Below, one piece after another: positions 1-39,959 of a DNA stretch of 39,959 nucleotides. The stretch comes from Granulosicoccus sp. (GTDB lineage Bacteria > Pseudomonadota > Gammaproteobacteria > Granulosicoccales > Granulosicoccaceae): positions 1 through 39,959 of the forward strand of contig JAHDGK010000044.1 in assembly GCA_020627685.1 (NCBI GenBank), in the 5' to 3' direction. The position numbers were made by a program, and so were the translations under genes. Below the pieces are notes generated by a model, which was not told where the DNA came from, made no database searches, and worked only from the letters and a program-made list of their open reading frames with translations. Within the stretch, counting starts at the first letter, position 1. Each line of letters starts with the position of its first letter.

Positions 1-740
1 GGATGCTCGCGATTGGTCTGTAAAACCTGAATGGTAACTGGGTCTGGTTCAGGCGTTGGTTCAGGTGTTGGTTCAGGTGTTGGTTCAGGTGTTGGTTCAG
101 GTGTTGGTTCAGGTGTTGGTGTGATAGATCCTGATCTGGACGACTCGCTCAAGTTATCGAACTTTGCCTCAGAGAAGCTGACATCTTCGTATTGGTATAA
201 AACGATCCGATCAATCGCATGGCCATTCGAGCGACCTGAGATTTGCATGGTGTGCTGGCCTGCACCAAAGTACTGAGTGATCGGCCGACCGACGTGATCG
301 ACAGTTGCTGAACGCCAAGACCATTTGTTCAGCTCGTTCATGTAGACCTTGGTCCAGTTTCCGTTTAGAGGGTGCTGGCCACTGATATTTTGTCCGCTAG
401 GAAAGCGAACCCAATTGTCGTTGTGTTCTGTGGAGTTGTTTCCCTTTGTGATGCGAGAACGCCAACGTAACTGGTAGTTGCCGGGGTTAGTGACATTAAA
501 CGTGTAGGTGATAGGGTTGCCGCGAGGTGCGTTGCTAACAGCAAAGTTGTCGCTGCCCGTCCACAGATAATACCCGCTACCCTTATAACCTGGAATAGAC
601 GACTGAAAAGACCAGCTACCTGTTGCAGAAACCGATTCGGCTTCAAAAACGATGACACCACCGTTTTCTTGAAAGGTATTTGCAATTGCAATGGGCGCGG
701 CGAAAGCCAAACACAGGCTTATTAACACTCGGACTAGCAT
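1..740 (-). CDS. Secreted carbohydrate-binding-like protein with PTPE linker (3' part outside window)
   Basis: The frame runs from an ATG at 740 leftwards off the window edge, so only about the first 246 codons are present. Residues 1-21 form a signal peptide (hydrophobic core, then AIA-N). Residues 27-200 form one domain that begins VFEAES, has a GSGYYLWTG motif and many aromatic residues, and ends with IDRIVLY. This looks like the beta-sandwich carbohydrate-binding modules (CBM6/malectin-like) found in polysaccharide-degrading enzymes. It is followed by a (PTPE)n linker of about 28 residues and the start of another segment. By analogy with such enzymes a catalytic domain probably lies beyond the edge, but that is inference. 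The exported, linker-joined layout fits an extracellular glycan-active protein, like the alginate lyase at the other end of the window. A 13-bp perfect inverted repeat lies 69 bp upstream of the start. Confidence 0.7.
   Translation of the reverse strand, partial: MLVRVLISLCLAFAAPIAIANTFQENGGVIVFEAESVSATGSWSFQSSIPGYKGSGYYLWTGSDNFAVSNAPRGNPITYTFNVTNPGNYQLRWRSRITKGNNSTEHNDNWVRFPSGQNISGQHPLNGNWTKVYMNELNKWSWRSATVDHVGRPITQYFGAGQHTMQISGRSNGHAIDRIVLYQYEDVSFSEAKFDNLSESSRSGSITPTPEPTPEPTPEPTPEPTPEPTPEPDPVTIQVLQTNREH
46..117. repeat. Six tandem 12-bp units encoding the PTPE linker
   Basis: Six head-to-tail copies of GGTTCAGGTGTT (the first copy has one C/T difference) run without interruption. On the minus strand each unit encodes four linker residues (Thr-Pro-Glu-Pro). 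Near-perfect identity at DNA level, including third positions, suggests recent slippage expansion, so copy number may vary between strains. Confidence 0.95.
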
Positions 741-808
741 GGCGATTTTTCCTAACTCATACACACGCTAGGCGAAGCTCATAGCGCAAACGCCGTACAT
801 CCTACCTA

Positions 809-848
809 TAGCAAGGTAGCTAAACAATCAGAATAAGCTACCTTGCTA
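809..848. promoter_or_regulatory. 13-bp perfect inverted repeat upstream of the CBM-like gene
   Basis: TAGCAAGGTAGCT at 809-821 is perfectly complementary to AGCTACCTTGCTA at 836-848, with a 14-nt spacer. It lies in the 212-bp gap between the stop of the GST gene (953) and the start of the secreted protein (740). In the direction of transcription no T-run follows it, so a simple Rho-independent terminator is not supported. It could be a regulator operator or an mRNA leader hairpin. Confidence 0.5.
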
Positions 849-952
849 ATATGTTAGGAAAACCCTTAAAAAATAGACTAATCGGGGATTTTAAACCGAC
901 GGGACTAACGACTGGTTAACACTTTTTGACGTCGTTATGAATTTGTCTTTGT

Positions 953-1825
953 TTAACCCGGTGATACTTTGTCTTGAGTCTTCGTGTCGAAATCGCTGGC
1001 ATCATGTCTTTCATGTAGCTGCGATTCTGGCTCGCCAAACGTGCGATTGACCATGCGTCCGCGCTTAACTGCTTCGCGCTGGCTAATACGATCGGCCCAT
1101 TCCACAACATGGGTATAGGTATGTGCTTCAAGAAACTCGGCAGCCGAATAAACCGTATTTTGAATGACTGCCCCATACCAGGGATAGATCGCCATATCGG
1201 CAATGGTGTACTCATCGCCTGCAATGTACTTGTTGTTCGCTAGTTGCCGGTTAAGTACATCGAGCTGGCGTTTAGTTTCCATGGTGAAGCGGTCTATGCA
1301 GTATTCGATTTTGATGGGGGCATACGCATAGAAATGTCCAAACCCACCCCCTAAATAGGGCGCACTACCCATCTGCCAGAACAACCAAGATAAACATTCT
1401 GTTCTGAGTGCAGGGTCTTTAGGAAGAAAGGCTCCGTGCTTTTCTGCTAGATAGAGCAAAATGGCACCAGATTCGAATACGCGCGTAGGAGGTGTTGTGC
1501 TGTGATCCAATAGCGCAGGAATTTTCGAGTTAGGGTTGATATCAACAAAGCCGCTGCCAAACTGATCGCCATCGCCAATTTTTATTAAATGAGCATCGTA
1601 TTCAGCTTCGCTGATACCCAATGCTAGTAGCTCCTCTAGCATGACTGTGACTTTGACACCGTTCGGAGTTGCCAGGGAGTAAAGCTGCAAGGGGTGTTTA
1701 CCGACGGGTAATTCCTTGTCGTGAGTGGGGCCAGCAATCGGGCGATTAATACTAGCCCAGGCTCCACCACTTTCCGCTTCCCATTTCCAGACAGCAGGAG
1801 GGGTGTAATCAGATTCTTGACTCAT
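953..1825 (-). CDS. yghU: YghU-type glutathione S-transferase / disulfide reductase
   Basis: The 290-residue protein matches my memory of E. coli YghU (288 aa) along its whole length, including GPTHDKELPVGKHPLQLYS near residue 33, the thioredoxin-like N-terminal domain with NPNSKIPAL, FESGAILLYLAEK, and the C-terminal helical domain with the LGGGFGHFYAYAP and HERHDASDF motifs. YghU is a nu-class cytosolic GST that binds two glutathiones and reduces disulfide or peroxide substrates using glutathione rather than a catalytic cysteine. The start is an ATG at 1825 with only a weak GGAT upstream. It is 60 bp downstream of the sugar kinase on the same strand, so co-transcription is possible but not needed; the role is more likely general redox defence. 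Confidence 0.93.
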   Translation of the reverse strand: MSQESDYTPPAVWKWEAESGGAWASINRPIAGPTHDKELPVGKHPLQLYSLATPNGVKVTVMLEELLALGISEAEYDAHLIKIGDGDQFGSGFVDINPNSKIPALLDHSTTPPTRVFESGAILLYLAEKHGAFLPKDPALRTECLSWLFWQMGSAPYLGGGFGHFYAYAPIKIEYCIDRFTMETKRQLDVLNRQLANNKYIAGDEYTIADMAIYPWYGAVIQNTVYSAAEFLEAHTYTHVVEWADRISQREAVKRGRMVNRTFGEPESQLHERHDASDFDTKTQDKVSPG

Positions 1826-1885
1826 GAGGGTATCCGTTTGGTTGAGAGGTTTCTACGCACTTGAAATCGTGTGAAGAATCGAGAC

Positions 1886-2911
1886 TTAGGGATTACTGAG
1901 AGTGAATTCAAGGTGTAATTGTTCCGCAATGGCCCGACATTTCTCAACAGACGTAACGGCTCCTACGGTGGTGGCCGATCCTAGGCTCACTGCTGCAACA
2001 CGATGAGCCAATTTGAGGGCTTCTGCAATGGGCCATTGTTCGTGTACTGCATATAGAAAACCCGCAACAAACGCATCTCCAGCCCCTACTGAGCTTTTGA
2101 TATAGCGCTGCGGTACTTGAAGAGCGTCCGCCTGATGCAACTCGCCGTTGCGTAAAACACAAATAGCCCCTTGTGGATAATGCACAGTGACTAATTGCAT
2201 ATTTCCCATTTCCAATGCTTTGTAGGCTGCGTCTATGCAAAGTTGCACGTTTGTTTCGCCAAATTGAATAGTGGGGACATCAGCTATTGCGCCAATTTCA
2301 TGGTCATTGACGATGAGATAGTCAAGATATGGCAGACACGGTAAGGCCAGCTCTCTATTACGATCAGGATCAATGGACACCATTTCAATGCTGGTGAGTA
2401 TTGAATGCGCCTGCGCTTGTCTCAGCACCGCAGACCAACCGTTTCCTCCATCGGCGTGCGGGGCATCCATATTGGCCTGAACACTTAACAGCCCTAGGTG
2501 CAAAATCTTTTCTTGTCGTTGGTTAAAATTAAAATGCTCGGGAGTCAGCAGATCATTTGCTCCGGTGAAGTGAAAAAACGTTCGCTTGCCGGTTTCAACG
2601 ACCGACAAAACATCGGTGTAGGAGGTAGAGGAGTGTTCGGTGCGGTGCAGATGATTAACATCTATGTTGTGCTTGACCGCCTGATTAAGTAGAAAGTCAC
2701 CGTCTTGATCTTTACCGATAATACCAACGGTGCTAACCGGCATGTTCGTGTCTAGCTTACGCAAATCAATCCCAACGTTGTGTGCAGAGCCACCGCCTTG
2801 CTGTTCAACGTTTTCAATTAAGGCGAGTTCTTCTTGTGCTGGCCATCGATCAATGAGTTTGATTCGATCAGTGGTCCAACAACCTGCACATATGAACCCA
2901 CGTCGTGTCAT
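1886..2911 (-). CDS. PfkB-family carbohydrate kinase
   Basis: The 341-residue protein shows the ribokinase/PfkB fold signatures: an N-terminal GGGSAHNVGIDLRKL block (substrate-binding Gly-rich stretch, about residues 37-52), GIIGKDQDGDFL, and the C-terminal signature SSVGAGDAFVAGFLYA (about residue 272), in which GAGD holds the anion hole and the catalytic Asp. Such kinases phosphorylate a sugar, sugar acid or nucleoside with ATP in the cytoplasm; I cannot read the substrate from the sequence. A GAGAGG ribosome binding site six bases before the ATG supports the start. The gene lies 36 bp after the aldolase-like gene and probably shares its mRNA, so the kinase may make the phosphorylated substrate of that aldolase. 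The N-terminal CAGCWTTD is atypical, but the length is normal for the family. Confidence 0.87.
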   Translation of the reverse strand: MTRRGFICAGCWTTDRIKLIDRWPAQEELALIENVEQQGGGSAHNVGIDLRKLDTNMPVSTVGIIGKDQDGDFLLNQAVKHNIDVNHLHRTEHSSTSYTDVLSVVETGKRTFFHFTGANDLLTPEHFNFNQRQEKILHLGLLSVQANMDAPHADGGNGWSAVLRQAQAHSILTSIEMVSIDPDRNRELALPCLPYLDYLIVNDHEIGAIADVPTIQFGETNVQLCIDAAYKALEMGNMQLVTVHYPQGAICVLRNGELHQADALQVPQRYIKSSVGAGDAFVAGFLYAVHEQWPIAEALKLAHRVAAVSLGSATTVGAVTSVEKCRAIAEQLHLEFTLSNP

Positions 2912-2947
2912 ATCAGCCTCTCTAGAATAACCTTTATATAAGATGTC

Positions 2948-3922
2948 TCAGTTTTTAAGAGCCACATCGGTAATAGTGAGATCTTTTTTAAGGCCACGCT
3001 GAGGTTTGATGGCGCAGGCTTTTAGATGTTCGTGATATTCACGGACTGCTTCTGTGGTGGTTAGTTTTTGTTCTACCGTCTTGCGCATAAGCTCAACAAG
3101 CTTGAGCGGCGCTTCAGCCAGGTTAATTTTTCGTCCAAATAAGGCTACTCTGGCACCGGATTGTTCTGCTTGAAGTGCAAGTTCAAACGTATCGCGAGTA
3201 GTACCGGCGGCACCACCGAGAATACCGGCGATGAGTCCTTCCGGATCGTAGTCGGCGAGTTCCTGCATCGGTTTAGCACCGTTAAATTGAATTTTTAAAA
3301 ACTGCGGAGAGTCGGCCTCTGTAACACCGGCAAGCGCTTTAATAATCATGTCGTTGATGTAGTGACCTAAATCCGACTCCTTAATCCCTATATTGAAAGC
3401 AGGATTAAATATTTCTAAAAAGTGCTTTAAGCCGGCATCACGCGCTCTTAGCCTGAACAGGCGATAGGCCTCTAAGCTGGCCTTGTCTGCCTCTAGGTTG
3501 TTTGAGAATGTCATGGAATAAAGCCCAAGATTACAAAGAGGCTTTACCGCGTTTAAGTCGGCGCTGGCGAAGGGCTCTGACGGTGATTTTCTGTAGTGAC
3601 TACCTCTGGCATTCCAAATATCAGTCGTATCATTAAAGCGTACGGCAGGTGTCACCGGAGATTTATGAAAGACAGCCTTTTTTTTCAGACGTTCAGCTGA
3701 AGAGGCAGACATCAGCATGATGTCTACAAGGCCAGACTGCGTCATTTCTTCCATGGCATTCAGATAATGTGCTCTAGAGTGCCAGCCATTTTTCCCCGAG
3801 GGGCCGGGGCAGGTGACTCCAAATGCCATGTCACCATCTTTAGCATCGGCGATGATGAAATCTTGTGGAGTGTATTTCCCCGCGCGGATGCGTCGCAGTT
3901 TCTTATCAAGCGTTTTCATCAT
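2948..3922 (-). CDS. Putative TIM-barrel aldolase-like protein
   Basis: I do not recognise this 324-residue protein with certainty. It has features of class I aldolase-type (beta/alpha)8 barrels: FIIADAKDGDMAFG early, repeated strand-helix units, FLEIFNPAF near residue 170, FLKIQFNGAKPM near residue 220 (a lysine on a strand, the usual Schiff-base position), and GILGGAAGTTRDTFELALQA followed by GARVALFGRKI, which resembles the phosphate-binding end of the barrel. Relatives would be the DeoC/LacD/IolC-C-terminal group. A cytoplasmic aldolase cleaving a phosphorylated sugar would fit its neighbour, the PfkB kinase. The GGAG ribosome binding site overlaps the stop of the thioesterase gene upstream (gap 7 bp), so translation is likely coupled. 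Two consecutive ATGs (3922, 3919) can start it. Function is inference from context and fold. Confidence 0.6.
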   Translation of the reverse strand: MMKTLDKKLRRIRAGKYTPQDFIIADAKDGDMAFGVTCPGPSGKNGWHSRAHYLNAMEEMTQSGLVDIMLMSASSAERLKKKAVFHKSPVTPAVRFNDTTDIWNARGSHYRKSPSEPFASADLNAVKPLCNLGLYSMTFSNNLEADKASLEAYRLFRLRARDAGLKHFLEIFNPAFNIGIKESDLGHYINDMIIKALAGVTEADSPQFLKIQFNGAKPMQELADYDPEGLIAGILGGAAGTTRDTFELALQAEQSGARVALFGRKINLAEAPLKLVELMRKTVEQKLTTTEAVREYHEHLKACAIKPQRGLKKDLTITDVALKN

Positions 3923-3929
3923 GCCAATG

Positions 3930-4376
3930 CTACTCCGGTATTAACGTGCCTTTGATGGTGCGTGAATGCCCGCGAAACTGGGCAACCGTATCATGGGTTT
4001 GATTGACTACACGGATATCGTAAATACCACTTCGCCCCTGTCGGGAAACTTCTGTGGCAATAGCAGTCAACGTATCACCGCTACTTACAGGCTTTATGTA
4101 CGTGATATTGCAGTGTTGGGCAACGGCTCTTTGGTTATAGGTATTGCAGGCGAACGCAAACGCAGAATCGGCTAAGGTGAATATATACCCGCCGTGGCAA
4201 TCGCCATGACCATTACACATGTGGTCCTTTATGATCATGGACATATGACAGCTGCCCGGCGCAACCTCTGATAATGTCATGTCCAGAAACTGAGTGGCTT
4301 TGTCGTTTTCCCAAAGAGCGGCAGCACAGGCTTGGGCCAGCTGTTGTGCGGATGTTTGCGATTCTTCAGGTGACAT
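3930..4376 (-). CDS. PaaI-like hotdog-fold acyl-CoA thioesterase
   Basis: The protein (148 aa from the ATG at 4376) aligns by eye with E. coli PaaI, the hydroxyphenylacetyl-CoA thioesterase: CNGHGDCHGGYIFTLADSAFA contains the HGG turn and the catalytic Asp of the LAD motif, then FACN, and GIYDIRVVNQ with VAQFRGHSRTI near the end. The family hydrolyses aryl- or acyl-CoA and often rescues CoA trapped in dead-end esters. No other phenylacetate (paa) gene is nearby, so the exact substrate is open. The frame continues upstream to a TTG at 4433, but the ATG at 4376 matches the family N-terminus (MSPEESQ...). It is the first gene of the thioesterase-aldolase-kinase run and is divergent from the Nudix gene. 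Confidence 0.85.
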   Translation of the reverse strand: MSPEESQTSAQQLAQACAAALWENDKATQFLDMTLSEVAPGSCHMSMIIKDHMCNGHGDCHGGYIFTLADSAFAFACNTYNQRAVAQHCNITYIKPVSSGDTLTAIATEVSRQGRSGIYDIRVVNQTHDTVAQFRGHSRTIKGTLIPE

Positions 4377-4534
4377 TGTCCGGATCTCTATTCGCTGATA
4401 GTAGTCGACGAGTTCGTCAGCACCAGTATACAATCGGGGGTGTGGTATGTCCCGAGAAAGAGCTCAGGTGCGGGCTTGCTTCTTCCGCATACACCGTCAT
4501 CGACAGAATAATTTCGAAGGTAGTGAATTTCCCT

Positions 4535-4984
4535 ATGACTAAGTGGCGCCCGGTTCAATCGGTACAAGCAAAAGTAATAGGCATTTGCGTAAACAGAGGG
4601 GCTCTGTTGGCAATGGAGGTTTATGCCGACGATGGCAGCGTCAAAGGTGTAAGGCCTTTGGGCGGCTTAATCGAATTTGGTGAAACACGCGAACAAGCCA
4701 TAAAGCGCGAGTTCTTAGAAGAGCTGGATACTAAAATAGAATTGTCCGGTCGTTGGAGAACTTTCGAAAACCTCTACGATCACGCCGGTATGCGGGGACA
4801 TGAACTTATCTTTGCTATTGGCATCAGTCTAGCGGACAAAAGCCTGTATAGAAAAGACGTTATTGTTTTTTCCGAGGACAGCGGAACTTCAAACACCGCT
4901 CGCTGGTTTCCGCTAGAGCATATTAAAAGCGGCGCTATAGAGTTATTTCCCACGGGTTTGTTAGAAGCTCTACAGCCTGCTTAA
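4535..4984 (+). CDS. Nudix hydrolase
   Basis: From the ATG at 4535 this gives a 149-residue single-domain protein. The Nudix box is visible as GGLIEFGETREQAIKREFLEEL (about residues 43-64): the G-x5-E-x7-RE-x2-EE pattern is intact, but the glycine that usually follows EE is replaced by aspartate (LDT). Nudix enzymes hydrolyse nucleoside diphosphates linked to other groups, using metal held by the REU-EE glutamates. The trailing RWFPLEHI is also typical (the WxPLxxL of ADP-ribose and mutT-like members). The frame is open further upstream to 4274, but that stretch overlaps the divergent thioesterase gene and lacks family similarity, so the internal ATG is preferred. Substrate unknown. Confidence 0.85.
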   Translation: MTKWRPVQSVQAKVIGICVNRGALLAMEVYADDGSVKGVRPLGGLIEFGETREQAIKREFLEELDTKIELSGRWRTFENLYDHAGMRGHELIFAIGISLADKSLYRKDVIVFSEDSGTSNTARWFPLEHIKSGAIELFPTGLLEALQPA

Positions 4985-5073
4985 ATGTAACGAATTGTCA
5001 TAGCCCGTTGAAAAGGCTTGAAAACAGCCTCCCACGGCGCAACGCTTTAAGCACGTATAAACGGGAATACCCC

Positions 5074-5574
5074 ATGATAGATAAAGTAAAACGAAATACC
5101 TTAAAGCGAATTGGATTAACAACTGCAACGGTTGCCGCCGGTACTGTGGGTTCGCACACATTTGCCAATGCATCCAGTTATTTCGCAAACGATCGTGTGT
5201 TGAATGATGCTCAACCCTTAGCCGATATTCATGTCAGTACGCGTGTATCGTCAATCACAAATGATCTGGAAGTCTTAATTAAAAATGTTGGCCCTGATAG
5301 CACCACCATCACGCAAATGACTCCGTCGGTTACACTCACCAAGCGCGGTCAGTTTGATTTTGGGCAATTGCTACAGGACGGCGACATTGTTCTCTCCCCA
5401 GGACAATCACTAAGTGTTCCAATGAAACCACATGCAGTGGCGGTTAACGCAGCCGATTCTGCCACCGGGCAGGCTCGCACATTGTCAGACGCGCTACGTC
5501 GTTCGTTTAGTGTTATTACAGACAACGATGCGTTTGCAAAAGTCGAGGTCTCCGATTCCGTACAGTTCGTTTAG
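5074..5574 (+). CDS. Exported protein of unknown function
   Basis: The protein is 166 residues from the ATG at 5074, which has GGGAA 8-12 bases upstream. The N-terminus MIDKVKRNTLKRIGLTTATVAAGTVG looks like an export signal: basic n-region, a modest Ala/Thr-rich core, and a likely cleavage near SHTFANA-SS. It resembles short Tat-like leaders of secreted proteins but lacks a clear twin arginine. The mature part (about 130 aa) has alternating beta-strand character (ADIHVSTRVSSITNDLEVLIKNVGPDSTTITQM), like an immunoglobulin-type sandwich, with no cysteines and no motif I know. The longer upstream frame (to 5008) has no good start. Neighbours give no hint. Confidence 0.65.
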   Translation: MIDKVKRNTLKRIGLTTATVAAGTVGSHTFANASSYFANDRVLNDAQPLADIHVSTRVSSITNDLEVLIKNVGPDSTTITQMTPSVTLTKRGQFDFGQLLQDGDIVLSPGQSLSVPMKPHAVAVNAADSATGQARTLSDALRRSFSVITDNDAFAKVEVSDSVQFV

Positions 5575-5592
5575 TTAGCCTGTACTTGACGA

Positions 5593-5627
5593 ACGCGATG
5601 TGCTGGGAATAATCTAGCGCATCGCGT
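5593..5627. terminator. Intergenic hairpin, possible terminator
   Basis: ACGCGATGTGCT (5593-5604) pairs with AGCGCATCGCGT (5616-5627) with one G-U, leaving an 11-nt loop. It lies 19 bp after the stop at 5574. No T-tract follows, so it may act as a Rho-assisted 3' end or mRNA stabiliser instead of an intrinsic terminator. Confidence 0.4.
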
Positions 5628-5687
5628 CAGGCTCCGAAGCTGGCGCGCTTTAATCATTAGCATGCGTGCCAGTTTAGGAGCTTAATA

Positions 5688-6593
5688 ATGCAACAAGTCT
5701 GTGTTGTAGGTATCGGCAATATGGGGTCCGGTCTTGCCAAGAACCTCCTTGCCGCGGGGTTATCCGTAAAAGGCTACGATCTCAAAGAAGATCGCATGCA
5801 GGCTTTTGAAGCCATGGGCGGTGTACGCACTGAATCTTCGGCCGAAGCTGGCGAAGGATCCGAAGCCGCATTCGTGATGGTTATGAATGGTGCTGAAGTC
5901 AATCATGTCGTCTTCGGTGAACACGGTGACACCGGGCTGGTGTCCACGATGAAGCCTGGGAGCGTCATCATCCTCTCCGCAACCATCCACGCAGCCGAAG
6001 CACGTGAATTGGGAGAAGCACTTGCCGGGACCGGCATTCATCTCATAGATACGCCGGTAAGCGGTGGCTATCCCGGAGCTCAGGGCGGTACGCTCACCAT
6101 GATGGCTGCAGGTACCGATGAAGCTTTGGCAATCGCCAAGCCTGCGATGGACGCTGTCAGTGGTGTCATTCACCGCGTCGGAACAGAGGCCGGTATGGGA
6201 CAAACTATGAAGGGCTGTCTACAGTCGGTCATCGGTTCTATTTTTTCTTCCGTGTTTGAAGCATCGGTTTTAGCGGCAAAAACCGGTGTGGACGGCGAAG
6301 CCTTTTTTAAAGTGCTTTCCACGTCAAGTGCAGGTTGCGTTGTCGCCGATACGGCGCTGAGTAATATCATCGACCGTCAATTTGAAGATACCGGCAGCCA
6401 TATCAGCACCATGTATAAAGATCTCACCATTTCCTTAGAAATGGCGCGGCAGGCTGGTGTGCCATTGTTCACAGCCTCGACAGCAACGCAGTTGTTTCAG
6501 GCAGGTATTACACGTCACCCTGAAGGCGACAATTGGGTGGTCACTCGAATACTCGAAGATATCGTGGGCGCTGAGCTCACCCGGTCAAAATAG
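5688..6593 (+). CDS. Beta-hydroxyacid dehydrogenase (HIBADH/threonate dehydrogenase type)
   Basis: The 301-residue protein has the family order: an N-terminal Rossmann domain with VGIGNMGSGLAKNLL (NAD(P)-binding GxGxMG at residues 8-13), the substrate-binding DTPVSGGYPGAQGGTLTMMAAG block near residue 120, the helix with GMGQTMKGCLQ carrying the catalytic lysine near residue 195, and an all-helical C-terminal domain containing KDL. It would oxidise a beta-hydroxy acid such as 3-hydroxyisobutyrate, tartronate semialdehyde or threonate. In the better-known members an Asn follows the catalytic Lys by three or four residues; here that stretch is KGCLQ, which suggests a non-standard substrate. The ATG at 5688 has AGGAG nearby (5677-5681). 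It stands alone in its unit. Confidence 0.87.
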   Translation: MQQVCVVGIGNMGSGLAKNLLAAGLSVKGYDLKEDRMQAFEAMGGVRTESSAEAGEGSEAAFVMVMNGAEVNHVVFGEHGDTGLVSTMKPGSVIILSATIHAAEARELGEALAGTGIHLIDTPVSGGYPGAQGGTLTMMAAGTDEALAIAKPAMDAVSGVIHRVGTEAGMGQTMKGCLQSVIGSIFSSVFEASVLAAKTGVDGEAFFKVLSTSSAGCVVADTALSNIIDRQFEDTGSHISTMYKDLTISLEMARQAGVPLFTASTATQLFQAGITRHPEGDNWVVTRILEDIVGAELTRSK

Positions 6594-6658
6594 CTGACGG
6601 GCAAATTCAGCTTGACGATTTTTTAGTCAAAAACATAGATCAATACGTTTGCGCTTAC

Positions 6659-6664
6659 TATAAT
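6659..6664 (+). promoter_or_regulatory. Perfect -10 hexamer upstream of the Hsp70-like gene
   Basis: TATAAT occurs 51 bp before the proposed TTG start of the Hsp70-like gene. No good -35 box is found at 16-18 bp. A TTGAC/GTCAA inverted repeat at 6612-6630 lies further upstream. Suggestive only. Confidence 0.35.
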
Positions 6665-6715
6665 GCGGGGTCCAGTCAGCGCATGTGCGTTGGCTGTCAC
6701 CTGTAAGGCAACTGA

Positions 6716-7987
6716 TTGCACGAACTCATGGCTACGACGAATATCGGCGGTATTGATTTTGGTACCTCTAATTCGAGTGTAGGCTGCTTCGAGCACGGTG
6801 AAGCGAAACTCATTCGTTTTGGAGACGATGGTGTGGCAGTGCCAAGCGCCATTTTCTACCCGACAGAATCAACTGTTACTGCCTTCGGCAAACAGGCGGT
6901 CTCTCAGTATCGATCAGGCGAAGAAGGGCGCTTGCTACGCTCGTTGAAATCCGTTCTGGGTTCCTCATTAATGTCTGAGAAAACCACGATTCGTAACAAG
7001 CGTGTTCCGTTCACAGACATCATTCAAGATTTCTTTCAGTACTTACAAACCACACTCGTAAGCAGCACAGAAAATAAGGTAGATAGTGTGGTTGTAGGTC
7101 GTCCGGTTCATTTTGTTGACGATGACGATAAAAAAGATCGAGATGCCCAAGAGCAATTAAAAACCATCGCAACTCAGGCTGGGTTTAAGTTTGTGGAATT
7201 CCAGTTTGAACCTATCGCTGCAGCCTTGAGTTATGAAAGCACCTTGTCTAACGAAGAGCTGGCATTGGTGGTTGATATCGGAGGTGGTACGGCAGACTTT
7301 ACGGTTATTCGCCTGTCACAAGAGAGGCGACGTCAGTCTGTACGAACCGACGATATCCTTTCTACCGTAGGTATTCATATCGGCGGAACTGATTTTGATC
7401 GTCTGTTGAGTCTCCGTTCGGTCATGCCGTTGCTGGGGATGGGGTCAGGCGTAAAAGATACTGAGCGTTTGCTGCCCGGGTCCCTCTATTTCGATCTAGC
7501 CACCTGGCATCGAATTCCTCTTCTGTATAACGCAGCCACATTGCTTAGCATTAAACAGATGAAAATGGATGCCAAAAAGCCCGAGCTGGTGCAACGCCTG
7601 CACGATATCGTTGAAGGGCAATACGGTCATGAGCTCGCTGGCGCGGTAGAACAAGTAAAAATACAATTGTCAGATGCCGAAAGTGCCTTGTTTGAATTGA
7701 CTGCTGTTTCAGATGGTTTGCAAGGCGATGTCTCGCGAGGTGAATTCGAAGCATCCATTGAACAGGCCATTGATAAACTCATTGACTGCGTCAGCACAGG
7801 ATTAACTGGAGCCGGCGTAAGCGCCAGCGCTATAACCAGTGTTTTTTACACGGGAGGATCTTCGTCTGTTCCTCTTTTACAAAGACAAATCGCTAACGTA
7901 TTCCCAGATGCGAAACACGTTAGAGGAGATACCTTTGGCAGCGTTGGGCTGGGTTTGACGATCGATGCGGCTACTAAGTTTGCTTAA
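6716..7987 (+). CDS. Hsp70-family protein, YegD-like
   Basis: The 423-residue protein has the actin/Hsp70 ATPase hallmarks: phosphate-1 loop GGIDFGTSNSSVG (about residues 11-23), FEPIAAALSYE, phosphate-2 loop VVDIGGGTADFTVI (about 190-203), and the adenosine motif FYTGGSSSVPLLQRQI near residue 385. There is no substrate-binding domain or lid of DnaK, so this is a stand-alone Hsp70-like ATPase as in E. coli YegD (about 450 aa), whose role is unknown. The likely start is TTG at 6716, which has AAGG seven bases before it; the in-frame ATG at 6728 has a poorly placed site. The stop lies 4 bp from the end of the convergent dehydrogenase gene. Confidence 0.88.
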   Translation: MHELMATTNIGGIDFGTSNSSVGCFEHGEAKLIRFGDDGVAVPSAIFYPTESTVTAFGKQAVSQYRSGEEGRLLRSLKSVLGSSLMSEKTTIRNKRVPFTDIIQDFFQYLQTTLVSSTENKVDSVVVGRPVHFVDDDDKKDRDAQEQLKTIATQAGFKFVEFQFEPIAAALSYESTLSNEELALVVDIGGGTADFTVIRLSQERRRQSVRTDDILSTVGIHIGGTDFDRLLSLRSVMPLLGMGSGVKDTERLLPGSLYFDLATWHRIPLLYNAATLLSIKQMKMDAKKPELVQRLHDIVEGQYGHELAGAVEQVKIQLSDAESALFELTAVSDGLQGDVSRGEFEASIEQAIDKLIDCVSTGLTGAGVSASAITSVFYTGGSSSVPLLQRQIANVFPDAKHVRGDTFGSVGLGLTIDAATKFA

Positions 7988-7991
7988 AAAT

Positions 7992-9077
7992 TTAGTCTTG
8001 TTTTTGTAAAAGACCTTGCAGATAGTCCTTGCCTAAAGAGAACTGAGCGCCGCATTCCAATAGCTGATTGATTGTTTCGTTATCTACCGGAACACCCTGG
8101 TGTGTTCTGGTTGTTCTGTTTTGTATTTCCGGTTCTCCCGGTAACAAGACTTCTTTTGTTCCGACAGCTGCAGGTTTTGCCTTAATGAAGTCGTAGAACT
8201 CGGTGGTCCTTCGGGCTACATCGTCTGAGCTTCCAAACGCTGCAGGGTCGATGATGACTGAAAACATATTGTTTATGACACCGCTTGGTAGGTGTTCCAT
8301 GGTGGCGACTGTGTCGTCACTAACCAGCGCGCCCGCGAGCATCTCGACAAAGATACCCAGGCCGGAGCCCTTGTGTGCACCAAATGCTGAGAGTGCGCCT
8401 TCACGGTTTAATGCCATAGGATCAGGATTACTGGTTTCGATGCCGTCGCTGTCAACCAGGCATCCTGCGGGCATTTGTTCACCTTTGTTGCTGGCAACTC
8501 TGACTTTACCGAACGCTACAGTGCTCGTGGCTATATCCAGCAAAGGATGGGCTTTCCCGTCGACAGGCATGGCCATGCTGATAGGATTTGTGGAAAACCC
8601 CGGCTCGCGTGCGCCAAACGGTGCAACAAGAGGGGGATGCCCTACCACGTTCACCATATGAATAGAGACATAGCCACGTGCCGCACAATATTCGGAGTAG
8701 GTGCCCACTCTGGATACATGCCCTGAATTTCTGAGCCCTAGAACAGCCACTTTGTGTTCGGGCACGCTTTTCATGGCATGGTCTAGAGCTAGAAGTGCCA
8801 TACGATGGCCAAAGCCGCGGTTTGCATTGACGATGGAAATTGCGCCGATAGGTTCGTGCAGTGTGGGGGTTTGATTGGGGATCAGATTGCCGTCGCGTAC
8901 TTGATCGCCGTAGAGCGGCAACATGCCGATACCGTGGGAATCGTGGCCGGTGAGGTTCGCATCAATGAGATGATCAGCAATGATCGTCGCCTCATCGCTA
9001 TTGCAGCCAAACCCTGTCAAAATAGTGTGGGCGAGTTGATTGAGAGAGGTGCTGGTATAGTTTGTCTCAGTGCCCAC
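7992..9077 (-). CDS. Malate/L-lactate dehydrogenase family oxidoreductase (Ldh_2)
   Basis: From the GTG at 9077 the protein is 361 residues, the usual family size. It shows the family hallmarks: LIDANLTGHDSHGIGMLPLY near the N-terminus (the conserved HxSHG-type turn), NANRGFGHRMALLALDHAM, LRNSGHVSRVGTYSEY, NPISMAMP, DIATSTVAFGKVRVA and GAHKGSGLGIFVEMLAGAL. This NAD(P)-dependent group includes sulfolactate, ureidoglycolate, 2,3-diketogulonate and Delta1-piperideine-2-carboxylate reductases, none of them related to ordinary Rossmann lactate dehydrogenases. The frame is open to a TTG at 9137, but a GGAG (9083-9086) five bases before GTG makes 9077 the better start. It is divergent from the Gfo/Idh-TauD pair and may be controlled with it. 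Substrate not readable. Confidence 0.88.
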   Translation of the reverse strand: MGTETNYTSTSLNQLAHTILTGFGCNSDEATIIADHLIDANLTGHDSHGIGMLPLYGDQVRDGNLIPNQTPTLHEPIGAISIVNANRGFGHRMALLALDHAMKSVPEHKVAVLGLRNSGHVSRVGTYSEYCAARGYVSIHMVNVVGHPPLVAPFGAREPGFSTNPISMAMPVDGKAHPLLDIATSTVAFGKVRVASNKGEQMPAGCLVDSDGIETSNPDPMALNREGALSAFGAHKGSGLGIFVEMLAGALVSDDTVATMEHLPSGVINNMFSVIIDPAAFGSSDDVARRTTEFYDFIKAKPAAVGTKEVLLPGEPEIQNRTTRTHQGVPVDNETINQLLECGAQFSLGKDYLQGLLQKQD

Positions 9078-9082
9078 TTGGT

Positions 9083-9086
9083 CTCC
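9083..9086 (-). promoter_or_regulatory. Shine-Dalgarno that decides the GTG start of the Ldh_2 gene
   Basis: Reading the minus strand, GGAG is followed by a 5-base spacer and then GTG at 9077. It overlaps the upstream extension of the frame, so the longer TTG start at 9137 is disfavoured. Confidence 0.6.
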
Positions 9087-9168
9087 GGTGTTTTTATCTG
9101 CTTGTAGAATTGTAATGCTAAGGGCTGTGTAAGCCAAACCTTAGCACCTATTGAAATGGAAAATGACT

Positions 9169-10155
9169 ATGTTGAAGTTCGGAATTTTGTCCACTGCGAA
9201 AATCGCCGATGAACATTTGATACCCGCTATACAGCAGTCCGACAATGCCTCTTTAGAAGCTATAGCGTCAAGAGATTTAAAAAAGGCTACGAAGATGGCG
9301 GCCAAATTTAACGCACCTCAAGCGTTTGGTAGCTATGACGAGCTTCTGGCCTCTGATGACATCGATGCGGTTTATATTCCTTTACCCACTTCCCAGCATG
9401 TTGAATGGGCGGTAAAAGCAGCGCAGGCTGGGAAACATGTTTTAGTGGAAAAGCCACTAGCATTGAAAGCTACCGATATAAAGAAGCTTATTAAAGCGAG
9501 AGACAAAGCCGGAGTTGTTGTATCTGAAGGGTTCATGGTTACCTATCATCCTCAGTGGCTCAAAGTACGCGATTTAATAAAGAAGAATGCAATAGGAAAA
9601 CTTCGTCGCATTGAATCTTCGTTTACTTATTTCAATGTCGATGAAAACAATATGCGCAATCGTCCGGAGCTAGGTGGCGGAGCCTTACCCGATATTGGAG
9701 TGTACCCAACCGTGTGTGCCCGTTTTGCTACAGGCCTTGAACCTAAAACGGCGACAGCGCAAGTAGAGTTCGATCCCAAATTTAAAACTGATCGGTATGC
9801 GAACATTCAGTTGGAGTTCGATAACGTAGATATGAATTTTTACGTCTCCACCCAAATGGCAAACAGACAAACCATGGTTTTTCATGGTGATAAAGGATTC
9901 ATTGAACTAACTGCCCCTTTTAATTCAAATTTGTATGAGGGAGATGAAGTTCGTTTACACAACACAAAGCATAATGAAACTCAGGTTTTCAGGTACACCG
10001 GTTTAAATCAGTATCGGTATCAAATCGATGCGTATGCAAAAGCGGTTGCCGGAAAAAAGCAAGCCTACTTCACGCTGGAAGAATCTGTTTTAAACCAGAA
10101 AGTCATTGACGCCATCTATAAGTCCGGCAAGAGTGGCAAGCGAGTGAGGGTCTGA
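9169..10155 (+). CDS. Gfo/Idh/MocA-family oxidoreductase
   Basis: The protein is about 328 residues from the ATG at 9169 (GGA eight bases before; ATG 9163 is also possible). The N-terminal Rossmann half begins MLKFGILSTAKIADEHLIPAI, with ST replacing the commoner GxGxxA; AVYIPLPTSQHVEWAVKAAQAGKHVLVEKPLAL carries the family EKP lysine, which is usually catalytic. The C-terminal half has GGGALPDIGVYP, a substrate-site motif of this family (Asp and His/Tyr positions). These enzymes oxidise or reduce sugars or cyclitols with NAD(P); dimeric dihydrodiol and xylose dehydrogenases are relatives by motif. The stop is one base before the start of the dioxygenase, so the two are co-translated. Confidence 0.9.
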   Translation: MLKFGILSTAKIADEHLIPAIQQSDNASLEAIASRDLKKATKMAAKFNAPQAFGSYDELLASDDIDAVYIPLPTSQHVEWAVKAAQAGKHVLVEKPLALKATDIKKLIKARDKAGVVVSEGFMVTYHPQWLKVRDLIKKNAIGKLRRIESSFTYFNVDENNMRNRPELGGGALPDIGVYPTVCARFATGLEPKTATAQVEFDPKFKTDRYANIQLEFDNVDMNFYVSTQMANRQTMVFHGDKGFIELTAPFNSNLYEGDEVRLHNTKHNETQVFRYTGLNQYRYQIDAYAKAVAGKKQAYFTLEESVLNQKVIDAIYKSGKSGKRVRV

Positions 10156-10156
10156 G

Positions 10157-10993
10157 ATGAGGATAGATTCTGAAAACGGTGTTGGTGCCTATATTTCTGA
10201 GATAGACCTGAATCATCTAAATCCGGAGAGCATCGCTGAGCTAAAAGTCGCATTAGGTGAGTATGGCGTTCTGTTTTTTCGTGAACAGAACATGACAAGT
10301 GAAAACCACATCGCTTTTGCCGAGCAATTTGGTCGTATTAATATCAATCGTTTCTTTACACCGCTTAGCGATTACCCACAAATTGCACAGGTGTTAAAGG
10401 AAGCGCAGCATTCAACCAACATTGGCTCCGCATGGCATACCGATCATAGCTATGATCAAATTCCAGCGCTGGGTTCTATTCTTGTGGCCCGAGATCTCCC
10501 TAAGAGTGGTGGTGACACCATCTTTGCCAGTATGTATGCGGCTTACGATGCGTTGTCAGATTCCGTTAAAGAAAAACTGGCAGGGCTAACCGCAGTTCAC
10601 TCCAGTCGTCATGCATTTGGTATAGATGCCTACAAAGGCCAAGCTAAAAGCGAGAGAAAAGGGAGGCTGGGCAATACCGATGCTGCTACTCAGGATGCTG
10701 TTCATCCGGTGGTCATAAAGCATCCTATTAGTGGTAAGAAAGCGATATACGTAAATCCAGACTTCACCACGCATATCCGTGAGCTTGATGAAGCCGAAGG
10801 TAATCAGCTGCTTGAGGAATTATACGAACACTGTAAGCAAGAAAAATTCTCTTATCGATTTGCATGGAAAGATGGTTCGGTGGCGTTTTGGGATAATCGT
10901 GCCACTTGGCATAAGGCATTGAACGATTATGCAGGTCAACGACGACTGATGCATCGAATTACAGTTGAGGGCGTGCCTCTTTATGGTGCATAG
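10157..10993 (+). CDS. TauD/TfdA-family 2-oxoglutarate/Fe(II) dioxygenase
   Basis: The 278-residue protein has the TauD fold signatures: GVLFFREQNMTSENHIAFAEQFG near residue 37, the Fe ligands in WHTDHSY (His94, Asp96), GDTIFASMYAAYDALSD, the distal His252 in TWHKALNDY, and the arginine of QRRLMHRI that binds 2-oxoglutarate. It would hydroxylate a small substrate, commonly releasing sulfite, aldehyde or amine, in the cytoplasm. A GAGGG site sits seven bases before the ATG, inside the end of the upstream gene. Pairing with a Gfo/Idh oxidoreductase points to a two-step oxidation of one substrate, but no sulfonate transporter is adjacent, so taurine specificity is not supported. Confidence 0.9.
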   Translation: MRIDSENGVGAYISEIDLNHLNPESIAELKVALGEYGVLFFREQNMTSENHIAFAEQFGRININRFFTPLSDYPQIAQVLKEAQHSTNIGSAWHTDHSYDQIPALGSILVARDLPKSGGDTIFASMYAAYDALSDSVKEKLAGLTAVHSSRHAFGIDAYKGQAKSERKGRLGNTDAATQDAVHPVVIKHPISGKKAIYVNPDFTTHIRELDEAEGNQLLEELYEHCKQEKFSYRFAWKDGSVAFWDNRATWHKALNDYAGQRRLMHRITVEGVPLYGA

Positions 10994-11100
10994 TTGTATT
11001 AGGGAGATGTATTATTTTGACAAGAGTCGTTACTTTTTTAGCCGTATTATTTTTTAAAGTTAAGTAGCGTTCGTTCTTAAGTAAGTAATTCATTCACACA

Positions 11101-11119
11101 TTTGTTAAGCCCTAACAAA
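11101..11119. promoter_or_regulatory. Inverted repeat upstream of the AraC-type regulator
   Basis: TTTGTTA at 11101-11107 and TAACAAA at 11113-11119 form a 7-bp inverted repeat with a 5-bp spacer in the 222-bp gap between the dioxygenase and the AraC regulator. This AT-rich dyad is a possible operator, or a weak hairpin after the dioxygenase gene. Confidence 0.3.
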
Positions 11120-11215
11120 CCGTTTTAAATAGCGATACTGATGTAGACCATAAGGCTCAATGTCTATGGGAAATGGCGCAGTTTGCTATTGTAAAAGTTA
11201 GCTTAAAGTATAGAA

Positions 11216-12271
11216 TTGCCGCTGGTCGTGTCCAGATGCCGCACTAGAAACATTGGTGCGCTACCTACTCATGAAGCGGATTACCTAACTGTGCTTTACC
11301 GAATATCTAGAGCCTCCAAAGAAATCTGTAACCATCTTGGGGTGTCACACGCAAGTGTTCTGGCTCGTGCCAGTTTGCCGGCTGACTATTTAGATTGCGA
11401 AAATCAGGGTGTGGATGCCAGCACGTGTTATTCGCTCTGGCGTGCACTTGAGGCAGAATTTAAAGACCCCGAGATGCCATTGATGCTCGGCCAGGACCGA
11501 GGCAAACATTCATCATCGGTGAGTGTCGTGGCTTTTGCGTGTAGCACCGATATCTCCTCAGGCTTGGAACGACTCGCATTGTTTCGCGCATTGTCAGCTC
11601 CGGGCTCTTTAGATCTTAAACGTACCGAACAAGGTCTCAGCATAAAACTCGTCGCGCCTGACCCCAGCGCGGAAGTACCCGATGGCTACTTTTTATACTC
11701 ATTGGTGTACCTAGTTGAAATGTTGAGATTCTATTCTCAAATGCATATTGTGCCTCTCAGTATTTCATGGCCTGCTTATTCGAATATTGACGCAAAGCTG
11801 GAATCGTATTTTGGGCTTGCTAATTCAAATACCGGTGCTGTTGAGTTATTGATCAGTACGGAAAACGCAAAACTTAAACTGGTTACGGAAAGTGACACGA
11901 TATGGCGTAATGCAGAGCCTGGATTCCACAAACAACTATCTGAACTTGACCAAAGTAAAAAATTATCGGGTCGAGTTAGAAAAATTATTATGGAGCTGTT
12001 GCCAACCGGTATTGTCTCTGCCGAACTCGTAAGTGAACGATTGCATATCAGTCGTAGAAGCTTGCAAAGGCACTTGCTTAACGAACAGACAAGTTTTAGA
12101 TCTCTATTAGATAAGAGCAGAACAGAAGCTTCATTTTATTATCTTTCGCATACCGCACTCTCTGTTGAAGAGATTGCCTATATGCTCGGGTATAGTTCTG
12201 CCAGCTCTTTTTACCGGGCGTTTCATAAATGGACCGGCTCTACGCCACTGCAAGTACGACTGGGGTCGTAA
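11216..12271 (+). CDS. AraC-family transcriptional regulator with arabinose-binding-like N-terminal domain
   Basis: The last ~95 of 351 residues form the double helix-turn-helix of AraC regulators: LVSERLHISRRSLQRHLLNEQTSF (HTH1) and VEEIAYMLGYSSASSFYRAFHKWTGSTPLQVR (HTH2, near-consensus). The N-terminal ~200 residues resemble the Arabinose_bd domain of the OruR/ArgR-type group (CYSLWRALEAEFKDPEMPLMLGQ, GLERLALFRAL). It probably senses a small metabolite and controls nearby catabolic genes; the Gfo/Idh-TauD-Ldh_2 cluster just upstream is the obvious candidate, by position only. The start is uncertain: the frame begins with TTG at 11216 without a clear ribosome binding site, and no ATG occurs before the domain. 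Confidence 0.87.
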   Translation: MPLVVSRCRTRNIGALPTHEADYLTVLYRISRASKEICNHLGVSHASVLARASLPADYLDCENQGVDASTCYSLWRALEAEFKDPEMPLMLGQDRGKHSSSVSVVAFACSTDISSGLERLALFRALSAPGSLDLKRTEQGLSIKLVAPDPSAEVPDGYFLYSLVYLVEMLRFYSQMHIVPLSISWPAYSNIDAKLESYFGLANSNTGAVELLISTENAKLKLVTESDTIWRNAEPGFHKQLSELDQSKKLSGRVRKIIMELLPTGIVSAELVSERLHISRRSLQRHLLNEQTSFRSLLDKSRTEASFYYLSHTALSVEEIAYMLGYSSASSFYRAFHKWTGSTPLQVRLGS

Positions 12272-12347
12272 GTTACACAAGCATTGCGGTATAGGCTTAA
12301 CTCACACCCAAGAGTGTCACAGAAAAACGCACGATTTACGCGTTAAA

Positions 12348-13766
12348 TCAGGCGTTACCAAAGAGCGGTATTAAGCTTCGCCAGTCGCTATCGAAATTTG
12401 CGAGGTCCGGGAATACGTCGGACATGTCACTGTCGGTAACGCCCATCCATTCGGCCAAAGCTGCGCCGTATTGATTGATGGATAGAGAGGGTATAACGCG
12501 ACCCTTGTCACTACTATCGTCACTGGCGCCTAAGTCGTAGCTGGGTAGGCTTCCGAACATTTGACCGCCGTTTACCGCACCACCCATTACCATATAGTGT
12601 CCACCCCAGCCATGATCTGAACCATCACCATTGATGGTTAAGGTTCTACCAAAATCAGAGGCTGTGAATGAGGTGACTTTGTCAGTCATATTCAGCTCAT
12701 CCAGTGTGGCCTGGAAGTCTGTCAGGCTACGGTTTAAATCTGTTAGCAGCGCTGTGAGTCTGGGGCTTTGGTTATCGTGAGTATCCCAGCCGCCTGCGCC
12801 GACAAAAAATATCTGACGCTTCATGCCCAGCATGCTGTTGCTGGCAATCATTCTGGCCACCATGCGAAGCTGTGTCGCCAGTCGACTGCTTCCATCGTAT
12901 GGCGTTGTAAAGTTTGCGTTAGCAGCCAGTGCATCATCGATTTGGCTGGCAGCATTCTTTGCAATATTGAACGAACTGGCCGCCTGCTGCTTGAGCGGAT
13001 GCGCAGACGTCAATGCGAGAATTTGTTGCAGTGCTGTGTCTCGAGCATTGTTGCTCGCACTTCTGGCTGAATCCAGATACGAAAGCAGGCTTAACCCCGA
13101 GTTAGCGTTCAAGCCTAATGGTTGAACCTGATCACCCGGAAGCCAGTAGTTGGTTCCGGCGACTGAAAAGCTGGGTGGAAGCGTGGCACCCGGATTGGCG
13201 TGCTGAAGTAGGTCGGCCATCCTGCCGCCCCAGCCCGTCCCCACTAATGAGGCTGGAGAGCTGCTTAGACCCTTCAACCATTGTTCCTGTTGATGATTGT
13301 GCGCAAACAAGTCGCTGGGAATTAACGGGCTTTCCGCCTCGTACAAACTTCTGTTGACCGGGGCAATCAAATTACCCGCATTGCCAATCACTGCCAGTTT
13401 CCCGCTGGTGTACATAGAGTGCAGATCGGAGAGTAGCGGGTTAAAGCCTATCGTTGCTGAGGGAGAATCGAGCAGTAATGAATCATGCGGTACGGCCAAT
13501 GGACCCCGGCTGGCAGCATAGCGGTTGTAAGCGTCTTGCTCGGCAGGCACGAACATGTTGAATGAATCACTGCCGCCATAGAGGAATACACAAACGAGGG
13601 CCTTATAGTCGGTTAATGCTGCATAGTCACTACTCGCTGCTAATGCTGAGCCAATGAGGCTTAACTTGCCATTCATGGCTGTAGCGCCTGTGCCCAATAA
13701 AGACACGGCAGCGAAGTTCTTTAGAAAGTCTCGACGTTCACGACGAGTTTTATGATTGTGCGACAT
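12348..13766 (-). CDS. DUF1501 family protein, Tat-exported
   Basis: The 472-residue protein starts with a twin-arginine leader (RRERRDFLKNFAAVSLLGTGATA), then ALVCVFLYGGSDSFNMFVPAEQDAYNRYAASRG, the hallmark of DUF1501 proteins, a branch of the alkaline-phosphatase/sulfatase superfamily. Later blocks typical of the family are GWDTHDNQ, TSFTASDFGRTLTINGDGSDHGWGGHYMVMGGAVNGGQMFG and a C-terminal WMGV..SDMSDVFPDL. The biochemical role is unknown; the protein should be folded in the cytoplasm, perhaps with a metal, and exported by Tat. Its ATG is 14 bp after the stop of the DUF1800 gene, and DUF1800-DUF1501 pairs are recurrent in bacteria, so the two are expected to work together in the envelope. 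Confidence 0.92.
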   Translation of the reverse strand: MSHNHKTRRERRDFLKNFAAVSLLGTGATAMNGKLSLIGSALAASSDYAALTDYKALVCVFLYGGSDSFNMFVPAEQDAYNRYAASRGPLAVPHDSLLLDSPSATIGFNPLLSDLHSMYTSGKLAVIGNAGNLIAPVNRSLYEAESPLIPSDLFAHNHQQEQWLKGLSSSPASLVGTGWGGRMADLLQHANPGATLPPSFSVAGTNYWLPGDQVQPLGLNANSGLSLLSYLDSARSASNNARDTALQQILALTSAHPLKQQAASSFNIAKNAASQIDDALAANANFTTPYDGSSRLATQLRMVARMIASNSMLGMKRQIFFVGAGGWDTHDNQSPRLTALLTDLNRSLTDFQATLDELNMTDKVTSFTASDFGRTLTINGDGSDHGWGGHYMVMGGAVNGGQMFGSLPSYDLGASDDSSDKGRVIPSLSINQYGAALAEWMGVTDSDMSDVFPDLANFDSDWRSLIPLFGNA

Positions 13767-13780
13767 AGTGATTCCGTTTC

Positions 13781-16700
13781 CTACATTTGCACGAGATAGT
13801 CGGGCGAGGCCATGATCAAGGTAATGGCGTCGCGGATTCTCTGACTCAGCCCATCTTCGTCGGATGGGAGCGCTTCAATGTGGGATTGAAGAATGTTTCT
13901 AAGCCCGTCCGACATATTGCCACTGAGAAGGATCAGGTTTAAATGATCCAGTAGGGCCGTAGCGTCGTCGGCTAGTGTGAGTTCGTAGGTGTAATCCAGA
14001 TAAGATGTTGCTTGGCCGTTATCGTATTGATATCTGGCATATCCAACCTGAATCTGGCGCCCGATTCTATTGCTGGTGGCAAGTTCATTACCCGCTGTGA
14101 ACAGTTCGAATTCTGGAGCATCCAGGTTGCCGTCAGCGACAGGGCCAGCCGGTGAGTAGGAGGGCATGAAGAAGTTGAATACGGACGGCGAGCGCAGTAC
14201 CGCTTGCCCCGTCACTGTCTCCAGAGTATCCATTTGTGGCGACACGGTATTGAATTCGTTTCGGTCAGAGTTGTTCTCACCACGCTGAACGTTAAACGCT
14301 CTCCATAGATGACTTAGTCTTAGAACAGGCTCGCGTAGTTTTCCGTAGTGGCTGATGTCTGCCGGGATGGTACGCGCTTCGGCATCTAGCAGAATCGCTT
14401 TGACGACAGCACCTAAATCGCCGCGAACACCGGCACCGTTGTTATTGAATACTTGTGCAACCCTTGCAACGTAAGCTGGGGTTGGATTACTGGTGACCAG
14501 TCGTTTAATAAGCTGCTTTCCGATGAAAGGGCCGACATTCGGGTGGTTGAAGATGTTATCAAGTGCCAGGTCTAAATCCTGTCTCGCTGTGTTTCCCGCC
14601 GGAGCCACGACACCATTGAGTAGGGTCTTGGCGTCGGTATCGTGGTATTCCTCAAACGGAAGCATCTGATTAATCATGTCAGCATGCGTATTCAGTGCTC
14701 TGTCCCACTCACCTGCATCTGCATAGTTCCAGCCGGTGAAAACGCGTGCAAAGGCTTCAATTTGATCCTGATTAAACGATGGTGAGCCATCTGTGGTTCC
14801 ATCAATGTTTAAGTTGTGCAAACCGATCGAGAACAGCTGTAGTATTTCACGTGCATAGTTTTCGTCTGCACGCGTTGAGCCGTCTGCCTGTCCTTTTGCA
14901 TTTTGTAGCATGCTTAAGTACAGCCCCATAATCGGGCTAAGCGTGACCTCTTCTAATAGGTCTCTGTAATTCCCGAACGAGTAGTTACGAAGCGTATCGT
15001 AGTAATTGGTGACGCCATACTGTGCGTTTGACAGGGTAAAGCCGGTATCAGATATCACGAATATTTGGCTGAGCGCGAAAGCGACACGTTGCCGGAGCTG
15101 ATCATCTCCTTCAACAACATCCGTCCACCAAACTTCATGCCGAGGGCCGCGGCCACTGTTATTGGAATGCACTAGGACATAATCTAGATGAGGCGGACCC
15201 TTTGATGAGAGCTGCCAATCAACCCAATTTTCGATACCCATAGTTTTGACTTGCTCAATACCGGCAAGCGTTGGACCGAAAGTAGCTTGAGTCAGTAATC
15301 TAGCCGCTTCAAAATCCGTGGCCGGTGTTCCGGCACTCAACACGGTGACCGTGGCTGTCTTCTCGTTCGTTAGGCCGGCAGTATCAGTCACTGTGAGTTT
15401 GGCCGTGTAGGTACCAGCAGTGTCATAAGTATGGCTTTGCGTGTCGTCGTTGTCGTTGGTGACTTTTTCACTGCCGTCTCCGAAATCCCACTTGTATTCA
15501 ACAATCGCATCGTCATCGCTGGAAGCGGAGGGGTCGAACATAATAGTGAGCGGTCCAACACGGGTTGCGCTTGAATCGTCAAATCCCAACATTGAGAACA
15601 GTGCAACAGGCTCTGTGGGAGGCACAACGACTAATGGGCGCTCCGTCCATTCCGATGCAATGTCTTGGCGCTTGGCGCGAACCTGCCACGTGTGCGAGTC
15701 GCTGATGGTCAGGTTGAGCTCAACGGTAATAGAGCAAGTATCAGTGTCGCAGTAATCTGATGCGGAGAGGTCAGCAAGCGTTGGCAGCGCTCCGGAATTG
15801 CTATCGGTGATATAAAAATCGTAGGTGGTCGCGGCGTCTACTGAATTCCATTGAAAGACGACGGTGTCCTCCGATTCGAATTCCGTGGTTGCCAAAGGTA
15901 GTAACAGGGCAGGCGCTGTTGGGCCCACGACAGCGAATGCTCGTTCCGACCAATCTGATTCAACGTCGTCTTTTTTAGCTTTAACGTGCCAGCTGTGTGA
16001 ATCGCTAATGCTTAAATCATGATCGATGCTAATTGTGCAAGAACCGGCTGCGCAAATATCAGCTGGAAGAAGTCCTGTCTGTGAATCCTGCGCTCCTTCA
16101 TTTCCATCAGTAATGAAGAACTCATAACTGGTTGCGTCGTCGACAGCTTGCCATTCAAAGTTGATTTGTGAGTACACATCAAACGATGCTGAAGCCAGTG
16201 GTAAGACCAGAGTAGGCGCCTCAGGTGGCTCGATGATTTCAAGCACGACCGAGAATGTGGACACGTTGGAGTCGGTTTGCCCAACTGAGTTTATGGCGCT
16301 AACTTGCCACTCATAGTTATCAGCAATGGGTAGCGCAACGGTTGCCACAAAGTTGCATTGTCCTGCATCGCAATTGTTGGTAAGTACATCGGTAGTTACC
16401 GCATTTCCATCTGCGCCCGGCAATGTAATTTGGTAACTCTCAGCACGCTCGGCGGCAGCCCAGGAGAACGTGGTTGCTTCGTTTTGAACCACGCTTTCGC
16501 CCGATGCCGGTGCTGTTAATACAAATGTTGCAGGGGCTTCTGTGTGGGGTGCTAGGGCTGTAAAGAACGACTGAGATAGAGATGAAGAGCCCTGTGAATT
16601 TCTAGCACGTACTCGCCATTGTTTTGATGGGCCTAAATCGGTATTGATGACGTCAGTGACAGAACAAACATCATCGGTGCAGATCGAGCTCGCAACCAGA

Positions 16701-18487
16701 TCAGTGTATGAAATGGTGAATTTCTTGATTGTGTTGTCATATAGGTAGAAGTCATAGGTGACAGCGTTGTTGTCGCGTTGCCACTGAAAAGTGACCGTGC
16801 TTCCGATGACTAAGTCTGAGTAGCTTTGCGGAGACAGAGTTATAACGCTGCCAGGCGCTTCTGTGGCAGCTGGAATGAGCGAGAAGTCTCTGCTGGTATA
16901 GGATGATGCCCCAGCAGCATTTGTCGCTCTAACCTGCCATTGGTAGGTGTCACCGGCTGGTAGGTCCATTAATATGGTAGCCGAGCACGTGTCAGCACCG
17001 CAGTTCGAATCTCGAACGAAAGCGTTGGTTGCATCCAGATCCGCATTGTCTGTATCAATAACTTGAAGTTCGTAGGCTGATGCCGTTGCAACTTTGTTCC
17101 AGATAAACTGAATGTTCTGTCCGGCTTCGGCGACAGCGTCATTGAGCGGGTTTGCAAGTACTGGTGCAGCCGGAGCTTCGAATACAGGCTCTACAGAGTT
17201 AAAGTACGTTTGTGTCCATCCTGACTCACCCTGGGAATTTACCGCTTTGACTCGCCAAGTATGTCGATCGTAGATAGGAACGCTGACCACCGTTTCGTAT
17301 CGACACAAACCTGAGTCGCAAAGATCGAATGCCCGCAATCCGGTAACAATCGGAGATACATCACCATTAGGATCGTTGTTAAAGAAAAAGAACTCATAGG
17401 TTTCTACTTGTTCTTCGTGTTGCCAGACAAATTCATTAACAAGGCCGCTGTTCAAATCAGCGTTGTCGACCGGTGAAACAATGGCCGGGGTGGCGGGAGC
17501 TGATGTCGCTAGCGCAACAATGAGCATTCGGTCTTCAGACCATTCTGATGCACCGCCTGTGTTGCTCGCTCTGACCCGCCAGAACAACTCCGAACCGGTT
17601 GCAGCCGTAACAATGGCATTTAAGGCGCAGCCCCCGGTTGCGCAATTGCTGGGGTCGACCGTCTGATTGGCAACGAGCATTGTTGGGACTTCAGGGTCCT
17701 CTGTCTTGGTGAAAATTTCAAAATCGTAGGAGTCGACGTTGTCTTCAACCGCCCAGCTGAACTCAACCGTTGTGCTTGACTGAATGATTTCATCAGTGGA
17801 AGGCGTAGCAAGGTTAGGCGACTCGGGCGCCAAGATCACAGGTTCCAGAACCGTATGCGTTTGGGTGTGGTGATCAATCTGACCGCTGGCATCAAGAACA
17901 ATAAGGGTTACATACCATGTGCCAACGTCCGGAAAGATGACCTGTGCTTGTCCAGAACCTAAATCTGTGAGAGTAGCACTTCCGTTTTGAGCGTTGTCAG
18001 ACCAAGCGTCCCAGATATAGTGGGTGATGGTTTGAGAGCTGGTGCTAGATGAGCCATCGATGTTTCTGGTGAGCTCATAGTCAGATTCTGTGGGAGCTGC
18101 GAGCTGTGCGTCTGGGGGTGTGCTGGCACTGAATGTTGAGACTGCGGTGCGATCAACTCGGAGTGGTGCATTTGGCAAAGCACTCAAGGAGGCACTGCCC
18201 GGTGTGCCGCGCTGTGCGGCGCGTGAGTACCACATGGCAGCTGCAGATCGGTTAGCCGGAGCACCGCCGGTGCCCATTGCCAGTCGATTGCCCCATTCGT
18301 GCTGAGCCAACTCGTCGCCTTTGACGACAAGGCGAAGCAGTGCCTCGGTGGAGAGTCCCGGGTAGTTGTCAGCGAACGCTTCAATATCGCTGGTGCTGGC
18401 GGCCGTTCCCAAACTGCTGAAGAAAATCAGAAATGCGCAGAAGGCACTTCTACTTAACGCTTTTCTAATTGTTATTAAACGGCTCAA
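13781..18487 (-). CDS. Giant exported DUF1800 protein with Sel1, PKD and seven Fn3-like repeats
   Basis: The 1568-residue protein has a signal peptide (1-30), one Sel1/TPR-like unit (about 50-90, AAAMWYSRAAQRG), a PKD-like domain (about 130-215), seven fibronectin-III-like repeats of about 105 residues (219-960), a PKD domain with WDFGDGS and HTYDTAGTYTAKLTVTD (about 962-1055), and a C-terminal DUF1800 domain (about 1058-1568, starting FEAARLLTQATFGPT). Every Fn3-like repeat carries a C-x4-C pair before a strand ending in WRV/WQV-A; these probably form disulfides outside the cytoplasm. DUF1800 function is unknown. The partner DUF1501 gene follows at 14 bp. The start is weak: TTG at 18487, with an in-frame stop just upstream and no good ribosome binding site. 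Typical DUF1800 proteins are about 450-600 aa, so this is an unusually extended form. Confidence 0.9.
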   Translation of the reverse strand: MSRLITIRKALSRSAFCAFLIFFSSLGTAASTSDIEAFADNYPGLSTEALLRLVVKGDELAQHEWGNRLAMGTGGAPANRSAAAMWYSRAAQRGTPGSASLSALPNAPLRVDRTAVSTFSASTPPDAQLAAPTESDYELTRNIDGSSSTSSQTITHYIWDAWSDNAQNGSATLTDLGSGQAQVIFPDVGTWYVTLIVLDASGQIDHHTQTHTVLEPVILAPESPNLATPSTDEIIQSSTTVEFSWAVEDNVDSYDFEIFTKTEDPEVPTMLVANQTVDPSNCATGGCALNAIVTAATGSELFWRVRASNTGGASEWSEDRMLIVALATSAPATPAIVSPVDNADLNSGLVNEFVWQHEEQVETYEFFFFNNDPNGDVSPIVTGLRAFDLCDSGLCRYETVVSVPIYDRHTWRVKAVNSQGESGWTQTYFNSVEPVFEAPAAPVLANPLNDAVAEAGQNIQFIWNKVATASAYELQVIDTDNADLDATNAFVRDSNCGADTCSATILMDLPAGDTYQWQVRATNAAGASSYTSRDFSLIPAATEAPGSVITLSPQSYSDLVIGSTVTFQWQRDNNAVTYDFYLYDNTIKKFTISYTDLVASSICTDDVCSVTDVINTDLGPSKQWRVRARNSQGSSSLSQSFFTALAPHTEAPATFVLTAPASGESVVQNEATTFSWAAAERAESYQITLPGADGNAVTTDVLTNNCDAGQCNFVATVALPIADNYEWQVSAINSVGQTDSNVSTFSVVLEIIEPPEAPTLVLPLASASFDVYSQINFEWQAVDDATSYEFFITDGNEGAQDSQTGLLPADICAAGSCTISIDHDLSISDSHSWHVKAKKDDVESDWSERAFAVVGPTAPALLLPLATTEFESEDTVVFQWNSVDAATTYDFYITDSNSGALPTLADLSASDYCDTDTCSITVELNLTISDSHTWQVRAKRQDIASEWTERPLVVVPPTEPVALFSMLGFDDSSATRVGPLTIMFDPSASSDDDAIVEYKWDFGDGSEKVTNDNDDTQSHTYDTAGTYTAKLTVTDTAGLTNEKTATVTVLSAGTPATDFEAARLLTQATFGPTLAGIEQVKTMGIENWVDWQLSSKGPPHLDYVLVHSNNSGRGPRHEVWWTDVVEGDDQLRQRVAFALSQIFVISDTGFTLSNAQYGVTNYYDTLRNYSFGNYRDLLEEVTLSPIMGLYLSMLQNAKGQADGSTRADENYAREILQLFSIGLHNLNIDGTTDGSPSFNQDQIEAFARVFTGWNYADAGEWDRALNTHADMINQMLPFEEYHDTDAKTLLNGVVAPAGNTARQDLDLALDNIFNHPNVGPFIGKQLIKRLVTSNPTPAYVARVAQVFNNNGAGVRGDLGAVVKAILLDAEARTIPADISHYGKLREPVLRLSHLWRAFNVQRGENNSDRNEFNTVSPQMDTLETVTGQAVLRSPSVFNFFMPSYSPAGPVADGNLDAPEFELFTAGNELATSNRIGRQIQVGYARYQYDNGQATSYLDYTYELTLADDATALLDHLNLILLSGNMSDGLRNILQSHIEALPSDEDGLSQRIRDAITLIMASPDYLVQM

Positions 18488-18811
18488 GGAAAGTCAGTTT
18501 TCCATGTTTCGGGCTGTGGCGGACTGGTTGGCAACAGCTGCAATAGGCCAGACAGTTTTGGTTCACTTTTTATAGCGATATTATGACGACGTCGGCGTCC
18601 TGTAAGTATTGCAAGTTTAGTGGTTTTGCCACAATTAAGCTTACATATATTCAAAATGTTAACAGAGACTCATATTGTCGACAGTGCCACAATGTGAATT
18701 TAAATCGCCATACAGTTTAATATGCCCCGACGGCCTTTAAATACGCCGGTTCTGTTCGTGGACAATCTAAAATTTGAAGCGGCTGTTGGTAAGCAAAAAA
18801 GGATAAATAGG
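18488..18811. other. Divergent intergenic region, 324 bp
   Basis: This region separates the minus-strand DUF1800 gene and the plus-strand CurA-like gene, so it should hold both promoters. TGCCACAAT occurs twice (18628-18636 and 18685-18693) as direct repeats 57 bp apart. The in-frame stretch 18722-18811 before the CurA-like ATG lacks family similarity. I see no RNA gene. Confidence 0.5.
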
Positions 18812-19843
18812 ATGAAGCAGAGTTCGACAATAAATAGAAGAATAGTGCTTGCTAAAAGACCTTCCGGCTTGCCTGATGCGTCGACGTTGAGACTGGAAGA
18901 ATCGGAACTGCCCACGCCTGCAGACGGACAAATGCTGTTGCGAACCGAATTCTTATCGCTCGATCCGTATATGCGGGGACGAATGAATGATGCAAAGTCG
19001 TATGCTGCCCCCGTCGAGATCGATGAAGTTATGACAGGGCAGGTGGTCGCTCAAGTCGTTTCATCGTCCATTCCTGAATATTCGGTGGGTGATTACGTTT
19101 TATCTGGCAGCGGATGGCAGGATTACGCCGTATCCGATGGCACCGAATGCATGAATTTAGGTGCGAATCCTGACAACCCTTCCTGGGCCTTGGGCATATT
19201 GGGAATGCCGGGGTATACCGCCTATGCAGGACTGCTGAAAATAGGAGAACCCAAACCCGGTGACACGGTGGTGGTTGCAGCTGCCTCCGGGCCCGTCGGT
19301 GCAACGGTCGGTCAAATTGCCAAACTGCATGGCTGTCATGTTGTGGGTATCGCAGGCGGTAAAACAAAGTGTGAGCATGTTGTGACTACGCTGGGATTCG
19401 ACCAATGTATTGATCACCGCGCCGATGACTTTGCACAGCAGTTGAAAGCCGCATGCCCGAATGGGATTGACGTTTATTTCGAAAATGTCGGCGGTAAGGT
19501 GTTGTATGCCGTTCTGCCGCTGCTAAACGAATTTGCCCGTGTGCCGGTCTGCGGCGTAGTGTCCTGGTACAACCTTACCGGGTTGCCTGAGGGGCCAGAT
19601 TTCGGGCCTGCCATCATGGGGACTATTCTACGAATGAAGGTAAAGGTTCAGGGCTTTATCATTTACGACAGCTTTCCTAAGTCAACGTATAAAGAGTTTA
19701 TTGTCGCCATGACGAAGTGGCTTGAAGCCGGCGATATACACTACAAAGAACATCAAGTTGAGGGGTTGGAGAATGCACCGGCTGCCTTCAATGATTTGCT
19801 GGTAGGAAAGAACTTTGGAAAGATGGTCGTTAAGGTTGGATAA
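18812..19843 (+). CDS. Zinc-independent MDR NADP-dependent oxidoreductase, CurA-like
   Basis: From the ATG at 18812 (AAGGA eight bases before) the protein has 343 residues. It belongs to the leukotriene B4 dehydrogenase/CurA branch of medium-chain reductases: RRIVLAKRPSGLPDASTLRLEE at the start, FLSLDPYMRGRMND, the NADP site AAASGPVGATVGQIAKLHGCHVVGIAGG (about residues 150-177), YFENVGGKVLYAVLPLL and RVPVCGVVSWYN. No structural zinc cysteines are present. Enzymes of this group reduce the C=C bond of enones with NADPH; E. coli CurA acts on curcumin. The frame extends upstream to 18722 but the internal ATG fits the family. The gene end is 25 bp before the next ATG. Confidence 0.92.
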   Translation: MKQSSTINRRIVLAKRPSGLPDASTLRLEESELPTPADGQMLLRTEFLSLDPYMRGRMNDAKSYAAPVEIDEVMTGQVVAQVVSSSIPEYSVGDYVLSGSGWQDYAVSDGTECMNLGANPDNPSWALGILGMPGYTAYAGLLKIGEPKPGDTVVVAAASGPVGATVGQIAKLHGCHVVGIAGGKTKCEHVVTTLGFDQCIDHRADDFAQQLKAACPNGIDVYFENVGGKVLYAVLPLLNEFARVPVCGVVSWYNLTGLPEGPDFGPAIMGTILRMKVKVQGFIIYDSFPKSTYKEFIVAMTKWLEAGDIHYKEHQVEGLENAPAAFNDLLVGKNFGKMVVKVG

Positions 19844-19868
19844 GTCGATAAGCCTAGCCAAGCAACCT

Positions 19869-21041
19869 ATGGAACGATTTAGAGCGTTGCTGATGTTGGC
19901 GATAGCGACAGTGATGTTGTCGTCAATGAGCTTAGCTGTTGTAGCGGAGGATCGCTACGCTGGTTTTCCAGAACCTCAAGCAGACTTTAACGCACACATT
20001 GTAGAAGTAGAGCGCTACCTGTCTAAAACACAAATGGAGCAGCGCACTGACGATGATATCCAATATAACTTACCGTTCGAACTGAGCGCGGCACAGGACG
20101 TTCCTTATCGCGGCAAATTTATGCTGTTTCATGGGCTTAATGATTCGCCCTACGTATGGAGTGATATTGCACCGGAATTAACCCGCCGTGGCTTTGATGT
20201 ACGGGCCATCTTGTTACCAGGTCATGGCAATTCGCCGGAAGCCCAGTTAGACATGTCTTACACCCGCTGGATCAAAGCGGCAAGAGACCAGTTGCACTAT
20301 TGGATCGTGGATGAAAATACTCCCGTTTTTCTTGGCGGTTTCTCTCTGGGAGGTGTCATTGCCACTGCAATGGCTGTGGAGCGAGGCGATGTAGACGGGA
20401 TGCTGTTATTTTCCCCTGCATACAAAAGCAGCATGAATCATTTGCTGCGTTGGTCTTCCATTTATTCTGTTTTCAAGCCTTGGATTTTTGGGGGCATGAT
20501 AATCGAAGACAACCCGACTAAATACAATTCCATTCCGGTTAATGGTGCTACGCAATACTATAAAACTACCAAATACCTGAAACGCATCTGGGGCAGCACT
20601 CGATTGTCTATGCCGGTACTAATGGTTGCGTCAACAGACGATTCTGTCGTCGATGTGGAACATATGGCAGGTGTGTTTAAAAGACGTTTCACGTCCGAGG
20701 ACCGTCAACTGCTGATTTACAGTAATGATGAAAACGCAGAGACAGAAGACTTCATCATGACACGTCCCAGCGCCTATCCCGAACTACGCGTGCTTAACCA
20801 ATCACATCAAAGCGTGCTGATGTCTGAGGCTAATCCCTTGTTTGGTAAGAATGGTTCGGTGTTGGTTTGTAACGGCAACGATTGGGCGACGTTCAGCGGT
20901 TGCTTGTATTCGCAGGAACAGCATTGGTACGGTGCTCAGCATACGCCTTCACCGGATGGATTGCCGGTTGCCAGAGCAACTTACAACCCCGATTTTGATA
21001 CGGTACTTAATCTCTTCGATGAGGTTTTTTCCATCCGTTAA
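19869..21041 (+). CDS. Exported alpha/beta hydrolase (esterase/lipase-like)
   Basis: From the ATG at 19869 the protein is 390 residues with a signal peptide (MERFRALLMLAIATVMLSSMSLAVVA). The alpha/beta-hydrolase core shows MLFHGLNDSPYVWSDIAPELTRRGFDVRAILLPGHGNS, the nucleophile elbow GGFSLGG (Ser159), an acid in STDDSVVDVEHM and a probable catalytic His in LNQSHQSV. It is expected to hydrolyse an ester or lipid in the periplasm or outside. The C-terminus contains two cysteines (VCNGND, GCLYS) that could form a disulfide. No clear ribosome binding site; the ATG was chosen because it begins the signal peptide. It may be read through from the CurA-like gene. The last four bases overlap the end of the convergent PhnD-like gene. 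Confidence 0.83.
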   Translation: MERFRALLMLAIATVMLSSMSLAVVAEDRYAGFPEPQADFNAHIVEVERYLSKTQMEQRTDDDIQYNLPFELSAAQDVPYRGKFMLFHGLNDSPYVWSDIAPELTRRGFDVRAILLPGHGNSPEAQLDMSYTRWIKAARDQLHYWIVDENTPVFLGGFSLGGVIATAMAVERGDVDGMLLFSPAYKSSMNHLLRWSSIYSVFKPWIFGGMIIEDNPTKYNSIPVNGATQYYKTTKYLKRIWGSTRLSMPVLMVASTDDSVVDVEHMAGVFKRRFTSEDRQLLIYSNDENAETEDFIMTRPSAYPELRVLNQSHQSVLMSEANPLFGKNGSVLVCNGNDWATFSGCLYSQEQHWYGAQHTPSPDGLPVARATYNPDFDTVLNLFDEVFSIR

Positions 21042-21805
21042 TAAGGGGGCTCGTGACACTCGTTTAAGTCAGGGGTGGCAACAGCTAGATAGTCATCGGC
21101 GGGAATGTTGACTAAAGCTTTTATACCTAGCAAGTCTCGATCATCTTGGGGCAGTTTAGCGAGTGCGGTGGTCACGGCGTTAAAAATCAATTGCTCGTTA
21201 TTCTTAAGTGAGGTGATGAGTGGAAGTCCCGGTGTGGGTGCCGTCCATTCCAGTACACGCAATTTCTCAGAAAATGCTTCGTGCTGCTGAATAAGGCGCC
21301 ATGTCACAGCATCGAGAGATGCGATATCAGCTCGACTTTCAGCGACCGCCAATGCCGAGGCAAGATGCCCACCCGATCGATATTTGCATTCAAACCAAAA
21401 GTTCTGTTCTTGTGTATGACGATAAGGGGCAGCGTAGCCCGATTGGGAGAACGGTTGGTTGAAGGCAAACGTTGAATCTTTGAATGCAGACAACTCCTGT
21501 CGCGGGTCGTCTTGTCTAACAACGATGGCACTGCGGTAGTACCCGGGTTTGCAGTTTGCTAATCCATAGTCCGGTGTACCTACCAGTTTAACCTTGTTGT
21601 GCAGCCATAATCGGTATGGCATGCCGCATGTTTGGCTTAGTACTAATTCTGGGCTCAACCAAACACTAAACTCATCTGCCGTTTGTGACAAAGCGTCTGG
21701 GCTAGCTATGCCGTGTCTATCTAACTCGTGCCGAATTAAAGACCAAAAACGTTGATGGCTCGATGCTAGCTGCATGCGCTCGTACATCATTAAGCTGGCA
21801 ATCAT
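21038..21805 (-). CDS. PhnD/COG3221-like substrate-binding protein without signal peptide
   Basis: The 255-residue protein resembles periplasmic binding proteins of the PhnD group: ASLMMYERMQLASSHQRFWSLIRHEL at the start, LSPELVLSQTCGMPYR (the conserved LSQTC/GxPY turn), LVGTPDYGLANCKPGYYRSAIVVR, and DIASLDAVTWRLI near residue 165, the usual ligand-contact strand. There is no signal peptide or lipobox, so it is predicted cytoplasmic, and no ABC permease or ATPase is nearby. Its ATG directly follows the stop codon of the TPR gene with no gap, so translation is coupled. It may sense a small anion or ligand for the TPR protein; this is inference. Confidence 0.75.
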   Translation of the reverse strand: MIASLMMYERMQLASSHQRFWSLIRHELDRHGIASPDALSQTADEFSVWLSPELVLSQTCGMPYRLWLHNKVKLVGTPDYGLANCKPGYYRSAIVVRQDDPRQELSAFKDSTFAFNQPFSQSGYAAPYRHTQEQNFWFECKYRSGGHLASALAVAESRADIASLDAVTWRLIQQHEAFSEKLRVLEWTAPTPGLPLITSLKNNEQLIFNAVTTALAKLPQDDRDLLGIKALVNIPADDYLAVATPDLNECHEPPY

Positions 21806-23515
21806 TTAGGTTTCGTCTCTTTGCGCGCTACAACAGCTGGGCACATCATGATCAAAGGTTTCCACCCGACATAAACAGGAAGATGTTATGGGAATATCGG
21901 TTTTTAACTGCGCTTCGTGTAATAGACGTCGAAGTTCTATTATTTCTGTTGTCTCATTGCGTTTTTCGAGACACTCTACCAGTCCATGCAAAGCCCATAC
22001 GTTGTTGGGATGCTGAGCACAACGTTGTAGTTTGTTGTTCAAGCCTAGGTCTGTTCTGTAAACATCCTCGGCTTCTTCAAACTGATTTTGTTCTGCAAGC
22101 AAAGCCGCTAGAGCGTGGCGGGGTGGGTGCATCCAAGGCCAGGGTTCAGAATAATGCAGTGAATCGTTTCTGCGTACGCTCTCTCTTAAGTGCGTGAATG
22201 CCTCATCGTAATCACCTTTATGGTAGGCAAGTTCGCCTTCTAGCATGGACTCACCTATAGCCAGAATATCAACAGCCGGGTTGTTAAAAAATTCACGTTG
22301 AGGGTCAATGCTTGCAACCGCCTGATAAAAAAGTGTTCTGTGTTGCTCTGCTTGCGATATGTCTTTTAAAAATGCATATGCGACTGTTTTTGCATAGTGA
22401 TGCATAGCGATGGTCACAGGGTAGAGGTCAACTTCTGTGGGCGTGGGCTCATCAATGATTTCCTGCCAACGTCCAAAGCGTACGAACACATGCATTTTCA
22501 TGGAGTAGTAACCTTCCATGGTAATAACCATTTGAGGCCTGTCTTTAATGCTCAATAACTCTTTGGTTAGCGTTGCGCATATTGCGTCTGCAGCCTCCTT
22601 AGCACATTGGTATTGACCTAAAAACATGCAGGTGAACATCATGAGATGTAAATCATGTGCACGGGCCGTCGTATAAAAATTGTTAGCGCCGGCGTAGTCC
22701 ACATAGAGTTGATCAGCTTTTATCGCCTTTTCACTGGCCATCTTTGCCAGATCATAGTCACCCGATAGTACATAGGTGTGCCCGGGCATATGATTCATAT
22801 GGCCTGCATCGGGGCAGAGCGTAGAGAGTACGTCAGCGGAGCGACGAGCTCTTTCAGGTTCGGCAGACATCTCTGTGACGTGAATGTGTAAATGTAAAAT
22901 GGCCGGATGCTGTGCCTCTCCTAAGCGCTCTTTTGTCGCAATCGAGGTTTCTATGACATGTAGAGCTTCGAGAGTATCAGCGCCGGGCGTGGGCTCACCG
23001 GTATTAACGTCCCAAAGTTTCCACGCGGTTCTGGTCATGATGGCTTCAGCGAACAGAGCTGCGACATCATGGTCGTCAGGATAGCGGTAGTACACCCGTC
23101 GCATGGCATTGGCGTAATCGTCATCCCAACGATCAAATTCGTCAGGGGACACTGGATGAGGTTGTTGAAATCGTGCCGACAATGCCTCTACCAACTCTTT
23201 TTCCAAGTCGTTGGCGTAATCAAATGCCGCCCGCGCAGCCTGAATATGTTCGTAACAGATTCGGGTGGTATCGGCGGCCTCTTGAGGGCAGTGCTGACGC
23301 CACAAATTGTTGTAGAACGGCCCCCGGGCATAGGCTATCCCCCAATGGGCCATGACGCAATTCGGGTCGTGCTTCAGAACCTCTTTGAAACAGGTGACAC
23401 CTTCCTCCTGATTAAAGCCGAAACACCAGTTAAGACCGAGGTTGAAAAGGCGTTGGGCATCAGGCGACACCGTCGATACGGATCGGGTATGACTGCCTAA
23501 GTCGAAGTGTTCCAC
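21806..23515 (-). CDS. Large tetratricopeptide-repeat protein
   Basis: From the GTG at 23515 (GGAG five bases before) the protein is 569 residues. It starts VEHFDLGSHTRSVSTVSPDAQRLFNLGLNWCFGFNQEEGVTCFKEVL with a TPR-type helix pair, then HDPNCVMAHWGIAYARGP, a pattern I recall from a family of TPR proteins in marine and soil bacteria. Further TPR-like units are spread to the C-terminus (EGELAYHKGDYDEAFTHLRESV, HALAALLAEQNQFEEAEDVYRTDL, ALHGLVECLEKRNETTEII). A conserved-looking central block HLHIHVTEMSAEPERA..GHMNHMPGHTYVLSGDY is rich in His and Met and might bind a metal. No signal peptide or catalytic domain is seen. It abuts the PhnD-like gene. The N-terminal frame extension to 23626 is not favoured. 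Confidence 0.78.
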   Translation of the reverse strand: MEHFDLGSHTRSVSTVSPDAQRLFNLGLNWCFGFNQEEGVTCFKEVLKHDPNCVMAHWGIAYARGPFYNNLWRQHCPQEAADTTRICYEHIQAARAAFDYANDLEKELVEALSARFQQPHPVSPDEFDRWDDDYANAMRRVYYRYPDDHDVAALFAEAIMTRTAWKLWDVNTGEPTPGADTLEALHVIETSIATKERLGEAQHPAILHLHIHVTEMSAEPERARRSADVLSTLCPDAGHMNHMPGHTYVLSGDYDLAKMASEKAIKADQLYVDYAGANNFYTTARAHDLHLMMFTCMFLGQYQCAKEAADAICATLTKELLSIKDRPQMVITMEGYYSMKMHVFVRFGRWQEIIDEPTPTEVDLYPVTIAMHHYAKTVAYAFLKDISQAEQHRTLFYQAVASIDPQREFFNNPAVDILAIGESMLEGELAYHKGDYDEAFTHLRESVRRNDSLHYSEPWPWMHPPRHALAALLAEQNQFEEAEDVYRTDLGLNNKLQRCAQHPNNVWALHGLVECLEKRNETTEIIELRRLLHEAQLKTDIPITSSCLCRVETFDHDVPSCCSAQRDET

Positions 23516-23840
23516 ACAAGCTCCAAAAGTACAAAAATCCGTTATGAAAATGGTGCTTGGAGTATAGCCCCAATTGTCCCTTGGCCGTCGTGCAAGCAAA
23601 GCCGATCGGTTGCGGCATACAGCCACGCGATGTCTCTTTTTAAGAGTTTCCAGTACTCAAAAGGGCAAAAAATATGCGGTGGTCGAGGTTATTGACGACA
23701 TCAACACTACAGAAAGTAACTGTTAGGTCGAGACGAGCTGTAGGCAATAGAGTTTTTACCGTCTGGAAGTACGCAGATTAATACAAGTCCCGGATAGAGC
23801 GTAGGTGCGGGCATTAACGATCAAAAAATAAGAAAAAATA
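23516..23840. other. Divergent intergenic region, 325 bp
   Basis: The region lies between the start of the TPR gene (minus) and a small exported protein gene (plus). Apart from the TPR ribosome binding site (GGAG at 23521-23524) I see no gene, RNA or repeat. The plus-strand gene is preceded by an A-rich stretch and no clear Shine-Dalgarno. Confidence 0.5.
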
Positions 23841-24440
23841 ATGATCAAGAAACTACTGATATCCGTTGCACTATGCATGCTTACGAGTTCCGTTGCATGG
23901 TCAAATAATGACAAAGATGTAGCGACTGTCCTGTTTGACAGTAATGAATATTTCTATCGCTGGTCAGGCGAGGATCTTCATGAATTTACACCCGGTGAAC
24001 AGAGCGTCACCAGTGATTGGAAAGATATGCTCACCATTAACCACTTTGCCGATGTCTCTGCCCCAGAAGAGCTGACTATATTGGCTAGGGATGTTCTGGA
24101 AAACTACAAAGCCAATGGTGGCATCGTGCTCGGTGTTGATACTCTGCAACAAAAAGGGTCTCAACCTGCACAGTACATCATGGCTGTGGTGTTTGGGGCG
24201 CACGAGGTGGCAGAGTATGCCGTCGTACGCTTTCAGATTCAGGACGGTATAGGTACATCCATTACCTACGCACACCGTGAGTATGGAGAAGAGGTGGGTG
24301 AGCGAATCAACAGCTGGATGGAAGCTAACGGACCCCGAATAAGACAAGAAATAACCGGGCTACGTGATCTCCCGGCGTATTCGGAGTTTCGCTCAGAAGG
24401 CAAGTACGAGTACTTGAACGAGTTGCAGCAGTCTATATAG
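23841..24440 (+). CDS. Small exported protein of unknown function
   Basis: The 199-residue protein has a clear signal peptide (MIKKLLISVALCMLTSSVAWS, cleavage near residue 21). The mature part begins NNDKDVATVLFDSNEYFYRWSGEDLHEFTP and contains ILARDVLENYKANGGIVLGVDTLQQKGSQPAQYIMAVVFGAHEVAEYAVVRFQI, a pattern of alternating strands and helices. There are no cysteines in the mature part and no motif I recognise. It is expected in the periplasm. Neighbours do not suggest a function. Confidence 0.72.
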   Translation: MIKKLLISVALCMLTSSVAWSNNDKDVATVLFDSNEYFYRWSGEDLHEFTPGEQSVTSDWKDMLTINHFADVSAPEELTILARDVLENYKANGGIVLGVDTLQQKGSQPAQYIMAVVFGAHEVAEYAVVRFQIQDGIGTSITYAHREYGEEVGERINSWMEANGPRIRQEITGLRDLPAYSEFRSEGKYEYLNELQQSI

Positions 24441-24567
24441 AGCACGTAATCGGTTTGTCGTCGGAAAAGCTTGCGAGAAAATAGCCAGACCACGGACTTG
24501 ATCTGCTAATGTGGTGAATGAATTCTTGGGGCGTGTTGCTCCCGTCGAACACATTAGTAGGCTGACA

Positions 24568-24924
24568 ATGACCGATGACGATTATGAGGCGAGATTAGAG
24601 CGGGCAGCGTATGAGCTGTACGTGAAAAAAATCACCCGAAAGCAGTCTCATCCTTTGCTGTTTAAGTTAGTTCGTGCGCTGGGTTTTAAGGTCCGTCTAC
24701 CGCACTATGCCACCCCCCGTTCAGTTTTCATTTTCTGCAGCATCTACATAGCCATCTTGTTTGCCTGCTTACTGTTGTTTGTACAACGCGGCACGGAGGG
24801 TATGTCTTTTATCAATATTGCACTGCTATCTGCATTGGTGGGCCTGGTGTTCGGCGCCATCATGATGGCTATCAATATCGAAAATCGTAAGAAATACGAC
24901 TTAACAGACTGGGATGATCTGTAG
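24568..24924 (+). CDS. Small membrane protein, DUF6404-like
   Basis: From the ATG at 24568 (TAGG eight bases before) the protein has 118 residues. The soluble N-terminal part, YEARLERAAYELYVKKITRKQSHPLLFKLVRALGFKVRLPHYATP, resembles my recollection of the DUF6404 family (helix, then LLxRLGFxxPPPHF). Two transmembrane segments follow (about residues 52-71 and 82-101) and a short acidic tail. Function is unknown. The frame is also open upstream to a GTG at 24511. Confidence 0.65.
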   Translation: MTDDDYEARLERAAYELYVKKITRKQSHPLLFKLVRALGFKVRLPHYATPRSVFIFCSIYIAILFACLLLFVQRGTEGMSFINIALLSALVGLVFGAIMMAINIENRKKYDLTDWDDL

Positions 24925-24966
24925 TATTTGTTAGACTGAGATCCTGTCTAAATCCCGGAACACATT

Positions 24967-25806
24967 ATGACCACTGGAAGCTGTCTGTGCGGAGAAGTCA
25001 CTTTTACTTTTGGTGGTGAATTGTTACCCATGAGCCATTGTCACTGTTCAATGTGCCGGAAAATCCACGGGTCATTATTTGCGACATATCTTGGTGCAAA
25101 GGAACTTGAATATACAGCGGGGGCAGAGCTTGTAAAAAGTTACGTTTCTTCGTCAGGCTTTAATCGTGCATTTTGTAAAAAATGCGGTTCTGTATTGCCA
25201 GAAACTAATGATGGTGGTGCGGAATATTATATTCCTGCGGGCTTGTTGAATGAAGATCCGGGTATCCGCCCTGAGGTACACATATTCACAGAATCGAAAG
25301 CGGAAGGTTATGAAATTAACGACGATCTGCCACAGCTTGTGCACTACGGTGATGGCGATGACTCCCGTGTTATTGATATCCCCAAACCGGCTGTTAAAGA
25401 GGGCTTTGTCTCCGGTGGATGTCAGTGTGGCGATGTCGAATTTGAATATGAAGGCACGCCAAAATTCATGATGAATTGCCATTGCAGCCGATGCCGCAAG
25501 GTCAAAGGCGCTGCGCATGCTACCAATGCATTTGTGCCTACCGACCAATTCACATGGACCAAAGGCCAAGACAAAGTCGTCAATTATGATTTGCCTGAAG
25601 CAGAGCGGTTTGGTCACGCGTTTTGTGAGACTTGCGGCTCTTCTCTACCTCGCGAATCGGGTGGAACAGGCATGTTAAATGTCCCTGTCGGTAGCTTGAA
25701 TTCAGCGCCGGGTGTCGATGCAAAAGGGCATATCTTTATGGGATCGAAAGCTCCTTGGTTCGAACCGGTTGACGACCTTCCTAAGTGGGATGAAATGCCA
25801 ACCTAG
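24967..25806 (+). CDS. Protein with two tandem GFA (CENP-V/GFA) zinc domains
   Basis: The 279-residue protein is two copies of the glutathione-dependent formaldehyde-activating enzyme domain. Domain 1 (about 3-125): CLCGEVTF, HCHCSMCRKIHG (Cys25, Cys27, Cys30) and FCKKCGSVLP. Domain 2 (about 150-275): CQCGDVEF, NCHCSRCRKVKG and FCETCGSSLP. Each set of C-x-C, C-x-C-x2-C and C-x2-C cysteines is expected to bind two zinc ions. GFA enzymes speed addition of formaldehyde to glutathione, but most family members have no tested activity. All key cysteines of both copies are present, so neither half is obviously degenerate. ATG at 24967 with GGAA seven bases upstream. Confidence 0.92.
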   Translation: MTTGSCLCGEVTFTFGGELLPMSHCHCSMCRKIHGSLFATYLGAKELEYTAGAELVKSYVSSSGFNRAFCKKCGSVLPETNDGGAEYYIPAGLLNEDPGIRPEVHIFTESKAEGYEINDDLPQLVHYGDGDDSRVIDIPKPAVKEGFVSGGCQCGDVEFEYEGTPKFMMNCHCSRCRKVKGAAHATNAFVPTDQFTWTKGQDKVVNYDLPEAERFGHAFCETCGSSLPRESGGTGMLNVPVGSLNSAPGVDAKGHIFMGSKAPWFEPVDDLPKWDEMPT

Positions 25807-25825
25807 AGATGCTCGGTGAGGTCGG

Positions 25826-26800
25826 TTAAGTAGCCGACTTCAGTTCTCCGTAATGAGAAAATGCGCCGCTGTTTCTGCCCAATATATAAGCCGCTGCTTC
25901 AACGGGTTCATACTGTTGTCTATCCGACCCCATATCGGCGGGGGCAACCAGCGCTAGGGGGTTGGGGTCGTGAAACATTGCGATGGAAAACCGTTCGGCG
26001 TTGCTGGTGTTTTTGACTCTATGGACATTGGTCGGCAAACGATCATCAGACCACCTTGCCAGCAAATCACCAATGTTTACCACAAGTGTGTCGGCAATCG
26101 GTGGTGCACTGATCCATTCACCGTCCCGCGTCTTCACCTCTAAGCCGGGTGTTGTTTGAAGTAGCAAAGTAATGCAGCCGAAATCTGTATGCGGCGCAAC
26201 GCCAAACGCGTCTGAACCGCCTTCTGTTTGCGGATAGCGAATGAGCTGGCCACGTAGCAGGGAATCTTTATAGTGCGGTTCAAAGAAGTCTGGCGTAAGG
26301 TTTAAAGATACGGCGATAGCCCTAAGCAAGGCGTTTCCAATTTTCTGAATATGCGATGAGTAGTTGAGAACTGCCGTTTTAAAATCAGCGGGATCCTCGG
26401 GCCATAGGTTGGGGCCGCAAAGTGGGGCGTTTTGCACACGTAGCGGGTGTTTATCGTCCAGCTCTGCCCCCCAGAAAAAAACTTCTTTTTGATCGTGCTC
26501 CTTGGCACCATGCATTTTGGCCATGCCCGATGCTAGATAACCACGGTTGTCACGGCTTATCGCACTTTTGTTTTTTTGCGCGGTTGATAATGAAAAGAAG
26601 TTTTTTTGTGCGCGTTGTACATCGTCAATTATTCGCGATTCGACCGAGTAACCGCTGATGTAGAAAAAGCCTGTGTGCTCCATGGCATCTCTGATTTGAG
26701 CCGCGACCGACTTCGTAGCCTCTGATAATTCTGCACAGCTGTCCGTTACTTCGACAGCAAGCAATTGACTGATGTCGATAATGGGCAATGATTGAGGCAT
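25826..26800 (-). CDS. Isopenicillin-N-synthase-like 2-oxoglutarate/Fe(II) dioxygenase
   Basis: From the ATG at 26800 (GGAG at 26809-26812, eight bases before) the protein has 324 residues. The N-terminal DIOX_N domain starts LPIIDISQLL and has GFFYISGY; the catalytic double-stranded helix holds APHTDFGCITLLLQ (His204, Asp206) and TNVHRV (His260), with RFSIAMF supplying the arginine that binds 2-oxoglutarate. VVNIGDLLARWSDDRLP is typical of this branch, which includes flavone, gibberellin and ethylene-forming oxygenases and bacterial relatives with mostly unknown substrates. It is 60 bp after the GNAT gene and may share its transcript. The frame upstream to a TTG at 26821 is not favoured. Confidence 0.88.
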   Translation of the reverse strand: MPQSLPIIDISQLLAVEVTDSCAELSEATKSVAAQIRDAMEHTGFFYISGYSVESRIIDDVQRAQKNFFSLSTAQKNKSAISRDNRGYLASGMAKMHGAKEHDQKEVFFWGAELDDKHPLRVQNAPLCGPNLWPEDPADFKTAVLNYSSHIQKIGNALLRAIAVSLNLTPDFFEPHYKDSLLRGQLIRYPQTEGGSDAFGVAPHTDFGCITLLLQTTPGLEVKTRDGEWISAPPIADTLVVNIGDLLARWSDDRLPTNVHRVKNTSNAERFSIAMFHDPNPLALVAPADMGSDRQQYEPVEAAAYILGRNSGAFSHYGELKSAT

Positions 26801-26860
26801 GGGTACAGCTCCGAAATTCAAACGTGAAGGCGCAATTTAAGGCTGCAAAAGCGTGTGGGT

Positions 26861-27319
26861 TTACACGTGTTTTTTAAAATATACCCGTTTGAAGCCTTGC
26901 TCAACGACTTTGCCAGTTTCCTTATACCCAAGTTTCGGGTAGAGAGAGAGGTTTTCGGTCATGGCCTCGTTGGTGTAGAGAACTACCTTGCCGGTTCGAT
27001 TGGCAGCAGCGCATCGCTCTACATGGTCGATTAGCCTTCGCCCAAAACCGCGTCCAGCAAATTGAGGGAATACCGCTACATTCTCCAGTAGGGTTTGATT
27101 GTTCTGGTTTTGATGCACGACGTAACCCATTAAGGTGTCGTTATGTGCAATGACATCTATGGCGTGTGTTTGCAGTTGTTCTGCAAAGTTAGCTTGCATG
27201 GGAGCAGGAATTTTCCCAATGCGTTCAACATACATTTCGTAAGCTGCCACGGCACACGCGGTAAGGCTCGGGACGTCTTGTAAGGTAGCCGGTCGAATGA
27301 GCCCCGTATCGTCAGTCAT
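26861..27319 (-). CDS. GNAT-family N-acetyltransferase
   Basis: The 152-residue protein has the GNAT acetyl-CoA site: NVAVFPQFAGRGFGRRLIDHVERCA (the V-x-P-x-x-R/G-x-G-x-G/A motif, about residues 81-105), preceded by a strand with LMGYVVHQNQN and followed by VVLYTNEAMTENLSLYPKLGYKETG. It would transfer an acetyl group to an amine; substrate unknown. It starts at an ATG nine bases after the stop of the AGE epimerase gene, with no clear Shine-Dalgarno, so coupling to that gene is likely. Confidence 0.88.
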   Translation of the reverse strand: MTDDTGLIRPATLQDVPSLTACAVAAYEMYVERIGKIPAPMQANFAEQLQTHAIDVIAHNDTLMGYVVHQNQNNQTLLENVAVFPQFAGRGFGRRLIDHVERCAAANRTGKVVLYTNEAMTENLSLYPKLGYKETGKVVEQGFKRVYFKKHV

Positions 27320-27328
27320 GTGTGTGAT

Positions 27329-28513
27329 TTACTGATTGTCCAGAACATCCCAGCACGCGCCCATGGTGTGATAGTCCGTTTTCCCGGGAGGCGATTTTAA
27401 ATTGTCGAATGCCGACCCGTCTCGGTTCTTTATCCGAAACCACGCCCCTTGCTCGTGATCAATCAGCGTATCCCAGCTGTATTTCCAAAGCTTGTTGTAG
27501 GCATCTAGATAGCGCTCTTCCTGAGTGGTGGCATACAGGCGCCATGCTGCTGCAAAGGCCTCGGCGTGTACCCAGAAATATTTGTGGGTATCGGCAAAGG
27601 TTCCATCCGGTGCGAATCCGTATACCAACCCCCCGTGCGTTTCATCCCAGCCTTTTTCCATGGCCACATCGAATAATTCCGCAGCGCGTTCGGGCCACAC
27701 CGGATTCGGTTGCCACTTGTTTAACTCAAGCAGTAATTTGGTCCATTCAACCTGATGGCCAGGCTGGAAACCCCAAGGTTTGAAAAGGTCGTCGGGCTTG
27801 TCGATGTTGTACTGCATATCACACTGCCAGCTGGTGTCGTAGTGCTCCCAGATGAGCCCGTCATTGATACCGGCCAAATCGACGGCAAAACGGCCCGCCA
27901 GAATCGATGCGCGATCCAGATACCGCGTATCACCAGTGGCCTTCATGGCTAGCAGCAATGCCTCGCAGGTATGCATGTTGGCGTTTTGCCCACGATAGGG
28001 GTCTAGGATGGTCAGCGTTTCATCCAGTTCGTCTGCATAGGCTTGTGATTCTTCATCCCAGAAATGGGTTTCCATGAAGTCCCATACCTGTTCAATAGTT
28101 GCCACTTCCTCCTTTACACCTGCCAATACGAGGCTTGCCGCGGCGAGCATGACAAACGCGTGACCGTAGGCCATGGCTCGGCCATCGGTAACCACTCCGT
28201 TTTCGATAACCCAGGCATAGTGGCCGGAAGGTTGTTTATGCACTCTCTTTATAAAGTCCATCCCATCGACAGCCCATTGCAGTTGTTCTGCATTTTCGCT
28301 GCGCTGGTAGGCTGTGGCGTAGTTGAAGACGAATCGGGTAGAGCTGACGAGATGTCGCATGCCTTCGTCGTAGACGGAGCCATCATCGAGAAAACACTGA
28401 TGAAATCCGCCGTCCGGCGCTCGCACATTGGGTGCGTAGAAATCCAGAATAGACTGAATATGCTGGTCTAAAAAGGTCGCGTCTGCGAAATCGGGGTAGC
28501 TTGTTTCGTTCAT
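27329..28513 (-). CDS. AGE-family sugar 2-epimerase / isomerase
   Basis: The 394-residue protein is an (alpha/alpha)6-barrel enzyme of the N-acylglucosamine 2-epimerase family. Key blocks are RHLVSSTRFVFNYATAYQ (conserved Arg), GQNANMHTCEALLLAM with the active-site His, GFQPGHQVEWTKLLLELN (conserved His pair and Glu), and KYFWVHAEAFAAAWRLY. Known members epimerise GlcNAc or cellobiose or isomerise mannose or sulfoquinovose; by length and motifs it is closest to the mannose isomerase/YihS type, but that is a guess. It is the first gene of a unit with the GNAT and dioxygenase genes. Confidence 0.9.
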   Translation of the reverse strand: MNETSYPDFADATFLDQHIQSILDFYAPNVRAPDGGFHQCFLDDGSVYDEGMRHLVSSTRFVFNYATAYQRSENAEQLQWAVDGMDFIKRVHKQPSGHYAWVIENGVVTDGRAMAYGHAFVMLAAASLVLAGVKEEVATIEQVWDFMETHFWDEESQAYADELDETLTILDPYRGQNANMHTCEALLLAMKATGDTRYLDRASILAGRFAVDLAGINDGLIWEHYDTSWQCDMQYNIDKPDDLFKPWGFQPGHQVEWTKLLLELNKWQPNPVWPERAAELFDVAMEKGWDETHGGLVYGFAPDGTFADTHKYFWVHAEAFAAAWRLYATTQEERYLDAYNKLWKYSWDTLIDHEQGAWFRIKNRDGSAFDNLKSPPGKTDYHTMGACWDVLDNQ

Positions 28514-28705
28514 GCCCGACAGTATACAAGACGCTCTGGCCTGCGACTTATTTACGTCATTTTATGCGGTTTCATAGCACGCGAGGTGTGATGCTTTTAG
28601 GTCATCGTCTATGCACGACGTGCGTAAATTACTTGCCGCTAACGTGGTCTTGGCTACGACGAACAGCTACCATTGGGAGAATTGAAAACCCCACAGTGAG
28701 ATAGC

Positions 28706-29494
28706 GTGAGCGATACCAGCCCAGTCAAGACGAACATCAAAGGTTCTATCCTTGAAGTTACCCTCGATCGTCCCAAAGCCAATGCGGTAGATCTGGCCAC
28801 CAGTCGGATCATGGGCGAAGTGTTCAAGGATTTCAGAGACAATCCGGATTTGCGTGTCGCAATATTGACAGCTGCGGGTGAGAAATTTTTCTGCCCCGGC
28901 TGGGATCTAAAAGCGGCAAACGACGGAGATGCCGTCGATGGGGACTACGGTGTCGGCGGGTTTGGAGGCTTGCAGGAGTTACCTCACCTCAATAAGCCGG
29001 TTATTGCGGCCATCAACGGTATCTGCTGTGGTGGCGGGTTGGAAATCGCTTTGTCGTGCGACATCATTCTCGCCGCTGAACACGCGACCTTTGCATTGCC
29101 GGAAATCAACTCAGGCACAGTGGCGGATGCCGCATCGATTAAATTGCCTAAACGCATTCCGTACCATGTAGCTATGGAGATGTTACTCACTGGTAGATGG
29201 CTGGATGTAGAGGAAGCCAACCGCTGGGGCATTGTTAATCACGTACATCCAGCGGACAAACTTAACGAGGCTGCCTGGGCTATGGCTGAGCAGCTAGCCG
29301 CAGGGCCACCCTTGGTCTTTGCCGCCATCAAAGAAATTGTTCGGGACGCTGAAGACAGCAAGTTTCAGGATGCACTTAACCGGGTTACTCAGCGTCAGCT
29401 GAAAACGGTCGATACCTTGTATGGGTCGGAAGACGGATTGGAAGGGTTCCGCGCGTTTTCTGAAAAGAGAGATCCGGTGTGGAAGGGGCGCTAG
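28706..29494 (+). CDS. caiD: Enoyl-CoA hydratase family, CaiD-like (crotonobetainyl-CoA hydratase)
   Basis: The 262-residue protein closely follows E. coli CaiD as I remember it: SILEVTLDRPKANAVDLATS near the start, LRVAILTAAGEKFFCPGWDLKAA, KPVIAAINGICCGGGLEIALSCD (oxyanion hole and first glutamate), FALPEINSGT (second glutamate) and the C-terminal EGFRAFSEKRDPVWKGR. CaiD hydrates crotonobetainyl-CoA to carnitinyl-CoA. No other cai gene is in view, so a related CoA substrate is possible; in this protein the loop after the second Glu reads TVADAAS instead of the E. coli IVPDSGG. Start is GTG at 28706 (GAG six bases before). The stop TAG overlaps the GTG start of the next gene by one base. Confidence 0.87.
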   Translation: MSDTSPVKTNIKGSILEVTLDRPKANAVDLATSRIMGEVFKDFRDNPDLRVAILTAAGEKFFCPGWDLKAANDGDAVDGDYGVGGFGGLQELPHLNKPVIAAINGICCGGGLEIALSCDIILAAEHATFALPEINSGTVADAASIKLPKRIPYHVAMEMLLTGRWLDVEEANRWGIVNHVHPADKLNEAAWAMAEQLAAGPPLVFAAIKEIVRDAEDSKFQDALNRVTQRQLKTVDTLYGSEDGLEGFRAFSEKRDPVWKGR

Positions 29495-30906
29495 TGAATA
29501 ACCAAGTCAGTGAACGGTCAACGATAAACAAGGCACTACGCCTGAATCTTGATGAGAAGAAGTACGGCACCATCGCAGAGATCGGGGCCGGTCAGGAAGT
29601 AGCGCGTCAGTTCTTTCTGGCAGGTGCAGCAGCCGGCACCATCGCTAAAACGATTTCTGCCTACGATATGCAGTTCTCTGACGCTATCTATGGGACACAG
29701 GAAGGCGGGCGATATGTCAGTAAAGCTCGTGTGCGAGCCATGTTGGATAAAGAATTTCCACTGGTCGTGGCTCGCGTAGGTACGTCCAGAGCGCGTACTT
29801 CGCGTTATTTTTCCTACGCCGCGACGGTATCTGCAAAGAGTTATAACAGAAACAATGAATGCCATGCCTGGTGCGGAATCAGGGTGCAAATGTACCCGGG
29901 TGCCGAACCTTCGGACATCATCGTGCATGTACGCATGCTCGAGAACTCAGCTGAGCAGCAGCAAGATACATTGGGCATTTTAGGTGTCAATCTCATCTAT
30001 GCGGCGTACTACTATTTTGAGGATCCGAAAAAAGCCATTGATTCGTTAACGGATAATATGGAATCTGGCCGTATAGAGATCGATTCCATCGATTTCCGAG
30101 GACCTTATTTTGAAGACGTCGATAATCGCGCTATCAACTTGCACCTTATTCGCAGTTGGAAAACGCGCGCCATCATGTTCAAACCCGACGGCGATGTCGC
30201 GGTACCTGCAGAGTTGCTGTACAAGAAAAATGTACTGACAACGCGAGGCTCGTTCAGACCAGTTACTAAATTAAATGTGGATATGATCGAGCAAGGCTTT
30301 CAAGCGTTTAAAGCGCATGAAGGTGTGAAGGACGAAAACTCTATTGTATTGGCAGAAATTTCCATTAACGATCCTTACGGCAAAGACCTTATGGTGCCGG
30401 AGGAAGACATCATTTCACGCGTCGAGCTGCTCAATGCGCTTGGTTATAGTGTGATGGTCTCAGATTACACGCGTTACTTTTCTCTGCGAGCGTACTTCAG
30501 GCAATACACGGCACTGCAGATTGGCATCGTGCTGGGCATGATCAACATCAAAGAGATTTTTGATGATGAAAAGTATGTGGGTGTGGAAGGGGGAATACTG
30601 GAAGGGTTCGGTAAATTATTTCCTGACAACACGCGTCTGTTTGTTTACCCGGAGTTAGATTCGGATGGAAACCTACGCGACTTCACCAGCATTGAGGTGG
30701 ATGAAAAGTATCAGTATCTGTACCGACACTTGCTACAGAACAAGTATATTTTCGGTATCGATTGCAGTGATCATGAGTTGTTCAAAATATACTCACGTGA
30801 TGTGTTGGCAAAGCTACCCAGTGGTCGTGGTTCTTGGGAGAGCTGCGTACACGATGACACTGCTGCGCGCATCATTGAAAACCGCATGTTCGGGTATCGT
30901 GAATAA
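29494..30906 (+). CDS. Large uncharacterised protein translationally coupled to the CaiD-like gene
   Basis: The start is GTG at 29494, sharing its first base with the TAG stop of the CaiD-like gene, with AAGGGG a few bases upstream; the protein is 470 residues. I know of no assigned function. The most distinctive block is KYGTIAEIGAGQEVARQFFLAGAAAGTIAKTISAYDM (about residues 27-63), which I recall as the hallmark of a widespread uncharacterised bacterial family sometimes given misleading names. It is followed by TRARTSRYFSYAATVSAKSYNRNNECHAWCGIRVQ. No signal peptide, membrane segment or Walker motif is seen, so it is probably cytoplasmic. The strong terminator just downstream ends this two-gene unit. 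A role with CaiD in CoA-linked metabolism is inferred from coupling only. Confidence 0.8.
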   Translation: MNNQVSERSTINKALRLNLDEKKYGTIAEIGAGQEVARQFFLAGAAAGTIAKTISAYDMQFSDAIYGTQEGGRYVSKARVRAMLDKEFPLVVARVGTSRARTSRYFSYAATVSAKSYNRNNECHAWCGIRVQMYPGAEPSDIIVHVRMLENSAEQQQDTLGILGVNLIYAAYYYFEDPKKAIDSLTDNMESGRIEIDSIDFRGPYFEDVDNRAINLHLIRSWKTRAIMFKPDGDVAVPAELLYKKNVLTTRGSFRPVTKLNVDMIEQGFQAFKAHEGVKDENSIVLAEISINDPYGKDLMVPEEDIISRVELLNALGYSVMVSDYTRYFSLRAYFRQYTALQIGIVLGMINIKEIFDDEKYVGVEGGILEGFGKLFPDNTRLFVYPELDSDGNLRDFTSIEVDEKYQYLYRHLLQNKYIFGIDCSDHELFKIYSRDVLAKLPSGRGSWESCVHDDTAARIIENRMFGYRE

Positions 30907-30929
30907 CCGCGCGACTACATGGTGTGCAT

Positions 30930-30964
30930 AAAAAAAGGGGCTGCAGATGCAAGCCCCTTTTTTT
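30930..30964. terminator. Bidirectional Rho-independent terminator
   Basis: An A-run plus GGGGCT (30930-30942) pairs with AGCCCC plus a T-run (30952-30964), leaving a 9-nt loop. The A- and T-tracts on both sides let it work in both directions, as expected between the convergent genes ending at 30906 (+) and 30992 (-). Confidence 0.92.
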
Positions 30965-30991
30965 GTGATCGCAACAATGGTTCGTTAACGC

Positions 30992-31969
30992 TTAGGGAAA
31001 CAAAATTGCCTGTACGAAATCGATTGCGGCATCCATTCCCAAGTCAGGGAACTCATCAACCAAACCCTGTTTGAAATCAGCGAAGTTATCGACGGAGTCA
31101 ATTAGCTCGCGTGCTTTGGCTAACCAACTGATGTTGGTATCGTAAACTGCAGGCGCTGCAGGTACACCATGCCCAGCCAACACAATGGGATAGGCGGCAG
31201 ATGACGTGGCTAGGTTTTGCAGGGCCGTAGTCCATGTATCAGTTTGGCCGGCCAGAATGAGATGAACACCGCTGTAGACGATATCGCCGGTGGCAACCAC
31301 GCCATGATTGGGTAGCTTAACAACTAGCTGAGTTTGTGCCTCTGCATCCAACACTTCTTCTAGTAAGAACGCAACGCCGTCAATCGTCACGGCACCTGGA
31401 ACTGCAATCTCAGGCACAACAAACGTGCTGGCAATATTTGCCGGCCCAAAGTCACCTTGTTTTTCGGCAATTTCAGCGTCACCGTTCTGGGCGATTAAAT
31501 CGGACACGGCTTGCAGCGCGAAGACCGGTCGATCGTTAAACGCTTCGCTACCTAAGAAGTGATCGGGGTGCTCGTGCGTGATGTAAACACGCTCAATAGG
31601 TTTGCCAAGACCGTCGGCGTAGGCGCGCATATCCTGAGCGTTTGGCAGTAGAAACTGCGTGTCTATAGCAACAAGGCTATTGGCAGTTTCGATCAGGTGT
31701 GTTGAGTTAGCGAATACAGATTCCGGTGCCGTCAGCGTGTGAATGGTCACGTCGGAGGTTTCGCGAACAGAGACAACCATGCCGCTATCACGTGTTGTGA
31801 CTTCAGGTGCTGAGAACGTTGGTAGGCCTGATGTTGTTACCGGGTCATCGCTGCTACAGGCGGATATACCGAGTGTTGCAACAGCCACAAGCGCAATTTT
31901 TGAAATACTCTGCATGAACCGGGCTTTAGGGCCTTCAGTTGCAGTGTTTGTTTTGAAGCTATTCATCAT
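30992..31969 (-). CDS. MBL-fold metallohydrolase lipoprotein
   Basis: The 325-residue protein has a lipoprotein signal (ALVAVATLGISAC, lipobox cysteine near residue 38) and the metallo-beta-lactamase fold. The zinc motif is HEHPDH at residues 132-137 (H-x-H-x-D-H), followed by GDIVYSG and LAGHGVP, which supply the bridging Asp and the last His. The large fold family includes thioesterases, lactonases and beta-lactamases, so the substrate is not determined. It should sit in the outer membrane or periplasm. Two adjacent ATGs (31969, 31966) or the internal ATG at 31915 could start it; the last would give a shorter, more standard signal. Convergent with the unit ended by the terminator at 30930. 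Confidence 0.87.
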   Translation of the reverse strand: MMNSFKTNTATEGPKARFMQSISKIALVAVATLGISACSSDDPVTTSGLPTFSAPEVTTRDSGMVVSVRETSDVTIHTLTAPESVFANSTHLIETANSLVAIDTQFLLPNAQDMRAYADGLGKPIERVYITHEHPDHFLGSEAFNDRPVFALQAVSDLIAQNGDAEIAEKQGDFGPANIASTFVVPEIAVPGAVTIDGVAFLLEEVLDAEAQTQLVVKLPNHGVVATGDIVYSGVHLILAGQTDTWTTALQNLATSSAAYPIVLAGHGVPAAPAVYDTNISWLAKARELIDSVDNFADFKQGLVDEFPDLGMDAAIDFVQAILFP

Positions 31970-32317
31970 AATGTCTACAAAAGCAAAGGGAGGGAATAAG
32001 TGCTTACTGGTCCCCTTGAACGCTCAGGGCGTTAAGAGGATTAATTCAGCCCGTACGCTAAACGAAAAATCAGTAACTGATAAGACTGCACAATTCATTT
32101 TCACTGTTCGATTTAATTGAACAATTTGCTGATAGCCGCTTCGTAACGCGCTTTCAGACCGAGTCGCTACTGTCGTTGCGCGCTTCTACTAACGTGAACG
32201 GTGAGTGAATTTATTGCCAATTTTGATCACAGCCACGTCACGTCGTGCCCAATACAGTGTTGCCCAAGCTGCCGATAGACAGAGCGGCTGGAACACTAAC
32301 CACGCGAGATAAGCAAG
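31970..32317. other. Divergent intergenic region, 348 bp
   Basis: This region holds the promoters of the MBL lipoprotein (minus) and fasciclin lipoprotein (plus). The clearest structure is the near-palindrome at 32105-32123 listed separately. I see no gene or RNA. Confidence 0.5.
32105..32123. promoter_or_regulatory. 19-bp near-palindrome, possible operator
   Basis: TGTTCGATT-T-AATTGAACA is a dyad with 9-bp arms and one mismatch (G/A). Its size and symmetry resemble operators of dimeric helix-turn-helix repressors. It is central between the MBL and FAS1 genes and could control either. Confidence 0.4.
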
Positions 32318-33736
32318 ATGATCAAACCGAGAATAATTCAGACAGCGCTAGCTGGCGTTTTCGCATTGGGCTTAAGTGCCTGTAGCGACGGAACCGTGCA
32401 AGTACAAGATACCGTTGGAAAATCACAGCCCGCCAATCTAGGGCCAGAGAATATTGTGGGCACAGCCGTAGCGGCAGGCGATTTTACGATTCTGGCTACG
32501 GCCCTGAGTGCCACCGGCCTGGATACCGTGCTGGCAGATGGCGACCGAAACTTCACAGTATTTGCACCGACAGACGCCGCGTTTAACGAGCTAGGGCAGG
32601 ACACTATCAACAACCTACTCAACGATACGGAGCAGCTAAAAGACATACTGCTTTATCACGTACTGGCTGATACCGTGGTTAATTCAGCTACGGCAATTGG
32701 GCTGGCTGGTCAAACTGTGAATGCTGCCAATGGCGATTCCTTAAGCCTGTCCGTAGAGTCGGGCAATCTGTTCATTAACATGTCGCAGGTCGTCAGCGCG
32801 GATGTCGGAGCAAGCAACGGCATTATTCACGTTATTGATAAGGTGCTGCTACCGCCGCCGGATATGACGGCAGAAGACCCGGCACTGCCTAATATTGTAG
32901 AAACAGCTGTAGCGGCAGGTTCTTTCAATACACTCGTGGCGGCATTGCAAGCGACAGGTCTTGACGCCACGTTAAGCGGTGAAGGACCGTTTACGGTGTT
33001 TGCACCTACCGATGCAGCATTTGCAATACTGGGTGAAGACACCATTGGTGCCTTGTTGAACGACACCGATACACTAAGCGATATCTTGTTGTACCACGTG
33101 ATTGCCGGACAAGCAGTCGATGCGACAACAGCGATAAGTCTTGCCGGACAGTCGGTTGAAATGGCAAATTCTGATTCGGTAGCGCTAAGTTTAAATAACG
33201 GAAATTTACTGGTGAACCGCTCCGTTGTTACCACAACTGACATTCAAACCAGCAACGGTATTATTCATGTCATAGATGCTGTTTTGCTTCCACCCAGCGA
33301 TGGCAATACAAGCGGCGAAAGTTCTGAAAACACAATCTATACAGCCGCTATTAATGCAGGGCTGGATACCTTCGTAGCAGCGGCCAAAGTGGCTGGTTTG
33401 AAGGATGCGTTGAATCACCCCGGAGACATCTATACGGTGTTCGCGCCTAGTGAAGCGGCTTTTGCTGCTCTGGGTACTGGCACACTCAACACGTTGGTAA
33501 ACGACCCTGATACGCTACGAAATATTCTTCTCTATCACGTTCTACCTGGAACCACGGTAGATGCTGCGGCAGCCGCCGGGTTAGTAGGTATTGATATTAC
33601 TGCGGGCAATGGCACAACACTGCAGCTTAGTCAAAGAAGCGATGGCTTGTATGTGCAGAACTCTCGCATAGTCATCACCGATATACCGGCAGTCAATGGC
33701 GTCATTCACGTTATTGATGCGGTGCTCATTCCATAG
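32318..33736 (+). CDS. Triple fasciclin (FAS1) domain lipoprotein
   Basis: The 472-residue protein begins with a lipoprotein signal (MIKPRIIQTALAGVFALGLSAC). Three FAS1 domains follow (about 45-178, 183-325 and 338-472). Each has the family's H1 block (FTVFAPTDAAFNEL; FTVFAPTDAAFAIL; YTVFAPSEAAFAAL), a YHV motif (LLYHVLADTV, LLYHVIAGQA, LLYHVLPGTT) and the terminal H2 block (NGIIHVIDKVLLP, NGIIHVIDAVLLP, NGVIHVIDAVLIP). FAS1 domains mediate cell adhesion or surface interactions. The protein is expected on the outer membrane. The high identity of copies 1 and 2 suggests internal duplication. A clear terminator follows. Confidence 0.95.
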   Translation: MIKPRIIQTALAGVFALGLSACSDGTVQVQDTVGKSQPANLGPENIVGTAVAAGDFTILATALSATGLDTVLADGDRNFTVFAPTDAAFNELGQDTINNLLNDTEQLKDILLYHVLADTVVNSATAIGLAGQTVNAANGDSLSLSVESGNLFINMSQVVSADVGASNGIIHVIDKVLLPPPDMTAEDPALPNIVETAVAAGSFNTLVAALQATGLDATLSGEGPFTVFAPTDAAFAILGEDTIGALLNDTDTLSDILLYHVIAGQAVDATTAISLAGQSVEMANSDSVALSLNNGNLLVNRSVVTTTDIQTSNGIIHVIDAVLLPPSDGNTSGESSENTIYTAAINAGLDTFVAAAKVAGLKDALNHPGDIYTVFAPSEAAFAALGTGTLNTLVNDPDTLRNILLYHVLPGTTVDAAAAAGLVGIDITAGNGTTLQLSQRSDGLYVQNSRIVITDIPAVNGVIHVIDAVLIP

Positions 33737-33757
33737 GAAACCAGCATAGTGAGAAGG

Positions 33758-33785
33758 CGCCCTCGAATTACGAGGGCGTTTTTCG
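33758..33785 (+). terminator. Rho-independent terminator after the FAS1 gene
   Basis: CGCCCTCG (33758-33765) and CGAGGGCG (33771-33778) form an 8-bp GC-rich stem with a 5-nt loop, followed by TTTTTCG. It lies 21 bp after the stop of the fasciclin gene. Confidence 0.92.
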
Positions 33786-33873
33786 TTTCTGAGCCGTAAA
33801 ACGATCTGGATGACGTTTTAAACAGTATAAGAGCCATAAACCCAACCGGTATATTTCAAAGGTGCGACAAGCA

Positions 33874-34566
33874 ATGGATTCGATAAAGAATTCACGAATA
33901 CTACTCGTCGAAGACCACAAAGACTTAGCAGAAACTATTATTGATTTTCTGGAAACCATGGGTGCCATAGTTGACTATGCGGCCGATGGTATATCCGGGT
34001 TGCACCTTGCACGATCTGAAAAGTTTGATGTCATAGTTCTGGACGTAAACCTACCGGGTATAGATGGCATAGAGCTTTGTTCAAAGTTGCGGGAGCAACA
34101 CGACAATGCGGTGCCGGTACTGATGGTGACAGCACGCGACGAACTGAATGACAAGTTAACCGGGTTTCAAGCCGGGGCAGACGACTACCTGGTAAAGCCA
34201 TTTGATTTACCCGAGCTTGTTGTGCGGGCTCATGCCTTAATACGTCGGCAAAGAGGGCGGGTGACGCTTAGTAAATTGAAAGTGGCTGATCTAGTCTTGG
34301 ACTCAGCCACTAGAGTGGCAACCCGACAGGGTAAAGAACTCACCCTAACACCCGCAGGTTTTCAAATACTGGAATTGCTCATGAGCAATACTCCCAATAT
34401 TGTCAGTCGTGAAGAGATAGAAACGGCACTGTGGGGAGATGAACCACCTGCAAGCGACACACTACGTAGTCAGATATACAAACTCAGGCAGCAAGTAGAT
34501 AAGCCATTCGACACGGCTCTTATTCATACGTCAAAGCGTAGCGGTTACAGAATTACGGCTCCTTAA
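33874..34566 (+). CDS. OmpR-family response regulator
   Basis: The protein (230 aa from the ATG at 33874) has a receiver domain with Glu13/Asp14, the phosphoacceptor Asp57 in VIVLDVNLPG, MVTARDE with the switch Thr, and the Lys of LVKPFD. A winged-helix DNA-binding domain follows (VADLVLDSATRVATRQGKELTLTPAGFQILELLM, SREEIETALWG, LRSQIYKLRQQVD, HTSKRSGYRI). It is therefore a typical two-component transcription factor. Its stop codon overlaps the end of the histidine kinase on the other strand by 14 bp. The frame is open to a GTG at 33862, but the ATG matches the family start. The targets are unknown; the FAS1 protein and the alginate lyase flank the pair. Confidence 0.93.
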   Translation: MDSIKNSRILLVEDHKDLAETIIDFLETMGAIVDYAADGISGLHLARSEKFDVIVLDVNLPGIDGIELCSKLREQHDNAVPVLMVTARDELNDKLTGFQAGADDYLVKPFDLPELVVRAHALIRRQRGRVTLSKLKVADLVLDSATRVATRQGKELTLTPAGFQILELLMSNTPNIVSREEIETALWGDEPPASDTLRSQIYKLRQQVDKPFDTALIHTSKRSGYRITAP

Positions 34567-35839
34567 AAGTTAAGGTTACCGACGTACCCGAGTTCAATTT
34601 ACTGTCAACATCCAAGTGCCATTGATAACGCTCACACGTTTGTTTGACAATGGCAAGCCCCATACCCTGATGCTCAGAGTCGCTTTCTTCAGCACGGTAA
34701 AAGGGTTCGAATATCCGCGCAAGTACCGCATCACTCATACCAATACCCGTATCGGTAACGACCACTGAGTGCGGATTTACCTCCAGCGTAATACTGCCGT
34801 CTTTGGTGTAGCTAATTGCGTTGTTCAACACATTGCCCAGCACGATGCTCAAAATCGATTCAGGTGCATTGACTAATAAGGTAGAGTTTTCATTTAACGT
34901 AATAGAAACTCCATTGTCTGGTCTTACCGCGTCCGCTTGTCTGACGAGTGTTTGCAGTAAAGCATGTATATCGGTTTGAATGTCTTCATCCGGTTCACGT
35001 TCCTCTCTGGCTAGTAGCAGAAGTGTGCCCAGTAAATCACCCATACTCTTGCAGGTGCGTTTAATACGACTCACAGCACGAGCCGGGGCGCCCTCAAGTT
35101 CCAGCAATTCCAGTGATGAAACGGATCCCTGAATCACAGCAAGCGGTGTGCGTAGTTCGTGCGATGCATAGCGCGTGAAATTGCGCTCTCGCTCAATGGA
35201 GGCCTGTGATCTATTAACAAAGTGTTGAATGGCCTCAGTGAGAATTCGGGTTTCGGAATTGCTGGATTGAGTGAGGCTATCTAAGTCTAATTCGCTGCTG
35301 TTCCTACGCCCGAAGTCGAAGTTTTCGATGGAGCTTGCTAATTGAGACAGCGGAGACACCGCGCGTTTCGTAACGGAGTACGTCATATACGCTAAGCCAT
35401 ACATGATAAGGAGTACGAGCAAGAGCGGTAACACACCAAAGTAGAAAGCTAAGTCTCGCACGGTGCCTTCTTCGAACAATAAGTACAGACGCTCACCTTC
35501 ATTCTCACTAATATGAACGATGCGCGATAATCCATCGTGGCTGACACGATGTTGTCCAGGACTGAGGGTCGTGTACTGATCTGGCGGGGCATAGCGGCTA
35601 TCAGATGAAGAGAAGGCGCTAAGGTTCAGCGTGTCTGGAAGAGGAAAGTCTGCTTGTGTTTCGCGCTTTCCCCAGTAATAGTCGGCTTCGCCTTGAAGGG
35701 CGCGATCAACCAATATGCGTTCTACGATGAAGAATGCGGCCAACACGCCAACCACCGTCACCATGCTTATGAGTATTAGTTGTAGAACGAACGCACGAAG
35801 TAGTCTGGACTGAATGCGTGTTTGTGAGGCTGATGTCAT
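34553..35839 (-). CDS. Membrane sensor histidine kinase
   Basis: From the ATG at 35839 the protein has 428 residues. Two transmembrane segments (about 14-40 and 131-155) enclose a periplasmic sensor region of about 90 residues with no family I recognise. After a HAMP-like linker (SPLSQLASSIENFDFGRR) comes HisKA with His227 in YASHELRTPLAVI, then HATPase_c with NNAISYTKDGS (N box), VVTDTGIGMSD (G1), IFEPFYR (F box) and GMGLAIVKQ (G2). All catalytic motifs look intact. It is encoded convergently with the response regulator (tail-to-tail, 14-bp overlap) instead of the common tandem order. Confidence 0.93.
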   Translation of the reverse strand: MTSASQTRIQSRLLRAFVLQLILISMVTVVGVLAAFFIVERILVDRALQGEADYYWGKRETQADFPLPDTLNLSAFSSSDSRYAPPDQYTTLSPGQHRVSHDGLSRIVHISENEGERLYLLFEEGTVRDLAFYFGVLPLLLVLLIMYGLAYMTYSVTKRAVSPLSQLASSIENFDFGRRNSSELDLDSLTQSSNSETRILTEAIQHFVNRSQASIERERNFTRYASHELRTPLAVIQGSVSSLELLELEGAPARAVSRIKRTCKSMGDLLGTLLLLAREEREPDEDIQTDIHALLQTLVRQADAVRPDNGVSITLNENSTLLVNAPESILSIVLGNVLNNAISYTKDGSITLEVNPHSVVVTDTGIGMSDAVLARIFEPFYRAEESDSEHQGMGLAIVKQTCERYQWHLDVDSKLNSGTSVTLTFKEP

Positions 35840-36150
35840 CACGCTGTTTTATGCTGTCCCGGTTTTGAAGGCGTCCATTGAGTATAGGGGCCATGGTTGA
35901 TGTGATTCTTTCTACGACTGAGCGTCCGAATTCGACTACAGGTAAGCAGCGAAGATTTATTGGGACGAAAACCCGAGCGCAGAGGCCACAGGCGGTAATT
36001 TCAATTCAAGTGCGGACACTAATTGAGGGAGATGGGCTTTGTATGCGCCTAGAGCGCAAAATAATACTAGTATACTAAAATACAACACGGTAATTTCTGT
36101 TCAGAGTCTAGTCAACAAACTCCCTAAGGAACCCGCTGAGGATACTGCTA
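35840..36150. other. Divergent intergenic region, 311 bp, with palindrome at a -10-like site
   Basis: The region separates the histidine kinase gene (minus) and the alginate lyase gene (plus). TAGTATACTA at 36068-36077 is a perfect 10-bp palindrome that includes a TATACT -10-like hexamer (36071-36076) 74 bp before the lyase ATG, with no convincing -35. A regulator could act there. GAGG lies nine bases before the lyase ATG. I see no small gene. Confidence 0.45.
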
Positions 36151-38433
36151 ATGAAACCGCTGTATTGGATCGCACCACCGTTGCTTTTGCTGTCATTTTC
36201 TTCCGCCTATGCGCAAAGCAACAGCGCCTGTGACGCTAACGATCCGCTTGTCATCATCTCCGCGACTGATGACGGGCTTTTTGAAGAAACCCATGGACCC
36301 GAGAACACCATTGACGGAGATTTTGACCCGGATTCTCGTTGGTCAAATGAGTCTCAAGGTTCTCCGAAGGATCTCGTTCTGGATTTAGGCGCCAGCCAAA
36401 CAGTAAAGGCGGTTCAAATTGCTTGGCATAAGGGCAACAGCCGTAAATCAACGTTTTCAATGTCAGCTTCAAACGATGGTAGTGAGTATCAAACTATTGT
36501 TGCTACCAGACAGTCCGGTGGTACAACGCTGGAGTTCGAAACTTATGAGTTGACTCCCGTCCAGGCTCAATTCATCAAAATTACGGCCAGCGGAAATGAA
36601 AGCAATGACTGGAACAGTGTGGTTGAAGTCAGTGTTTCAGGCTGTGGTGTACCGGTGGAAAAACCAGCTACACCTATCGTTACCGAGCGAAAGGGCCAAG
36701 GTGTCAACGGACTAAAGCTAGATGCGACACCGGGAGAGAATTTTGACTTAACGGGGTGGTACGTCACCACACCAGCAGATGACGATGGGGATGGAAAAGC
36801 CGACAGTGTTTACGAGAATGAGCTGGAAGCCGGATGGACTGACCCTCGATACTTTTACACTGACCCTGCCACAGGTGGAATGGTGTTTCGCTCTACACCT
36901 GCAGGCGCAAAGACCTCAAAGAACACCAAATACACGCGTACAGAATTGCGTGGCATGTTGCGACGGGGTGACTACACCATCGAAACCCGATTGCCCGGTG
37001 GTGTCCCTAATAAGAACAACTGGGTATTTTCATCGGCGCCTATGAATGCGCAAGCTCAATCCGGTGGAGTTAATGGCAAGTTAAACGCCACGCTGGCTGT
37101 TAATCAAGTCACCAGACTTGGTAAGGCTTACCAGGTAGGGCGCGTCATCATCGGGCAAATACATGCCAAGGATGATGAACCCATCCGGCTTTACTATCGA
37201 AAGCTGCCAAAGAACAAGTTTGGTTCTATCTATTACGCACACGAGCCTGCACAAGGTAAAGAGCAATGGATAGAAATTATTGGTAGCCGATCGGATAGAG
37301 CACCTAACCCTGATGACGGTATTGCGCTCGACGAACGTTTCAGCTACCAAATTGAAGTTAAAGGCGAAGAACACGCCGGTTTAGTAAAGCCTATGTTGCA
37401 CGTCAAGATTATTAGAGATGACGGTAGCGAGATTGTTGCTGATCCTTTTGATATGAGCGAGAGTGGTTTCAGTATCGAAAACGAGTTTATGTTTTTCAAA
37501 GCTGGTGCCTACTCACAAAACAACTCCAGCCCGATCCCTGAGACTGACTTCGATAAAGTCACATTCTATGCGCTGGACTACTCGCACGATGCACCGCCTG
37601 AGGGGGTTAACGTAACCGCAGTGCAAGCAGCCACAGAACCTGCAGCCATTCAAGCTGAAGCTGCGCCCGCAGTTGCGGGTATCATCTTTGAAGATACCTT
37701 TACTGATGGCGATAGAAGCAACGGCGCTGATGAAAATGACACGGCATGGTGGACAACAACCAATAGCAGCGCCATTGAATCCGGCGCGGATTATCTAGGG
37801 TTGGTGTCAGGTGGTTCGGGCAGAGGCATAAGGACCACTTTTGCTCCGCAGATGCTTGCAGACGGGCAGACATTGTCCGCAAGTTTCACTTTTACAACAC
37901 CTGATTCTGTGGGCTCGGACAGAGACTCAGCGTTGCGTGTTGGTCTGTATGACAAACTAGGACGTGAGGCCTTAGAAGGTGATTTATCAGCTTCATCTAA
38001 AAAGCCGAATACAAACTATGACGGGCTACCAGGCTATATGATTGATTTCGATATCAATCTTGCCAACCCGGACGATGCGAACATCGATATCCGCAAGCAT
38101 AAAGACGATACGCACGGTAGATTGTTGGGAACAACCAAAGGGTATAAGCGACTTGGTGGTGGTGGGAGCGCCTATAGTTTCCAGCCCAATACTACCTACA
38201 CAGGAATGATGAGCATCACTAAAACCGCCGCTGGGCTAACCATCTCAGGAATGCTTAGTAGTGACGGTAATACCCTGAGTGAGTTCTCTCACGTAGATGA
38301 AGGTAGCGATACCAATAACTTCGGTATGCTGGCGTTTCATGTCAACAGTAAAACCTTCGGCTCTTCAAAGAAGCCAGGCGAGCCTGACAACGGTATTGAT
38401 TTTTCCAATATTAAACTTGAAGTGACTGAATAG
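36151..38433 (+). CDS. Secreted PL7 alginate lyase with F5/8C (CBM32-like) and C-terminal unknown domains
   Basis: The 760-residue protein has a signal peptide (1-22, cleavage after AYA), a discoidin/F5/8C-type carbohydrate-binding domain (about 34-165, ending KITASGNESNDWNSVVEVSVSGC), and a polysaccharide lyase family 7 domain (about 190-480). The PL7 motifs are RTELR at 263-267, QIH at 336-338 and FFKAGAYSQ at 448-456 (family consensus YFKAGxYNQ), carrying the Arg, Gln/His and Tyr454 of the active site. An Ala/Glu-rich linker (about 490-512) leads to a C-terminal domain (about 513-760) that begins IFEDTFTDGDRSNG and looks like a jelly-roll. PL7 enzymes cut alginate by beta-elimination; QIH members often favour poly-G or mixed stretches. 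Expected outside the cell. Confidence 0.93.
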   Translation: MKPLYWIAPPLLLLSFSSAYAQSNSACDANDPLVIISATDDGLFEETHGPENTIDGDFDPDSRWSNESQGSPKDLVLDLGASQTVKAVQIAWHKGNSRKSTFSMSASNDGSEYQTIVATRQSGGTTLEFETYELTPVQAQFIKITASGNESNDWNSVVEVSVSGCGVPVEKPATPIVTERKGQGVNGLKLDATPGENFDLTGWYVTTPADDDGDGKADSVYENELEAGWTDPRYFYTDPATGGMVFRSTPAGAKTSKNTKYTRTELRGMLRRGDYTIETRLPGGVPNKNNWVFSSAPMNAQAQSGGVNGKLNATLAVNQVTRLGKAYQVGRVIIGQIHAKDDEPIRLYYRKLPKNKFGSIYYAHEPAQGKEQWIEIIGSRSDRAPNPDDGIALDERFSYQIEVKGEEHAGLVKPMLHVKIIRDDGSEIVADPFDMSESGFSIENEFMFFKAGAYSQNNSSPIPETDFDKVTFYALDYSHDAPPEGVNVTAVQAATEPAAIQAEAAPAVAGIIFEDTFTDGDRSNGADENDTAWWTTTNSSAIESGADYLGLVSGGSGRGIRTTFAPQMLADGQTLSASFTFTTPDSVGSDRDSALRVGLYDKLGREALEGDLSASSKKPNTNYDGLPGYMIDFDINLANPDDANIDIRKHKDDTHGRLLGTTKGYKRLGGGGSAYSFQPNTTYTGMMSITKTAAGLTISGMLSSDGNTLSEFSHVDEGSDTNNFGMLAFHVNSKTFGSSKKPGEPDNGIDFSNIKLEVTE

Positions 38434-38580
38434 TCTTGTTTCTATCAGCCTTAAACAGCTGGTGATTGCAGGCAACTAGCATGGTTGTATGTTACCAAGC
38501 TTGACTTAAGCAATAAGCAGTTGCAATTAGAAAGGCCAGGCACCGTCTTTAGAAGCAACTAGGGCAAAGTTCGACCGTTT

Positions 38581-38757
38581 ATGCCGGACGGCTGCCCAGA
38601 GAGGTTTCCCGATAGAGAATTTCTATCCTACATCTGGAATTTTGAGAAGAGTTATGCGCCGCGTTTTGTTAACAGTATCGACCAATATGGACCAAATATT
38701 CCTGTGGCGGTATTTGAGTCTCGTGCTGAAATAGATCGATTTTTGAAGTCCATTTGA
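38581..38757 (+). CDS. Possible small ORF of unknown function (58 aa)
   Basis: An ATG at 38581 opens a 58-codon frame with plausible protein composition (ERFPDREFLSYIWNFEKSYA, then PVAVFESRAEIDRFLKSI). It has no ribosome binding site, and a stop codon lies in frame at 38560 just upstream. It resembles the C-terminal fragment of a larger protein more than an independent gene. It sits between the alginate lyase and the shortened integrase. Confidence 0.3.
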   Translation: MPDGCPERFPDREFLSYIWNFEKSYAPRFVNSIDQYGPNIPVAVFESRAEIDRFLKSI

Positions 38758-38897
38758 AGGTAACCAAAAGCTGGTAACACTTCAGTTATTGTGTTGTCGA
38801 CTATGCCGGCAACGGGGACTTTCCGCCACCTTGAATGCTCTATTCGGCACATGATTGGCAGGTATTGATGACTCAAACAATAATATTGCGAGTCATC

Positions 38898-39413
38898 ATG
38901 GCAAATACAGAAGCTACCACCTCCAATTGTCCTTGGAATAAGGGCAAACTAGTTGGGCAAAAACGACCACTTAAATTAAATGAAATCTGGACGATTCGCG
39001 TACGCCTTGAACTTGCCAGGAATCTCCGAGATCTTGCGCTTTTCAATCTGGCAATAGATAGTAAGTTGCGAGGCTGTGACTTAGCGCGTGAAGCGATTAG
39101 CAATTGGATAACTTGCGCTCAACTTTCAAGTTCGTCCTATTTGTTTCCTAGCAGACTAGAGGCATGTCCTCACATATCAACAAGGCAGTACGCAAGAATC
39201 GTGAATTCGTGGGTTGCGCAGATTGGATTGGACCCTAGCGCCTATGGAACGCATTCGTTGCGTCGTACAAAACCAACATTAATCTACAAACGCACAAAGA
39301 ATTTAAGGGCTGTGCAATTGCTTCTCGGGCATACTAAGCTTGAAAGCACGGTCAGATATTTGGGTATTGAGGTTGACGATGCTCTGGAAATTGCTGAACA
39401 AACCGAGATATGA
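38898..39413 (+). pseudogene. Tyrosine recombinase/integrase with a likely in-frame internal deletion
   Basis: The frame from ATG 38898 gives 171 residues matching a compact phage-integrase family I recall (N-terminal CPWNKGKLVGQK, C-terminal RYLGIEVDDALEIAEQTEI). Catalytic residues visible are Arg58 (SKLRGCDL), His119-x2-Arg122 (GTHSLRR), His145 (LLGHTK) and Tyr154 (VRYLG). After RGCDL the usual stretch of about 33 residues, which in relatives continues LVKLRVRDV and contains the catalytic beta-hairpin Lys, is absent, and the sequence resumes at REAISNWI. The reading frame stays open, but the loss should inactivate strand cleavage. The missing stretch is judged from memory of the family. Start could also be ATG 38868. 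Confidence 0.7.
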
Positions 39414-39422
39414 TGTAGGGAG

Positions 39423-39444
39423 GCGTTCCATAAGATTGGAACGC
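39423..39444. repeat. 8-bp inverted repeat after the integrase gene
   Basis: GCGTTCCA (39423-39430) and TGGAACGC (39437-39444) flank a 6-nt loop, 9 bp after the integrase stop. No T-run follows. It may be a hairpin at the transcript end or part of an old attachment site. Confidence 0.4.
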
Positions 39445-39533
39445 TGGCTCTTGACTGGTGATTTCGTCATAGCAGACGAAGTCCGAGTCATTGCCTTTTG
39501 TAATTTTCGGCCCACAGCGGAAGTAGACGTATT

Positions 39534-39788
39534 TTACTGCTTGAACGCTTGATCTAGAAAACGCCAAGGCGCGGAGATAAGTTTCAACCCGAAATCCTCT
39601 TTTCCTCGCATAGCCAAAATGAACACTACCAACGCGAATACGGCAGATATTTTAAATATCAAACCAGTGAAGTCGAAGGTGCCTGGAGCACCTCGCAAGA
39701 AAAAAGGGACCAGTGAAAAGAGAAATCCGGTCGCTAAAGCGCAGCAAACCAAGAAAGCTCCAATCAATAATCTATCGATTATTACCAT
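39534..39788 (-). CDS. Small membrane protein of unknown function
   Basis: The 84-residue protein starts at an ATG with GGAG seven bases before it, a strong sign of real translation. It has two hydrophobic segments (about 6-31, LLIGAFLVCCALATGFLFSL, and 44-60, LIFKISAVFALVVFIL) separated by a short loop with FFLRGAPGTFDF, and a cytoplasmic-type basic tail ending WRFLDQAFKQ. I recognise no family. The remaining 171 bp to the window edge shows no further feature. Confidence 0.6.
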   Translation of the reverse strand: MVIIDRLLIGAFLVCCALATGFLFSLVPFFLRGAPGTFDFTGLIFKISAVFALVVFILAMRGKEDFGLKLISAPWRFLDQAFKQ

Positions 39789-39959
39789 GTACAGTCTCCA
39801 GTCTTACAGTTCGATTGTCGGCTGTAACTGGAAATTCTTTATTTTATTTATTGCCGCTTCGGGGACTTCGCTGCCTGTCATCTATACTTGCCTGACGGGC
39901 AAATTTCGGCCAGAAGCAGCCAAACAGCATATAAAGTTTCATTAGTCTACTTGGTGCTC

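Follow-up and report, generated by a model that had tools for sequence, protein, structure and literature searches.

The locus described here raises the question of why a DUF1800 protein should carry seven similar repeats that each keep one pair of cysteines, and whether that pair marks a ligand site peculiar to the DUF1800/DUF1501 system or a structural feature of a more widely used domain. The protein is encoded by Granulosicoccus sp. (assembly GCA_020627685.1, contig JAHDGK010000044.1), and the window is the whole stretch of that contig that was analysed, 39,959 nucleotides in length; the host genome assembly comprises 4.9 Mb in 117 contigs. The finding is real but mostly ordinary: what the locus presents is mostly a lineage-specific, cysteine-stapled spacer array of fibronectin type III (Fn3) beads on a DUF1800 protein.

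The gene, its domain layout and its DUF1501 neighbour

The gene occupies positions 13781..18487 on the minus strand, a strand that the sequence-only reading had not given, and all features of this locus described below lie on the same strand. It starts at TTG and encodes a protein of 1568 aa with an apparent signal peptide, the best three named matches of which are Granulosicoccus metagenome contigs. Read by eye in the translation, the N-terminus (aa 1 to ~30; 18398..18487) is likely a Sec signal peptide with cleavage after GTA. The Sel1 domain proposed earlier was reduced to a weak likeness (aa 61-94; 18206..18307), since PF08238 scores 18.6 bits, under its curated cut-off of 30.7. Two PKD domains had also been claimed and these were recovered, PKD_4 reaching 72.1 bits for the whole protein against a cut-off of 27 in two matched stretches: a first PKD-like domain at approximately aa 130-215 (17843..18100; bounds set by eye in the translation) and a second, PKD_4, at aa 980-1049 (15341..15550). 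The DUF1800 domain (aa 1063-1565; 13793..15301), cysteine-free and mostly helical in its model, belongs to PF08811 with 278.7 bits against a cut-off of 26.1, and covers positions 1-418 of the 419 of the profile. A scan against NCBIfam gave nothing above cut-off.

The DUF1800 domain extends to the last residues of the protein. By eye, the translation of all 1568 aa shows neither a lipobox nor a sorting signal, membrane domain or other anchor, and the surface display that had been suggested stays conjectural. The remark that other DUF1800 proteins are shorter holds, with open frames of <800 aa in 67 of 79 relatives, some of which end at contig ends.

The gene is followed, after 14 bases and on the same strand, by a gene for a DUF1501 protein of 472 aa (12348..13766; PF07394, 124.9 bits) with a twin-arginine-like start, RRDFLK. 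A terminator-like stem with a T run lies just past it (12326..12344) and is a consensus match only, such sites numbering 4 in the region against a mean of 6.6 in shuffles. The DUF1800/DUF1501 pairing noted from the sequence was confirmed in 20/20 long relatives fetched, which were hand-picked among the matches listed, and DUF1501 adjoins all four DUF1800 genes of this genome. By phmmer, DUF1501 was detected in 26 of 44 loci, many of them with short flanks, and one copy beside L002 that was missed in this way was found by Pfam. Read by eye, all 20 relatives have a twin arginine near the DUF1501 start, off-pattern in L042, while the strict Tat pattern matches in 2/20.

The other DUF1800 genes of this genome provide two further observations. 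On contig C54 a DUF1800 paralogue (L216:3261-5762) carries a CBM60-like module after DUF1800 (30.6 bits against a cut-off of 28.2) and is then followed by DUF1501. On contig C109 another DUF1800/DUF1501 pair is preceded, at a distance of 98 bases and on the same strand, by the gene for a Thioredoxin_5/DSBA-like protein (L215:4507-5133).

Elsewhere in the window are encoded an alginate lyase (Alginate_lyase2) with an F5/8 type C domain (36151-38433), a GlcNAc 2-epimerase (27329-28513) and a fasciclin protein with three matched stretches (32318-33736). Together these fit a macroalgal life; relatives live on kelp, according to the excerpted source (PMC9238374).

Fold of the seven repeats

The seven repeats, each of ~105 aa with a C-x4-C followed by W(R/Q/H)V, were confirmed, all in register. 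Located from their cysteine positions and the repeat alignment, they run from repeat 1 (17519..17842; C282-ATGG-C287) through repeats 2 (17195..17518; C390-DSGL-C395), 3 (16877..17200; C496-GADT-C501), 4 (16556..16879; C603-TDDV-C608), 5 (16247..16570; C706-DAGQ-C711) and 6 (15929..16252; C812-AAGS-C817) to repeat 7 (15626..15949; C913-DTDT-C918), repeats 2 and 3 being also modelled with AlphaFold2. The protein has 15 cysteines, 14 of which form the seven pairs; the remaining one, C17, lies in the apparent signal peptide, and the DUF1800 domain holds none. From C-x4-C to W-x-V the distance is exactly 16 residues in all seven repeats, and no more than three C-x4-C motifs occurred in any of 20,000 composition shuffles, against the seven observed. 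Pairwise identity among the repeats is 18-42%, a range that marks them as diverged copies. A recent tandem duplication was considered and is ruled out by this range together with the orthologous positions kept.

The Fn3-like character of the repeats was upheld by the AlphaFold2 model of repeats 2-3 and by structural matches, all of which concern a predicted fold. The model has a mean pLDDT of 89.9, and its pTM of 0.60 over two beads leaves any stiffness of the array a conjecture; the tandem alignment A1 is partly out of register among its 17 rows, so that the second modelled repeat is backed by fewer rows. Foldseek returned 681 PDB matches at E <= 0.001, and the best 50 of these 681 are nearly all of Fn3/Ig type by title. 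The top match by VIA reached Z 12.0 with an rmsd of 10.9 over 183 residues, a deviation that we ascribe to a difference in hinge angle, and the match to an Fn3 pair of Clostridium CbhA had Z 11.7 and an rmsd of 4.1 over 171 residues. In the modelled repeats, where the suggested structure prediction was to show whether the cysteines stand together, both pairs flank the same turn, C'-E by strand count. In the first pair, residues 67 and 72 of the model both adopt a strand/bridge state next to the turn, and in the second pair residue 173 is in a loop and residue 178 in a strand, with a short loop spanned between them. The W(R/Q/H)V motif lies on the strand counted as F, at a site where an aromatic residue is usual in Fn3.

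At the level of sequence families the likeness is looser. The whole protein scores 23.3 bits for PF00041 (fn3), below the cut-off of 25, and this profile matches 4 of 22 single repeats at E <= 0.1; Kre9_KNH (PF10342) is matched by the whole protein with 47.0 bits against 24.6 and by 9 of the 22 repeats at E <= 0.1, a match of score that does not imply function. Compared by sequence with the PDB, the repeats found titin as their best and weak match (E 0.0056). They share the strand layout of the fibronectin type III fold (PF00041, PF10342 and Ig_Rha78A_N, PF25788), and match Fn3 tandems structurally, whereas the conserved cysteine pair at C'-E is a feature of these repeats that sets them apart.

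Carriers of the repeat and variation of the array

A limitation of the C-x4-C repeat to DUF1800 proteins is contradicted by its other carriers, which include lipoproteins, a GH16 protein, an M64 peptidase and a trypsin-like protein; the profile search returned the same repeat in unrelated proteins, an outcome that the sequence-only reading had itself named as speaking against it. Within Granulosicoccaceae the profile matched 36 of 48 genomes, and in the present one all seven matches are those of the array. Thirteen short open frames with one or two repeats were fetched, lipoprotein-like Fn3 frames from 13 genomes of the family (L172-L184), of which 9 are flagged by a lipobox rule and the other 4 have a similar motif by eye. 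Twelve larger repeat-bearing proteins were scanned with Pfam. Besides the GH16 protein with five repeats (L192), the M64 peptidase with three (L195) and the trypsin-like protein with four (L196), these comprise proteins with Big_9/cadherin-like domains (L189, L190, L194), DUF1800 proteins again (L185, L191) and frames with no family at E <= 1e-5 (L186, L188, L193 and a 585-aa frame of L196).

Class-wide, in a sample of 229 genomes drawn from a larger class, 5 genomes matched at E <= 1e-6, this one included, and one of the five, which belongs to another family, holds L185, a DUF1800 protein with five repeats. The distribution across family and class, together with the varied carriers, suggests that the bead in its close form belongs mostly to Granulosicoccaceae and serves several kinds of protein. 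More distant Fn3-like repeats of exported proteins, mostly C-x6-C, occur in the M64 peptidase (L154/L195) and the trypsin-like protein (L196); their pair likewise precedes the strand-F tryptophan, but the loop is mostly longer, strand F is worded differently and the profile score is much lower. The C-x4-C pair marks, in consequence, a reusable Fn3 bead and not a special DUF1800 subsystem.

A quick tree of 100 rows, in which the L023 branch is very long, places the window protein among 17 long DUF1800 proteins that form a clade with SH-aLRT 100. Thirteen of these carry 3-7 stapled repeats, counts that may be low for L028, L030, L032 and L044, whose frames start at the end of the piece of DNA fetched; the other four (L034, L036, L037, L039) carry none and form a nested group. 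Of the bead-less proteins two were scanned with Pfam (L034, L039), and both have PKD and Glce_b_sandwich stretches in place of the beads. L033 combines stapled repeats with Glce_b_sandwich and PKD, and Ig- and cadherin-like domains occur in L040, which lies outside the clade. Because the number of beads varies and PKD or another beta-sandwich may substitute for them, the array behaves like a spacer, and comparison of these proteins points to an exchangeable spacer architecture. The loss of the beads in one subclade makes them dispensable there, and they may still have a role elsewhere. All four genomes with a bead-less long DUF1800 protein (G020, G043, G044, G045) nevertheless encode one-bead lipoprotein-like frames (L145, L136, L142 and L139).

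Between the window protein and its relative L035 the DUF1800 domain is 74% identical and corresponding repeats are 42-61% identical, the best match of each repeat lying on the diagonal in 7/7 cases. Such position-specific bead orthologues could mean that the beads have position-specific roles.

Role of the cysteine pair and of the array

A C....C rule served to select the 61 seed repeats, and the invariance of the two cysteine columns among them is by construction; searches with the cysteines blinded are the independent tests, though the blinded profiles derive from cysteine-bearing repeats. Among 148 unique repeats recovered by the profile search, a number that, like the other repeat counts, includes related orthologues, both cysteines are in register in 138; the remaining ten, read by eye, consist of nine with the pair at another spacing and one that is cut short. 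The cysteine-blinded profile, run on loci largely fetched with cysteine-bearing profiles, gave 144 matches; a script recognised the pair in 142 of them, and reading did so in the last two, which are truncated copies of window repeats. In the blinded matches at E < 1e-3 the spacing is 4 residues in 120, 5 in 9, 6 in 7, 10 in 2 and 3 in 1. Across the 48 genomes the blinded search found matches in 32 and the unblinded one in 36, and every place in the blinded list, compared by eye, is also in the unblinded list. An apparent loss of cysteines in the last repeats of L025 and L026 was discarded, because L138 and L133, two loci that overlap them, show a C-x10-C.

The four residues between the cysteines are identical at 51 of 100 positions in pairs of closest repeats, against 1681 of 2537 for the rest of the repeat. 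In three comparisons the loop is the less conserved part: the window protein with L035 (loop 7/28, rest 352/709), L025 with L026 (6/16, 213/405) and L033 with L044 (1/12, 155/302). In the other two it is about as conserved as the rest, namely L030 with L032 (17/20, 415/509) and L028 with L029 (20/24, 546/612). Since two of the five species pairs display no clear difference, these alignments describe a loop that appears free rather than fast-changing throughout.

The proposal of selection on a small disulfide loop or ligand site stands in its first part, the cysteine pair being strongly conserved, and is not supported in its second, because the loop agrees less than the rest (51/100 against 1681/2537) and the spacing ranges from 3 to 10. 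The pair fits a structural staple, a putative disulfide around a free loop, and not a visible ligand site; both its position in the model and the co-conservation of the two cysteines fit a disulfide. A ligand site shared by all repeats does not fit, and position-specific binding is possible. A ligand or metal site at C-x4-C was likewise not favoured, with no conserved loop residues and no fixed spacing. The genome holds one match for DsbB and five of DSBA type, one of the latter being nearer Thioredoxin_5.

The explanation that we regard as probable is a stapled Fn3 stalk joined to a working DUF1800/DUF1501 pair. The seven beads, along with PKD, would form an extended stalk that holds DUF1800 away from the N-terminus. 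By their signals, read by eye, the DUF1800 protein would be exported via Sec and DUF1501 via Tat, and the DsbA/DsbB system would close the C'-E turn of each bead as a small disulfide, which would stiffen the bead and protect it from unfolding and from proteases outside the cytoplasm. The bead would be a stock part of the lineage that recurs in exported proteins of several kinds. Among long DUF1800 proteins its array would grow, shrink or give way to PKD or other beta-sandwiches, with DUF1501 remaining as the neighbouring gene. The activity would reside in DUF1800 together with the apparently Tat-exported DUF1501, and their joint target is probably a polymer beyond the cytoplasm, a link resting on the one CBM60 match and on context. 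Since GspD is present in the genome (610 bits against a cut-off of 351), type II secretion may follow export.

The repeats could instead be adhesion or carbohydrate-binding modules with the stapled loop in the site, the array anchoring DUF1800 to an algal surface polymer. A constant fold that carries a variable loop, the position-specific bead orthologues, the kelp-dwelling relatives (PMC9238374, excerpt), the alginate lyase with its F5/8 type C domain in the window and the CBM60 in a paralogue all suit this idea, but the four commonest residues of each of the four loop columns include no aromatic one, and PKD with another beta-sandwich stands in for the beads in both bead-less orthologues that were scanned, so that we hold it to be unlikely.

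Less likely still, the Fn3 array might be a recognition signal for type II secretion, by analogy with the single-Fn3 loops of the pectate lyases Pel3/PelI. Like the window protein these enzymes are exported and modular, with an N-terminal Fn3; according to the excerpted study (PMC7949064), Fn3 loops 3 and 5 act as signals in them and disulfide formation in the periplasm precedes recruitment, and the genome has GspD above cut-off. Their Fn3 is single, with secretion loops 3 and 5, as compared with the seven-repeat array here. In the same excerpts, however, added substitutions in loops 2 and 4 were without visible effect, the C'-E turn is by strand count nearest to loop 4, and the beads are absent from four orthologues, which makes this signal improbable. 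A metal or redox site at C-x4-C, in place of a structural disulfide, would account for cysteine pairs kept almost without exception, but has very little in its favour when none of the 14 most conserved columns is dominated by His, Asp or Glu, the spacing varies from 3 to 10, the loop residues are variable and the pair sits at a tight turn in the model.

The stapled stalk leaves the DUF1800/DUF1501 puzzle as it is. According to excerpts of published work, some bacterial chitin synthases share conserved operons with DUF1501 and DUF1800 (PMC5122149); the full-length family match and the adjacency seen here agree with that description of PF08811/PF07394, whereas the array ahead of DUF1800, with its seven stapled Fn3 and its PKD domains, is unlike it, and a scan of 24 of the 53 listed ORFs of the window recognised no chitin synthase. 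DUF1800 is rarely named in the literature searched: the excerpts consulted place it in enriched-domain tables for upregulated genes of a calcifying alga (PMC7563939) and list it elsewhere as unknown or in passing (PMC3597751, PMC6653060), and those of a study of PVC bacteria give Akkermansia muciniphila as being without the DUF1501 module (PMC4960237). The literature search did not find fibronectin type III together with Granulosicoccus.

Two database entries are recorded here for themselves. A DUF1800 protein filed in BFVD under an uncultured tailed phage (A0A6J5M749) matches the DUF1800 model (window 13784-15319) with E 1.2e-24, and is either a phage gene or mis-binned bacterial DNA. A DUF1800 gene on a metagenome contig titled Klebsiella pneumoniae (L118) groups in the tree with a row of unclassified Pseudomonadota, next to a group rich in Woeseiaceae, and perhaps comes from a mislabelled bin.

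The real unknown is the helical DUF1800 domain, which is found in 47 of the 48 genomes of the family and whose four copies in the present genome are each paired with DUF1501. Its model, built from 76 rows, is confident (pLDDT 92.6, pTM 0.94) and mostly helix, and its alignment has 38 invariant columns. Against the PDB it gave no sequence match at E <= 1 and no Foldseek match at E <= 0.001, and VIA gave nothing above Z 2.7, to which no weight is attached; a weak or missing match of this kind does not prove a new fold. DUF1501 found nothing better than E 0.11 in the PDB by sequence. As a speculation to which we give only a small chance, DUF1800 may be an undescribed all-helical enzyme fold that acts with Tat-exported DUF1501 on an extracellular polymer, Granulosicoccaceae swapping beta-sandwich arrays (stapled Fn3, PKD, other Ig-like domains, or CBM60 in a paralogue) next to it. 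If true, members of this family would tune the reach or the target of DUF1800 by exchanging whole arrays.
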